A DNA stretch of 41,081 nucleotides from an uncultured Hyphomicrobiales bacterium. GTDB lineage: Bacteria > Pseudomonadota > Alphaproteobacteria > Rhizobiales > Aestuariivirgaceae. This document shows positions 1 to 41,081 of the stretch, piece after piece. The first letter of the stretch is position 1, and each line of letters opens with the position of its first letter. Position numbers and translations under genes: made by a program. Below the pieces are notes generated by a model. The model worked only from the letters and a program-made list of their open reading frames with translations. It was not told the origin of the DNA and made no database searches. The stretch covers positions 1 through 41,081 of the forward strand of contig CAJBCQ010000029.1 of assembly GCA_903951595.1 (NCBI GenBank). Reading direction: 5' to 3'.

Positions 1-1
1 C

Positions 2-940
2 TCGATTTCGGTACAGCGCATTGCACACCGCAATCAGAGGCCTATTAATTTCCGATCTGTGCAGGGTGCGATTAACGCAGATGGTGTGGGCAGTGTGTTC
101 GCCGGGCTTTTGGGCACGGTGCCGAACACCGTGTACTCGACCTCTATCGCCGTGGGCGAAATCACTGGCGTCGCCGCGCGCCGCGTGGGCGCATGGGGAG
201 GACTATTTCTGATCGCCCTTGCCTTCTCGCCGAAGATTGCCGCCATGGTGGCCACCATACCTAGCCAGGTCGCAGGGGCTTACATTCTGATCCTGGTTGT
301 CCTGATTTTTGGGCATGGTGTGCGGTTGGTAACAGAAGACGGAATGGGTTTCGACATGGGGCTTGCTGTCTGCCTCAGCTTCTGGATCGGTTTTGGTGCG
401 CAGTCAGGCGGCCTGATGAACACGCTTCTGCCCACATGGCTGCAGACCGTGTTCTCCAACGGGACCACTATAGGGGGGGTGACGGCCATCGCGTTGATGA
501 CGATTATCAACTGGCGAAAGGGCGGCGGTGACCGGGTTACTGTGCCACTCGATCCGCGCTCGCTTGTTTCACTGCGCGACATGGTAAAAAAGTTTTCATC
601 CAAGATTGGCTGGGACGAATTGGCTGAGAACCGGCTCATGTTGGCGGTGGAGGAAGCCTTGCTCGTTCTGTGCGAGGAGCATGATGGCAAGCAAGCTGGC
701 AAGGCCGGCAAGTTGATCGTCAAGTTGTCGGACATCAAGGGTGAGGTGGAGGTCGAGATGGTGACCGGCCCCAACGAGCGCAACGCTGAGGAACTTCTCA
801 GCGCACTGCCAGCGGCAATTCCTGCCGATGACGAGAAAAGCCTATCGCTGCGCTTGCTGCGCAAGACGGTGAAGGAACTCAAGCACCTTCAATACCGTCA
901 GGGCGATTATCTTTTGATGCGGCTCGACAGCACCGGTTGA
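2..940 (+). CDS. NCS2-family (xanthine/uracil-type) permease, 5'-truncated by window edge, with C-terminal degenerate HATPase-like soluble domain (~541-937)
   Basis: Frame is open to base 2 (SISVQRIAHRNQRPINFRSVQGAINADGVGSVFAGLLGTVPNTVYSTSIAVGEITGVAARRVG, NCS2-like core); hydrophobic TM segments to ~bp 515; then soluble domain with ...ENRLMLAVEEALLVLCEEHDG... like an HATPase N-box helix. Confidence 0.82.
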   Translation, partial: SISVQRIAHRNQRPINFRSVQGAINADGVGSVFAGLLGTVPNTVYSTSIAVGEITGVAARRVGAWGGLFLIALAFSPKIAAMVATIPSQVAGAYILILVVLIFGHGVRLVTEDGMGFDMGLAVCLSFWIGFGAQSGGLMNTLLPTWLQTVFSNGTTIGGVTAIALMTIINWRKGGGDRVTVPLDPRSLVSLRDMVKKFSSKIGWDELAENRLMLAVEEALLVLCEEHDGKQAGKAGKLIVKLSDIKGEVEVEMVTGPNERNAEELLSALPAAIPADDEKSLSLRLLRKTVKELKHLQYRQGDYLLMRLDSTG

Positions 941-966
941 GCCAGCTGCGTTGGTGACGGAAGAAC

Positions 967-1305
967 TCAGCTGATCGTAAGTTCCACGCCCTTGTGCAGT
1001 TTCTGCAAATTGGGGAGTGACTTAGCTTGCCAAGGAATCTGGGTTGAACCCAGCACTTTCATACCAATTTCCGGTAACTTTCGAAGTTCGATCGTAAATT
1101 TTGCCAGCAGATTTATTCCGGAGCTATTCAGGAATTCGAGTTGCGTCAGGTCGAGCACAACAGTCTGCGGCTTTTCCGCCAGCACGGTTTGCATCATGTC
1201 CAGAATTGGCTGGTATGCATCCGTGCCTGAGAGACGAAGGGTTCCCTCATAGTGGATGATGGCACCTTCGGTCCATACATTGTATTCGGCGGTCTTGATT
1301 TCCAT
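967..1305 (-). CDS. STAS-domain protein (anti-sigma factor antagonist / slr1659-like)
   Basis: 112 aa; TVVLDLTQLEFLNSSGINLLAKFTIEL matches the STAS core with candidate phospho-Ser (SSG). Confidence 0.8.
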   Translation of the reverse strand: MEIKTAEYNVWTEGAIIHYEGTLRLSGTDAYQPILDMMQTVLAEKPQTVVLDLTQLEFLNSSGINLLAKFTIELRKLPEIGMKVLGSTQIPWQAKSLPNLQKLHKGVELTIS

Positions 1306-1325
1306 GTGTTTCTAACCTTCAGTAT

Positions 1326-1874
1326 TCAGTTAAGCGTGAGTGATGCATAGGTGCTGATGATGACTTCGCCATCCCGGGGCGCGTCGTGGAATGTCCATCC
1401 GAGCCGGGCACCGTAGTCATTCAAAAGAGTAAGGATGCCGAGGCCAGAGGCCGAGGAACTTTCATCCGCCGCATTGGCCTCGATGCGCTCAATCATCAGC
1501 TCACCGGGATCGCGCGTGGTCACCTCGGCCAGCAGTGAATGGAAACCAGACGCGACTTGAGTGCTAGTGCTATTCTTGACGAGCAGCTCAAAATTTCCAT
1601 CCTCAAGCGAGCAATGCAGCTCGATGTCTCCGGGGCTCCTGAACTTGACGGCGTTCTCAAGAAGCTCGTTCACCAGATAGATGATGGAGTGGCGGGCCTC
1701 GCTGTAATCCTGACCAGACTTTGCATGCTGCGTAGCGAATATATCGCCGAGGAACTCACAAGTGGCACTGGCATGATGCCAGCCTAGTGCGAGAGGCCCT
1801 TCCGACAGTACAATCGACATGCCAAAGGCATTGGTGCCGTTGTTAGCCTGTGTTTCTCCAAATAATACGCTCAT
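1326..1874 (-). CDS. HATPase_c-type ATP-binding protein (anti-sigma/serine-kinase-like, slr1658-like)
   Basis: N-box YLVNELLENAVKF and G-box-like SGLGILTLLNDYGA; next to STAS and RsbU-like genes. Confidence 0.75.
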   Translation of the reverse strand: MSVLFGETQANNGTNAFGMSIVLSEGPLALGWHHASATCEFLGDIFATQHAKSGQDYSEARHSIIYLVNELLENAVKFRSPGDIELHCSLEDGNFELLVKNSTSTQVASGFHSLLAEVTTRDPGELMIERIEANAADESSSASGLGILTLLNDYGARLGWTFHDAPRDGEVIISTYASLTLN

Positions 1875-1878
1875 GATG

Positions 1879-4248
1879 TCACCTGTGTTTCACCACGACG
1901 AGCGTTATATCGTCGTGAACCTTCTGGGTTCCGATATGTGTCTTAAGGTCTGAAATAATGGCCGTCACTGCATCGGATGCAGAACCGGCATGCACTCTGG
2001 CCGCCGACTCAATGAGCTGCTCGATGCTATAGAGCTGACCTGCCTCGCTTTCAGCTTCCGTAATCCCGTCTGTGAACAGCACCAGCATGTCACCAGCGCC
2101 AAACTCAACGCTGATGCTCGACACATAGTCGCCGATGTTTTCTTCCAAGCCAATCGGGAAGCCAAGGTCCATCGTATCAATGCGTGAAACTGAGCCGTCA
2201 TGGCGGATGAGGATGACTTCCTCATGCTGGCCCGAAACCGTGACCTTACCACCTTCGTAATCAATGAAAGCGAGTGAAAGATGCTTGCCGGATTTGGTCC
2301 GTTCGACGTTTTTGTAGATAGTTCGGTTCAGCACTTCGAGGAATCCAGCTGGATCATCGACCCCACGCTCATGGAGTGCGCGTGCAACCGACTGCACCAT
2401 CAACATCAACACGCCGCTTTCAATGCCGTGGCCGGTGACATCGCCGATGCCGATCTTGGCCCCATTGCGTGTGTGCAGAACGTCATAGTAATCGCCACCC
2501 ACCTCATCGGCCGGTTCCACATGGCTGGCGATCTGGAGATCTAGAATGCCTTCAAGCTCCGATGCTGCCGGCAGCACCATCATCTGAATGCGCCGTGCCA
2601 CGTCGAGTTCGGCACCCATGCGAAGGTTCTCATCTTTGAGCTTTTCGTAGAGCCGTTGAATTTCCTGCGTCGCGGAGCCTAGTTCGCGAGTACGGTCCGT
2701 CACGCGCTGTTCAAGCGTTTCGGTGTATTCACGGATCTCGCGCGCCATGGAGTTAAACGCAGCACCCACAAGCGCGACCTCGTCGCGTCCCTTGACTGGA
2801 ATCTGTATATTGTAGTCCGAGCGCGAGAGCCGACCTGCTGCATCAGCAAGCGTGACGAGACCGGCGGTGAAGCGCCTTGATACGGCAACAGACACCGCAA
2901 GAACCAGCACAAGGAATGCCAGCACGGAAGCGAAAATGCCTTTAATGATGCGTTGGGTGGCATTGTCGATCTGGCCCTGCGCGGCATAGAGCGAGGCGTA
3001 GATTTCACGTTCAGGAACCACAAAGCCCAACACCAAGCGCTGGGCCGCGATGCCAGCGTTAGGCTGCCAAAAGTTCATCGGCTCCAGCGGGTGAAGGGCT
3101 ATCATGAGGCCTTCAGGTTTACCGTTCTTCTCCACAGTCACATGCGTGATGCTGGTGGCACCGGGCGCTGGAATTTTGAGGCCTGCGATATCAGAGAAGC
3201 GGCTTTTGGTGAGCGAACGCTCAAGCCCCGTCACGCCTGTACCTGTGGCATTTTCTGGCTTGATACCGAGTAGCTCCTCGCCCATTTCGTTCACGGTCAG
3301 CACATTACCATCCTGCAGAGACAGGAAAGCAAAGCCGGTTTCAGCAATTTTCACGTCTTGCACGAGGCCTGTCAATTGCTCCAGCGTGATATCAACACCC
3401 ACCATGCCAGCGACATCATCGCGACCCTTGTTATAGAGCGGATGGAAGTAGCTGATGATAAGCTTGCCGGTGGTGGCATCAACATAGGGCGCTAAGACTG
3501 TGATGTCGGTTTCAACTGGGCGTGCAGCAGGGTTCTTGGCCCATTGTTGCCAAGCCTCGTAAACGCCTGGAAAGAAGAAGTCCCACCAGTTCTGATCATT
3601 GTGGCCGCCATAAAGCTTGTCAAAAGTCTGCGCCTGTTCCGAATAGGGAATCGTACGCATGAAGGGACGTTCCTTTGGGCCGACATAGTACATCTGCAGC
3701 TTGTTCTGGCCCGAGCGCATGAGGGGCGGCACCACAAGTTCGAATATGTCGGAGTTGCGCACAGCATCTTGAACATCAGGGCGCATACGCCCAGGCCCAT
3801 CGAGCAAATAGCCCCAGACGCTAATGACGGAGGTCTCGCCGGGCTTATTCTGGAGCCAATTTTTGTCGCTGTTAAACTCCATCTGATCTTTGAAGCCTGG
3901 ATAATTTTCCAGTGTCTTGCCGATACTTGCGTCCAATTCTGGTTGGTCAATGAGGCTTTGACCAAACTGCGCGAGCGCATTCACCTGATCAAAGGTGCGC
4001 GCGAACATGAGGTCGGCGCGTTGGGCCGTCATGTCGATGTAGCGGGTCAAATATTGTTCGGTGGCCCTGGATAGACCGCTCTCGATTTCGGCAGAAGCAT
4101 CGCGTGATAAGCGCTGCACATTCCACAGCGCAATACCGCCACCCAGCAAGAGCGACAGCAGCACAGCCCCGCACATAATTGCGATGAACTTAGCGCGGAA
4201 GCTCGACAGAAAACCTGCCTTCATGGAAATCTCAGACGTGTTGCTCAT
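1879..4248 (-). CDS. SpoIIE/RsbU-type PP2C serine phosphatase with N-terminal TM, extracytoplasmic (dCache-like) sensor, HAMP and coiled coil
   Basis: 789 aa; TM-periplasmic-TM-HAMP; RRIQMMVLP, VGGDYYD, GDVTGHG, FTDGITEA, HDDITLVVVK phosphatase motifs. Confidence 0.92.
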   Translation of the reverse strand: MSNTSEISMKAGFLSSFRAKFIAIMCGAVLLSLLLGGGIALWNVQRLSRDASAEIESGLSRATEQYLTRYIDMTAQRADLMFARTFDQVNALAQFGQSLIDQPELDASIGKTLENYPGFKDQMEFNSDKNWLQNKPGETSVISVWGYLLDGPGRMRPDVQDAVRNSDIFELVVPPLMRSGQNKLQMYYVGPKERPFMRTIPYSEQAQTFDKLYGGHNDQNWWDFFFPGVYEAWQQWAKNPAARPVETDITVLAPYVDATTGKLIISYFHPLYNKGRDDVAGMVGVDITLEQLTGLVQDVKIAETGFAFLSLQDGNVLTVNEMGEELLGIKPENATGTGVTGLERSLTKSRFSDIAGLKIPAPGATSITHVTVEKNGKPEGLMIALHPLEPMNFWQPNAGIAAQRLVLGFVVPEREIYASLYAAQGQIDNATQRIIKGIFASVLAFLVLVLAVSVAVSRRFTAGLVTLADAAGRLSRSDYNIQIPVKGRDEVALVGAAFNSMAREIREYTETLEQRVTDRTRELGSATQEIQRLYEKLKDENLRMGAELDVARRIQMMVLPAASELEGILDLQIASHVEPADEVGGDYYDVLHTRNGAKIGIGDVTGHGIESGVLMLMVQSVARALHERGVDDPAGFLEVLNRTIYKNVERTKSGKHLSLAFIDYEGGKVTVSGQHEEVILIRHDGSVSRIDTMDLGFPIGLEENIGDYVSSISVEFGAGDMLVLFTDGITEAESEAGQLYSIEQLIESAARVHAGSASDAVTAIISDLKTHIGTQKVHDDITLVVVKHR

Positions 4249-5420
4249 ATGGGCTTCCGTGCTGATGCTGCCCAGATTGGCCAGCCGGCATATCCCTTGG
4301 GATGAAGCGCGGCGTAGATGTGGTCTTGGAAGCCTTGTCGGAACTGCGCGATGGATTCCTCGCTATCGCCGCGATCCGTGGCCATTTGCCCCGCAAAGAC
4401 ATTCTCCCAGGCCTGAATCATGTCGGCGAACTCCTGCGGATCACCATCGAGATTGGTGACCATGAAGCTGTCGACCTTGATGTCCTGAAAGCCGGCGTCT
4501 TTGAGGTAACGATAACTTTTCGGCCCCAACTCCACGTCCATCTTGAAATCCGCGAAGAGCTTTGCGACCTCGGTGTAAGTGCGCTGGATACTTTCGCTGC
4601 GCGGCTCGCCTAAGCAATGCGAATTCTTTTCGTTCGTTATGTAGACGCGCCCACCCGGCTTGCAGATGCGGAACAGTTCTTTCAATATCATCTCTGGCTT
4701 ATCAAAAATTTGCAGAGAATGACGGCAGGTGACGAAGTCAAAGCTGTTGTCCTCGATCACCATTTCGGAGGCATCCCCATAGACATATTCAATGTCTGTG
4801 ACGCCAAATTCCGCTGCTACCTTGCGCGCATAGTCGAGGCTGGCGCGCGAATGATCGAGAGCGAGGATGCTGGACGGGTTGAATTCCTTCTTCACCAGCA
4901 CGGCGAAATCGCCGATGCCGCAGCAGATGTCGGCCATCTTCATGCCCGAATCCAGTCCGTGACGCTTCAACAGATTGCGCTCGTGCCGCCAAGTGAGGCG
5001 CGTCTGGTTACGCAAGATAGGAATGAAGCCACCATCCTCGACGAAGGCTTGGCCCGGATAGAAGTCCTTGTCGTATTCTGACACGGTGATGTTTGCCGAG
5101 TGCGGAGTCAACGACTGGAACTTGCGCGTCGACCATCCCATGACGCTAGAAGTAATGATCTCAATTTTGAGTTCTTTTCGCCGCTGGCAAATGTCAATGA
5201 TGAGGCTGGCAATATTGCGGAAGGCAACGTTATTCAGACGCGCAAGCCGCTTTACGTTTAGATAAAGGGTGCCCTGCACTTTCTCGATAGCGGAATTCAG
5301 GGAGCGTGCAAGGAGTGCTATTTCCGCATCACTGCGCGGGCGCAGTTTGCCCGCGATAATGAATTCCTGATTGTTCTCGTTAAACGCCACCTCAAAGGTG
5401 GACTTACCGGCCTGCCGCAT
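4245..5420 (-). CDS. STAS-like N-terminal domain fused to class I SAM-dependent (UbiE-type) methyltransferase
   Basis: N-terminal ~105 aa STAS-like (GTLYLNVKRLARLNNVAFRNIASLIIDICQRRKELKIEIITSS) then MTase motifs ADICCGIGDFAVL, LALDHSRASLDYARK, FDFVTCRHSLQIFDKPEMILKELFRICKPGGRVYI; 4-bp overlap with the phosphatase gene. Confidence 0.82.
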   Translation of the reverse strand: MRQAGKSTFEVAFNENNQEFIIAGKLRPRSDAEIALLARSLNSAIEKVQGTLYLNVKRLARLNNVAFRNIASLIIDICQRRKELKIEIITSSVMGWSTRKFQSLTPHSANITVSEYDKDFYPGQAFVEDGGFIPILRNQTRLTWRHERNLLKRHGLDSGMKMADICCGIGDFAVLVKKEFNPSSILALDHSRASLDYARKVAAEFGVTDIEYVYGDASEMVIEDNSFDFVTCRHSLQIFDKPEMILKELFRICKPGGRVYITNEKNSHCLGEPRSESIQRTYTEVAKLFADFKMDVELGPKSYRYLKDAGFQDIKVDSFMVTNLDGDPQEFADMIQAWENVFAGQMATDRGDSEESIAQFRQGFQDHIYAALHPKGYAGWPIWAASARKPI

Positions 5421-5905
5421 CAGACTGAACCCTCAATCATCATCTCAGCCGAGAGTGTCAATCGCTCACCGGCGGGCGTGATGCTGATCTTTGCCTGGTA
5501 ATCGACCGCCAATTCGAGCAGACCCAGCCGAGGATCCTGTTCACCGGCGGAAAAAAGTGCCGAACGATAAACCTCCGCCACGTCGTCACGCTTCAGCAGG
5601 CTTGTGGCATCGGTATAGAACTGAAGTGTCGGATCATCACAAGGCAGCGTGAGTTCGATGACATCTTGTGGTCCAGAACGCCGGACGCGGATGCTGAACT
5701 TCCCTGCAGGGCCATGGTTGCAAAACACGGTTTCCAGCAGTTCGTTAACCGCAGAACTCAGCAAATTGGCATACAGAAGCGAGTCAGCGCGGTTATTGCT
5801 GGCCATTGTAGCGAAATAGGATGAAATGCGGTCACAATGCAGCCATTCGGACGAAAAGTCCGCGACGTCCATGGAAACCTCAAGAAGCTGATCTGTTCCG
5901 CTCAT
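5420..5905 (-). CDS. slr1658-like HATPase-related regulator, degenerate
   Basis: AVNELLETVFCNHG N-box-like and DPRLGLLELAVDYQA G-box-like; ORF track starts at 5953 but ATG at 5905 (MSGTDQLLEV) is the more plausible start. Confidence 0.65.
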   Translation of the reverse strand: MSGTDQLLEVSMDVADFSSEWLHCDRISSYFATMASNNRADSLLYANLLSSAVNELLETVFCNHGPAGKFSIRVRRSGPQDVIELTLPCDDPTLQFYTDATSLLKRDDVAEVYRSALFSAGEQDPRLGLLELAVDYQAKISITPAGERLTLSAEMMIEGSV

Positions 5906-6018
5906 GTTTCGCCCTAACGTCTTTCCTCGCGAACAGTGAAACCCGCTGCTCAATGTAAGCGTGTAATTCGAGGCTTCATATATATCATTACTTATCAGAA
6001 CTTTGATAGCAAGAACTG

Positions 6019-6036
6019 TTTGTTTTATTAAACAAA
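6019..6036. promoter_or_regulatory. Perfect 7-bp inverted repeat TTTGTTT-TATT-AAACAAA in a divergent promoter region
   Basis: Direct reading; lies between the minus-strand gene starting at 5905 and the plus-strand gene starting near 6101. Confidence 0.4.
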
Positions 6037-6100
6037 TTTAGCTTATGGTTCTACCGTGGCTATTCATATTTCTCGGGCAACCGTAAACGACTAGGGCGAA

Positions 6101-6838
6101 TTGAGCATCAGAATGGACGTACCCGCAGCACGAAAGGCCCGCCCACCTGTGTTCATCTCTGCCCCACTGGCGGCCCTGGTTGAGGGGATCTACCGGGCGG
6201 ACACGCCTATTGGGATCATTCGCCAGAAGGGCAATCTTGGCATTGGAACCTTCAATGACCTTGACGGGGAAATGGTGCTCTTGGATGGGCAGGTCTATTG
6301 TCTGAGGCCACAGGGCGATGCCGAGATTATTCCCGATGATGTGAAAACACCTTTTGCACTCGCCACCCATTTTGAGGGCGATACGCAGGAAAGGTTCGAG
6401 GGTGCGGTTGCCGAGGACGCATTCGAGTCTTCCGTGCTCGACCTCATCCCTTCATCGAACTTAATGTATGCGATCCGCATCGATGGCCATTTCGATTATG
6501 TGCGCGCGCGGTCCGTGCCAAAGCAGAGCAACTACCTGCCGCTAGCTGAGATCGCCAAGCTGCAAACGGTTTTTGAATATAGAAATATCGCCGGAACCAT
6601 TGTGGGATTCTATACGCCGACATTTCTCAGCGGTGTGCACCTACCGGGCCTTCATCTCCACTTCATCACAGCAGACCGCACCAAGGGCGGGCATCTTCTT
6701 GCTGCCGCACCGAACGGCATTACCATCGGCATCCAGCACGCGCCTTCGGTAGAACTTGGCTTGCCCATGACACTTGATTTCCTGACCATGGAACGCACAA
6801 GAGACATGAAAGCCGACCTCGACAAGGTCGAGAGATGA
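6101..6838 (+). CDS. budA: Alpha-acetolactate decarboxylase
   Basis: IGIIRQKGNLGIGTFNDLDGEMVLLDGQVYCLR, RSVPKQSNYLPLAEI, GTIVGFYTPTF, GLHLHFITADRTKGGHLL (His metal ligands) match the ALDC family. Confidence 0.9.
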   Translation: MSIRMDVPAARKARPPVFISAPLAALVEGIYRADTPIGIIRQKGNLGIGTFNDLDGEMVLLDGQVYCLRPQGDAEIIPDDVKTPFALATHFEGDTQERFEGAVAEDAFESSVLDLIPSSNLMYAIRIDGHFDYVRARSVPKQSNYLPLAEIAKLQTVFEYRNIAGTIVGFYTPTFLSGVHLPGLHLHFITADRTKGGHLLAAAPNGITIGIQHAPSVELGLPMTLDFLTMERTRDMKADLDKVER

Positions 6839-6845
6839 GCCGTTC

Positions 6846-7496
6846 TTACATATGTGCGTGAGCGGCAACTGCCATGGCACGCTCGAATAACTCGATGTAG
6901 TGGCTTACGTTCTGGCCGATAAGCTCCATCTTCGAGAATTTCGCAATCCTCTCGCGCGCGACCTTGAGTTCTGATGCCGGAACAATCTGACGGATGATGC
7001 CGCAGGTTTCGGCAAGCGACATGAGGCACACATCGCGCGGATCAGGAAGACCATCGCGCAGCAATACCTCAAGCAACCTCAGCTTCACTTCGCGAATTTC
7101 TTTGCCGTCAATGGCCGGATAACGGCGCGTTTTGAGGAACCACAGAAGGCGGCCCTCGGTCTCAACTAGAATCTTCTTGTCGCAGAGTCTTTGGAGCGAA
7201 TCGGCACGCACCTGATCTCCGAGCCCAATTAGCTGGCTGATGAGCTTCTCGGCATGGCTGTCGAAATCCGGGGCGCTAAGTTGGGCGAGCACCTGGTCAA
7301 GCGCAGCATTGCCTGTCGGGGTCTTGTCAACAACCCAAATGCGATTGAGGTCACTGTCAAGGCGGCCCTCAAGCCCCAGTTCCATAATCGCTGCGCCAAG
7401 AAAGCCGGCGCGCTGATACTCAAGAGGAATATCGACGAAGCCGCCATCTTCATCTTTCAGCGTCAGGAGCAGGAACTCTTCGCAAACCGTCAACAT
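6846..7496 (-). CDS. GPP34 (GOLPH3/Vps74-like) family protein
   Basis: MLTVCEEFLLLTLKDEDGGFVDIPLEYQRAGFLGAAIMELGLEGRL resembles the GPP34 N-terminus; internal ATG at 7496 preferred over the track's 7535 start. Confidence 0.75.
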   Translation of the reverse strand: MLTVCEEFLLLTLKDEDGGFVDIPLEYQRAGFLGAAIMELGLEGRLDSDLNRIWVVDKTPTGNAALDQVLAQLSAPDFDSHAEKLISQLIGLGDQVRADSLQRLCDKKILVETEGRLLWFLKTRRYPAIDGKEIREVKLRLLEVLLRDGLPDPRDVCLMSLAETCGIIRQIVPASELKVARERIAKFSKMELIGQNVSHYIELFERAMAVAAHAHM

Positions 7497-7671
7497 GCTC
7501 GTCCCCCAAAATTTTGCGCTCAGTCTTGATCTCAAGATACCCTTTATAACAAGTCTTTGTGATTAGCAGTACCAAAATTCGCTAAAATTGACTTTGCAAC
7601 CAAATTCTATGATCTTGACCATCTGGGTGGAGTTGCGTAACCTCAGCTTGTTTTCGGCCAAGGAGTGCGGT

Positions 7672-8094
7672 TTGGAAAGCCGTCTTGATATGTCGCTGGT
7701 GAACGACCTCCAAGAAGTAGGTCGCGTTATCGACAGTCTGGAGGAGTTCGGCGTGCGTAACGGAATCCCGCAACAGCAGGTCCTCCGTTTCGCGGTCGCG
7801 CTGGACGAGCTTATCACAAACATCATCTCGCATGGATTTTCGGGCTCAAGCGGTGGCAACATAAGGCTCATTGTCGAACAGCGGGACGGCGTGCTGAGTG
7901 CTGAACTGGTGGATGATGGTCCGCCCTTCGATCCTTTCGCGGCGGAGGTAGAGGCACCCACTGGCGATATCGAGCACCGCAGGATTGGCGGCTTGGGGAT
8001 TGCTTTGGTCAGGAACGCGATGGACCACATCGGGTATAAACGTGATGGCGGGTTCAACTTTGTGAATTTAGAAATGAAACTGAAGACGGCCTAG
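7672..8094 (+). CDS. RsbW-like anti-sigma factor / serine kinase (HATPase_c_2)
   Basis: VLRFAVALDELITNIISHGF N-box, VDDGPPFDP, GGLGIALVRNAMDHIGYKR; AAGGAG at 7660-7665 precedes TTG at 7672, so a start later than the track's 7588 is likely. Confidence 0.85.
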   Translation: MESRLDMSLVNDLQEVGRVIDSLEEFGVRNGIPQQQVLRFAVALDELITNIISHGFSGSSGGNIRLIVEQRDGVLSAELVDDGPPFDPFAAEVEAPTGDIEHRRIGGLGIALVRNAMDHIGYKRDGGFNFVNLEMKLKTA

Positions 8095-8123
8095 CGGGCC
8101 GCGAGAATTGGGAGAATAAGAAC

Positions 8124-8462
8124 GTGACAGACCTGAACCATGAAGTGATCGGCGGCAGTCTTGTTCTCAAGCCCTCGCGGCGCATTGACAGCAGCACATC
8201 CAAGGCATTCGAGGATGCCGCGAGCGCGCTGGTTGAAAGTGGGCCAAAGAAGGTGGTGATCGATGCCTCCGACCTTGACTACATCTCATCTGCCGGGCTG
8301 CGGGTCATCCTTACCACAGCCAAGAAGGCCAAGGCAGCTGGCGGCGGGCTTACCATTGCCTGCGCGAGTGCCAATGTGAAGGAAGTACTCTCCGTCAGCG
8401 GCTTTGATGCGATCTTCGGCCTGCATGATAGCGTGGATGCAGCGCGCGCGTCGTTCGGTTGA
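8124..8462 (+). CDS. STAS-domain anti-sigma factor antagonist (RsbV/SpoIIAA-like)
   Basis: KKVVIDASDLDYISSAGLRVILTTAKKAKAAGGGL with canonical SSAGLR phosphosite; GTG start. Confidence 0.9.
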   Translation: MTDLNHEVIGGSLVLKPSRRIDSSTSKAFEDAASALVESGPKKVVIDASDLDYISSAGLRVILTTAKKAKAAGGGLTIACASANVKEVLSVSGFDAIFGLHDSVDAARASFG

Positions 8463-9340
8463 GCGTGAGCGAGGAACTGCGAGTCCAACTGGCGACAGTG
8501 GAAGACGAGCTTTCGCGCCTGAAGGCCGAGTTCGATGATCTGACGCTGCTCTACCAAGCCACGATTGAGCATGGCGAGGCGGTTGAAGATCAGCTGGCCG
8601 AAAGTAATCTGGAACTACAGCAAACACAGAAGCGGCTCTCGGAAGAACTGACGGAAGCTACCAACTACATATTCTCCATCCTGCCAGAACCGCGCGTTGC
8701 CGCGCCCAGAACGCAATGGCTTTTGGTACCGTCAACGGAGCTAGGTGGGGATAGCTTCGGCTATCATGACATTGATGCGGACCACATCGCATTCTATCTT
8801 CTTGATGTGTGCGGGCATGGTGTGGGTGCTGCCCTTCTGTCAGTGACGGCCATTAACGTGCTGCGATCTGCAGCCCTTCCGAACACAGATTTCCGTGATC
8901 CCGGCGCAGTTCTGTCTTCGCTCAATGATGCCTTTCCCATGGAAAGGCAGAACAACATGTATTTCACTATCTGGTATGGCGTTTACCAGCGCAGTTCTGG
9001 CGCGCTCAGATATGCGAGTGCGGGTCACCCCGCTTCTATTCTCTGCAAAAAAGAAGCACAGGTTTTGACGCTCTGCACACCCGGCATCGCCATCGGCATG
9101 ATGCCCGAAATGTCCTATCGTGGTGGGCACTGCGTGATCGAGCCTGGAGATCGCCTCCATCTGGTGAGCGATGGTACCTTCGAAGTCGAAACGGCACCTG
9201 GCGAAATGCTTTCCTTCAACGATTTTGTAGAGCGGTTAAGCCGTGCGGATAGCCCCGGTGAAGTGCTGGAATGGGTGCGCAGCCTCAATGGGTCTGGCCC
9301 CTTGCCAGATGATTTTTCCCTCCTCACCATCGACTTTTAA
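8459..9340 (+). CDS. SpoIIE/RsbU-type PP2C serine phosphatase with N-terminal coiled coil
   Basis: ELGGDSFGYHDID, LLDVCGHGVGAALLSV, ASAGHPASIL, LVSDGTFEVE, PDDFSLLTIDF; overlaps upstream STAS stop; TTG (8459) or GTG (8465) start. Confidence 0.9.
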   Translation: MSVSEELRVQLATVEDELSRLKAEFDDLTLLYQATIEHGEAVEDQLAESNLELQQTQKRLSEELTEATNYIFSILPEPRVAAPRTQWLLVPSTELGGDSFGYHDIDADHIAFYLLDVCGHGVGAALLSVTAINVLRSAALPNTDFRDPGAVLSSLNDAFPMERQNNMYFTIWYGVYQRSSGALRYASAGHPASILCKKEAQVLTLCTPGIAIGMMPEMSYRGGHCVIEPGDRLHLVSDGTFEVETAPGEMLSFNDFVERLSRADSPGEVLEWVRSLNGSGPLPDDFSLLTIDF

Positions 9341-9345
9341 CGCAG

Positions 9346-10965
9346 CTAGCTCGGCGATGCTTCGGAAAGGCGTGAACCCTGATTGGTAGCCAACTCACGC
9401 ACCAACCAAACAATGCGCTCGAACAGACCTGTAGCGACATAAAGAGCCTCACGATTTGCATTCGACACCGTCTCATGCTCAATGATTTGGCCACGCAAGC
9501 GCGTCATCACACCACCTCGGTCGCGGGTTAATTTTTCCAGCGTATCCGCATCACCTTCACCAGTGGCATACTCAGCCAGCAGACCGAGCAAGAAATGAAG
9601 CGTCTCGGTCATGGCTTCGCGTTTAGCCGTTTCATGAGGCACCGGATCTTGAAGGTTTTCCAACTCTTCCACGTAATTATGCAGAACCGTAATAAGGGAT
9701 TGAAGCTCGCCATTTTGACGCTGTAGTAGCAGCAAGCCGCCAACATCTGTGTTGCGAGGATGGCTTGCTACTGCGAGGCTTATGAAGTCCTCAATCTGCT
9801 GGGCAAGTTCCAGTGCCAAGCGACGGCGCTGTTCATTATCCAGCGTGAGCATGCCCCCATCCTCCGCCTCAGGTCGAAGTGGCATCAGGGATATGGGCAT
9901 GAGCGCAACAAGGCGTGAGTATTCGCGTTGGGCAAGCATGAGTGCAGTTTCTGGATCCTCAGCCGCCTCGTCAATCAGGAACTCCGCTTCATATTGCTGT
10001 CTCTCGCTATCAAGCGGCGCCATTATTTGCAGAAGGAACAGCAAAGGCTGTTGTAGGAAAGCTGTGAGAACCGCGCCCACCACGTTCAGGGCCAAGTAGG
10101 TAAGCGCAATGACCATCTGTAACGACACGCCTAGCGAGGCCGGCTCCGGCATGCTTTCAAAAGCCTGCAGCAAAATTATGGGTAGGAGGACGGCGAGCGA
10201 GCCGAGCAGCTTCACCGCGGCCTGCCACAGCGAAATTTGACGTGGCAAGCCGGCAAGGTGTGACGATACCAGCACCACGCTAAGACCTGAGCCAAGGTTG
10301 GCCCCACAGACGATCACAAGAGCGGAATGGAGTGGCAGCAGGCCTGCTGCACCTAAGGCAACGGTGATGATCGAAACGGTGGAGGAGGACTGCATCACCA
10401 GGGTAATGACCAGACCGATCAGAAACCCATATATCCACGAGGTAGATGCGAAGATAAAGAACTCTTGCGCCCAGCCATTCTGCTGAAGGCCTTGGCCGGT
10501 TTCTTTAATCATGGCCAGACCCAACAGTGTCAGGCCAATGGCGACTAACAATTCAGCACTCCGTCGGCCTGCTGCATGGCGGTGCAGAGCTGCGAGGTAG
10601 AAGATCGCAACCAAGGCTAGGGCACCCAGTGCGGCTAGGCGTAAATCGATAGAGGCTAGAAAAATCAAAACCGCAGTTCCCACTCCCGACCAAGCCGTTA
10701 TTGATAGCGCCGCCGGAAAGGTGATGGCCCGTGAATTCAGAAGCCCCATGCACACAAACGTCGCCGCACTTGTGCTCTGGGTAAGGGCACCGAGCAGAAT
10801 GCCCATGATGGGACCAGACAAGGGAAGTTTTGCAAGTGCGCGAAACACGGTTCGAACATGGCGAGCCGAGAGCGCACGGACAGCCTCAGCGAGCATGTGA
10901 AGCCCCGCGAGGAAGAACCCAAGGCCGGCAAAAGCCGCAACGGTGTCGGACATCATCACCGTCAA
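9346..10965 (-). CDS. Na/Pi cotransporter family protein (NptA-type) with C-terminal PhoU-like domain
   Basis: 539 aa; GLFLAGLHMLAEAVRALSA, LLGALTQSTSAATFVCMG, VMQSSSTVSIITVALGAAG; C-terminal helical cytoplasmic domain. Confidence 0.88.
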   Translation of the reverse strand: MTVMMSDTVAAFAGLGFFLAGLHMLAEAVRALSARHVRTVFRALAKLPLSGPIMGILLGALTQSTSAATFVCMGLLNSRAITFPAALSITAWSGVGTAVLIFLASIDLRLAALGALALVAIFYLAALHRHAAGRRSAELLVAIGLTLLGLAMIKETGQGLQQNGWAQEFFIFASTSWIYGFLIGLVITLVMQSSSTVSIITVALGAAGLLPLHSALVIVCGANLGSGLSVVLVSSHLAGLPRQISLWQAAVKLLGSLAVLLPIILLQAFESMPEPASLGVSLQMVIALTYLALNVVGAVLTAFLQQPLLFLLQIMAPLDSERQQYEAEFLIDEAAEDPETALMLAQREYSRLVALMPISLMPLRPEAEDGGMLTLDNEQRRRLALELAQQIEDFISLAVASHPRNTDVGGLLLLQRQNGELQSLITVLHNYVEELENLQDPVPHETAKREAMTETLHFLLGLLAEYATGEGDADTLEKLTRDRGGVMTRLRGQIIEHETVSNANREALYVATGLFERIVWLVRELATNQGSRLSEASPS

Positions 10966-11669
10966 CCCCGTGTAGCCCGCAGCGCGCTGATGAGGACATA
11001 GACCGTGATGACAAGGCTAAGGCCGATGACTCCCAGAATGAACAAGCGGAGACTGGCATAACGATCTTGCATCTGGGTGAGCAAAATGTTCCTGCGGGTG
11101 TCGGAAATTGTTGCAATGGCCCCGGACAGCTTGCCGATGCCGGCCTCCAAATCGCGGTCAGCCCCGCGAACGCTCTTGTCGATGAGACTGGCCATTTCGG
11201 GTGTGAGAGTTATAGACATGCCACGCTCCTCAGCGAGCGCAGCCTCATATCGTGATGTCATGATTTGCAGCTTGCTGCTCAGCGCGGCGGCCTGCTCCGC
11301 CTCGTCCTTTAGCCCGAGCTTGGTTGCACCAGCGGCAACCTTGCCAAGCTCTTCCTGTGACTTCTGGGCATGAACACGAAATGAATTGAGGTGCTTGTCC
11401 AACAGCGCGCTTTCATCGCCCCGAAGCAGAACATTCTTCCATTCTTGGATTTGCACCTTGAAATTAACCTGTGAATATAGCCCCACACGCGACAGGTCCT
11501 GCAATTCAGCCGTTTCGCTTGTTCCAGCTGTCCAAGCACGGTTGATGGACCAGATTGAAAATAGCGAGAAGAGCCCAATAACCACTACCAGCGCGATCAT
11601 GGTGAAGGCCGAGGTTGTGATGGCGCGGCGCAGCGCGATTTTGCCGTTCAGGTTTAGGCTGTCAGCCAT
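10962..11669 (-). CDS. Two-TM protein with periplasmic four-helix-bundle-like (MCP sensor-like) domain, no output domain
   Basis: TM near N-terminus (FTMIALVVVIGLFSLFSIWSI), helical periplasmic region with 4HB-like character, C-terminal TM, then only ~7 residues; 4-bp overlap with NptA gene; ATG at 11669 preferred. Confidence 0.6.
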   Translation of the reverse strand: MADSLNLNGKIALRRAITTSAFTMIALVVVIGLFSLFSIWSINRAWTAGTSETAELQDLSRVGLYSQVNFKVQIQEWKNVLLRGDESALLDKHLNSFRVHAQKSQEELGKVAAGATKLGLKDEAEQAAALSSKLQIMTSRYEAALAEERGMSITLTPEMASLIDKSVRGADRDLEAGIGKLSGAIATISDTRRNILLTQMQDRYASLRLFILGVIGLSLVITVYVLISALRATRG

Positions 11670-11894
11670 TTCCGCCAATCCTTTGCAAGCTAACAACAAT
11701 CTGTGAGCTAAATGACAATTGGGTGACGTTACAATGTCAGTGATACTCACGCAATATTTAACCATATACCCCTATAGATTATTGCTTGCGTCGTCTTTCG
11801 TCGAGAACGATTTGCTGTGCTGCGATGTTGAGAAGTTGGGGTGGCCTAATCCACTGTCTCTTGACGGCGATGGCTTGGCCAAGCTTACAACCAC

Positions 11895-13598
11895 CTAAGA
11901 TTCAAAGCGCAGCAGAATCCCCTGCTGTCCGTCACGCATGAATGGTTGGGCTTGGTGGGCTAAGTGACGAACCAGCCAGCCCGCCATGCGCGAGACGCCA
12001 TCCGGATCATTCATTAGTTCCTCTGGTGAGGGTGCCCGATCAGGGAACACCATTGGCTGGCCGGAATAGAGAATCCGCAAGTCAAAATTCAGCTCATCAT
12101 GGCGAGCTTCGAGACGTATTGGACCTTCACACAATTCAGAAACAGCCTCGACCAACTGGTTCACTGCACCATTGGCCTGCAACACTGTGGCCCGCTTCAA
12201 TCCCCACGTTTCACCCCAAATATCGAGGGCTTCTAGTATCTTGTCGTGGCGGGCCAGTCCGTCGGGCACTTCCATCGCCTCGGTCTGGGCGATGCCGATC
12301 CGCATCAGCGCGTTGAGCGCGATGGCCAGTAGAGCTGAGGTAATGAGCGGTGAGTGCAGAATGATGTTCATGATGCCCGTGGCGCTCGACACCAGTACTG
12401 GTGTCGCTTGAACGGCGATGCCCGCTGCTACCGGCACGCCAATGACGATCATGCGGCGAGGCGACATCATGCGCGACAGCGCCAACTCAGCGCCCGCCAC
12501 GATGAAATAGCTCGCGGCATAGCCAAGGATACCGCCAACCACGGGTTCCGGCATGGCAGTCACGATGGTGGTGAGCTTAGGAAAGAAGCTGGCGGCGATG
12601 AGTACAATGCCCGCAGCCGTGCCAACAATGCGCGAAGTAACACCCGTGGCAAAGGCAAGCCCGATATTGGTGGAGGAAAGCCCGATGAAGCCTCCACCAA
12701 GAAAAGAAGAAAGCACGCTGGTTACGCCCAAGCTGGAGACGCCCTGCGACAGTTGCTTCATGTTGGGTCTGCTCCAGTCGGCATCGTCCAGCCTGTCCAT
12801 GCTGATAAGCACGCCCATATCATCGACCGCCGAGACCATCGAAAGAACAACAAAGGCGATGATGAGCGAGATGCCGATACTGAAATCTGGCAGCACGAAT
12901 TGTGGTGGTGCCATGAACGGTGCTGTGGCGATGGCTTCACCAAACCCGTCCAACTCACCCAAGAAGAACGCCATCAGATAACCGACCGCGCAACCCATCA
13001 GTAGGGCGAAGAAGCGTTTCGTACCTTTAAGCCACACCGCAGCCACGATGATGGTGCCCATTGTGGCTAGGCTGATAGCAAGCGCACGGCTATCGAGTGC
13101 ATAGAAAGTGGCCTCATCTTCGATCCCGAGGATACGGTTGAAGGTAAGCGGTAGGATGGAAACGCCCAGCATGAGAACAACAACACCGCACACTTCAGCC
13201 GGGAATAAGCCGCGCAGTCTTTCCAGCACGTGTCCCATGGCGATCTGCACCAACCCACCCATGAGAACCAGCGCAGCCACGCCGCCTGGGCCTGCCGCAG
13301 CGCCAGCCTGAATGCCGAACAACACGAACACGGGCGTTCCGAGAGGTATGGCGAGAAGCCCACTCGCATGGCGGGCAAACTTCGCCTGAATGACAGCACC
13401 AACCCCGCAACTGAGTAAGGTTCCCACCAGCAGCGACTGCTGTTGCACAGCAGTGAAGCCTGCGCCTTTGGCAATCATTGCAGCATAGATGAGGAAAAGG
13501 GCGGGCAGCGCGGCATGCTGGAAGGCAAGAAGCGCAATGGAGGCCAACGGTGGGCGCTCGTCCCTTGAAAACTGGATACTGCGCGGGCGCTTTTTCAT
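11895..13598 (-). CDS. NCS2-family permease with C-terminal degenerate HATPase-like soluble domain (~11895-12290)
   Basis: NCS2-like TM core (LASIALLAFQHAALPALFLIYAAMIAKGAGF..., FIGLSSTNIGLAFATGVTSRIVG); C-terminal domain with QANGAVNQLVEAVSELCEGPIRLEARHDELNFDLRILYSG; ATG at 13598 preferred over 13646. Confidence 0.85.
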   Translation of the reverse strand: MKKRPRSIQFSRDERPPLASIALLAFQHAALPALFLIYAAMIAKGAGFTAVQQQSLLVGTLLSCGVGAVIQAKFARHASGLLAIPLGTPVFVLFGIQAGAAAGPGGVAALVLMGGLVQIAMGHVLERLRGLFPAEVCGVVVLMLGVSILPLTFNRILGIEDEATFYALDSRALAISLATMGTIIVAAVWLKGTKRFFALLMGCAVGYLMAFFLGELDGFGEAIATAPFMAPPQFVLPDFSIGISLIIAFVVLSMVSAVDDMGVLISMDRLDDADWSRPNMKQLSQGVSSLGVTSVLSSFLGGGFIGLSSTNIGLAFATGVTSRIVGTAAGIVLIAASFFPKLTTIVTAMPEPVVGGILGYAASYFIVAGAELALSRMMSPRRMIVIGVPVAAGIAVQATPVLVSSATGIMNIILHSPLITSALLAIALNALMRIGIAQTEAMEVPDGLARHDKILEALDIWGETWGLKRATVLQANGAVNQLVEAVSELCEGPIRLEARHDELNFDLRILYSGQPMVFPDRAPSPEELMNDPDGVSRMAGWLVRHLAHQAQPFMRDGQQGILLRFES

Positions 13599-13882
13599 CC
13601 GCTTCGTCCTTCGCTCCTGCGCCAGATCCACCGAGTGGATGCCCAAATTTTATCGCTCATCTGGCGGGTGGTTTCTAGCGCAATGTAACTCATGCGCTGA
13701 GGACCCACTCATTATTTTAGGTGAAGAGAGTAACCCCGGGAGAGCGCATGCTGAATTTATCACTATCCTCAATCTCAAGTTGCAATATTTAGAACCTTTT
13801 ATCCGATTATTAAACCCCACATGTAAGATTGGTTTGTAGAATTTAATATCAGGCAATTCCGCACCTCTGCAGACAAACGAAA

Positions 13883-13925
13883 ACGGGTGGCTCCCCTGGA
13901 AGGAAAGCCACCCGTCTTTTTGGTT
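13883..13925. terminator. Strong hairpin terminator, ACGGGTGGCT...AGCCACCCGT with T-rich flank on both strands
   Basis: 10-bp perfect stem 13883-13892 / 13906-13915 then TCTTTTTGGTTTTT; minus strand reads ...CACCCGTTTTCGTTT downstream of the acidic-protein gene. Confidence 0.75.
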
Positions 13926-13966
13926 TTTGGGAGATACGCTGGGCCAGCCAGAGATCTCAACCCACA

Positions 13967-14410
13967 TCAATCATCATCAGAACCGTTATCCGAGCTATCA
14001 TTATCCGGTCCAGAATCGTCGGGGCCGGAATCATCCGGGCCATCATTGGAGTCATCCGAGCTGTCATCGGAACTGTCATCCGAGCTGTCGTCAGAACTGT
14101 CGTCCGAGCTGTCATCGGAACTGTCATCGGAACTGTCATCGGAACTGTCCTCGGGCGAGTCATCGACGCCGTCTACATCATCCCCAGCTTCGTCTTCTTC
14201 ACCAGAAATAGCTTCTTGTACGTCTTCTGGATCGGCTGTCGCTTTCACGGCATCACTCAGGGTAGCGAAAACCTCTTGGGTTACGCAGCTTTCCACGCCA
14301 TTGTCAGTCACCTCGATCAAACCACCTCCACAGCTGGCATTGGCGTTTGAGGTAAATACGCCCATGAATGCCGCCAAGGCAAAGGCGCTGATGCTCATTC
14401 TATAGTTCAT
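13967..14410 (-). CDS. Exported, highly acidic low-complexity protein (DDSS)n
   Basis: Signal peptide-like N-terminus MNYRMSISAFALAAFMGVFTSNANA, short Cys-containing segment, then long DSSDDSSDD... tail. Confidence 0.7.
   Translation of the reverse strand: MNYRMSISAFALAAFMGVFTSNANASCGGGLIEVTDNGVESCVTQEVFATLSDAVKATADPEDVQEAISGEEDEAGDDVDGVDDSPEDSSDDSSDDSSDDSSDDSSDDSSDDSSDDSSDDSNDGPDDSGPDDSGPDNDSSDNGSDDD
14051..14146. repeat. 12-bp tandem repeat, 8 units (gtcatcggaact / gtcatccgagct variants), encoding DDSS on minus strand
   Basis: Units start at 14051, 14063, 14075, 14087, 14099, 14111, 14123, 14135; a degenerate ninth follows. Confidence 0.9.
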
Positions 14411-14470
14411 TTTCTGCTCCTGTTTATTCGTGTGTTGCTGAACCAGTGCGGCATTTCTAGCAACTCACCG

Positions 14471-14486
14471 CTGACAGTTTCCTGAC
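14471..14486 (+). promoter_or_regulatory. Candidate response-regulator operator CTGACAG-TTTC-CTGAC (11-bp-spaced TGAC direct repeat)
   Basis: Direct reading; 61 bp upstream of the minus-strand acidic gene; same pattern inverted at 14720-14735. Confidence 0.5.
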
Positions 14487-14719
14487 TTCATTTCCATTTC
14501 TTGGATTTTTAGCTACAAAATGTAATATGCAAAAAACACATAGGGTACCGCCTTATCTGGCTTTACCGACATGTGAAACTTACAATCACCTGACAGGGCT
14601 TAGAAATAGTTGACGGCTCAGGATGAAGCCACAGAATCGTAATTCACTTGCAAGTACAGCGCGTACTCAAAGCGCAATGCGCGCTCGCATAAGGCCAAGG
14701 ATGGAACGTACCCAGACAT

Positions 14720-14735
14720 GTCAGCCTCCTGTCAG
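14720..14735 (-). promoter_or_regulatory. Candidate response-regulator operator CTGACAG-GAGG-CTGAC (11-bp-spaced TGAC direct repeat)
   Basis: Plus strand reads GTCAGCCTCCTGTCAG; 43 bp upstream of the plus-strand PepSY-like gene. Confidence 0.5.
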
Positions 14736-14777
14736 TTCGATAATTGTAACAAAATCGCCATTCCATGAATTTCCACA

Positions 14778-15218
14778 ATGAAAGTGCCAAACACCTTGTT
14801 GATGCGCCGAAATTTTTTGAAGTGGATGCTCCTTGGCGCAGGCTGCTTTGCCGTGGGCGCTATCCATGCCCCTTCTGCCCATGCCAGTGATGATGACAAC
14901 GGCAATGATGGTGGCGGCAACGATGACGGCGGTAACGACGATGGCGGCAACGATGATGGTGGCGATGATGATGACTATGCCTCCGATGATAGTGATCAAG
15001 ACGACGCGCTAAATGCCAGGCGAAGCGGAAACGCATCATCCACAGGAGACCTTATCGCCATCCTGAAAAAGAAGCTGCGCGGCGAGATCATTGACATTCG
15101 TCTGGTCAACCAAAATCCGCCTGCTTACGATGTCAAGATGATCAATGCTGATGGGCGCATCGGCACAGTGCGGGTGGCTGCCAAAACCTTCAAGATTTTA
15201 CGCATAACGGGCTTCTGA
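14778..15218 (+). CDS. Exported Asp/Gly/Asn-rich protein with C-terminal PepSY-like domain
   Basis: Signal-like N-terminus (RRNFLKWMLLGAGCFAVGAIHAPSAHA), NDDGG repeats, C-terminal LIAILKKKLRGEIIDIRLVNQNPPAYDVKMINADGRIGTVRVAAKTFKILRI. Confidence 0.65.
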   Translation: MKVPNTLLMRRNFLKWMLLGAGCFAVGAIHAPSAHASDDDNGNDGGGNDDGGNDDGGNDDGGDDDDYASDDSDQDDALNARRSGNASSTGDLIAILKKKLRGEIIDIRLVNQNPPAYDVKMINADGRIGTVRVAAKTFKILRITGF

Positions 15219-15877
15219 TGCGCGTACTTTTAATAGAAGACGAGTTGAAGCTGGCAAAGTTGGTGTTAAATGCTTTGCAAGACAACGGCTTTGCCACGGA
15301 TCATGCGGCTGATGGAGAGACAGGCTGGCAGAAATCGGCAACTGAAGATTATGTTGCCATCATTCTCGATCTCGGCCTACCCAAGATGGACGGCATGACC
15401 GTGTTGAAAAATCTCCGCGCAGATGGGATTCGGGTTCCGGTCATCATCCTGAGCGCGCGCGGCAGTTGGAGTGAGCGTGTTGATGGCATCAATAGCGGCG
15501 CCGATGATTATCTGACCAAGCCATTTCAAATTGAAGAGCTGCTCGCACGGCTTCGCGCCATCATTCGCCGCGAGACAGGAAAGGCCAATAATGTCATCAC
15601 ATGCGGAGAACTCACCGCCAATATGTCTACATCTGAAGTGCATGTTGGTGGCAAGCGTGTTGATTTGACCACCATGGAATTCCGCCTTCTCAATCATTTG
15701 TTGCTCAACCGAGAACGCATTTCATCGGCAACCGAATTAGCGGACTCGATCTATAGCCATAATCATGATCGTGACATCAATGCGATTGAAGCATTGGTTG
15801 GCCGTTTGAGAAAGAAGATCGGTTCGGAACATATCGAAACCCGCCGTGGTTTCGGATACCGGATTGCCGTAAAATGA
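15218..15877 (+). CDS. OmpR/PhoP-family response regulator
   Basis: MRVLLIEDELKLAKLV, IILDLGLPKMDGM, SARGSWSERVDGINSGADDYLTKPF, winged-helix C-terminus GLRKKIGSEHIETRRGFGYRI-like. Confidence 0.95.
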   Translation: MRVLLIEDELKLAKLVLNALQDNGFATDHAADGETGWQKSATEDYVAIILDLGLPKMDGMTVLKNLRADGIRVPVIILSARGSWSERVDGINSGADDYLTKPFQIEELLARLRAIIRRETGKANNVITCGELTANMSTSEVHVGGKRVDLTTMEFRLLNHLLLNRERISSATELADSIYSHNHDRDINAIEALVGRLRKKIGSEHIETRRGFGYRIAVK

Positions 15878-17226
15878 TGAAGCTAAGGTCTTTGAAGTCG
15901 CAGGCCATTCTGGTTGCTCTTGGCACGAATATTGTCGCCTTGGCGGTGATCGGGTTTCTGCTGCTCGGCCTGTTCCGGCAGGAGATCACGGGGCGCATCC
16001 ATACAGAGATTCATAGCCATCTTCTGCAACTGATCAATACGCTTGCGGTGAACAAGGATGGTGAAGTCATCAAGCGGAAATTGTTGGCTGACACTCGGTT
16101 TCTCAAACCCTTCAGCGGATATTACTGGCAAATCAACCAAAGCAATGCACCAACCTTGCGCTCGCGCTCGCTTTGGGATGAGGTGCTGCAAGTGCCCAGT
16201 GATGTCCAATCCGAAGACGACATTGAATTGGATACTGGCACAAGTCTGGGTCGCTTATTGCTGCGGACACGCACCATTTCCCTGCCAGGCGCAGAGCAAC
16301 CCTTGCAGATTGTCGTTGCCCTGAGTGCCGAGCAGGTTGCCGAGCCTCTCCAAAGCTTTCAGCGCAATCTTTTCGTGTCATTGCTTGTCGTTGGAGCGGG
16401 GCTGACATTGATGGCTGCGATACCATTATGGCTGGCCTTGCGGCCCATGAATCGCCTCACGCGAGAAGTCTTGGAATTGGAACGCGGCAAGCGGCAAGTG
16501 GGGGATAACTATGTCAACGAAATACAGCCCATTGCCACAACCTTGAACCGGTTGCTGCAGGACCAGGAGAAGTCAATCGCGCGCGCACGTGGCAGAGCGG
16601 CAGATTTCGCGCATAGCCTCAAAACGCCGCTGGCAATCATCGAGGCGATGCAACCGATGGTGCGGGAGCAAAATCCGGCATGGGCTTTGGAAATCCGTGC
16701 GCAGACGCAGGAAATCCTGCGGCATGTTGAGCGCGAACTTGCGCGCGCCCGCTCAGCCGCTGGACATGGTGAAGTCGTGCAAGATTTGCGTGATCTTGTT
16801 TCTGGAATTACGAGAACGATTGAGAAATTGCCGCGATCCGAAAATCTCATATTCAATCTTGATATGCCGGATGGAATTACTGTTCGCATGGACAGGGATG
16901 ATCTAACCGAGATCATCGCCAATCTGCTGGACAATGCGCGCAAATGGGCAAGAGGCCAAGTCAGCATCAGGCTTATCTTGCGCGATGGTCAGCACTGGCT
17001 TGAAGTTTGCGATGATGGGCCGGGGGTTTCGCCGCAGATGATTTCAGCTTTGGGTTCAAGAGGCCTCAGGCTTGATGAGCGCACGCTTGGCACCGGCATC
17101 GGCCTAGCGATTGTGAAGGATCTGCTCGATGCGAACGGAATGGCGGTTGAATTTTCGAATGCCCTGCCCTCGGGCCTTCGCGTGCAGTTTCAATTGCCCC
17201 TCACCCAGCCCTTCACACCTTCCTAA
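15874..17226 (+). CDS. Sensor histidine kinase (PhoQ-like)
   Basis: Two TMs, H-box DFAHSLKTPLAIIEAM, N-box EIIANLLDNARKWA, CDDGPGVS, GTGIGLAIVKDLL. Confidence 0.93.
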   Translation: MMKLRSLKSQAILVALGTNIVALAVIGFLLLGLFRQEITGRIHTEIHSHLLQLINTLAVNKDGEVIKRKLLADTRFLKPFSGYYWQINQSNAPTLRSRSLWDEVLQVPSDVQSEDDIELDTGTSLGRLLLRTRTISLPGAEQPLQIVVALSAEQVAEPLQSFQRNLFVSLLVVGAGLTLMAAIPLWLALRPMNRLTREVLELERGKRQVGDNYVNEIQPIATTLNRLLQDQEKSIARARGRAADFAHSLKTPLAIIEAMQPMVREQNPAWALEIRAQTQEILRHVERELARARSAAGHGEVVQDLRDLVSGITRTIEKLPRSENLIFNLDMPDGITVRMDRDDLTEIIANLLDNARKWARGQVSIRLILRDGQHWLEVCDDGPGVSPQMISALGSRGLRLDERTLGTGIGLAIVKDLLDANGMAVEFSNALPSGLRVQFQLPLTQPFTPS

Positions 17227-17321
17227 AATTCGCCCGCGCAAGGCGGCAGGGGCAAAGCGCGTGGTAAAGCTGCCGCGCTAAAATTTTCATCCACCGACAG
17301 CTTTTTCGCGTATGATCCAGC

Positions 17322-17699
17322 ATGATGAAGCACAGCCATGAGACTAAGCTCACTGTTTGGTTCGATGGGGCCTGCCCGGTCTGTCAGCGCGAGATTGCGC
17401 TCATGCGGCGGCTGGATTGGCGGCGGGCTATCGAATTCGTGGATCTGCAGTCGCCGGAGTCGGTCTGCCCGCTGGATCGGGCCGCATTGCTGGCTCGGTT
17501 TCATGCGCGGGAAGTTGGCGGGGAAATCGTTTCGGGTGCTGCGGCTTTCGCGGCCATGTGGCGGGCCATCCCGCTATTGCGTCCACTGGGTCTTGCTGCA
17601 CGGTGGGCGCCGATCTTAAGGGTTCTGGAGCAGCTTTATCTCCAGTTCCTCAAAGTCAGGCCACGCCTTGGCGCGTGGCTTTCGGCTAATTCCCAGTAA
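17322..17699 (+). CDS. DUF393 / DCC-family thiol-disulfide oxidoreductase-like protein
   Basis: LTVWFDGACPVCQREIALMRRLD motif. Confidence 0.85.
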   Translation: MMKHSHETKLTVWFDGACPVCQREIALMRRLDWRRAIEFVDLQSPESVCPLDRAALLARFHAREVGGEIVSGAAAFAAMWRAIPLLRPLGLAARWAPILRVLEQLYLQFLKVRPRLGAWLSANSQ

Positions 17700-18627
17700 T
17701 GTCGCCGTAAGGGCGCGCGGGAACACCGAGAGCTTTTTGCAGATAGCCAGTTGCCGTTCCCATATTTCGCACCGCCTGTAGGGTGCCACCTGCGCCCGTC
17801 AGCGGTATACAGAGAAATTGCAGCAAGGCGAAGGTACCAAGGCCGATGGATGCGATGATGTTCATGGTTCTGCTTTTGGGGCCAGCCGACGCCTTGATCT
17901 GTTCACGGGCGCGCAAGAAGAAATAACTGAAATTCACTCGCTCAGCGGGCCATGTTTCATGCACTATGGCCGCAGGCACCCAGCTTGCGCGATAGCCGCG
18001 CGCAAGGGCCTGGCGGAATAATTCACGGTCCTCGCCGGAAAGCAAGGCCACATCAAAACGCAAGCCGGAAGTGGCGAATACCGCGCTGTCGATGAGGCAG
18101 TTATTGGTGCACACTGGCACATTCACGCGCATTCTTGCCTTGCGTGCGGCGCGCCGATCAAAGCGTTGGGTAAGGCCCTTCTCCACAAATCGGCACATGG
18201 CGGTCTTGGGGCCGGGCGCAAACTTCACGCGCACGGGGCCACCCAGAAAATCGCCTCTGTCGGCCTGCCAAGCGGCCACGAGATGCTGGAGCCAGCCAGC
18301 ATCCACAACCTCATCATCATCCACAAACAGCACCGCGGTCGCACCTGCCGCCAAGGCCTTTTCCACGGCCAAGTTGCGGGCGCGCGAAATGCCGGTCACG
18401 GGTTCCAGCGCATAAATAAAGTTCTCGCCCCGAAGCTCACTTTCTACGATGGCTTTTGAATGGGGGCCTGTGTCATTCTCCACCACCACAAACAGGGTGC
18501 GCGCGTTGAGGGGCTTGTTCAAAGCGACAAAAGACTTTAGCAGCGCCGTCAGCATGACGGGGCGTTGTCGGGTCAAACAACAAACGGCAATCATCGGGGG
18601 CATTCTGCCACTCGTAGAGGGTTTCAT
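17686..18627 (-). CDS. Family 2 glycosyltransferase
   Basis: IAVCCLTRQRPVMLTALLKSF, AAGATAVLFVDDDEVVDAGWLQHLVAAW, C-terminal TM region; 14-bp convergent overlap with DUF393 gene. Confidence 0.88.
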   Translation of the reverse strand: MKPSTSGRMPPMIAVCCLTRQRPVMLTALLKSFVALNKPLNARTLFVVVENDTGPHSKAIVESELRGENFIYALEPVTGISRARNLAVEKALAAGATAVLFVDDDEVVDAGWLQHLVAAWQADRGDFLGGPVRVKFAPGPKTAMCRFVEKGLTQRFDRRAARKARMRVNVPVCTNNCLIDSAVFATSGLRFDVALLSGEDRELFRQALARGYRASWVPAAIVHETWPAERVNFSYFFLRAREQIKASAGPKSRTMNIIASIGLGTFALLQFLCIPLTGAGGTLQAVRNMGTATGYLQKALGVPARPYGDITGN

Positions 18628-18713
18628 TGGCCCATTAATTCAATTTGGGTGTAAAAATCAATGAAACACTCTTAAGGTTGTCATTCAGCAGTTTATTGAA
18701 GACGGAGAGCCAC

Positions 18714-19847
18714 ATGAAACTCGAAGCAAATGGCGTCTTTCTGGGCCGCATCTGGCAGCCCGGTGTGGGCCCTGCGGTTGTCAGCCTGCGGGATGGCGAT
18801 TTGTGGGACATCACCTCCACCATCGCCCCCGTGGTGCGCGACATTGCTGAAATGGATAATCCGGCAGCTTATGTGCAATCAGCCCCCGGCGTGAAAGTTG
18901 GTCCGCTTGCCGCGATTGCCGCCAATAAGGTCGGCGATCTCACGCGCCCGCATCTTCTGGCCCCTTGCGATATGCAGGCGGTGAAGGCGTGCGGTGTCAC
19001 TTTCGCCCGTTCCATGGTGGAGCGCGTCATTGAGGAAAAGGCCGCAGGCAACCCCGCCAAGGCCGAAGCCATTCGCGCCAAGATCGCGCAAGCCATCGGC
19101 AACAGCCTGCGGAATATCAAGGCCGGTTCACCCGAAGCGGCCCAGGTGAAAGCAGCCCTCATCGAAGAAGGGCTGTGGTCGCAATATCTGGAAGTGGGCA
19201 TCGGGCCGGATGCGGAAGTGTTCTCCAAGGCGCAAACGCTTTCCTCGATGGGTACAGGGGCGCAAGTGGGGCTGCATCCCATTTCAAAATGGAACAATCC
19301 AGAGCCGGAAATCGTGCTCACCGTATCCTCCAAGGGCCGCATCGTGGGGGCCGCCTTGGGCAATGATGTGAACTTGCGCGATGTGGAAGGCCGTTCGGCG
19401 CTTCTGCTTTCCAAGGCGAAAGACAACAATGCCAGCTGCGCCATTGGCCCCTTCATCCGGCTTTTCGATGCAAGCTATGGGCTGGATGATGTACGCAAGG
19501 CCGAGCTGTCACTGACTGTCACGGGTGAGGATGGCTATGTGCTGAAAGGCCATTCCTCGATGAAGGAAATCAGCCGCGATCCTGAAGAACTCGTGCGGCA
19601 AACGGTGGGGCGGCACCATCAATATCCAGATGGCTTCATGCTGTTCTGCGGCACGCTTTTCGCACCCACCGAAGACCGCGATGTAAAGGGCGAAGGCTTT
19701 ACGCATAAGCTGGGGGATGTGGTGGAGATTTCCAACGACCGGCTCGGCACGCTTACCAATGTGGTGCGGCTTTCCACCGAATGTGCCGAATGGACCTTCG
19801 GCATGCGCGAGCTGATGCGTAATCTGGCGGGGCGGGGTTTGTTGTAA
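18714..19847 (+). CDS. Fumarylacetoacetate hydrolase (FAH) family protein
   Basis: KACGVTFARSMVERV, NNPEPEIVLTVSSKGRIVGAALGNDVNLRDVEGRSALLLSKAKDNNASCAIGPF; ATG at 18714 preferred. Confidence 0.85.
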   Translation: MKLEANGVFLGRIWQPGVGPAVVSLRDGDLWDITSTIAPVVRDIAEMDNPAAYVQSAPGVKVGPLAAIAANKVGDLTRPHLLAPCDMQAVKACGVTFARSMVERVIEEKAAGNPAKAEAIRAKIAQAIGNSLRNIKAGSPEAAQVKAALIEEGLWSQYLEVGIGPDAEVFSKAQTLSSMGTGAQVGLHPISKWNNPEPEIVLTVSSKGRIVGAALGNDVNLRDVEGRSALLLSKAKDNNASCAIGPFIRLFDASYGLDDVRKAELSLTVTGEDGYVLKGHSSMKEISRDPEELVRQTVGRHHQYPDGFMLFCGTLFAPTEDRDVKGEGFTHKLGDVVEISNDRLGTLTNVVRLSTECAEWTFGMRELMRNLAGRGLL

Positions 19848-19848
19848 T

Positions 19849-20745
19849 TCAGCGATTCTGCCGCTGCCATTCCATCAGCAAATGGGCCACCAATGCGGTG
19901 AATACGATGAGGCCACCTGCCAATGTGCGGGTGGTCGGCACTTCTTCATGCACAAGCCAAACCCAGATGGGGCCGGAAATGGGCTCCAAGGTGCCGATGA
20001 GGGCCGTCAAGGCAGCAGGCACCAGCCTTGCACCGGTGGCGAATAAGGCAAGGCCGAGGCCTAAGTTCAACGCGCCGAATGCGAATAGCAGGCCGTAATC
20101 CAGCGCACTCACCACAAAATTCGTGGCCATCACGCCCGAAACACAAGCGGCAATGACCACGCCCAGACACACGGCCGGCATCATACGCACACCCGAATGG
20201 CGGCGGGTGATAACGGTGGCCGTGGCGAAAGCGAAGGCGATGAGCAGTGCCAATCCGTCTCCAATTGGCGAGACTTTGCCACCGAAGGAATCAGACACCA
20301 TAACGGCAACGCCAGTAATCACGGCAGCAATCGCCCCCCATGTGGCGGCTGAAACGCGCTCACGGAACAAAGCCCAAGCCAGAAGGGCTGCGATCAGCGG
20401 CACGCCTGCCTGTATCAGCAGAATGTTGGCAACGGTGGTGTGCTTCAACGCCACGACGAAACTTGTTGAGGCAATCGCAAAGCAGGCCGCCACGCCAAGG
20501 CCGGGAATTCCCATGCCCTTGAACATGGCCAGCGTGCCGCGCGGGCCATCGCGCCACAGCATGAAGCCGAACAGAAACACAGCGGCAAAGAAGGAGCGCC
20601 AGAAAACGATGGTCCAGCTGTCCGTAGTTTCTAAAAATCGGGCAATGGTGCCGCCAAAGCTCCAGACAAGGGCAGAGCCTGCGACAAGCAAAATGCCGCG
20701 TGAAGTATCCGCCGATTTGGCAGCTATGCTGGTGACGCTATTCAT
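19849..20745 (-). CDS. EamA-type DMT family transporter
   Basis: Ten-TM-like hydrophobic pattern with two EamA-like repeats; ATG at 20745 (MNSVTSIAAKSADTS) preferred. Confidence 0.85.
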   Translation of the reverse strand: MNSVTSIAAKSADTSRGILLVAGSALVWSFGGTIARFLETTDSWTIVFWRSFFAAVFLFGFMLWRDGPRGTLAMFKGMGIPGLGVAACFAIASTSFVVALKHTTVANILLIQAGVPLIAALLAWALFRERVSAATWGAIAAVITGVAVMVSDSFGGKVSPIGDGLALLIAFAFATATVITRRHSGVRMMPAVCLGVVIAACVSGVMATNFVVSALDYGLLFAFGALNLGLGLALFATGARLVPAALTALIGTLEPISGPIWVWLVHEEVPTTRTLAGGLIVFTALVAHLLMEWQRQNR

Positions 20746-20864
20746 GAGTGGAAGATGGAGCAGGTTTGCGGCGTTGTCAGGCAAAAAAGCGACATGCAAC
20801 GGCACCATTGCGCTCAAGGGCTGCATGGCGGAATATCGCCACCTTATTGTGAAAAGGGCCGAAC

Positions 20865-21626
20865 ATGACCGACATCCTCTCCAATGACCTTAAAGGCAAG
20901 CGCGTTCTCATCACTGGTTCCAGCCGGGGCATTGGCGCTGCCGCTGCGCGGGCTTTTGCGGAGGCGGGCGCCCGTGTCATGCTGCACGCGCATGCCACCC
21001 TTGCACCCGCCGAAGCCTTAGCCAAGGAAATCGGCGCGGTTGGCGTCATGCAGGGCGATTTCACGGATATGGACCAAGTCAGGCGCGTGGTGGCAGGTGC
21101 CATCGACAAGCTCGGCGGGCTTGATGTGCTCATCAATAATGCGGGCACCATGGTCGGGCGCAAACGGCTTTCCGAACTCACCGATGAATTCATCTCGCAA
21201 GTGTTCGACCTCAACACGCGCTCGGCCATCATGGCATCTCAGGCCGCTTATTCGGCCCTGAAGGAAAGTCGGGGTTGCATCATCAACACGGTGTCGATTG
21301 CATCGCGCACGGGCGGCAGCATGGGATCGGGCATGTATGCCGCCTCCAAGGGTTTCCTCTCGACCTATACGCACGGGCTTGCGGTGGAATTGTCGCCAGA
21401 CCAAATCCGCGTGAACGGCGTGTCACCCGGCACCATCATGACGGATTTCCATCGCCGCTACACAACACCCGAACGGCTTGCAAATATCGCCAAGGCCGTG
21501 CCGCTGGGCCGTCTTGGCACGGATGAGGATTGTGTGGGGGCATATTTGTTCCTCGCCAGCAACGCCTTGTCCGGCTATATGACCGGCCAGATTCTGGAAG
21601 TGAATGGCGGGCAATTGATGCCATGA
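20865..21626 (+). CDS. SDR-family oxidoreductase
   Basis: LITGSSRGIGAAAARAFAEAGA, INNAGTM, YAASKGFLSTYTHGLAVEL, RVNGVSPG. Confidence 0.95.
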   Translation: MTDILSNDLKGKRVLITGSSRGIGAAAARAFAEAGARVMLHAHATLAPAEALAKEIGAVGVMQGDFTDMDQVRRVVAGAIDKLGGLDVLINNAGTMVGRKRLSELTDEFISQVFDLNTRSAIMASQAAYSALKESRGCIINTVSIASRTGGSMGSGMYAASKGFLSTYTHGLAVELSPDQIRVNGVSPGTIMTDFHRRYTTPERLANIAKAVPLGRLGTDEDCVGAYLFLASNALSGYMTGQILEVNGGQLMP

Positions 21627-22831
21627 CGGAAAATTTTGGGTGCATCATTCTGGGTGGCGGCCATGCCGCTGCGGAAGCCGCACTTTGCTTGCGTAAAGAA
21701 GGTTTTGAAGGGTCCATCCTGATGGCAGGCGATGAGCCCAGCCTGCCCTATCAGCGCCCACCGCTGTCCAAAACCTACCTGGCGGAAGATGTGACCGCCG
21801 ACAGCCTGCTCATCCGCGAGAGCCAAGCCTATGTGGGGGCAAATATCACCGTGCGGGTGAATGCGCGCGCGGTGAAGCTGGATGCGGCGTCCCGCGTGGT
21901 GACATTTGCTGATGGGGTGCAAGCCCAATATGGCAAGCTCATCCTCGCCACAGGTGCAAGGCCGCGAAAGCTTGTCGGCGCAGGTCATCTGAAGGTGCAT
22001 TACATCCGCACGCTGGCGGATATTGACGGGCTTCGCGCCGTTATCGCGCCGGGCAAGCGCGCGCTCATTATCGGGGGCGGCTATATCGGGCTTGAAGCTG
22101 CCGCCATGCTGAAAAAGCTTGGGCTTCATGTCACGGTGCTGGAAGCGATGGAGCGCATTTTGCAGCGCGTGACGGCGGCACCTTTATCTGAATTTTACAC
22201 GCGCATCCACCGCGAGGAAGGCGTTGAGATCCTCACCGGCGTCAGCATCAAGTCTTTGCGCGCTGATGGGGCAGAACTTGCCGATGGCCGCTTTGTGCCC
22301 GCAGATGTGCTGATTGCAGGCATTGGCGTGTTGCCGAATATCGAGCTTGCCGAAATGGCGGGTTTGCGAATGGAAGCCGGTGCCGTGTTTGTGGATTCGC
22401 ATTGCCGCACATCGGATGAAAACATCTATGCGGCGGGTGATTGCACCAGCTTTTTCAGCCCACATTATGAACGTCTCACGCGGCTGGAATCGGTACAGAA
22501 CGCAAATGATCAGGCGCGGGTGGCGGCGGCGAATATCGCAGGCCATGTCAGCGTTTATGATGTGCTGCCGTGGTTCTGGTCAGACCAATATGATCTGAAA
22601 TTGCAAATTGCCGGGCTTTCGCAGGGCTATGACGAAGTGGTGCTGCGCGGGGATTCCGCGACGGGGCGCAGCTTTGCCGCCTTTTATTTCGCCCAAGGCC
22701 GCTTGATTGCGGTGGATGCGGTGAACCGGCCCAGAGAGTTTCTTCTGGCAAAACGCTTGATTGCCGCGAAGGTGTCACCAGATCGCAATATTTTGCAGGA
22801 TGAAACGGCAGACTTGAAAAAACTTCTTTAG
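21623..22831 (+). CDS. NAD(P)/FAD-dependent oxidoreductase (ferredoxin reductase type)
   Basis: CIILGGGHAAAEAAL, ILATGARPR, ALIIGGGYIGLEAAAMLKKLGLHVTVLE, IYAAGDCTSF; 4-bp overlap with SDR gene. Confidence 0.92.
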   Translation: MTENFGCIILGGGHAAAEAALCLRKEGFEGSILMAGDEPSLPYQRPPLSKTYLAEDVTADSLLIRESQAYVGANITVRVNARAVKLDAASRVVTFADGVQAQYGKLILATGARPRKLVGAGHLKVHYIRTLADIDGLRAVIAPGKRALIIGGGYIGLEAAAMLKKLGLHVTVLEAMERILQRVTAAPLSEFYTRIHREEGVEILTGVSIKSLRADGAELADGRFVPADVLIAGIGVLPNIELAEMAGLRMEAGAVFVDSHCRTSDENIYAAGDCTSFFSPHYERLTRLESVQNANDQARVAAANIAGHVSVYDVLPWFWSDQYDLKLQIAGLSQGYDEVVLRGDSATGRSFAAFYFAQGRLIAVDAVNRPREFLLAKRLIAAKVSPDRNILQDETADLKKLL

Positions 22832-22842
22832 AAACCCGCTTC

Positions 22843-24447
22843 TCAATCAAACAACTGCCGCTGTATCACCGCCATCTCGGGCACACCTGCCGTTCCCTCA
22901 TCGCAAGTCTTTACCAGATGCAGGAAGAAGCGGTCATCTATGCCAAGCTTCAATGTGTCCGAGATCAGCGGTGGGAAGCAGAAAAGTGGCTTGCCGTTGA
23001 GGCGATCGCGCAGGGCCTTGCCCATGCCTTCCTCACTCGAAGCAGAAAGCACCGGCACCTGATGCAGGCGCGGGTCTTGGTTGGATTTGATGCCCATTTT
23101 GATCTGGTGCATGCGCGTTCCGGGCAGGTGATCGCCGAATGCGATGATGGCAAAGGGGCGCCCGCGCGCTTTCACCTTCTCCACAAAATCCGAAAATGCC
23201 GTCACTGCATGGTTGAACCGGTTGTGATAATCACAGGCACCGTGCTTGCCGGGTAAGTGGCAGTCGGGCTTGGCCCTGTAAGGCCCATGGGTTTCCACCG
23301 TCACGACATAGGCAAATTGCGGCTTCTCGCCCACACTATGTTCCAGCACCTTGGCATAAAGATGATCATCCGTGGGCCAGATGTCCTTGGTGATCGTTAG
23401 GCCCATTTCGTCGGAGCTATCGAAGCTCTCGAACCCCAAGCGCGGATAGTTCTGGTCGCGTAGCCAAAAGCGTGGCGTGTAATTGTGATAGGCGCGCGCG
23501 GTATAGCCATGCTCGACCAAAAGGCGCGGCAGGGTGCGGGCGTTTTTGGAGAAATAAGTATTGTAATGCTGGAACGGAATGATGCCGGAGCGGAAGGCTT
23601 TCATCGAAACCCCGGTCAGCACTTCAAATTCCGCATTGGGCGTGGTGCCGCCATAGATGGGTGAAATGGCTTGGCCTTCGGCAAAGCCCAGCGCGGCCAA
23701 GCGGTTGAGCGGTGATTGGGTATCAGTCGGATCGCGCCACCAAGCCTCGCCCAGAACGATGTAAATATCCGGCTTGGGTTCTTGCGCCGCCACCGGGGCA
23801 GCACCGATCAGGCGGTCCATCGCGGCGGTCACTTCATCAGCGGTGAAATCAGCCACCCAAACCCCAGCGGTTGAGAAATAAAGATGCGTGGCGATGCCGT
23901 TCATGCGCTCGCTCTCAGCTTGGCTGAAAGTGAGGTTTTCGATGCCATAATCAACACCATTATCATGAATGAACTTCACCACCGTTTCGATGCGATAGGT
24001 GGAAAGAAGTCCAAAACACAGCGCGAAAACAGGCAGGCTGTAACGGGTGAAACGCAGATTGCGGAAATAGTAGATGGCGGCCGGAAAAATCCAAATGCCC
24101 ATCAGCCAATTCTGCCAGCTCACATAGGCAAAAAGATGCGTGCTTTGCTCGGCGAGGAATAGATCGCTTACCTGAAACGGCTCACCCGTCGCCTCGCGCT
24201 TGATGGCTGAAGCCGTGCCAATGATCAGCAGGATGGAAGCCAGAAGAAGTGCCGATGGCACAAGGCGGGCAAAGGCAGCGAAAACGCCCAAGGCGATGAA
24301 GGGCACCACCATGCGTGACAGGCCAAAGTGCCAAAGATCACGGCCCTGTAAAAATTCAGCATCCCACCGACCAAGCCAAGCGGTGATAGCCAACAGGATG
24401 AGATAGGCAAGCGCGAATTTCGCGATCGCGGGTAGATAACGAGACAT
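22843..24447 (-). CDS. LTA synthase-like / sulfatase-like membrane phosphotransferase
   Basis: N-terminal TMs, then IYIVLGEAWWRDPTD, YGGTTPNAEFEVLTGVSM, VVTVETHGPY, IAFGDHLPG; ATG at 24447 preferred. Confidence 0.82.
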   Translation of the reverse strand: MSRYLPAIAKFALAYLILLAITAWLGRWDAEFLQGRDLWHFGLSRMVVPFIALGVFAAFARLVPSALLLASILLIIGTASAIKREATGEPFQVSDLFLAEQSTHLFAYVSWQNWLMGIWIFPAAIYYFRNLRFTRYSLPVFALCFGLLSTYRIETVVKFIHDNGVDYGIENLTFSQAESERMNGIATHLYFSTAGVWVADFTADEVTAAMDRLIGAAPVAAQEPKPDIYIVLGEAWWRDPTDTQSPLNRLAALGFAEGQAISPIYGGTTPNAEFEVLTGVSMKAFRSGIIPFQHYNTYFSKNARTLPRLLVEHGYTARAYHNYTPRFWLRDQNYPRLGFESFDSSDEMGLTITKDIWPTDDHLYAKVLEHSVGEKPQFAYVVTVETHGPYRAKPDCHLPGKHGACDYHNRFNHAVTAFSDFVEKVKARGRPFAIIAFGDHLPGTRMHQIKMGIKSNQDPRLHQVPVLSASSEEGMGKALRDRLNGKPLFCFPPLISDTLKLGIDDRFFLHLVKTCDEGTAGVPEMAVIQRQLFD

Positions 24448-24513
24448 GGATGAGCAACGCACCAAGAAAAGGGGAAAATTTAATGTAACGATATTGTGAC
24501 AGAATTGCAGCAG

Positions 24514-25545
24514 TTAGGCCAGCGTCAGCGGCGTCCATATAACATGCTCAATCCGGGGCGCACCTGTGGCGAGCATCACAAGGCGGTCGAAGCCCAAGGC
24601 CACACCGCTGGATTGTGGCATGAAGGCAAGGCTTGCCAGAAAATCCTCATCGAGCGGATAGCGTTCACCATAGATGCGCTGTTTTTCATCCATTTCCGCT
24701 TCCAGGCGGCGGCGTTGTTCGGCTGGGTCGGTTAATTCGCCAAAGCCGTTGGCAAGCTCTACCCCGCAGGCATAAAGCTCAAAGCGTTCGCTCACGCGAT
24801 TGTCGCTTGGTTTGCGCCGCGCAAGGGCTGCCTCGCAGGCGGGATATTCGGTGAGAAACGTCATGCGCCCTTGGCCCAGATGCGGCTCCACCTTGGCCAC
24901 GATCAGGCGGCTGAAAATGTCCGACCAATTGTCATCGGCGGCCACGGGAATGCCTGCTTTTTCGGAAGCCTTGGCGAAGGCTTTGGGGTCATCCAGCACC
25001 GCCATGAGTTCGATCCCGGCATAGTGGGCAAAGGCTTGCGTTACGGTTATGTATTCGGGTTCGGCAAAGGGGTTTGCTTGGCTGGATTTATAGCGCAGCG
25101 TTTTGGCCCCTGTGGTGGCGCAGGCCAGCGCCAGCAGGGCGGCGCAATCAGCCATCACGGCCTCATAAGGGGCCGCCGTGCGATACCATTCCAACATGGT
25201 AAATTCGATCGCGTGGGTGGGGCTGTGTTCGCGGTCGCGCCAGACATGGCCTAGGCTGTAAATGCGGGATTCACCTGCCGCGAGCAGTTTTTTCATGGCA
25301 AATTCGGGCGAGGAATGGAGGAAAACTTCGGCTTTTTCGTCGTTTTTGCCACGGATTTGCACGCTCAGACCATGAATATGGGCCTCATTTCCGGGGGAAA
25401 CCTGCAAGCAGCCGGGATCGACCTCCAGGAAACCCTGCCCGTCAAACCAGCCCCGAACGGCCCCCATCAGGCGGGCGCGGGCGTGCAGCAGGGGGCGGCG
25501 GTCGGCGTGGTTTTGCGGGTTCCACCACGGATTTGCTGGGTTCAT
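24514..25545 (-). CDS. epmA: EF-P lysine aminoacylase (GenX/PoxA)
   Basis: Class II LysRS-like: VFLHSSPEFAMKKLLAAGESRIYSLGHVWRDREHSPTHAIEFTMLEWYR, ELANGFGELTD, GVALGFDRLVMLATGA; ATG at 25545 preferred. Confidence 0.92.
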   Translation of the reverse strand: MNPANPWWNPQNHADRRPLLHARARLMGAVRGWFDGQGFLEVDPGCLQVSPGNEAHIHGLSVQIRGKNDEKAEVFLHSSPEFAMKKLLAAGESRIYSLGHVWRDREHSPTHAIEFTMLEWYRTAAPYEAVMADCAALLALACATTGAKTLRYKSSQANPFAEPEYITVTQAFAHYAGIELMAVLDDPKAFAKASEKAGIPVAADDNWSDIFSRLIVAKVEPHLGQGRMTFLTEYPACEAALARRKPSDNRVSERFELYACGVELANGFGELTDPAEQRRRLEAEMDEKQRIYGERYPLDEDFLASLAFMPQSSGVALGFDRLVMLATGAPRIEHVIWTPLTLA

Positions 25546-25633
25546 TCCAATCTCCTCGCGGCGAAGGCCTTGGCCTTTTGCGGCCACGCTGGTATGACGC
25601 ACCCAACAATTTCCAACAAGAGAGTGAAATATC

Positions 25634-26203
25634 TTGGTCAAAGTTATCGCAAGCAGCATCCGCAAGGGCAATGTTCTGGACATCGATGGCAAGCTTTACG
25701 TGGTGCTGTCTGCCGAAAGTTTCCATCCGGGCAAGGGCACGCCCACCACGCAAATCGACATGCGCCGCATTTCCGACGGTGTGAAAACGACCGACCGTTA
25801 CAAGACTACCGAACAGGTGGAACGCGCCATTGTTGAGCAGCACAAGTACAACTACCTGTATCAGGAAGGTGAGCACTTTGTGTTCATGGAACCGCAGAAT
25901 TACGAGCAAGTAACAGTTTCCGGCGACATGGTGGGCGACCAGTCGGTTTACTTGCAAGAAGGCATGGAAGTGCAGCTTTCCATACATAATGGGGGGCCTG
26001 TTGCCATTGAACTTCCGGCCCGTGTGGTGCTGGAAATCGTGGAAACCGAACCTGTAACCAAGGGCCAAACGGCCTCGTCCTCCTTCAAGCCCGCCATGCT
26101 GTCGAATGGTGTGCGAACCAACGTGCCGCCGCATATTTCGGCAGGCGTGCGCGTGGTGATCCAAACCGAAGACGGCTCTTACGTGGAACGCGCCAAGGAC
26201 TGA
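25634..26203 (+). CDS. efp: Elongation factor P
   Basis: [46 protein letters not shown] at position 34; TTG start. Confidence 0.96.
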
Positions 26204-26243
26204 GTGTTTTCAGACTGCGGCTCTTGGAAAAGCGGTCAGCCCC

Positions 26244-26714
26244 ATGAACCTTTCTTCCGACTGGTCTGAGATCGCCCTTCGCCTGTTTGCCGCCATTGCG
26301 GCGGGGGCGGCGATTGGGGTGAACCGGGATTTGCACGGCAAGCCCGCTGGGGTGCGGCTGAACGCGCTGGTGGCGATGGTGGGCGCGTTGCTGATGATCC
26401 TTGCCGAAGAAATGGCGCGGATTGGCGACATGAACGCCTATAGCCGCATCGTGCAGGGCTTTATCGGTGGCATTGGCTTTCTGGGCGCGGGCATGATCAT
26501 CCGCGAGGTAGACGGCACCCGCATCCAAAACCTGACGACCGCTGCCACCACGCTTCTCACGGCGAGCATCGGGGTTGCCTGTGGGCTGGGCCTGTGGCGC
26601 GTCGGGGCCATTTCGGCACTGGCCGCGCTTGTGCTTTTAACGCTGGGCCTTCTGGTGGACCGACTGCTTTATGGGCGGGCGGGGCCGGAGAATCGGGCCG
26701 AAAAGCAGCCCTAG
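26244..26714 (+). CDS. MgtC/SapB family protein
   Basis: AAGAAIGVNRDLHGKPAGVRLNALVAMVGALLMI, GFIGGIGFLGAGMII, TTAATTLLTASIGVACGLG. Confidence 0.92.
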   Translation: MNLSSDWSEIALRLFAAIAAGAAIGVNRDLHGKPAGVRLNALVAMVGALLMILAEEMARIGDMNAYSRIVQGFIGGIGFLGAGMIIREVDGTRIQNLTTAATTLLTASIGVACGLGLWRVGAISALAALVLLTLGLLVDRLLYGRAGPENRAEKQP

Positions 26715-26917
26715 CCGGCACTGGGAACGCGGCCTGAAAACTCAGCTTCCAGCCGCTGTTCCAGGGCTTCCAGGTCGGTCGGCACGGGTAGGCCTAACCC
26801 TCTTAATTCCTGAAGCTTTTCATGGATTTCGAGGTAAAGTTCATGCTTGTTTTCCGGCGCTTTTTCCACCTCCTGCATGAGCAGCGAAAGCTCGGCCGTC
26901 AGTCGTTCAAATGCCAT
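26711..26917 (-). CDS. Small hypothetical helical protein
   Basis: 68 aa acidic helical ORF; stop codon overlaps the MgtC stop in a shared CTAG. Confidence 0.55.
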   Translation of the reverse strand: MAFERLTAELSLLMQEVEKAPENKHELYLEIHEKLQELRGLGLPVPTDLEALEQRLEAEFSGRVPSAG

Positions 26918-27101
26918 TTTCCTTGCCCTTCCAATGCGCCCCCCGACGGCTCAGTGGACGCTTGAAATGCGGCAGAATGTGAGCATATGATTGGGCATAC
27001 GTTGCACTGCTGTCTTTCGGACGTACACCTTCCCGGCGCTGTGAACGTTGCTGCAAGGCGGGGCTTGCCGCCGGTTTATGTTCCTTTGACGAGGAGTTGA
27101 A

Positions 27102-27308
27102 ATGGCTACGGGTACGGTGAAGTGGTTTGATACGGCCAAGGGCTATGGCTTCATTCAGCCAGGCGATGGCAGCAAGGATGCATTTGTCCACATTTCGGCG
27201 GTTGAACGCGCGGGGCTTACCATGCTGCGCGAGGGCCAGAAGGTTTCCTTCGACCTAACGCCGGGGCGCAATGGCAAGGCTTCTGCCGAAAATCTGAAGC
27301 TTCTCTAA
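27102..27308 (+). CDS. Cold-shock (CspA-type) protein
   Basis: MATGTVKWFDTAKGYGFIQPGDGSKDAFVHISAVERAG. Confidence 0.97.
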   Translation: MATGTVKWFDTAKGYGFIQPGDGSKDAFVHISAVERAGLTMLREGQKVSFDLTPGRNGKASAENLKLL

Positions 27309-27336
27309 GGCTTCACGGCAGATCAACTGAATGGCG

Positions 27337-27363
27337 CGCGCATCCGCAAGGGTGCGCGTTTTT
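27337..27363 (+). terminator. Rho-independent terminator after csp
   Basis: CGCGCATCC-GCAA-GGGTGCGCG then TTTTT; 9-bp stem (one G-U) with GNRA loop. Confidence 0.8.
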
Positions 27364-27369
27364 GTTTGG

Positions 27370-29205
27370 TCAGCTCCGCAGTGCCCGCAATGCGTTGAGA
27401 ACAGCGGCAGCATCAATCACCTCTTGCGCCAAAGCGCCTTCCACGGGGCCGAGATAGCCTAAAGCCGCAGCGATCATGCCCACAAAGGAAAGGCCCATGC
27501 CGATCCCTACCGATTGCAGCGCCACTTTACGCGAATGGCGCGCGATGCGAAGCGCGTCGGCCACGCGATCGAGCTTATCCACCACGATCACCGCATCAGC
27601 GGCTTGCGCGGAAGCTGCCGAGCCGCGCGCACCCATGGCGATGCCCACTTCCGCAGCCGCCAAGGCTGGCGCGTCATTCATGCCATCGCCCACCATCAGC
27701 ACAGGCTCAATGGCTTGTTCACGCGCCACAATCGCCACTTTCTCAGCGGGTTTTAGTTCGGCATGCACTTCATCCACACCAAGGCGCGCGCCTACCTCGT
27801 CGGCAACATCGCGCCGATCACCTGTCACCATGATGAAGCGGCGGATGCCATATTTGCGGGCATTGGAAATGGCGTTTTCGGATTCAGGCCGGATACTATC
27901 AGCAAGCCGGATGGCACCGGCAAGCTTGCCCGCGATGGACACAAACACGGTGAGCGCCACGCCATCCCCCTCACCCAATGCGTGCCCGTTGCGGGGCTTT
28001 GCTTTCAGCGTGGCGAAAACGAATTCAGCCGAGCCAGAGGCAACTTGCTTGGCCGCCACGGTGCCAGAAAGCCCCGCACCGGGGGCTTCTTTCACGCGGG
28101 TTGGGCGTTGGAGCTGAAGCCCCTTGGCGATGGCAGCCGCCGTTATGGTTTCGGCAACGCCGTGATGCGACACCTGTTCGAGAGATGCGGCAAAGGTTAG
28201 CACTTGATCCGGCGTGAAACCCTTGGCGGCGTTGATGCTGATGATATCAGGACGGCCTTGGGTGAGGGTTCCCGTCTTGTCGAATAGCAACACGCGCACG
28301 CGGCCCAATCGCTCCAACGCACCGCCAGATTTGATGAGAACACCATGGCGCGCGGCGGCTGAAAGGCCCGACACAATCGCCACTGGCACCCCAAGAATGA
28401 GCGGACACGGTGTCGCGATGACGAGGACAGCCAGAATGCGGCGCGGATCATCTGACAGCAATCCGGCAAGGGCAGCCATGATGGCGGTGAGGGCGAGAAA
28501 ATAAAGCGCGTAGCGATCCGCGAGCCTCTGGGCCGGGGCTTTGGAATTTTGCGCTTCATCCACCAGGCGAATAATGCCGGCATAGGTGGATTGCGCGGGT
28601 GCTTGTGTTACCAGCATATCAAAGGGGCCAGCGGCATTCACGCTGCCTGACATGATTTCCGAACCGGCTCGATGTGTGACGGGCAATGGCTCGCCGGTCA
28701 GGGCTGATTCATCCAGCACGCCGGGGCTGCTGCCAGTGATGGTGCCATCGGCGGGAACGGTTTCGCCTGCTTTCACCAGCAAACGGTCGCCTGGCACCAC
28801 GGCATCCAGTGCCACGGTACGCAGTCCCTGCTTGTCATAGCGATGCGCGAGATGCGGGTTGCGGGCCAGCAGAGCCGACATGTCTCGTCTTGCGCGATAT
28901 TGCGCGAAGCTTTCCAGCATGGTGCCGCCGGAGAACATCAACGCCACGATGATGCCAGCCAGATATTCATTCAGCCACAAGGCACCTGCCATCGAGAAGG
29001 CCGCGATAATGTCCAGCCCAAATTGGCCCTTGGCGAGCGCGCGGATGATGGTGAGGATGAGAACGACCAGAATAGGCCCGGTGCCGATGAGCCAGAGCCG
29101 ATCGGCCCAAGCCTGGTCGCCCCACGCCCAAGCCGCAAGGCCCGCCAGCAAGGCGGTGGCAGGCCAGAGAAAGAGTCCGAAGCCTTCAAGCTCGCGCAGT
29201 TTCAT
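27370..29205 (-). CDS. Heavy-metal-type (P1B-like) P-type ATPase without N-terminal metal-binding domain
   Basis: DESALTGEPLPV, TPCPLILGVPVAIVSGLSAAARHGVLIKSGGALERL, FDKTGTLTQG, VMVGDGMNDAPALAAAEVGIAMG. Confidence 0.92.
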   Translation of the reverse strand: MKLRELEGFGLFLWPATALLAGLAAWAWGDQAWADRLWLIGTGPILVVLILTIIRALAKGQFGLDIIAAFSMAGALWLNEYLAGIIVALMFSGGTMLESFAQYRARRDMSALLARNPHLAHRYDKQGLRTVALDAVVPGDRLLVKAGETVPADGTITGSSPGVLDESALTGEPLPVTHRAGSEIMSGSVNAAGPFDMLVTQAPAQSTYAGIIRLVDEAQNSKAPAQRLADRYALYFLALTAIMAALAGLLSDDPRRILAVLVIATPCPLILGVPVAIVSGLSAAARHGVLIKSGGALERLGRVRVLLFDKTGTLTQGRPDIISINAAKGFTPDQVLTFAASLEQVSHHGVAETITAAAIAKGLQLQRPTRVKEAPGAGLSGTVAAKQVASGSAEFVFATLKAKPRNGHALGEGDGVALTVFVSIAGKLAGAIRLADSIRPESENAISNARKYGIRRFIMVTGDRRDVADEVGARLGVDEVHAELKPAEKVAIVAREQAIEPVLMVGDGMNDAPALAAAEVGIAMGARGSAASAQAADAVIVVDKLDRVADALRIARHSRKVALQSVGIGMGLSFVGMIAAALGYLGPVEGALAQEVIDAAAVLNALRALRS

Positions 29206-29217
29206 GTCTCATCACTT

Positions 29218-29880
29218 TCACTGAGCCGCACTTGTGGCAAAACCGCTCGCAGAGGCTGGATAGGCCACGGCGATGCCGTAGCCTGCTTCCAATTGTATCT
29301 GCACCAGACCTTCGGCAATGTTGGAAAGTGTCCAAGTGCTGCCCAAGGGAATGTCAGCGGCAGAAAGCGGCCAACGCACGCCTTTCAGGGTGAGGGATTT
29401 GAGATCGGTAAGCGCAATGAGGCTGAGGCGGCTGGCCGGTGGTAGATCGAGCTCATGGCTTCCTGCGATCAGGGGCATGGCTTCTTCATCCCCGCTCGAA
29501 ATGAGCACTTTCACGCCCTGCCGCGCAAGGCGCAAAGCGAGGGTGAAATGGCCCAGCGCGTGATCGGTCTGGCCGCCAAGGCCACCCACAAACAGGATGG
29601 AAGTAGCCCCGCGGGCGATGGCCGCGTCGGCAGCGATTTCGCCATCCGTGCGGTCCTTGTCGGCAGGCCATTCCTCGCGCGGCACTTGGGCAAAACGGGG
29701 TACTTCGGCGGTGGGGGTAGAGTCAAAATCACCCACCCATAGTTCCACCGCAAGGCCCAATGTTTCGGCATGCAAAATGCCGCTGTCAGCCGCGATGACA
29801 CGGCTGCCACGGGTTTGCTGGGCGAGCCGATCCGTGGGCATGAGACTGCCGCCGAGGAGGATGCTGAAGCGGGTTTCCAT
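29218..29880 (-). CDS. thiN: Thiamine diphosphokinase
   Basis: ILLGGSLMPT, VIAADSGILHAETLGLAVELWVGDFDST, DKDRTDGEIAADAAIARGATSILFVGGLGGQTDHALGH. Confidence 0.88.
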   Translation of the reverse strand: METRFSILLGGSLMPTDRLAQQTRGSRVIAADSGILHAETLGLAVELWVGDFDSTPTAEVPRFAQVPREEWPADKDRTDGEIAADAAIARGATSILFVGGLGGQTDHALGHFTLALRLARQGVKVLISSGDEEAMPLIAGSHELDLPPASRLSLIALTDLKSLTLKGVRWPLSAADIPLGSTWTLSNIAEGLVQIQLEAGYGIAVAYPASASGFATSAAQ

Positions 29881-29960
29881 GAAGGTTCAGTAGCATTGGC
29901 GGATGGGGGAAGTCATCCCCGACCCTTGCGCGGGTAGTTTCAGTCACCTAAACTGCAATG

Positions 29961-30060
29961 GCTCGACGGGGTGCCTTGGCAAATGCTGGGCCTGAGAGGT
30001 GGAGATTTCCGCCAACCCGATGAACCTGATCCGGATAATGCCGGCGGAGGGAGGATGAGC
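29961..30060 (+). ncRNA. TPP (THI-box) riboswitch
   Basis: GGGGTGCC...CTGAGAGGTGGAGA...ACCCGATGAACCTGATCCGGATAATGCCGGCGGAGGGAGG; GCTC/GAGC outer pairing; upstream of thiamine ABC transporter genes. Confidence 0.93.
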
Positions 30061-30140
30061 ATCGCTTGGGCCTATCGTCCGGTTCCCCGCGTATCCTCCC
30101 TATCCGAAAATATGAAGTCGGAAGAATTGGAGGATCTTTT

Positions 30141-31136
30141 ATGCGCCTGATCGCTGCTGCCCTAGCCAGTCTCCTGCTGTGCGCCCCTGCCGCGCACGCT
30201 GCGCCAACGCTGACGATTTACACCTATGATAGTTTCACCGCCGAATGGGGCCCCGGCCCCGGCGTGAAAAAAGCCTTCGAAGCTGAATGTGGCTGCGAGG
30301 TGAAATTCGTGGCGCTGGCTGATGGTGTGGCACTGCTCAATCGGCTGAAAGCCGAGGGCGCTTCAACGCAAGCTGATGTGGTGTTGGGGCTTGATACGAA
30401 CCTCACCGCCGAAGCGCGTGAAACGGGCTTGTTCGCGGCGCATGGCATTGGGCTGGATGTGGTGAAATTGCCAATCGTGTGGAATGACGACCAGTTCCTG
30501 CCGTTTGATTATGCGCCTTTTGCCGTAGTCTATGACACTGAGAAAATGACGAACCCGCCAAAGAGCCTTGATGAGCTCGTCCATGGCGATGCTTCGCAGA
30601 AAATTATCATCCAAGATCCGCGCACATCCACGCCGGGCCTTGGGCTGCTTTTATGGATGCAGCAGGCATATGGCGACAAGGCACCAGAGGCTTGGGCAAA
30701 GCTGTCGAAGCGGGTTCTCACCGTCACACCGGGCTGGAGCGAGGCTTATGGGCTGTTCACCAAGGGCGAAGCGCCGATGGTGCTGAGTTACACCACCTCA
30801 CCCGCCTATCACATGATTGCCGAAAACACTGCGCGTTATCAGGCGGCTTCCTTCAGCGAAGGGCATTATTTGCAAGTGGAGGTGGCTGGCATGGTGAAGG
30901 GATCAGCCGAGGAGGCGCTTGCGCGCAAGTTCCTCGCCTTCATGGTCTCGCCTGCTTTCCAAGATCAGATCCCGCAAACCAATTGGATGTTCCCGGCGGC
31001 TGCTACCTCAAAGCCCTTGCCGGAAGCGTTTGGCAAGCTTGTGCAGCCTTCCAAGGTGCTGCTCTACAGCCCGCAGGAAGTGGCTGCCAATCGGCGGGCT
31101 TGGACGGATGCTTGGTTGAAAGCGATGGGTCGCTGA
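30141..31136 (+). CDS. thiB: Thiamine ABC transporter substrate-binding protein
   Basis: Signal peptide [54 protein letters not shown]; downstream of TPP riboswitch; ATG at 30141 preferred over 30066. Confidence 0.93.
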
Positions 31137-31141
31137 GCGGC

Positions 31142-32641
31142 ATGCGTATCGCCCCCAGTGCGCTGATTGTGGCAGGCGTGATGGCAATAGCCATCATTCC
31201 GGCCCTTGCCGCATTGGGGTTATCGGCCAGCTCTAGCGGCGCGCCAAACTGGGATTATCTATGGCAGGCGGCGCGTTTTACGCTGTTGCAGGCGACATTC
31301 TCCACCCTGCTTTCGGCAGGGCTTGCGGTGCCGGTGGCACTCGTCCTGGCGCGGCGGAATTTTGTGGGGCGCAGCTTGCTGATGCAGCTATTTGCTGTGC
31401 CGCAATCGCTGCCGCCCTTGGTGGCGGTGTTGGGCTTGCTCGCTCTATTCGGTCAGGCGGGACTTATTGCCGGCATGCCCTCCATCTATGGATTGTCAGG
31501 CATTCTGCTGGCCCATGTATTCTTCAACCTGCCCTTCGCCGTGCGGCTGTTGCTAGCTGGCCTGGATACGATACCGGGGGAAAGCTGGCGGTTGGCGGCA
31601 CAGCTTGGCATGGGGCGCGTTGAGATTTTCCGCATCATCGAGCGGCCGGTGATTGTGCAAGCCCTGCCCGGCATTGCGGGGCTTATCTTCATGCTCTGTG
31701 TCACGAGCTTCACCATCGTGTTGACGCTGGGCGGTGGCCCGCGTGCGGCGACATTGGAAGTGGCGATCTATCAGGCTTTGCGGTTTGATTATGAGCCGCG
31801 CCTTGCGCTGATGCTGTCGCTGGCGCAATTGGTGTTGTGCGCGGCCTTCATGGCTTTTGCCACGCGCTTTGCCACACCCATGGCGGCATCAGCAGGCATG
31901 GGGGTTCGCAGCGAAAGGCCCACAACGCGCGGGGCATTGGATGCGCCGCTGCTGTTGCTTGCTGGCCTGTTCGTTGCCGCTCCGCTTGCTGCTGTGGCCG
32001 TGGCGGGGCTGGAGGCGGATGTGCTGAAGCTTCTCACGCAGGCCCGCACTTGGCAGGCCATAGCGACATCCACGCTGATCGCGGTTGCCGCGGCAAGCCT
32101 TGCGTTGGCCTTGGCCTTGCCGCTGGCGCGCATGGCGGGGCGGGGTGTGAAAGCGTTTCAGCTTTTGGGCCAAATCACGCTGCTCATTCCGCCCATTGTG
32201 CTGGGTGCGGGTTGGTTTCTTCTCGGTCATCGCTTGCCGGATTGGTCGGCACCGCTTTTCGTCATTCTGGGCAATGCGCTGATGGCTTTGCCTTTTGCGC
32301 TCACCGCTCTGCTTGGGGCCTTCACGCGCGCTGCGGCGGTGGATGATCGGTTGTGCGAAAGTTTGGGGCTGCAAGGCTTGGCCCGCTTGCGCCTCATTGA
32401 TTGGCCGCAGCTTCGCAGGGCCGTGGCCTTGGCCTTTGTGCTGGCGGTTATGGTTTCCTTCGGCGATTTGGGTGTCATTGCCTTTTTTGGGACGGAGGAT
32501 TTTGTCACCCTGCCCTTCCTGCTGTTTCAGCGACTTGGCAGTTACCGCACGGATGATGCCGCAGGGCTTGCGCTGATCCTCATGCTGCTGGCCTTGGCGC
32601 TGGCCGGTTTGGCGGATCGATTGGGAGAACGCAGAACATGA
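31142..32641 (+). CDS. thiP: Thiamine ABC transporter permease
   Basis: Two permease halves with EAA-like loops; ATG at 31142, whereas the track ORF at 30653 is an upstream extension overlapping thiB. Confidence 0.9.
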   Translation: MRIAPSALIVAGVMAIAIIPALAALGLSASSSGAPNWDYLWQAARFTLLQATFSTLLSAGLAVPVALVLARRNFVGRSLLMQLFAVPQSLPPLVAVLGLLALFGQAGLIAGMPSIYGLSGILLAHVFFNLPFAVRLLLAGLDTIPGESWRLAAQLGMGRVEIFRIIERPVIVQALPGIAGLIFMLCVTSFTIVLTLGGGPRAATLEVAIYQALRFDYEPRLALMLSLAQLVLCAAFMAFATRFATPMAASAGMGVRSERPTTRGALDAPLLLLAGLFVAAPLAAVAVAGLEADVLKLLTQARTWQAIATSTLIAVAAASLALALALPLARMAGRGVKAFQLLGQITLLIPPIVLGAGWFLLGHRLPDWSAPLFVILGNALMALPFALTALLGAFTRAAAVDDRLCESLGLQGLARLRLIDWPQLRRAVALAFVLAVMVSFGDLGVIAFFGTEDFVTLPFLLFQRLGSYRTDDAAGLALILMLLALALAGLADRLGERRT

Positions 32642-33321
32642 TCCGGCTGGAAAATGTGGAATATATCGCTGGCGATTTCCGCGCGGGCTTTGATGCGGAA
32701 ATTCCAAAAGGCAGCTTTGTTGGCATTTTGGGGCCAAGCGGTGGTGGCAAAACCACGCTGCTTTGCCTGCTGGCGGGCTTTGCCCAGCCGCAAGCGGGGC
32801 GCATTTGGATGGCGGGTGAGGATGTCACCCAAGCCACCCCCGCCGCGCGCCCCGTGACCATGCTGTTTCAGGAACACAATCTGTTCGCGCATCTGAGCGC
32901 GTTTGAGAATGCCGCACTTGGCCTTGCGCCATCGCTCACGCTTTCAGCGGGTGAGACGGCGCAAGTGGAAGCCGCACTTGCCCGCGTTGGGCTTGCCGGC
33001 AAGGCGGGCAACAAGCCTGCCGAATTGTCCGGTGGCGAGCGCCAGCGGGTGGCCTTGGCACGGGCTTTGTTACGCGACAAGCCGGTACTGCTGCTCGACG
33101 AGCCCTTTGCGGGGTTAGGGCCAAAGCTTCGCCGGGAAATGCTTCAACTGGTGATGGATTTGCAGGCCGAGCGTGGGCTAACCGTCATTCTCGTTTCGCA
33201 TGAGCCGGATGACCTTAAAATGGCCGCCAGCCATGCCGCTTTCATATCACAGGGCCGCATGAGCGCCATTGTGCCCATTGCGCGTTTCTTTGATGAGCCG
33301 CAGCTTGCCGACTATCTCTAG
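32638..33321 (+). CDS. thiQ: Thiamine ABC transporter ATP-binding protein
   Basis: GPSGGGKTTLLCLLAG Walker A, LSGGERQRVALARALL signature, LLLDEPFAGL Walker B; 4-bp overlap with thiP. Confidence 0.93.
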   Translation: MIRLENVEYIAGDFRAGFDAEIPKGSFVGILGPSGGGKTTLLCLLAGFAQPQAGRIWMAGEDVTQATPAARPVTMLFQEHNLFAHLSAFENAALGLAPSLTLSAGETAQVEAALARVGLAGKAGNKPAELSGGERQRVALARALLRDKPVLLLDEPFAGLGPKLRREMLQLVMDLQAERGLTVILVSHEPDDLKMAASHAAFISQGRMSAIVPIARFFDEPQLADYL

Positions 33322-33353
33322 CTTGCCCGGTTCGGCTCTGGCATGATCGGCTG

Positions 33354-34244
33354 ATGACCGATTTCAAACATTTCCGCGTATTGCGCCTTACGGATAATCT
33401 CATCGGCTTTTATGATGGGCGTGGTGAGGGCGTGGCCTATGGCACCGATAATTGGGTGAATGCGGGTGCCTTGTCGCTGGGCATTTGCAGCTATGCGCTG
33501 GTGGATGAGGGCGAAGCACTTGTCTATGATACGCATGTTTCACCCGCGCATGGCGAGATGATCCGGCGCACTTTGCACAAGATGCATGTGAGCAAGATCA
33601 CCGTGGTGTTGAGCCATTGGCATCTTGATCATGTGGCGGGCACTTGCGCTTTTGATGACTGCGAGATCATCGCCAATCGGCTCACGCTGCAAGCGTTGGA
33701 GAAGAACAAGGCGGCGATTGAGACGGGAACGCTTCATGGGCCTCCTGCCATTCATCCACTGGTGCTGCCAACGCGCATCTATGAAGACCAGCTCACGCTG
33801 CATGTGGGAAGCCTTGAAGTGCAGCTTCGCCATGTCGCGGCCCATAGTCGTGATGGAACGGTGCTTTATTTGCCCGATGAGGCTTTGTTGCTGGCGGGTG
33901 ATACGCTGGAAGATACCGTTAGCTGGGTGGCAGAGCCTGACACCATCCCCGAACAGCTGGAAGCCTTGGACCGCATGTGGGGCTGGGAGATTGAGAAGGT
34001 TTACCCCAATCACGGCGACCCCATGATCATCGAAGGCACAGGCTATCGCAAAACGCTGATCCGCGCGAACCAGCAATATCTTCGCAGCCTGCAACGTGCC
34101 ACCCGCGAAGAAGACATCGCCACCCTGCCGCTGAAGGAATTCATCGCTGGGCCATTGCAGGCAGGCTGGGTGAATTATTACGAACCTTACGAGCGCGTCC
34201 ATGCGGAGAATTTGGCACGGGTGAAGATGGCGGTGGTGAGGTAA
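33354..34244 (+). CDS. MBL-fold metallo-hydrolase
   Basis: LSHWHLDHVAGTCAF motif, AAHSRDGTVLYLPDEALLLAGDTLEDTV, YPNHGDPMI. Confidence 0.9.
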   Translation: MTDFKHFRVLRLTDNLIGFYDGRGEGVAYGTDNWVNAGALSLGICSYALVDEGEALVYDTHVSPAHGEMIRRTLHKMHVSKITVVLSHWHLDHVAGTCAFDDCEIIANRLTLQALEKNKAAIETGTLHGPPAIHPLVLPTRIYEDQLTLHVGSLEVQLRHVAAHSRDGTVLYLPDEALLLAGDTLEDTVSWVAEPDTIPEQLEALDRMWGWEIEKVYPNHGDPMIIEGTGYRKTLIRANQQYLRSLQRATREEDIATLPLKEFIAGPLQAGWVNYYEPYERVHAENLARVKMAVVR

Positions 34245-34552
34245 CGCCTCTCCACGTCATCCTCGGGCTGAACATCAAGCCCGAGGGTGACGGTTGGGGG
34301 GTGAGGTAACCCCTCTCCACGTCATCCTCGGGCGTGACCCGAGGATCCTTTTCCCCTTCGCTTTCTTTCCGCTTTCGAACGCGCTGATCCGTTCAAATGA
34401 AAAGGGCCCTCGGGTCAAGCCCGAGGGTGACGGTTGGCGGGTGGGCGTGACCCGAGGATCCTTTTCCCCTTCGCTTTCTTTCAGCTTCCGAACGCGCTGA
34501 TCCGTTCAAATGAAAAGGCCCCTCGGGTCAAGCCCGAGGGTGACGGTTGGGG
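34236..34552. repeat. Intergenic direct-repeat block: two ~113-bp tandem units (34330-34442, 34443-~34552) preceded by a 65-bp-offset shorter repeat (34236 and 34301)
   Basis: gggcgtgacccgaggatccttttccccttcgctttctttc...ccctcgggtcaagcccgagggtgacggttgg repeated nearly exactly; internal palindromes (CCTCGGG..CCCGAGG). Confidence 0.9.
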
Positions 34553-35446
34553 TTACCGGTGTGGCTTTGGTGGTTTGCGGCGGCGTTTTACGGCTTCTTC
34601 TTCATCGGTCAAATCGAGCAGTGCGCGCATCATGTGTAGGCCTGCGCGGCTTTCTAGGCAGACGAGCCATTCACGCATGGGCGCGTGCCAGTCGCTGAAT
34701 TCCAGCGGGATAAGATGGGCGCTGGCCGCAAATTCGCTTTGCGAGACAACGCCTATCCCTAAGCCCTGCGCCACCGCTTCGGCGGCTGCTTCACGGCCTT
34801 CGATTTCCAGCACATTGCGCGCGCGCAGGCCGCGGCGGGCAAATTCCTGTTCCACAAGGCGACGGGTGAGCGAGCCCTCCTCGCGCAGCACCAAAGGAAG
34901 GCTCGCCAGTTCGGTTAGGCTGAGGGTCTTTTGTCCGAAGCCTGCCGGGGCAAAGGCAATGAGGCGGCTTTCGCTCAAAGGCCGTGAGCGCAAGGCGGGG
35001 CTTGTGGGTAGTTCGGCAAGGACGGCGAAATCAATCTCGAAGCCTTCCAGCTTGGCCATCAGGCTTGCCGTATTGCCACCCGTTAATTTGAGGGCAATGG
35101 CGGGGTAGCGTTTGCGAAAACGCGCAAGCAGTGGCAGCACATGGACGGCAGCATCCGCCCCGATCAACAAGGTGCCCTCCCGAAGCCCGCGTGCGCGCGA
35201 CAAAAGCTCGTCCACCTCGGCTTCGGTTTCAAACAGGCGCTCGGTAAGTGCCAGAAGGCGGCGACCCAGATCGGTCAGCTCTACCCCGCGCGGCAAGCGG
35301 CGGAAAAGTTGGACGCCATGGGCTTCTTCCAGCTTTCGCACATGATCCGAGATGGCAGGCTGGGTGAGGCCCACCGCAATAGCGGCGCGTGAAAAGCTGC
35401 CGGAACGGGCAACAGCGTGGAAGGCTTTCAACTGGGCATGGCTCAT
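34553..35446 (-). CDS. LysR-family transcriptional regulator
   Basis: LKAFHAVARSGSFSRAAIAVGLTQPAISDHVRKLEEAHGVQLFRR; divergent from phnWAY. Confidence 0.93.
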   Translation of the reverse strand: MSHAQLKAFHAVARSGSFSRAAIAVGLTQPAISDHVRKLEEAHGVQLFRRLPRGVELTDLGRRLLALTERLFETEAEVDELLSRARGLREGTLLIGADAAVHVLPLLARFRKRYPAIALKLTGGNTASLMAKLEGFEIDFAVLAELPTSPALRSRPLSESRLIAFAPAGFGQKTLSLTELASLPLVLREEGSLTRRLVEQEFARRGLRARNVLEIEGREAAAEAVAQGLGIGVVSQSEFAASAHLIPLEFSDWHAPMREWLVCLESRAGLHMMRALLDLTDEEEAVKRRRKPPKPHR

Positions 35447-35606
35447 ATATCTTTATTTCTGATGGCAGCGATAATTTCAAGCAATTTGACTTATGGGCAG
35501 GTGGGCGGCACTGTCGGCGCAATGCCACCAGTCAGGGATGTGCCCGATGCAGAAGCCATATGCCGTCAGCCCACGCAGTTTTCGAGGCCCGGAGGGGCAG
35601 GAGGAC

Positions 35607-36725
35607 ATGCCCTATCTGCTCACCCCCGGCCCCCTCACCACCTCGCGCGGGGTCAAGCTTGCCATGCTGGCCGATTGGGGCAGCTGGGACCAGGAATTGC
35701 GCGAGGTGACAGCTGACATCCGGCGGCGGTTGCTCAAAATCGCCGGGGCGGACCATCATGAATGTGTGCTTTTGCAGGGTGCGGGAAGCTATGGCATTGA
35801 GGCTGCCCTTGGCAGTTTCACGCCTGCCGCACGCCATAAGACGCTGCTCGTCATCAACGGGGCTTATGGCGATCGTGCGGTGAAAATGATGACGCGGCTC
35901 AACCGCCCCTTCAGCGTGATCGACAAGGGCGACAGTGCCAAGCCGCTGGCGGCGGAGGTTGAAAAAGCCATCGCTGCCGATGCCACGATCACCACGGTTT
36001 TCGTGGTCCATTGCGAAACCACTTCGGGCCTTGTGAACCCGATTGAAGAAATCGCCGCTGTGGTGAAGGCCAAGAACAAGGTTTTCATTCTGGACGCGAT
36101 GAGCAGCTTTGGGGCGCTGGCCATCGACATGGCAAAGCTCAGTGTGGATGTTCTCATCTCCTCGGCCAATAAGTGTATCGAAGGGGTTCCGGGCTTTTGT
36201 TACGTCATCGCAGGGCGCGAACTGCTGAAAGCATCGGAAGGCAAAAGCCATTCGCTGGCACTCGATCTGTTCGACCAGTGGGCTTATATGGAAAAAACGG
36301 GCCAGTTCCGCTATACTCCGCCCACCCATGCGCTTGTCGCCTTTCATCAGGCACTGAAAGAGCATGAAATGGCGGGCGGTGCGCCTGGCCGGCTTCAGCG
36401 TTATGAGAAGAACCGCCTTGTGCTGTTGAAAGGCATGCGTGAATTGGGCTTTGCCACGCTGCTGCCAGAAAGCGAAATGGGGCCGATCATCCAGACCTTC
36501 CTAACGCCTGCCGACCCGGCTTTCGAATTCCAGCGTTTCTATGATGCGCTGAAAGAGCGGGGCTTTGTGATTTACCCCGGCAAGATCACCAAGCGATCCA
36601 GCTTCCGCATCGGCACGATTGGGCAGGTGGATGAGAATGTGATGCGCGCGCTGCTTGTCGCCATCCGCGAAGCATTGAAAGAAATGGGCGTCAAAAACAC
36701 CGCCCCTGCCGAGGCAAAGGAATGA
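35607..36725 (+). CDS. phnW: 2-aminoethylphosphonate--pyruvate transaminase
   Basis: MPYLLTPGPLTTSRGVKLAMLADWGSWD, LDAMSSFGALAIDMAKLSVDVLISSANKCIEGVPGF; SD ggagg before ATG 35607. Confidence 0.92.
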   Translation: MPYLLTPGPLTTSRGVKLAMLADWGSWDQELREVTADIRRRLLKIAGADHHECVLLQGAGSYGIEAALGSFTPAARHKTLLVINGAYGDRAVKMMTRLNRPFSVIDKGDSAKPLAAEVEKAIAADATITTVFVVHCETTSGLVNPIEEIAAVVKAKNKVFILDAMSSFGALAIDMAKLSVDVLISSANKCIEGVPGFCYVIAGRELLKASEGKSHSLALDLFDQWAYMEKTGQFRYTPPTHALVAFHQALKEHEMAGGAPGRLQRYEKNRLVLLKGMRELGFATLLPESEMGPIIQTFLTPADPAFEFQRFYDALKERGFVIYPGKITKRSSFRIGTIGQVDENVMRALLVAIREALKEMGVKNTAPAEAKE

Positions 36726-37966
36726 GCTTGATGAAAACGGTTTGTGTGAACGGGCGCGACTATGCGTGGCCCAAGCGTCCGCTTGTGGTGATTTGCTGCG
36801 ATGGCTCTGAGCCTGCCTATATGGAACAGGCTATGGCCAAGGGGCTGATGCCGAATTTGGCTAAGATCATCGCCAAGGGCGAGGATCGCCGTGGGCTTTC
36901 GGTCATCCCCAGTTTCACCAATCCCAACAATCTTTCCATCGTGACGGGCCGTCCGCCGGAAGTGCATGGCATTTCGGGCAATTATCTCATCGACCCGGAA
37001 ACGGGCGAAGAAGTGATGATGAATGATCCTAAATGGCTGCGCGCACCCACCATTTTCGCCGCTTTCCAGAAAGCCGGTGCCAGGATTTGCATGGTGACAG
37101 CCAAGGACAAGCTGCGGCTGCTGTTATCCAAGGGGCTGGTCTATGACGGCACGGCCATCGCCTTTTCTTCGGAGAAGGCGGATAAGGCCACATTGGTGGA
37201 TAATGGCATTGAGAATGTGCTGGCCTTCACGGGCAAGCCGCTGCCAGAGGTTTATTCCGGCGATCTATCCGAGTTTGTGTTCGCGGCGGGTGTGAAGCTG
37301 CTCAAGAGCTTCAAGCCGGATCTTATGTATCTTTCCACCACTGACTATATCCAGCACAAATACGCGCCCGGAACACCGGGGGCGGAAAGCTTTTATGCCA
37401 TGATGGATGGCTATTTGGGGGCGCTGGATCAAGCCGGGGCCATTATCGTGCTGACGGCTGATCACGGCATGAAGGACAAGCATCTGCCCGATGGATCACC
37501 GGATGTGGTCTATCTGCAAGATCATCTCGATGAATGGTTCGGCGCGGGTGCAACCAAGGTTATTCTGCCCATCACCGATCCTTATGTGGTCCATCACGGG
37601 GCGCTTGGCTCGTTTGCCACCGTGTATCTTTACGATGTGAACGAAGCTGATGCCACGCGGCGCATCAAGGGCTTGCCCGGCATGGATGGTGTGTTTGCCA
37701 AGGCCGAAGGGTGCAAGCGGTTTGAATTGCCGCCGGATCGGTTGGGGGATTTGATTATCGTTTCCGGTGGGCCGAACGGTTCCAAGGTCATCGGCACCAG
37801 TGCTAGCAAGCATGATCTGTCGGGGCTTAATGAACCCTTGCGCTCGCATGGCGGCATTACCGAGCAGACCATTCCCATCATCATCAATGCGAAAACCCAG
37901 GGGCTTGCCAAAACCTTGCGGAATTTCGATGCCTTCTCCATCGGCTGCAACCATATTGCGGAGTAA
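36722..37966 (+). CDS. phnA: Phosphonoacetate hydrolase
   Basis: VNGRDYAWPKRPLVVICCDGSEPAYMEQAMAKGLMPNLAKI, PSFTNPNNLSIVTGRPPEVHGISGNY, LTADHGMKDKH; in phnW-phnA-phnY order. Confidence 0.9.
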   Translation: MSLMKTVCVNGRDYAWPKRPLVVICCDGSEPAYMEQAMAKGLMPNLAKIIAKGEDRRGLSVIPSFTNPNNLSIVTGRPPEVHGISGNYLIDPETGEEVMMNDPKWLRAPTIFAAFQKAGARICMVTAKDKLRLLLSKGLVYDGTAIAFSSEKADKATLVDNGIENVLAFTGKPLPEVYSGDLSEFVFAAGVKLLKSFKPDLMYLSTTDYIQHKYAPGTPGAESFYAMMDGYLGALDQAGAIIVLTADHGMKDKHLPDGSPDVVYLQDHLDEWFGAGATKVILPITDPYVVHHGALGSFATVYLYDVNEADATRRIKGLPGMDGVFAKAEGCKRFELPPDRLGDLIIVSGGPNGSKVIGTSASKHDLSGLNEPLRSHGGITEQTIPIIINAKTQGLAKTLRNFDAFSIGCNHIAE

Positions 37967-37972
37967 AAGAAA

Positions 37973-39412
37973 ATGAAAATCATCCGTGAAAGCATGCGTA
38001 TCGGCGGCAAGAAGGTGGATGCCGACGATGTGATTGAGGTGCGCTATCCTTACACCAATGAAGTGATCGGCACGGTGCCAGCGGGCAATGCGGCCCATGC
38101 GCGCGAAGCCTTCCGCATCGCGGCTGCCTATAAGCCGAAGCTGACCCGCTATGAGCGGCAACGGATTTTGATCAAGACGGCTGAGATCATCCAAGCGCGC
38201 AAGGATGCGCTTTCGGATGTGTTGACCCTGGAGCTTGGCATTTCCAAGAAGGACTCGCTTTATGAATGTGGGCGGGCCTTTGATGTGTTCACGCTGGCGG
38301 GCCAGCTTTGTATTCTGGATGATGGGCAGATTTTCTCGTGTGATCTCACACCGCATGGAAAGTCACGTAAAATTTACACCAAGCGCGAGCCGGTGCGGGC
38401 CATTTCGGCTATCACACCGTTTAACCATCCGCTGAACATGGTGGCGCATAAGGTAGCACCTGCCATTGCTACGAATAATTGCGTGGTGTGCAAGCCCACG
38501 GAATTAACCCCGCTCACCGCCATTGCGCTGGCTGATATTCTGTATGAAGCGGGCTTGCCGGTTGAGATGTTCCAAGTCGTCACCGGCTGGCCCAAGGATA
38601 TTGGCGATGAGATGGTGACAAACCCAGATGCAGAGATCGTTACCTTCACAGGTGGCGTTACCGTTGGCAAAATCATTGCAGGCAAAGCGGCTTATAAGCG
38701 GGCCGCATTGGAATTAGGCGGCAATGATCCGCTGATTATTTGCGATGATTTGTCAGATGCTGATTTGGACAAGGCGGCGGAATTGGCGGTGGCCGGTGCC
38801 ACCAAAAATTCCGGCCAGCGTTGCACCGCCGTGAAGCGCATTTTGTGCATGGAAGCGGTCGCCGATAAGTTCGTGGCACTGGTTGTTGAAAAGGCCAAAA
38901 AGATCAAGTTTGGCGATCCCATGAACCCGGAAACGGATTTGGGCACCGTGGTGCATGAGCAGGCCGCCAAGCTTTTCGAAAAGCGCGTTTTCATGGCGGC
39001 AGAACAGGGCGCGAAGATTCTCTACAATCCCGGTAGGGTTGGTGCGGTTCTGCCGCCCATTGTGATTGATCATGTGGACCACCAGAGCGAATTGGTGATG
39101 GAGGAAACTTTTGGCCCCGTCATTCCCATTGTGCGGGTTCCCAATGATGACGCAAAAGTGATTGCCATTTCCAACTCCACGGCCTTTGGCCTTTCTTCAG
39201 GTGTTTGCACCAACCGACTTGATCGGATCACCCGCTATATCGAAGGGCTGGAAGTTGGCACTGTCAATATTTGGGAAGTGCCGGGTTACCGGATTGAAAT
39301 GTCGCCCTTTGGCGGGATCAAAGACTCAGGCAATGGTGTAAAGGAAGGGGTTCTTGAGGCCATGAAGTTCTTCACCAATGTGAAAACCTATTCCCTGCCC
39401 TGGCCGGGCTGA
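37973..39412 (+). CDS. phnY: Phosphonoacetaldehyde dehydrogenase (ALDH superfamily)
   Basis: [47 protein letters not shown]; operon context with phnW and phnA. Confidence 0.9.
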
Positions 39413-39435
39413 ACCCATAAGAAGGCGGGTGGGAT

Positions 39436-41081
39436 TTGACTTCTGGGGCATTGGTTATCGTCAATCTGATGGGGGGTGTTGCCCTTCTTCTGTGGGGCGT
39501 GCGGATGGTACGCACGGGAATTTTGCGCGCTTGGGGCGATGGCCTCAACCATTTCATCTCGCATAATCTCACCAATCGTGTTTCGGCCTTGGGTGCTGGG
39601 CTTGGCACCACCTTGCTGGTGCAGTCTGGCACGGCCACGGCGTTGATCCTGACCGGACTTGCGGCTAATTCGAGCATTGAGGCGGCACGCGGGCTTGCCG
39701 TGTTGTTGGGGGCCGATATTGGCTCGGCGCTTGTCGCTGCCCTGTTTGCCACCACGGGCACATCGCTTTCCGGCTGGATTGCTCCCATTCTGTTATTCAC
39801 CGGCTATGCCTTATTCAGCCGCGCCACGGAATTCCGTCCACGCAATTTGGGCCGCACTTTGCTGGGGCTGGGGCTGGTGTTCATGGCTTTGAAGCTCGTT
39901 GTGGCCGCTTCTGCACCCTTGCGTGATGCAACGCTGTTTCATGATGTGCTGACCACGATTGCGCGTGAGCCTATGCTTGCCTTCCTGTCGGGTGCCGTGG
40001 TGACATGGCTGAGCTATTCGAGCCTCGCGGTCATTCTGCTCGTCGCTTCGTTTCTTGCCAGTGGCAGCTTGGATATGGCGGGGGCTGTGGCGCTGATGCT
40101 GGGCATCAATCTGGGTGCTGGGCTTCCTGCATTATCGGCAACAGCAGGCCAACCGCCATCCGTGCGGCGCATGCCGCTTGCCAATTTCTTGGCGCGCGGG
40201 TTGCTGGCGGTGCTCATTCTCATTTTCACGCGCGACATTGCCCAGTTACTGAATGGCTGGTCTATCTATCCCGTGCATCAGCTGGCGGCTCTGCATGTGG
40301 CGTTCAATATCTGTGTCGCCATCGTGTTCCTGCCATTTGCCGGGCCGATCATGCGTGGCACCGCCCAGTTGCTGCCCGATGTGAAACAGGCTGAGGATAC
40401 GCTCAAAGCCCCGCGCTATCTCGACCGCGTGGCGCTTGCCACACCAGCCGTTGCCCTTTCCAATGCCGCCCATGAAACAATCCGCATGGTCGAATTGCTG
40501 GAGCGGATGCTGAAGCTCGCCACCGATGCGCTCAAGACGGGAAGTCTGGAGACGTTGAAATCGGTGAAGCAGACGGATGGGCTTATCAATAGCTATCACC
40601 ATGAGATTCATGGCTATCTGGAAGACTTATCGCAGAAAGACATCGACAGTGTGGAAGGCCGGCAGGCCTTGGAGATCATGCTCTATGTGAGCAATCTGGA
40701 ACATGCGGGTGATCTCATCGAATTGAACCTGTGCGATCGCATCAAGGCGAAGGTGAAGGAGTCCATCACCTTCACGCCGAAGGAACAGCAATCCATCAAC
40801 GCCTTGGCGGCCATTTTGCTGGCCAGTTTGACAATCGCAAGCGGAGTGGTGGCATCGAGTGATCTGGGGGCGGCACGGCGGCTTATCGTGCAGAAGGACA
40901 AGTTCCGTATCATCGAAAACAAGATCATCGACGCGCATTTCCGCGCGCCGCGTGAAAAAGGCGGCAAGGTTTTGCGGCGGCGCGCCTTGTTCATCGACAT
41001 GGTGCGCGATTTGCATACCATCCATTCGCATATCACCGCGGCTGCTTATCCAATCGTGGACGCAGCAGGCCTGCTGCGGGA
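39436..41081 (+). CDS. Na/Pi cotransporter family protein with PhoU-like C-terminus, 3'-truncated by window edge
   Basis: Open frame to window end, absent from the supplied ORF track (no stop): LVIVNLMGGVALLLWGVRMVRTGILRAWGDGLNHFISHNLTNRVSALGAGLGTTLLVQSGTATALILTG...; candidate starts TTG 39436, TTG 39451, ATG 39469. Confidence 0.85.
   Translation, partial: MTSGALVIVNLMGGVALLLWGVRMVRTGILRAWGDGLNHFISHNLTNRVSALGAGLGTTLLVQSGTATALILTGLAANSSIEAARGLAVLLGADIGSALVAALFATTGTSLSGWIAPILLFTGYALFSRATEFRPRNLGRTLLGLGLVFMALKLVVAASAPLRDATLFHDVLTTIAREPMLAFLSGAVVTWLSYSSLAVILLVASFLASGSLDMAGAVALMLGINLGAGLPALSATAGQPPSVRRMPLANFLARGLLAVLILIFTRDIAQLLNGWSIYPVHQLAALHVAFNICVAIVFLPFAGPIMRGTAQLLPDVKQAEDTLKAPRYLDRVALATPAVALSNAAHETIRMVELLERMLKLATDALKTGSLETLKSVKQTDGLINSYHHEIHGYLEDLSQKDIDSVEGRQALEIMLYVSNLEHAGDLIELNLCDRIKAKVKESITFTPKEQQSINALAAILLASLTIASGVVASSDLGAARRLIVQKDKFRIIENKIIDAHFRAPREKGGKVLRRRALFIDMVRDLHTIHSHITAAAYPIVDAAGLLR

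Follow-up and report, generated by a model that had tools for sequence, protein, structure and literature searches.

NCS2-like transporters with a C-terminal pseudo-RsbW domain and a proposed link to partner-switching signaling

The window (the whole stretch of 41,081 nucleotides analyzed here) opens with the 3′ part of an NCS2-like transporter gene of type T1 (positions 2–940, + strand), whose original assignment as an NCS2 permease is borne out by a match to Pfam Xan_ur_permease (PF00860, 8.8e-23). The contig edge falls inside the gene, the 5′ part of which lies on contig C115 (L006:2406-3347), which shares an identical overlap of 138 bp with the window (G000:C29); the joined T1 frame is 580 aa long. 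The original prediction had its coordinates and quoted residues right, and is corrected here in that the gene is truncated at the contig edge and that the domain proper, a C-terminal pseudo-RsbW domain of 136 aa (a dead HATPase_c_2 fold), spans 530–937 (+). A model of the full-length relative L013, which belongs to the T1/T2 clade described below, has UapA and UraA as its best Foldseek matches (5i6c, 1.4e-15), with SLC26 lower. Full-length T2 scores below the NCBIfam TIGR00801 cut-off (141.6 vs 291.8 bits), and T1 is truncated in the window. On contig C115 an MTA/SAH nucleosidase gene (TIGR01705; L006:1668-2273) is situated between the divergent T3 and T1 NCS2 genes. It was considered as a hint to the substrate of T1 and set aside, as it was not seen near the other fused members.

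The HATPase_c_2 profile (PF13581) matches the T1 tail over residues 2–122 of the 132-aa tail (1.1e-5), with a score of 25.9 bits that is short of the curated Pfam gathering cut-off of 27.4 bits, and it matches the tails of 16 of 27 relatives at E-values up to 1. One scan of GTDB genomes provided 26 usable end-to-end relatives, giving a domain alignment of 27 sequences with the window's own. These relatives have 23–99% domain identity, carry the domain at the same position of the protein, and derive from Alpha-, Beta-, and Gammaproteobacteria as well as from MAGs labeled Planctomycetota and Binatota. The AlphaFold (AF2) model built from this alignment (pLDDT 81.1, pTM 0.78) has the topology β-α-α-β-β-(short α)-α-β-β. 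Foldseek comparison with the PDB returns RsbW of B. subtilis, the UsfX/SigF-type anti-sigma factor, and Bacillus SpoIIAB as the top 18 matches (E 1e-6 to 1.6e-4, TM-scores up to 0.84); histidine kinases rank below these, and no SiaB-type structure is among the top matches. A PDB sequence search with the domain profile gave nothing useful, and only the fold comparison was informative. Its result agrees with an alignment of profiles between the domain and the intact RsbW proteins encoded in these loci (5e-5). As the top matches are all RsbW, UsfX, or SpoIIAB, the tail belongs to the RsbW branch of the fold, the partners of which are STAS proteins. The proposal of a non-catalytic HATPase-type fold is thus upheld by the model and its matches, no unrelated fold having appeared, and the predicted RsbW-type fold and the loss of its ATP site are well supported, to a degree that leaves us in little doubt.

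The T1 tail includes ENRLMLAVEEALLVLCEEHDG, in which Glu42 (653–655) aligns with the N-box Glu of RsbW and Val46 (665–667) replaces the Asn, and KSLSLRLLR stands where RsbW-type proteins have GGLGIALVR; the N-box-like helix with Glu and without Asn, and the replaced G-box, are both present as first described. Among 34 domains the N-box Asn is found in none, Asp at 78–80 likewise in none (0/34), and the GGLG lid is replaced. With the N-box Asn, the G1 Asp, and the lid GxG gone while the N-box Glu is kept, the ATP- and Mg-binding signature of RsbW is therefore absent. Glu42 (aligned to RsbW Glu49), Glu76 in strand β3 (755–757), Asn85 (782–784), and His119 of an HxQY...D motif (884–886) are invariant (34/34), and Asp126 (905–907) and Arg35 are each present in 33 of the 34 (all coordinates on the + strand). 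Values of dN/dS for the domain are 0.06–0.56 in 12 pairs, usually somewhat above those of the TM part and well below 1. The T1 tail is under purifying selection, dead yet not decaying, and the earlier term "degenerate" is apt for the lost ATP motifs but not for the domain as a whole, which is retooled. The presence of the same tail in 27 sequences at the same place, together with its invariant residues, indicates that it is neither a chance occurrence nor one decayed copy.

A second NCS2-like transporter, of type T2 (11895–13646, − strand; 583 aa; PF00860, 7e-35), has its own pseudo-RsbW domain (11898–12290, −). By hhalign the tails of T1 and T2 match over their whole length (3e-6) and the T2 tail aligns with RsbW at 6.5e-6; HATPase_c_2 matches 3 of 11 T2 relatives, and weakly. 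The T2 tail lacks the invariant residue set of T1, although the fold and the neighboring genes are common to both. The genome contains a third fused NCS2 on contigs C115/C16, with the T2 version of the tail; every NCS2 found in the source genome is of the fused kind (three copies). NCS2 genes are present in 44 of 146 alphaproteobacterial genomes, and besides the source genome the fusion is confirmed in nine of the 44. Nearly all matches of the T2 profile in 395 genomes fall inside frames of ~565–640 aa, i.e. are fused, the few exceptions being fragments at contig ends, a single GC-rich frame that is too long, and one 182-aa frame with a weak match. A plasmid search with the T1 domain gave zero matches. 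In the three plasmid records looked up, the fused NCS2 is annotated merely as 'solute carrier family 23 protein', and we found no description of an NCS2 protein fused to an RsbW or HATPase fold in the literature searched, the coverage of which leaves out most subscription journals.

In a tree of the TM parts, T1 (33 proteins) and T2 (17 proteins, including that of the window) form one clade with SH-aLRT support of 99, showing by computation a single origin of the NCS2-tail fusion. The only domain-less member, L075:9275-10615, is nested inside the fused clade and appears to have lost its domain; it is divergent from an adjacent T2 paralogue that retains the tail. L027 and L036 were rejected as examples of unfused NCS2 proteins, as their tails are missing only through contig ends.

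The genes that separate T1 from T2 include two sets of signaling genes. Convergent with T1 is a gene for an slr1659-type STAS protein (967–1305, −; NF047705, 5.2e-40), followed by that for an slr1658-type HATPase-fold regulator with which it is paired (1326–1874, −; NF047703, 1.5e-48) and that for a SiaA-like membrane phosphatase with dCache, HAMP, and SpoIIE domains (1879–4248, −; PF07228, 4.2e-37; SiaA model, 6.8e-39, below its cut-off). The segment 967–5953 (−) also holds a methyltransferase with an slr1659-matching N-terminus and a second slr1658-like protein, and amounts to a SiaABC-like circuit in which a STAS-like domain is fused to a methyltransferase. The second set comprises a free RsbW-like kinase in which the N-box, DDG, and GGLG motifs are all intact (7588–8094, +; HATPase_c_2, 1.4e-21), an RsbV-type STAS protein with a phosphorylatable Ser in YISSAGL (8124–8462, +; STAS, 2.5e-19; TIGR00377 above cut-off), and a SpoIIE/PP2C-type phosphatase (8459–9340, +); the last has partial matches to RssB and SpoIIE models that are below the cut-offs, and its relatives from other loci match Pfam SpoIIE at 1e-48. 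A GPP34 (Golgi phosphoprotein 3-like) gene (6846–7535, −) adjoins RsbW/STAS, and in L017 a member of this family flanks STAS, as another flanks T2 in L079. Further rightwards are genes for a Na/Pi-cotransporter-like protein (9346–10965, −; NF037997 above cut-off), which has a long soluble tail, and a two-TM protein (10962–11765, −) that has no Pfam or NCBIfam match and on inspection resembles an MCP four-helix-bundle sensor without an output domain. L013 and L019 likewise have this four-helix and Na/Pi gene pair beside fused NCS2 genes; in L018, L076, and perhaps L123 the Na/Pi gene accompanies fused NCS2 by itself. The RsbW, STAS, SpoIIE, Na/Pi, and four-helix genes (7588–11765) together adjoin T2, which is on the opposite strand to the first three; T1 is ~6.6 kb from the RsbW/STAS/SpoIIE genes and outside their operon. 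To the right of T2, near a two-component system, is a gene (13967–14410, −) whose small product appears to be secreted and contains a long (DDSS)n repeat.

The neighbors of NCS2 genes in other loci were compared by profile searches of all open frames within ~5 kb on each side, where the contig allows. RsbW, STAS, SpoIIE, or slr1658/slr1659 genes are near 14 of 54 fused loci and none of 45 unfused loci; with near-duplicates removed and 16 fused loci added, the counts are 11/60 and 0/44 (two-sided Fisher p = 0.002, an optimistic value since relatedness between loci is ignored). The other 49 of the 60 fused loci have no RsbW/STAS/SpoIIE neighbor within ~5 kb. Where such genes are present their arrangements differ. 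In L065 the order is SpoIIE-RsbW-STAS-NCS2, head to tail on one strand, and in L076 it is NCS2-STAS-RsbW. STAS is divergent from NCS2 in L077, L078, L079, and L126 and immediately upstream of it in L026 and L036, while RsbW is immediately upstream in L013–L015. L019 has genes for a four-helix-bundle protein, a Na/Pi transporter, and NCS2, and then SpoIIE-RsbW-STAS-STAS on the opposite strand. On a Thiodictyon plasmid deposited with annotation, a stretch of no more than 11 kb contains two T2 NCS2 genes and, after them, genes for STAS, SpoIIE, and an ATP-binding protein. Such variation is what one would expect if the link were functional and not inherited. The full module (phospho-Ser STAS, intact kinase, and PP2C phosphatase together) is present in the window (7588–9340) and in L065, L019, L076, L077, L078, and L123. 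In the free RsbW proteins that were aligned, the GGLG motif is present alongside both N-box residues, Glu and Asn, and the Ser is retained in the STAS neighbors inspected.

The transporter part of the fused proteins also departs from the canonical pattern. UapA binds xanthine through Gln408 in TM10 and Glu356 in TM8, and with a Q408P substitution transport can no longer be detected when substrate is low (PMC4837479). Where UapA has Gln408 and UraA has Glu290, the alignment places a Thr in T1 (140–142, +), and none of 50 fused proteins (T1 0/33, T2 0/17) aligns a Gln or Glu there, the replacements being Met, Ser, Thr, Asn, Ala, Gly, or Asp. A TM10 Gln or Glu is present in 45 of the 46 proteins classed as unfused (fragments excluded), the exception being the domain-less clade member L075:9275-10615. 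The TM8 acid is kept in T1 (Glu or Asp in 32 of 33), and in T2 it is Arg in 7 of 17 proteins (L065, L063, L064, L067, L057, L075, and L080), which might suit an anionic ligand. With the TM10 ligand lost and, in part of T2, the TM8 acid replaced, either the fused clade has specificity for other substrates or its members are no longer standard transporters.

Together these features suggest that the fused membrane protein is probably wired into a partner-switching circuit. We lean, if only slightly, towards the tail being a pseudo-kinase, tethered to the membrane, to which a phosphorylatable STAS protein docks, so that NCS2 is coupled to partner switching; the docking itself, of a free STAS protein on the NCS2 tail, is an inference that we judge about evenly balanced. 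It is suggested firstly by the STAS/RsbW/SpoIIE genes that adjoin fused but not unfused NCS2 genes, and secondly by the kept Glu42, as in the RsbV-RsbW crystal structure the corresponding RsbW Glu49 hydrogen-bonds RsbV Ser56, the serine that is phosphorylated (PMC7340262). Other RsbV contacts of RsbW are not kept, since Asp42 is replaced by Arg35 and Arg23 is Arg in only 15 of 34 domains, so that the mapping is mixed and does not prove docking; a pseudo-kinase that keeps Glu42 without binding ATP fits a docking role and no more. The loss of these contacts counts against docking, as do the distance of T1 from the module, the orientation of T2, and the 49 of 60 fused loci without module genes within ~5 kb.

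If docking occurs, the RsbV-like STAS protein at 8124–8462, adjoining RsbW and SpoIIE, is a likelier partner than the slr1659-type STAS at 967–1305, which is paired with slr1658. The intact, separate RsbW kinase would phosphorylate this STAS protein on Ser and the SpoIIE phosphatase would take the phosphate off, and the unphosphorylated but not the phosphorylated form would bind the pseudo-RsbW tail of NCS2. Occupancy of the tail by STAS might then gate the transporter or, as a second option, the NCS2 part could be a ligand sensor, with ligand binding setting the amount of STAS held at the membrane. We infer both the dependence on STAS phosphorylation and the direction of signaling, with a slight preference for NCS2 as the regulated output. 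An extended and distinctly tentative version, which we doubt more than we credit, is that the fused clade consists of membrane receptors that are no longer canonical nucleobase transporters; the ligand-bound transporter fold would open or close the tethered pseudo-anti-sigma domain, holding or releasing STAS and feeding an extracellular or metabolite signal into RsbW/SpoIIE switching.

The strongest of the alternatives, although we think it rather unlikely, is that the tail has been retooled as a ligand-binding regulatory domain with no STAS involved, in which Glu42, Glu76, Asn85, His119, and Asp126 would surround what was once the ATP pocket, and NCS2 would be gated by the metabolite or metal bound there. 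The new polar set varies little or not at all among the 34 domains, divergent as these are, Glu42 aligns with the nucleotide-site Glu of RsbW-type kinases, and most fused loci have no STAS gene nearby; the RsbW/STAS/SpoIIE genes beside fused but not unfused NCS2 would be left unexplained, however, and T2 does not have the same invariant set even though it shares the fold and the neighbors. A purely structural module, joining two transporter protomers through RsbW-type β1/α1 dimerization with no regulatory partner, seems less likely still. RsbW and SpoIIAB do dimerize via α1 and β1 (PMC7340262), UapA functions as a dimer (PMC4837479), and the predicted tail directly abuts the last TM helix, but the enrichment of partner-switching neighbors argues against this, and invariant Glu, Asn, His, and Asp residues are not obviously needed for dimerization alone. 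It is improbable that the slr1659/slr1658 pair (967–1874) and the SiaA-like phosphatase, acting as a SiaABC-like circuit, are the real partner and the RsbW/STAS/SpoIIE module incidental: the pair is the immediate, convergent neighbor of T1 here, as it is in L009, which is near-identical to the window, but it was not seen beside any other fused NCS2 among the loci examined, and the fold matches are to RsbW-type kinases, with no SiaB-type structure among the top ones. That the tail still binds ATP and phosphorylates STAS via a non-canonical site is very improbable, as the catalytic Glu is invariant but the Mg-binding Asn and the adenine Asp are gone in all 34 domains and the lid glycines are replaced.

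The fused NCS2 protein has partial parallels in several known systems. The tail resembles the RsbW/SpoIIAB/UsfX anti-sigma serine kinases in predicted fold and N-box Glu, and in having STAS and SpoIIE genes nearby in part of the fused family; it differs from them in lacking the ATP-site residues and in being attached to a membrane transporter, in that the pseudo-RsbW did not turn up here as a stand-alone, RsbW-sized protein, and in that no sigma factor is seen among the partner genes of fused loci. The original prediction drew an architectural parallel with SLC26/SulP transporters, which is a fair one, as these have a related 7+7 TM fold and a cytoplasmic partner-switching domain at the same C-terminal position. 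The fused NCS2 tail, however, has no STAS domain and instead the RsbW fold, the partner of STAS, and the TM part is closer to UapA/UraA, with SLC26 matched later. Compared with the NAT/NCS2 nucleobase transporters UapA and UraA themselves, the fused proteins share the TM fold and (in T1) the TM8 acidic residue, and differ in the TM10 residue missing from all fused members and the additional C-terminal domain. CbrA and other SLC5-STAC-histidine kinase transceptors likewise combine a transporter fold and a GHKL-type signaling domain in one polypeptide, although CbrA has an active histidine kinase and a response regulator (PMC7096432, PMC13022988) while the fused protein is NCS2 rather than SLC5 and has a dead RsbW-type ATPase fold. 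A precedent for a free STAS protein on a transporter component is MlaB, which is bound to the transporter ATPase MlaF (PMC7367683), although MlaB binds an ABC ATPase domain and not an RsbW-like fold.

Among the alphaproteobacterial genomes sampled, about one-fifth of those that have an NCS2 gene contain the fusion. In it, a sister transporter family of SLC26 carries the STAS-binding fold. The role of the STAS domain on SLC26 transporters is still debated, and partner switching is known mainly for sigma factors. If the receptor version were true, the fused proteins would be a class of transceptor built on a dead switch kinase and not on a histidine kinase. If docking is true, partner switching would act on, or be fed by, a membrane transporter directly, and the question of why STAS sits on transporters would become testable in small soluble domains.

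Follow-up and report, generated by a model that had tools for sequence, protein, structure and literature searches.

A STAS-methyltransferase fusion lacking the STAS phosphosite in a bgrSTUWV-type partner-switch operon of an uncultured Hyphomicrobiales bacterium

The known targets of partner switches are sigma factors and diguanylate cyclases. The locus described here raises the question of what a methyltransferase, joined to a STAS-like domain from which the phosphosite is missing, might do within such a switch. The window (the whole stretch of DNA analysed, 41,081 nucleotides of contig CAJBCQ010000029.1) carries the fusion gene in a five-gene operon on the reverse strand, and by comparison with known loci it is read as the BgrT homologue of a bgrSTUWV-type partner switch. 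The name presumes that the gene order is a sufficient guide. The same order (degenerate ATPase, STAS-methyltransferase, HAMP-PP2C phosphatase, slr1658 kinase, slr1659 STAS protein) is found in all 26 loci aligned for the motif comparison, that is the window and 25 others, with the first gene of L001 cut by the contig end. The features are as follows:

5420..5905, (-): degenerate slr1658/SiaB-like ATPase, BgrS homologue (NF047703 44.8 bits, below cut-off)
5729..5746, (-): N-box position of the BgrS homologue, NELLET instead of NELLEN (Asn absent in 26/26 loci)
4245..5420, (-): STAS-methyltransferase fusion, read as BgrT homologue (391 aa, ATG start)
5070..5420, (-): predicted N-terminal slr1659-type STAS domain, residues 1-117 (NF047705 match and predicted secondary structure)
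5220..5234, (-): N63-N64-V65-A66-F67, replacing the STAS phosphosite loop N-S-S-G-I (alignments)
4905..4934, (-): methyltransferase motif I ADICCGIGDF, residues 163-172 (alignment of 18 homologues)
1879..4248, (-): HAMP-PP2C (SpoIIE) phosphatase with a dCache-like sensor region, BgrU/SiaA-like (domain matches)
1326..1874, (-): slr1658-type kinase, BgrW homologue, N-box and SGLG intact (NF047703 164.7 bits)
967..1305, (-): slr1659-type single-domain STAS protein, BgrV homologue (NF047705 136.2 bits)
1117..1128, (-): intact phosphosite N60-S61-S62-G63 of the BgrV homologue (present in 26/26 loci)

The BgrS homologue and the fusion overlap by 1 nt (TGATG) and the fusion and the phosphatase by 4 nt, which suggests translational coupling; the remaining gaps of the window operon are 4 and 20 nt. 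The phosphatase is matched by SpoIIE (E=4.2e-37) and HAMP (E=6.1e-11), and by dCache_1 at E=1.7e-8 and 34.7 bits, below the curated cut-off of 45. The kinase and the single-domain STAS protein pass the 100-bit cut-offs of NF047703 (slr1658 superfamily) and NF047705 (slr1659 superfamily) with 164.7 and 136.2 bits, respectively, and the STAS protein reaches 18 bits with the SiaC family PF09345, under its gathering score of 24.5. The product of gene 5420-5905 scores 44.8 bits with NF047703 (E=8.9e-12), under the cut-off of 100, and is homologous but divergent. This family is matched by 18 of 18 BgrS homologues, and the model of the window protein resembles SiaB (6kko, TM 0.62-0.65) and SpoIIAB. 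In plasmid records the BgrS homologue (L082:7450-7965 and L083:19459-19977) is annotated as 'ubiquinone biosynthesis methyltransferase UbiE', a label that looks like a misannotation, since the BgrS relatives match the slr1658 superfamily.

The fusion protein is laid out as a divergent slr1659-type STAS domain (residues ~1-115) followed by a class I methyltransferase (~157-391). The N-terminal domain alone (the first 118 residues) matches NF047705 with E=1.9e-10 and 41 bits, below the curated 100 bits, so it is homologous but divergent; the same family is matched by all 17 homologous N-domains in the alignment. A profile-profile comparison with the neighbouring STAS family gave E=4.3e-5 and a probability of 69%, and a search of the domain profile against PDB sequences gave weak, mixed matches, MlaB-type STAS proteins included. 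In the AlphaFold model (mean pLDDT 82) residues 9-115 are predicted to follow the strand-strand-helix-strand-helix-strand-helix-strand order of a STAS domain. The initial annotation, which had called this region STAS-like and named structure prediction as the check, is thus supported by both family matches and predicted fold order. The 50 matches listed in a fold search with the whole model are methyltransferases only, so the STAS fold stands there without an independent structural match.

The methyltransferase part is matched by Ubie_methyltran (E=6.9e-20) and Methyltransf_11 (E=1.2e-18). Among 18 homologues the motif I glycines, D189 and D216 are invariant, as is every position but one of ADICCGIGDF; judged by this conservation, the fusion keeps an intact SAM site, and its earlier description as an intact class I methyltransferase is upheld. 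The term 'UbiE-type' holds as a distant resemblance, and not as an identity: true UbiE/MenG (NF001244) is ruled out by score, with 72.1 bits against an equivalog cut-off of 216. The best structural and sequence match of this part is 3mgg, a methyltransferase of Methanosarcina mazei.

Full-length relatives of the fusion occur in many alphaproteobacteria. Seventeen were found in genome contigs (59-82% identity), and among plasmids the gene is present at 60-80% identity in 120 records, from Sinorhizobium, Rhizobium, Ensifer, Aminobacter and Phyllobacterium; the copy on pSymB of S. meliloti 1021 is 67% identical to the window protein. An assembly-derived fusion, which the initial annotation had raised as the danger, is ruled out by this conservation across many loci, complete plasmids included. 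The distribution is patchy: of 395 genomes sampled from the class 4 have a match to the fusion, and of 349 sampled from the phylum 6 do (both counts include the window's own genome). When the methyltransferase part was searched in 299 genomes, the fusions scored ~550-570 bits and the next best protein 72 bits, no free-standing relative exceeding this value in that set. By these comparisons the STAS-methyltransferase fusion is real and old.

The phosphotransfer motifs of the operon divide into one intact and one degenerate pair. In the BgrV homologue NSSG is kept in 26/26 loci, and the BgrW homologue keeps NE(L/I)(L/I)ENA.KF, N-box Asn included, in all 26 and SGLG in 25 (L073 has SRLG). In the fusion, the loop L62-N63-N64-V65-A66-F67 aligns opposite L59-N60-S61-S62-G63-I64 of gene 967-1305, and the Ser-Ser-Gly whose loss had been noted earlier is found in none of the 26 loci. 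The phosphosite position is occupied by Asn in 22 loci, by Ser in two (L007 and L076) and by Met in two; in the window it is N64, and helix 2 does not begin with the canonical phospho-acceptor Ser/Thr. The two Ser rows are separate on the tree, nested among Asn rows, and both lie on long branches. The BgrS homologue has neither the N-box Asn nor SGLG in any of the 26 loci, the Asn being replaced by Thr, Val, Ile, Leu or Met. The earlier proposal of an HATPase partner engaged independently of phosphorylation is partly supported by this alignment, as the adjacent HATPase-like protein lacks both motifs, which fits such a pairing. What is new here, at the level of motifs, is the NSSG of the STAS protein against the degenerate site of the fusion, and the Asn of BgrW against its loss in BgrS.

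Across four pairs, the five parts measured have pN/pS values of 0.03-0.30, indicating purifying selection on all of them, and hence that the genes are not decaying. Of the parts measured, the methyltransferase domain evolves most slowly (mean distance 0.33 vs 0.49-1.28). The small regulatory parts all show high distance correlations with one another; in the mirror-tree comparison the partial r with the fusion is 0.667 for 5420-5905 vs 0.673 for 1326-1874, and BgrS is not favoured over BgrW as the partner.

The mechanism that we propose runs as follows. The membrane phosphatase BgrU would sense an outside signal and dephosphorylate the STAS protein BgrV, which BgrW would phosphorylate (we take BgrU to be the PP2C protein and BgrW the kinase of the S. 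meliloti switch). The STAS domain of BgrT, with its phosphosite lost, would form a standing, non-phosphorylated complex with BgrS, a SiaB-like protein without the ATP-site Asn. Unphosphorylated BgrV, when free, may then alter the BgrS-BgrT complex by competition or docking, and this change would raise or lower the activity, or shift the location, of the attached methyltransferase. To this mechanism as a whole, a standing BgrS-BgrT complex modulated by BgrV under the control of BgrU and BgrW, we assign a probability of about 0.55. Its basis lies in the sequence, which shows the domains and the operon, a paired loss of the two halves of a phosphotransfer site, purifying selection on the measured parts and the conservation of the SAM site. 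In the BgrT model we infer binding, the direction of control and catalytic activity; the substrate is probably a small molecule or a lipid.

The BgrRSTUWV operon reportedly controls mixed-linkage beta-glucan through c-di-GMP. BgrT might have an accessory part in regulating a diguanylate cyclase, with a STAS domain serving as a phosphorylation-blind competitor or scaffold for BgrV/BgrW; c-di-GMP would then be the output in every case, by way of enzymes encoded at other places in the genome. Such a role, which we consider unlikely, would agree with the control of BgrR described in PMC8457831. The window operon has the order S-T-U-W-V, and in S. meliloti and Aminobacter a GGDEF-EAL gene lies directly upstream, giving R-S-T-U-W-V. 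BgrR is matched over its full length next to the operon in S. meliloti (the query), in S. medicae and Aminobacter and at five f23 loci, so that in the Sinorhizobium/Aminobacter/f23 clade, and only there, a BgrR homologue is adjacent in 8/8 loci read, which favours this role. Also in its favour, the window's own genome carries GGDEF and EAL proteins. The best BgrR match in that genome covers residues 128-555 of 564 (40% identity, 269 bits), in the GGDEF-EAL part only. On the other side, no adjacent GGDEF-EAL protein BgrR is matched in the window, and tblastn of the flanks searched at the other loci, several of them short, gave no BgrR match. Three genomes from a single genus (G136, G352 and G432; completeness 97, 93 and 96%) have both the fusion and the slr1659 STAS gene, the five-gene operon having been read in G136 (L078) only, and none has a GGDEF or EAL match at E<=1e-5, which suggests an output other than c-di-GMP in that genus. 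With the fusion present in genomes without detectable GGDEF or EAL domains, the methyltransferase becomes the likelier general output of the switch, as far as one genus of incomplete genomes can speak for it; that this domain is the most conserved part measured also counts against the accessory role.

The STAS domain of BgrT could still be under phospho-control, with BgrW acting on another Ser/Thr such as the invariant S91; the Ser at the classical position in two lineages points the same way. We hold this to be improbable, as the classical N-S-S-G loop is absent in 26/26 loci and the model places S91 close to the end of a strand, whereas T68 of SiaC is found where the second helix begins (PMC7647112). 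Least probable of the readings weighed is that the methyltransferase is a stand-alone metabolic enzyme and that its STAS domain serves for dimerisation or localisation only, as a structural module. In favour of this, the methyltransferase is more conserved than the STAS domain; its linkage to four other switch genes in the loci compared and the lack of a free-standing close relative in 299 genomes speak against it. The gating of the methyltransferase through the BgrS-BgrT complex is the reading that we prefer. An extension of it, that the BgrT methyltransferase was the ancestral bgrSTUWV output, gated by a pseudo-kinase/pseudo-phosphoprotein pair, and that BgrR was added later in one clade, is put forward tentatively, at somewhat under even odds.

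Several neighbouring genes are recorded for completeness. On one side, 59-940 encodes the C-terminal part of an NCS2-type permease followed by an HATPase_c_2 match (E=8.2e-5, below cut-off). On the other, 6101-7535 holds an acetolactate decarboxylase gene (+) beside one for a GPP34 (Golgi phosphoprotein 3-like) protein (-), and both lie near the operon in several relatives (e.g. L002-L004, L007, L014, L016, L017). At 7588-9340 an HATPase_c_2 protein, a STAS protein of canonical type and a SpoIIE phosphatase make up a second partner-switch set. Another NCS2-type permease, at 11895-13646, has ~165 extra residues past the permease match, in which no Pfam family is found at E<=0.001. Past the S. 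meliloti operon, some 3.3 kb downstream (L083:27714-35214), an AraC regulator is followed by SDR, GalE-like, glycosyltransferase and GH26 genes, a set that we take to resemble the CuxR-regulated polysaccharide cluster.

If the mechanism is true, a methyltransferase in the core of the switch, held by two phosphotransfer-deficient partners, would be a new kind of output, and would show that a paralogous pair can be converted into a phosphorylation-blind gate. We know of no study of the methyltransferase role of BgrT in the S. meliloti switch. Term searches among open-access papers returned no paper on a STAS-methyltransferase or a pseudokinase partner switch, and those with S. meliloti locus tags returned nothing on the fusion gene.

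In comparison with known systems, the methyltransferase part is distant from 3mgg (~22% identity), an entry whose title names no function. The slr1658/slr1659 superfamilies of Synechocystis are closer for one half of the switch, as the BgrW and BgrV homologues pass both NCBIfam cut-offs, whereas BgrS and the N-domain of BgrT match below them. SiaABCD of Pseudomonas aeruginosa likewise has a HAMP-PP2C phosphatase, an HATPase-like kinase and a STAS-like phosphoprotein, and the BgrS model resembles SiaB; however, the window operon has no diguanylate cyclase gene and its proteins fall under the curated cut-offs for SiaA, SiaB and SiaC. In S. meliloti, according to PMC8457831, the diguanylate cyclase BgrR is modulated by the BgrSTUWV partner switch, whose STAS protein is BgrV. 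The window operon differs from BgrRSTUWV in being without a BgrR homologue, but shares with it the order S-T-U-W-V and the PP2C phosphatase, the kinase and the STAS protein.
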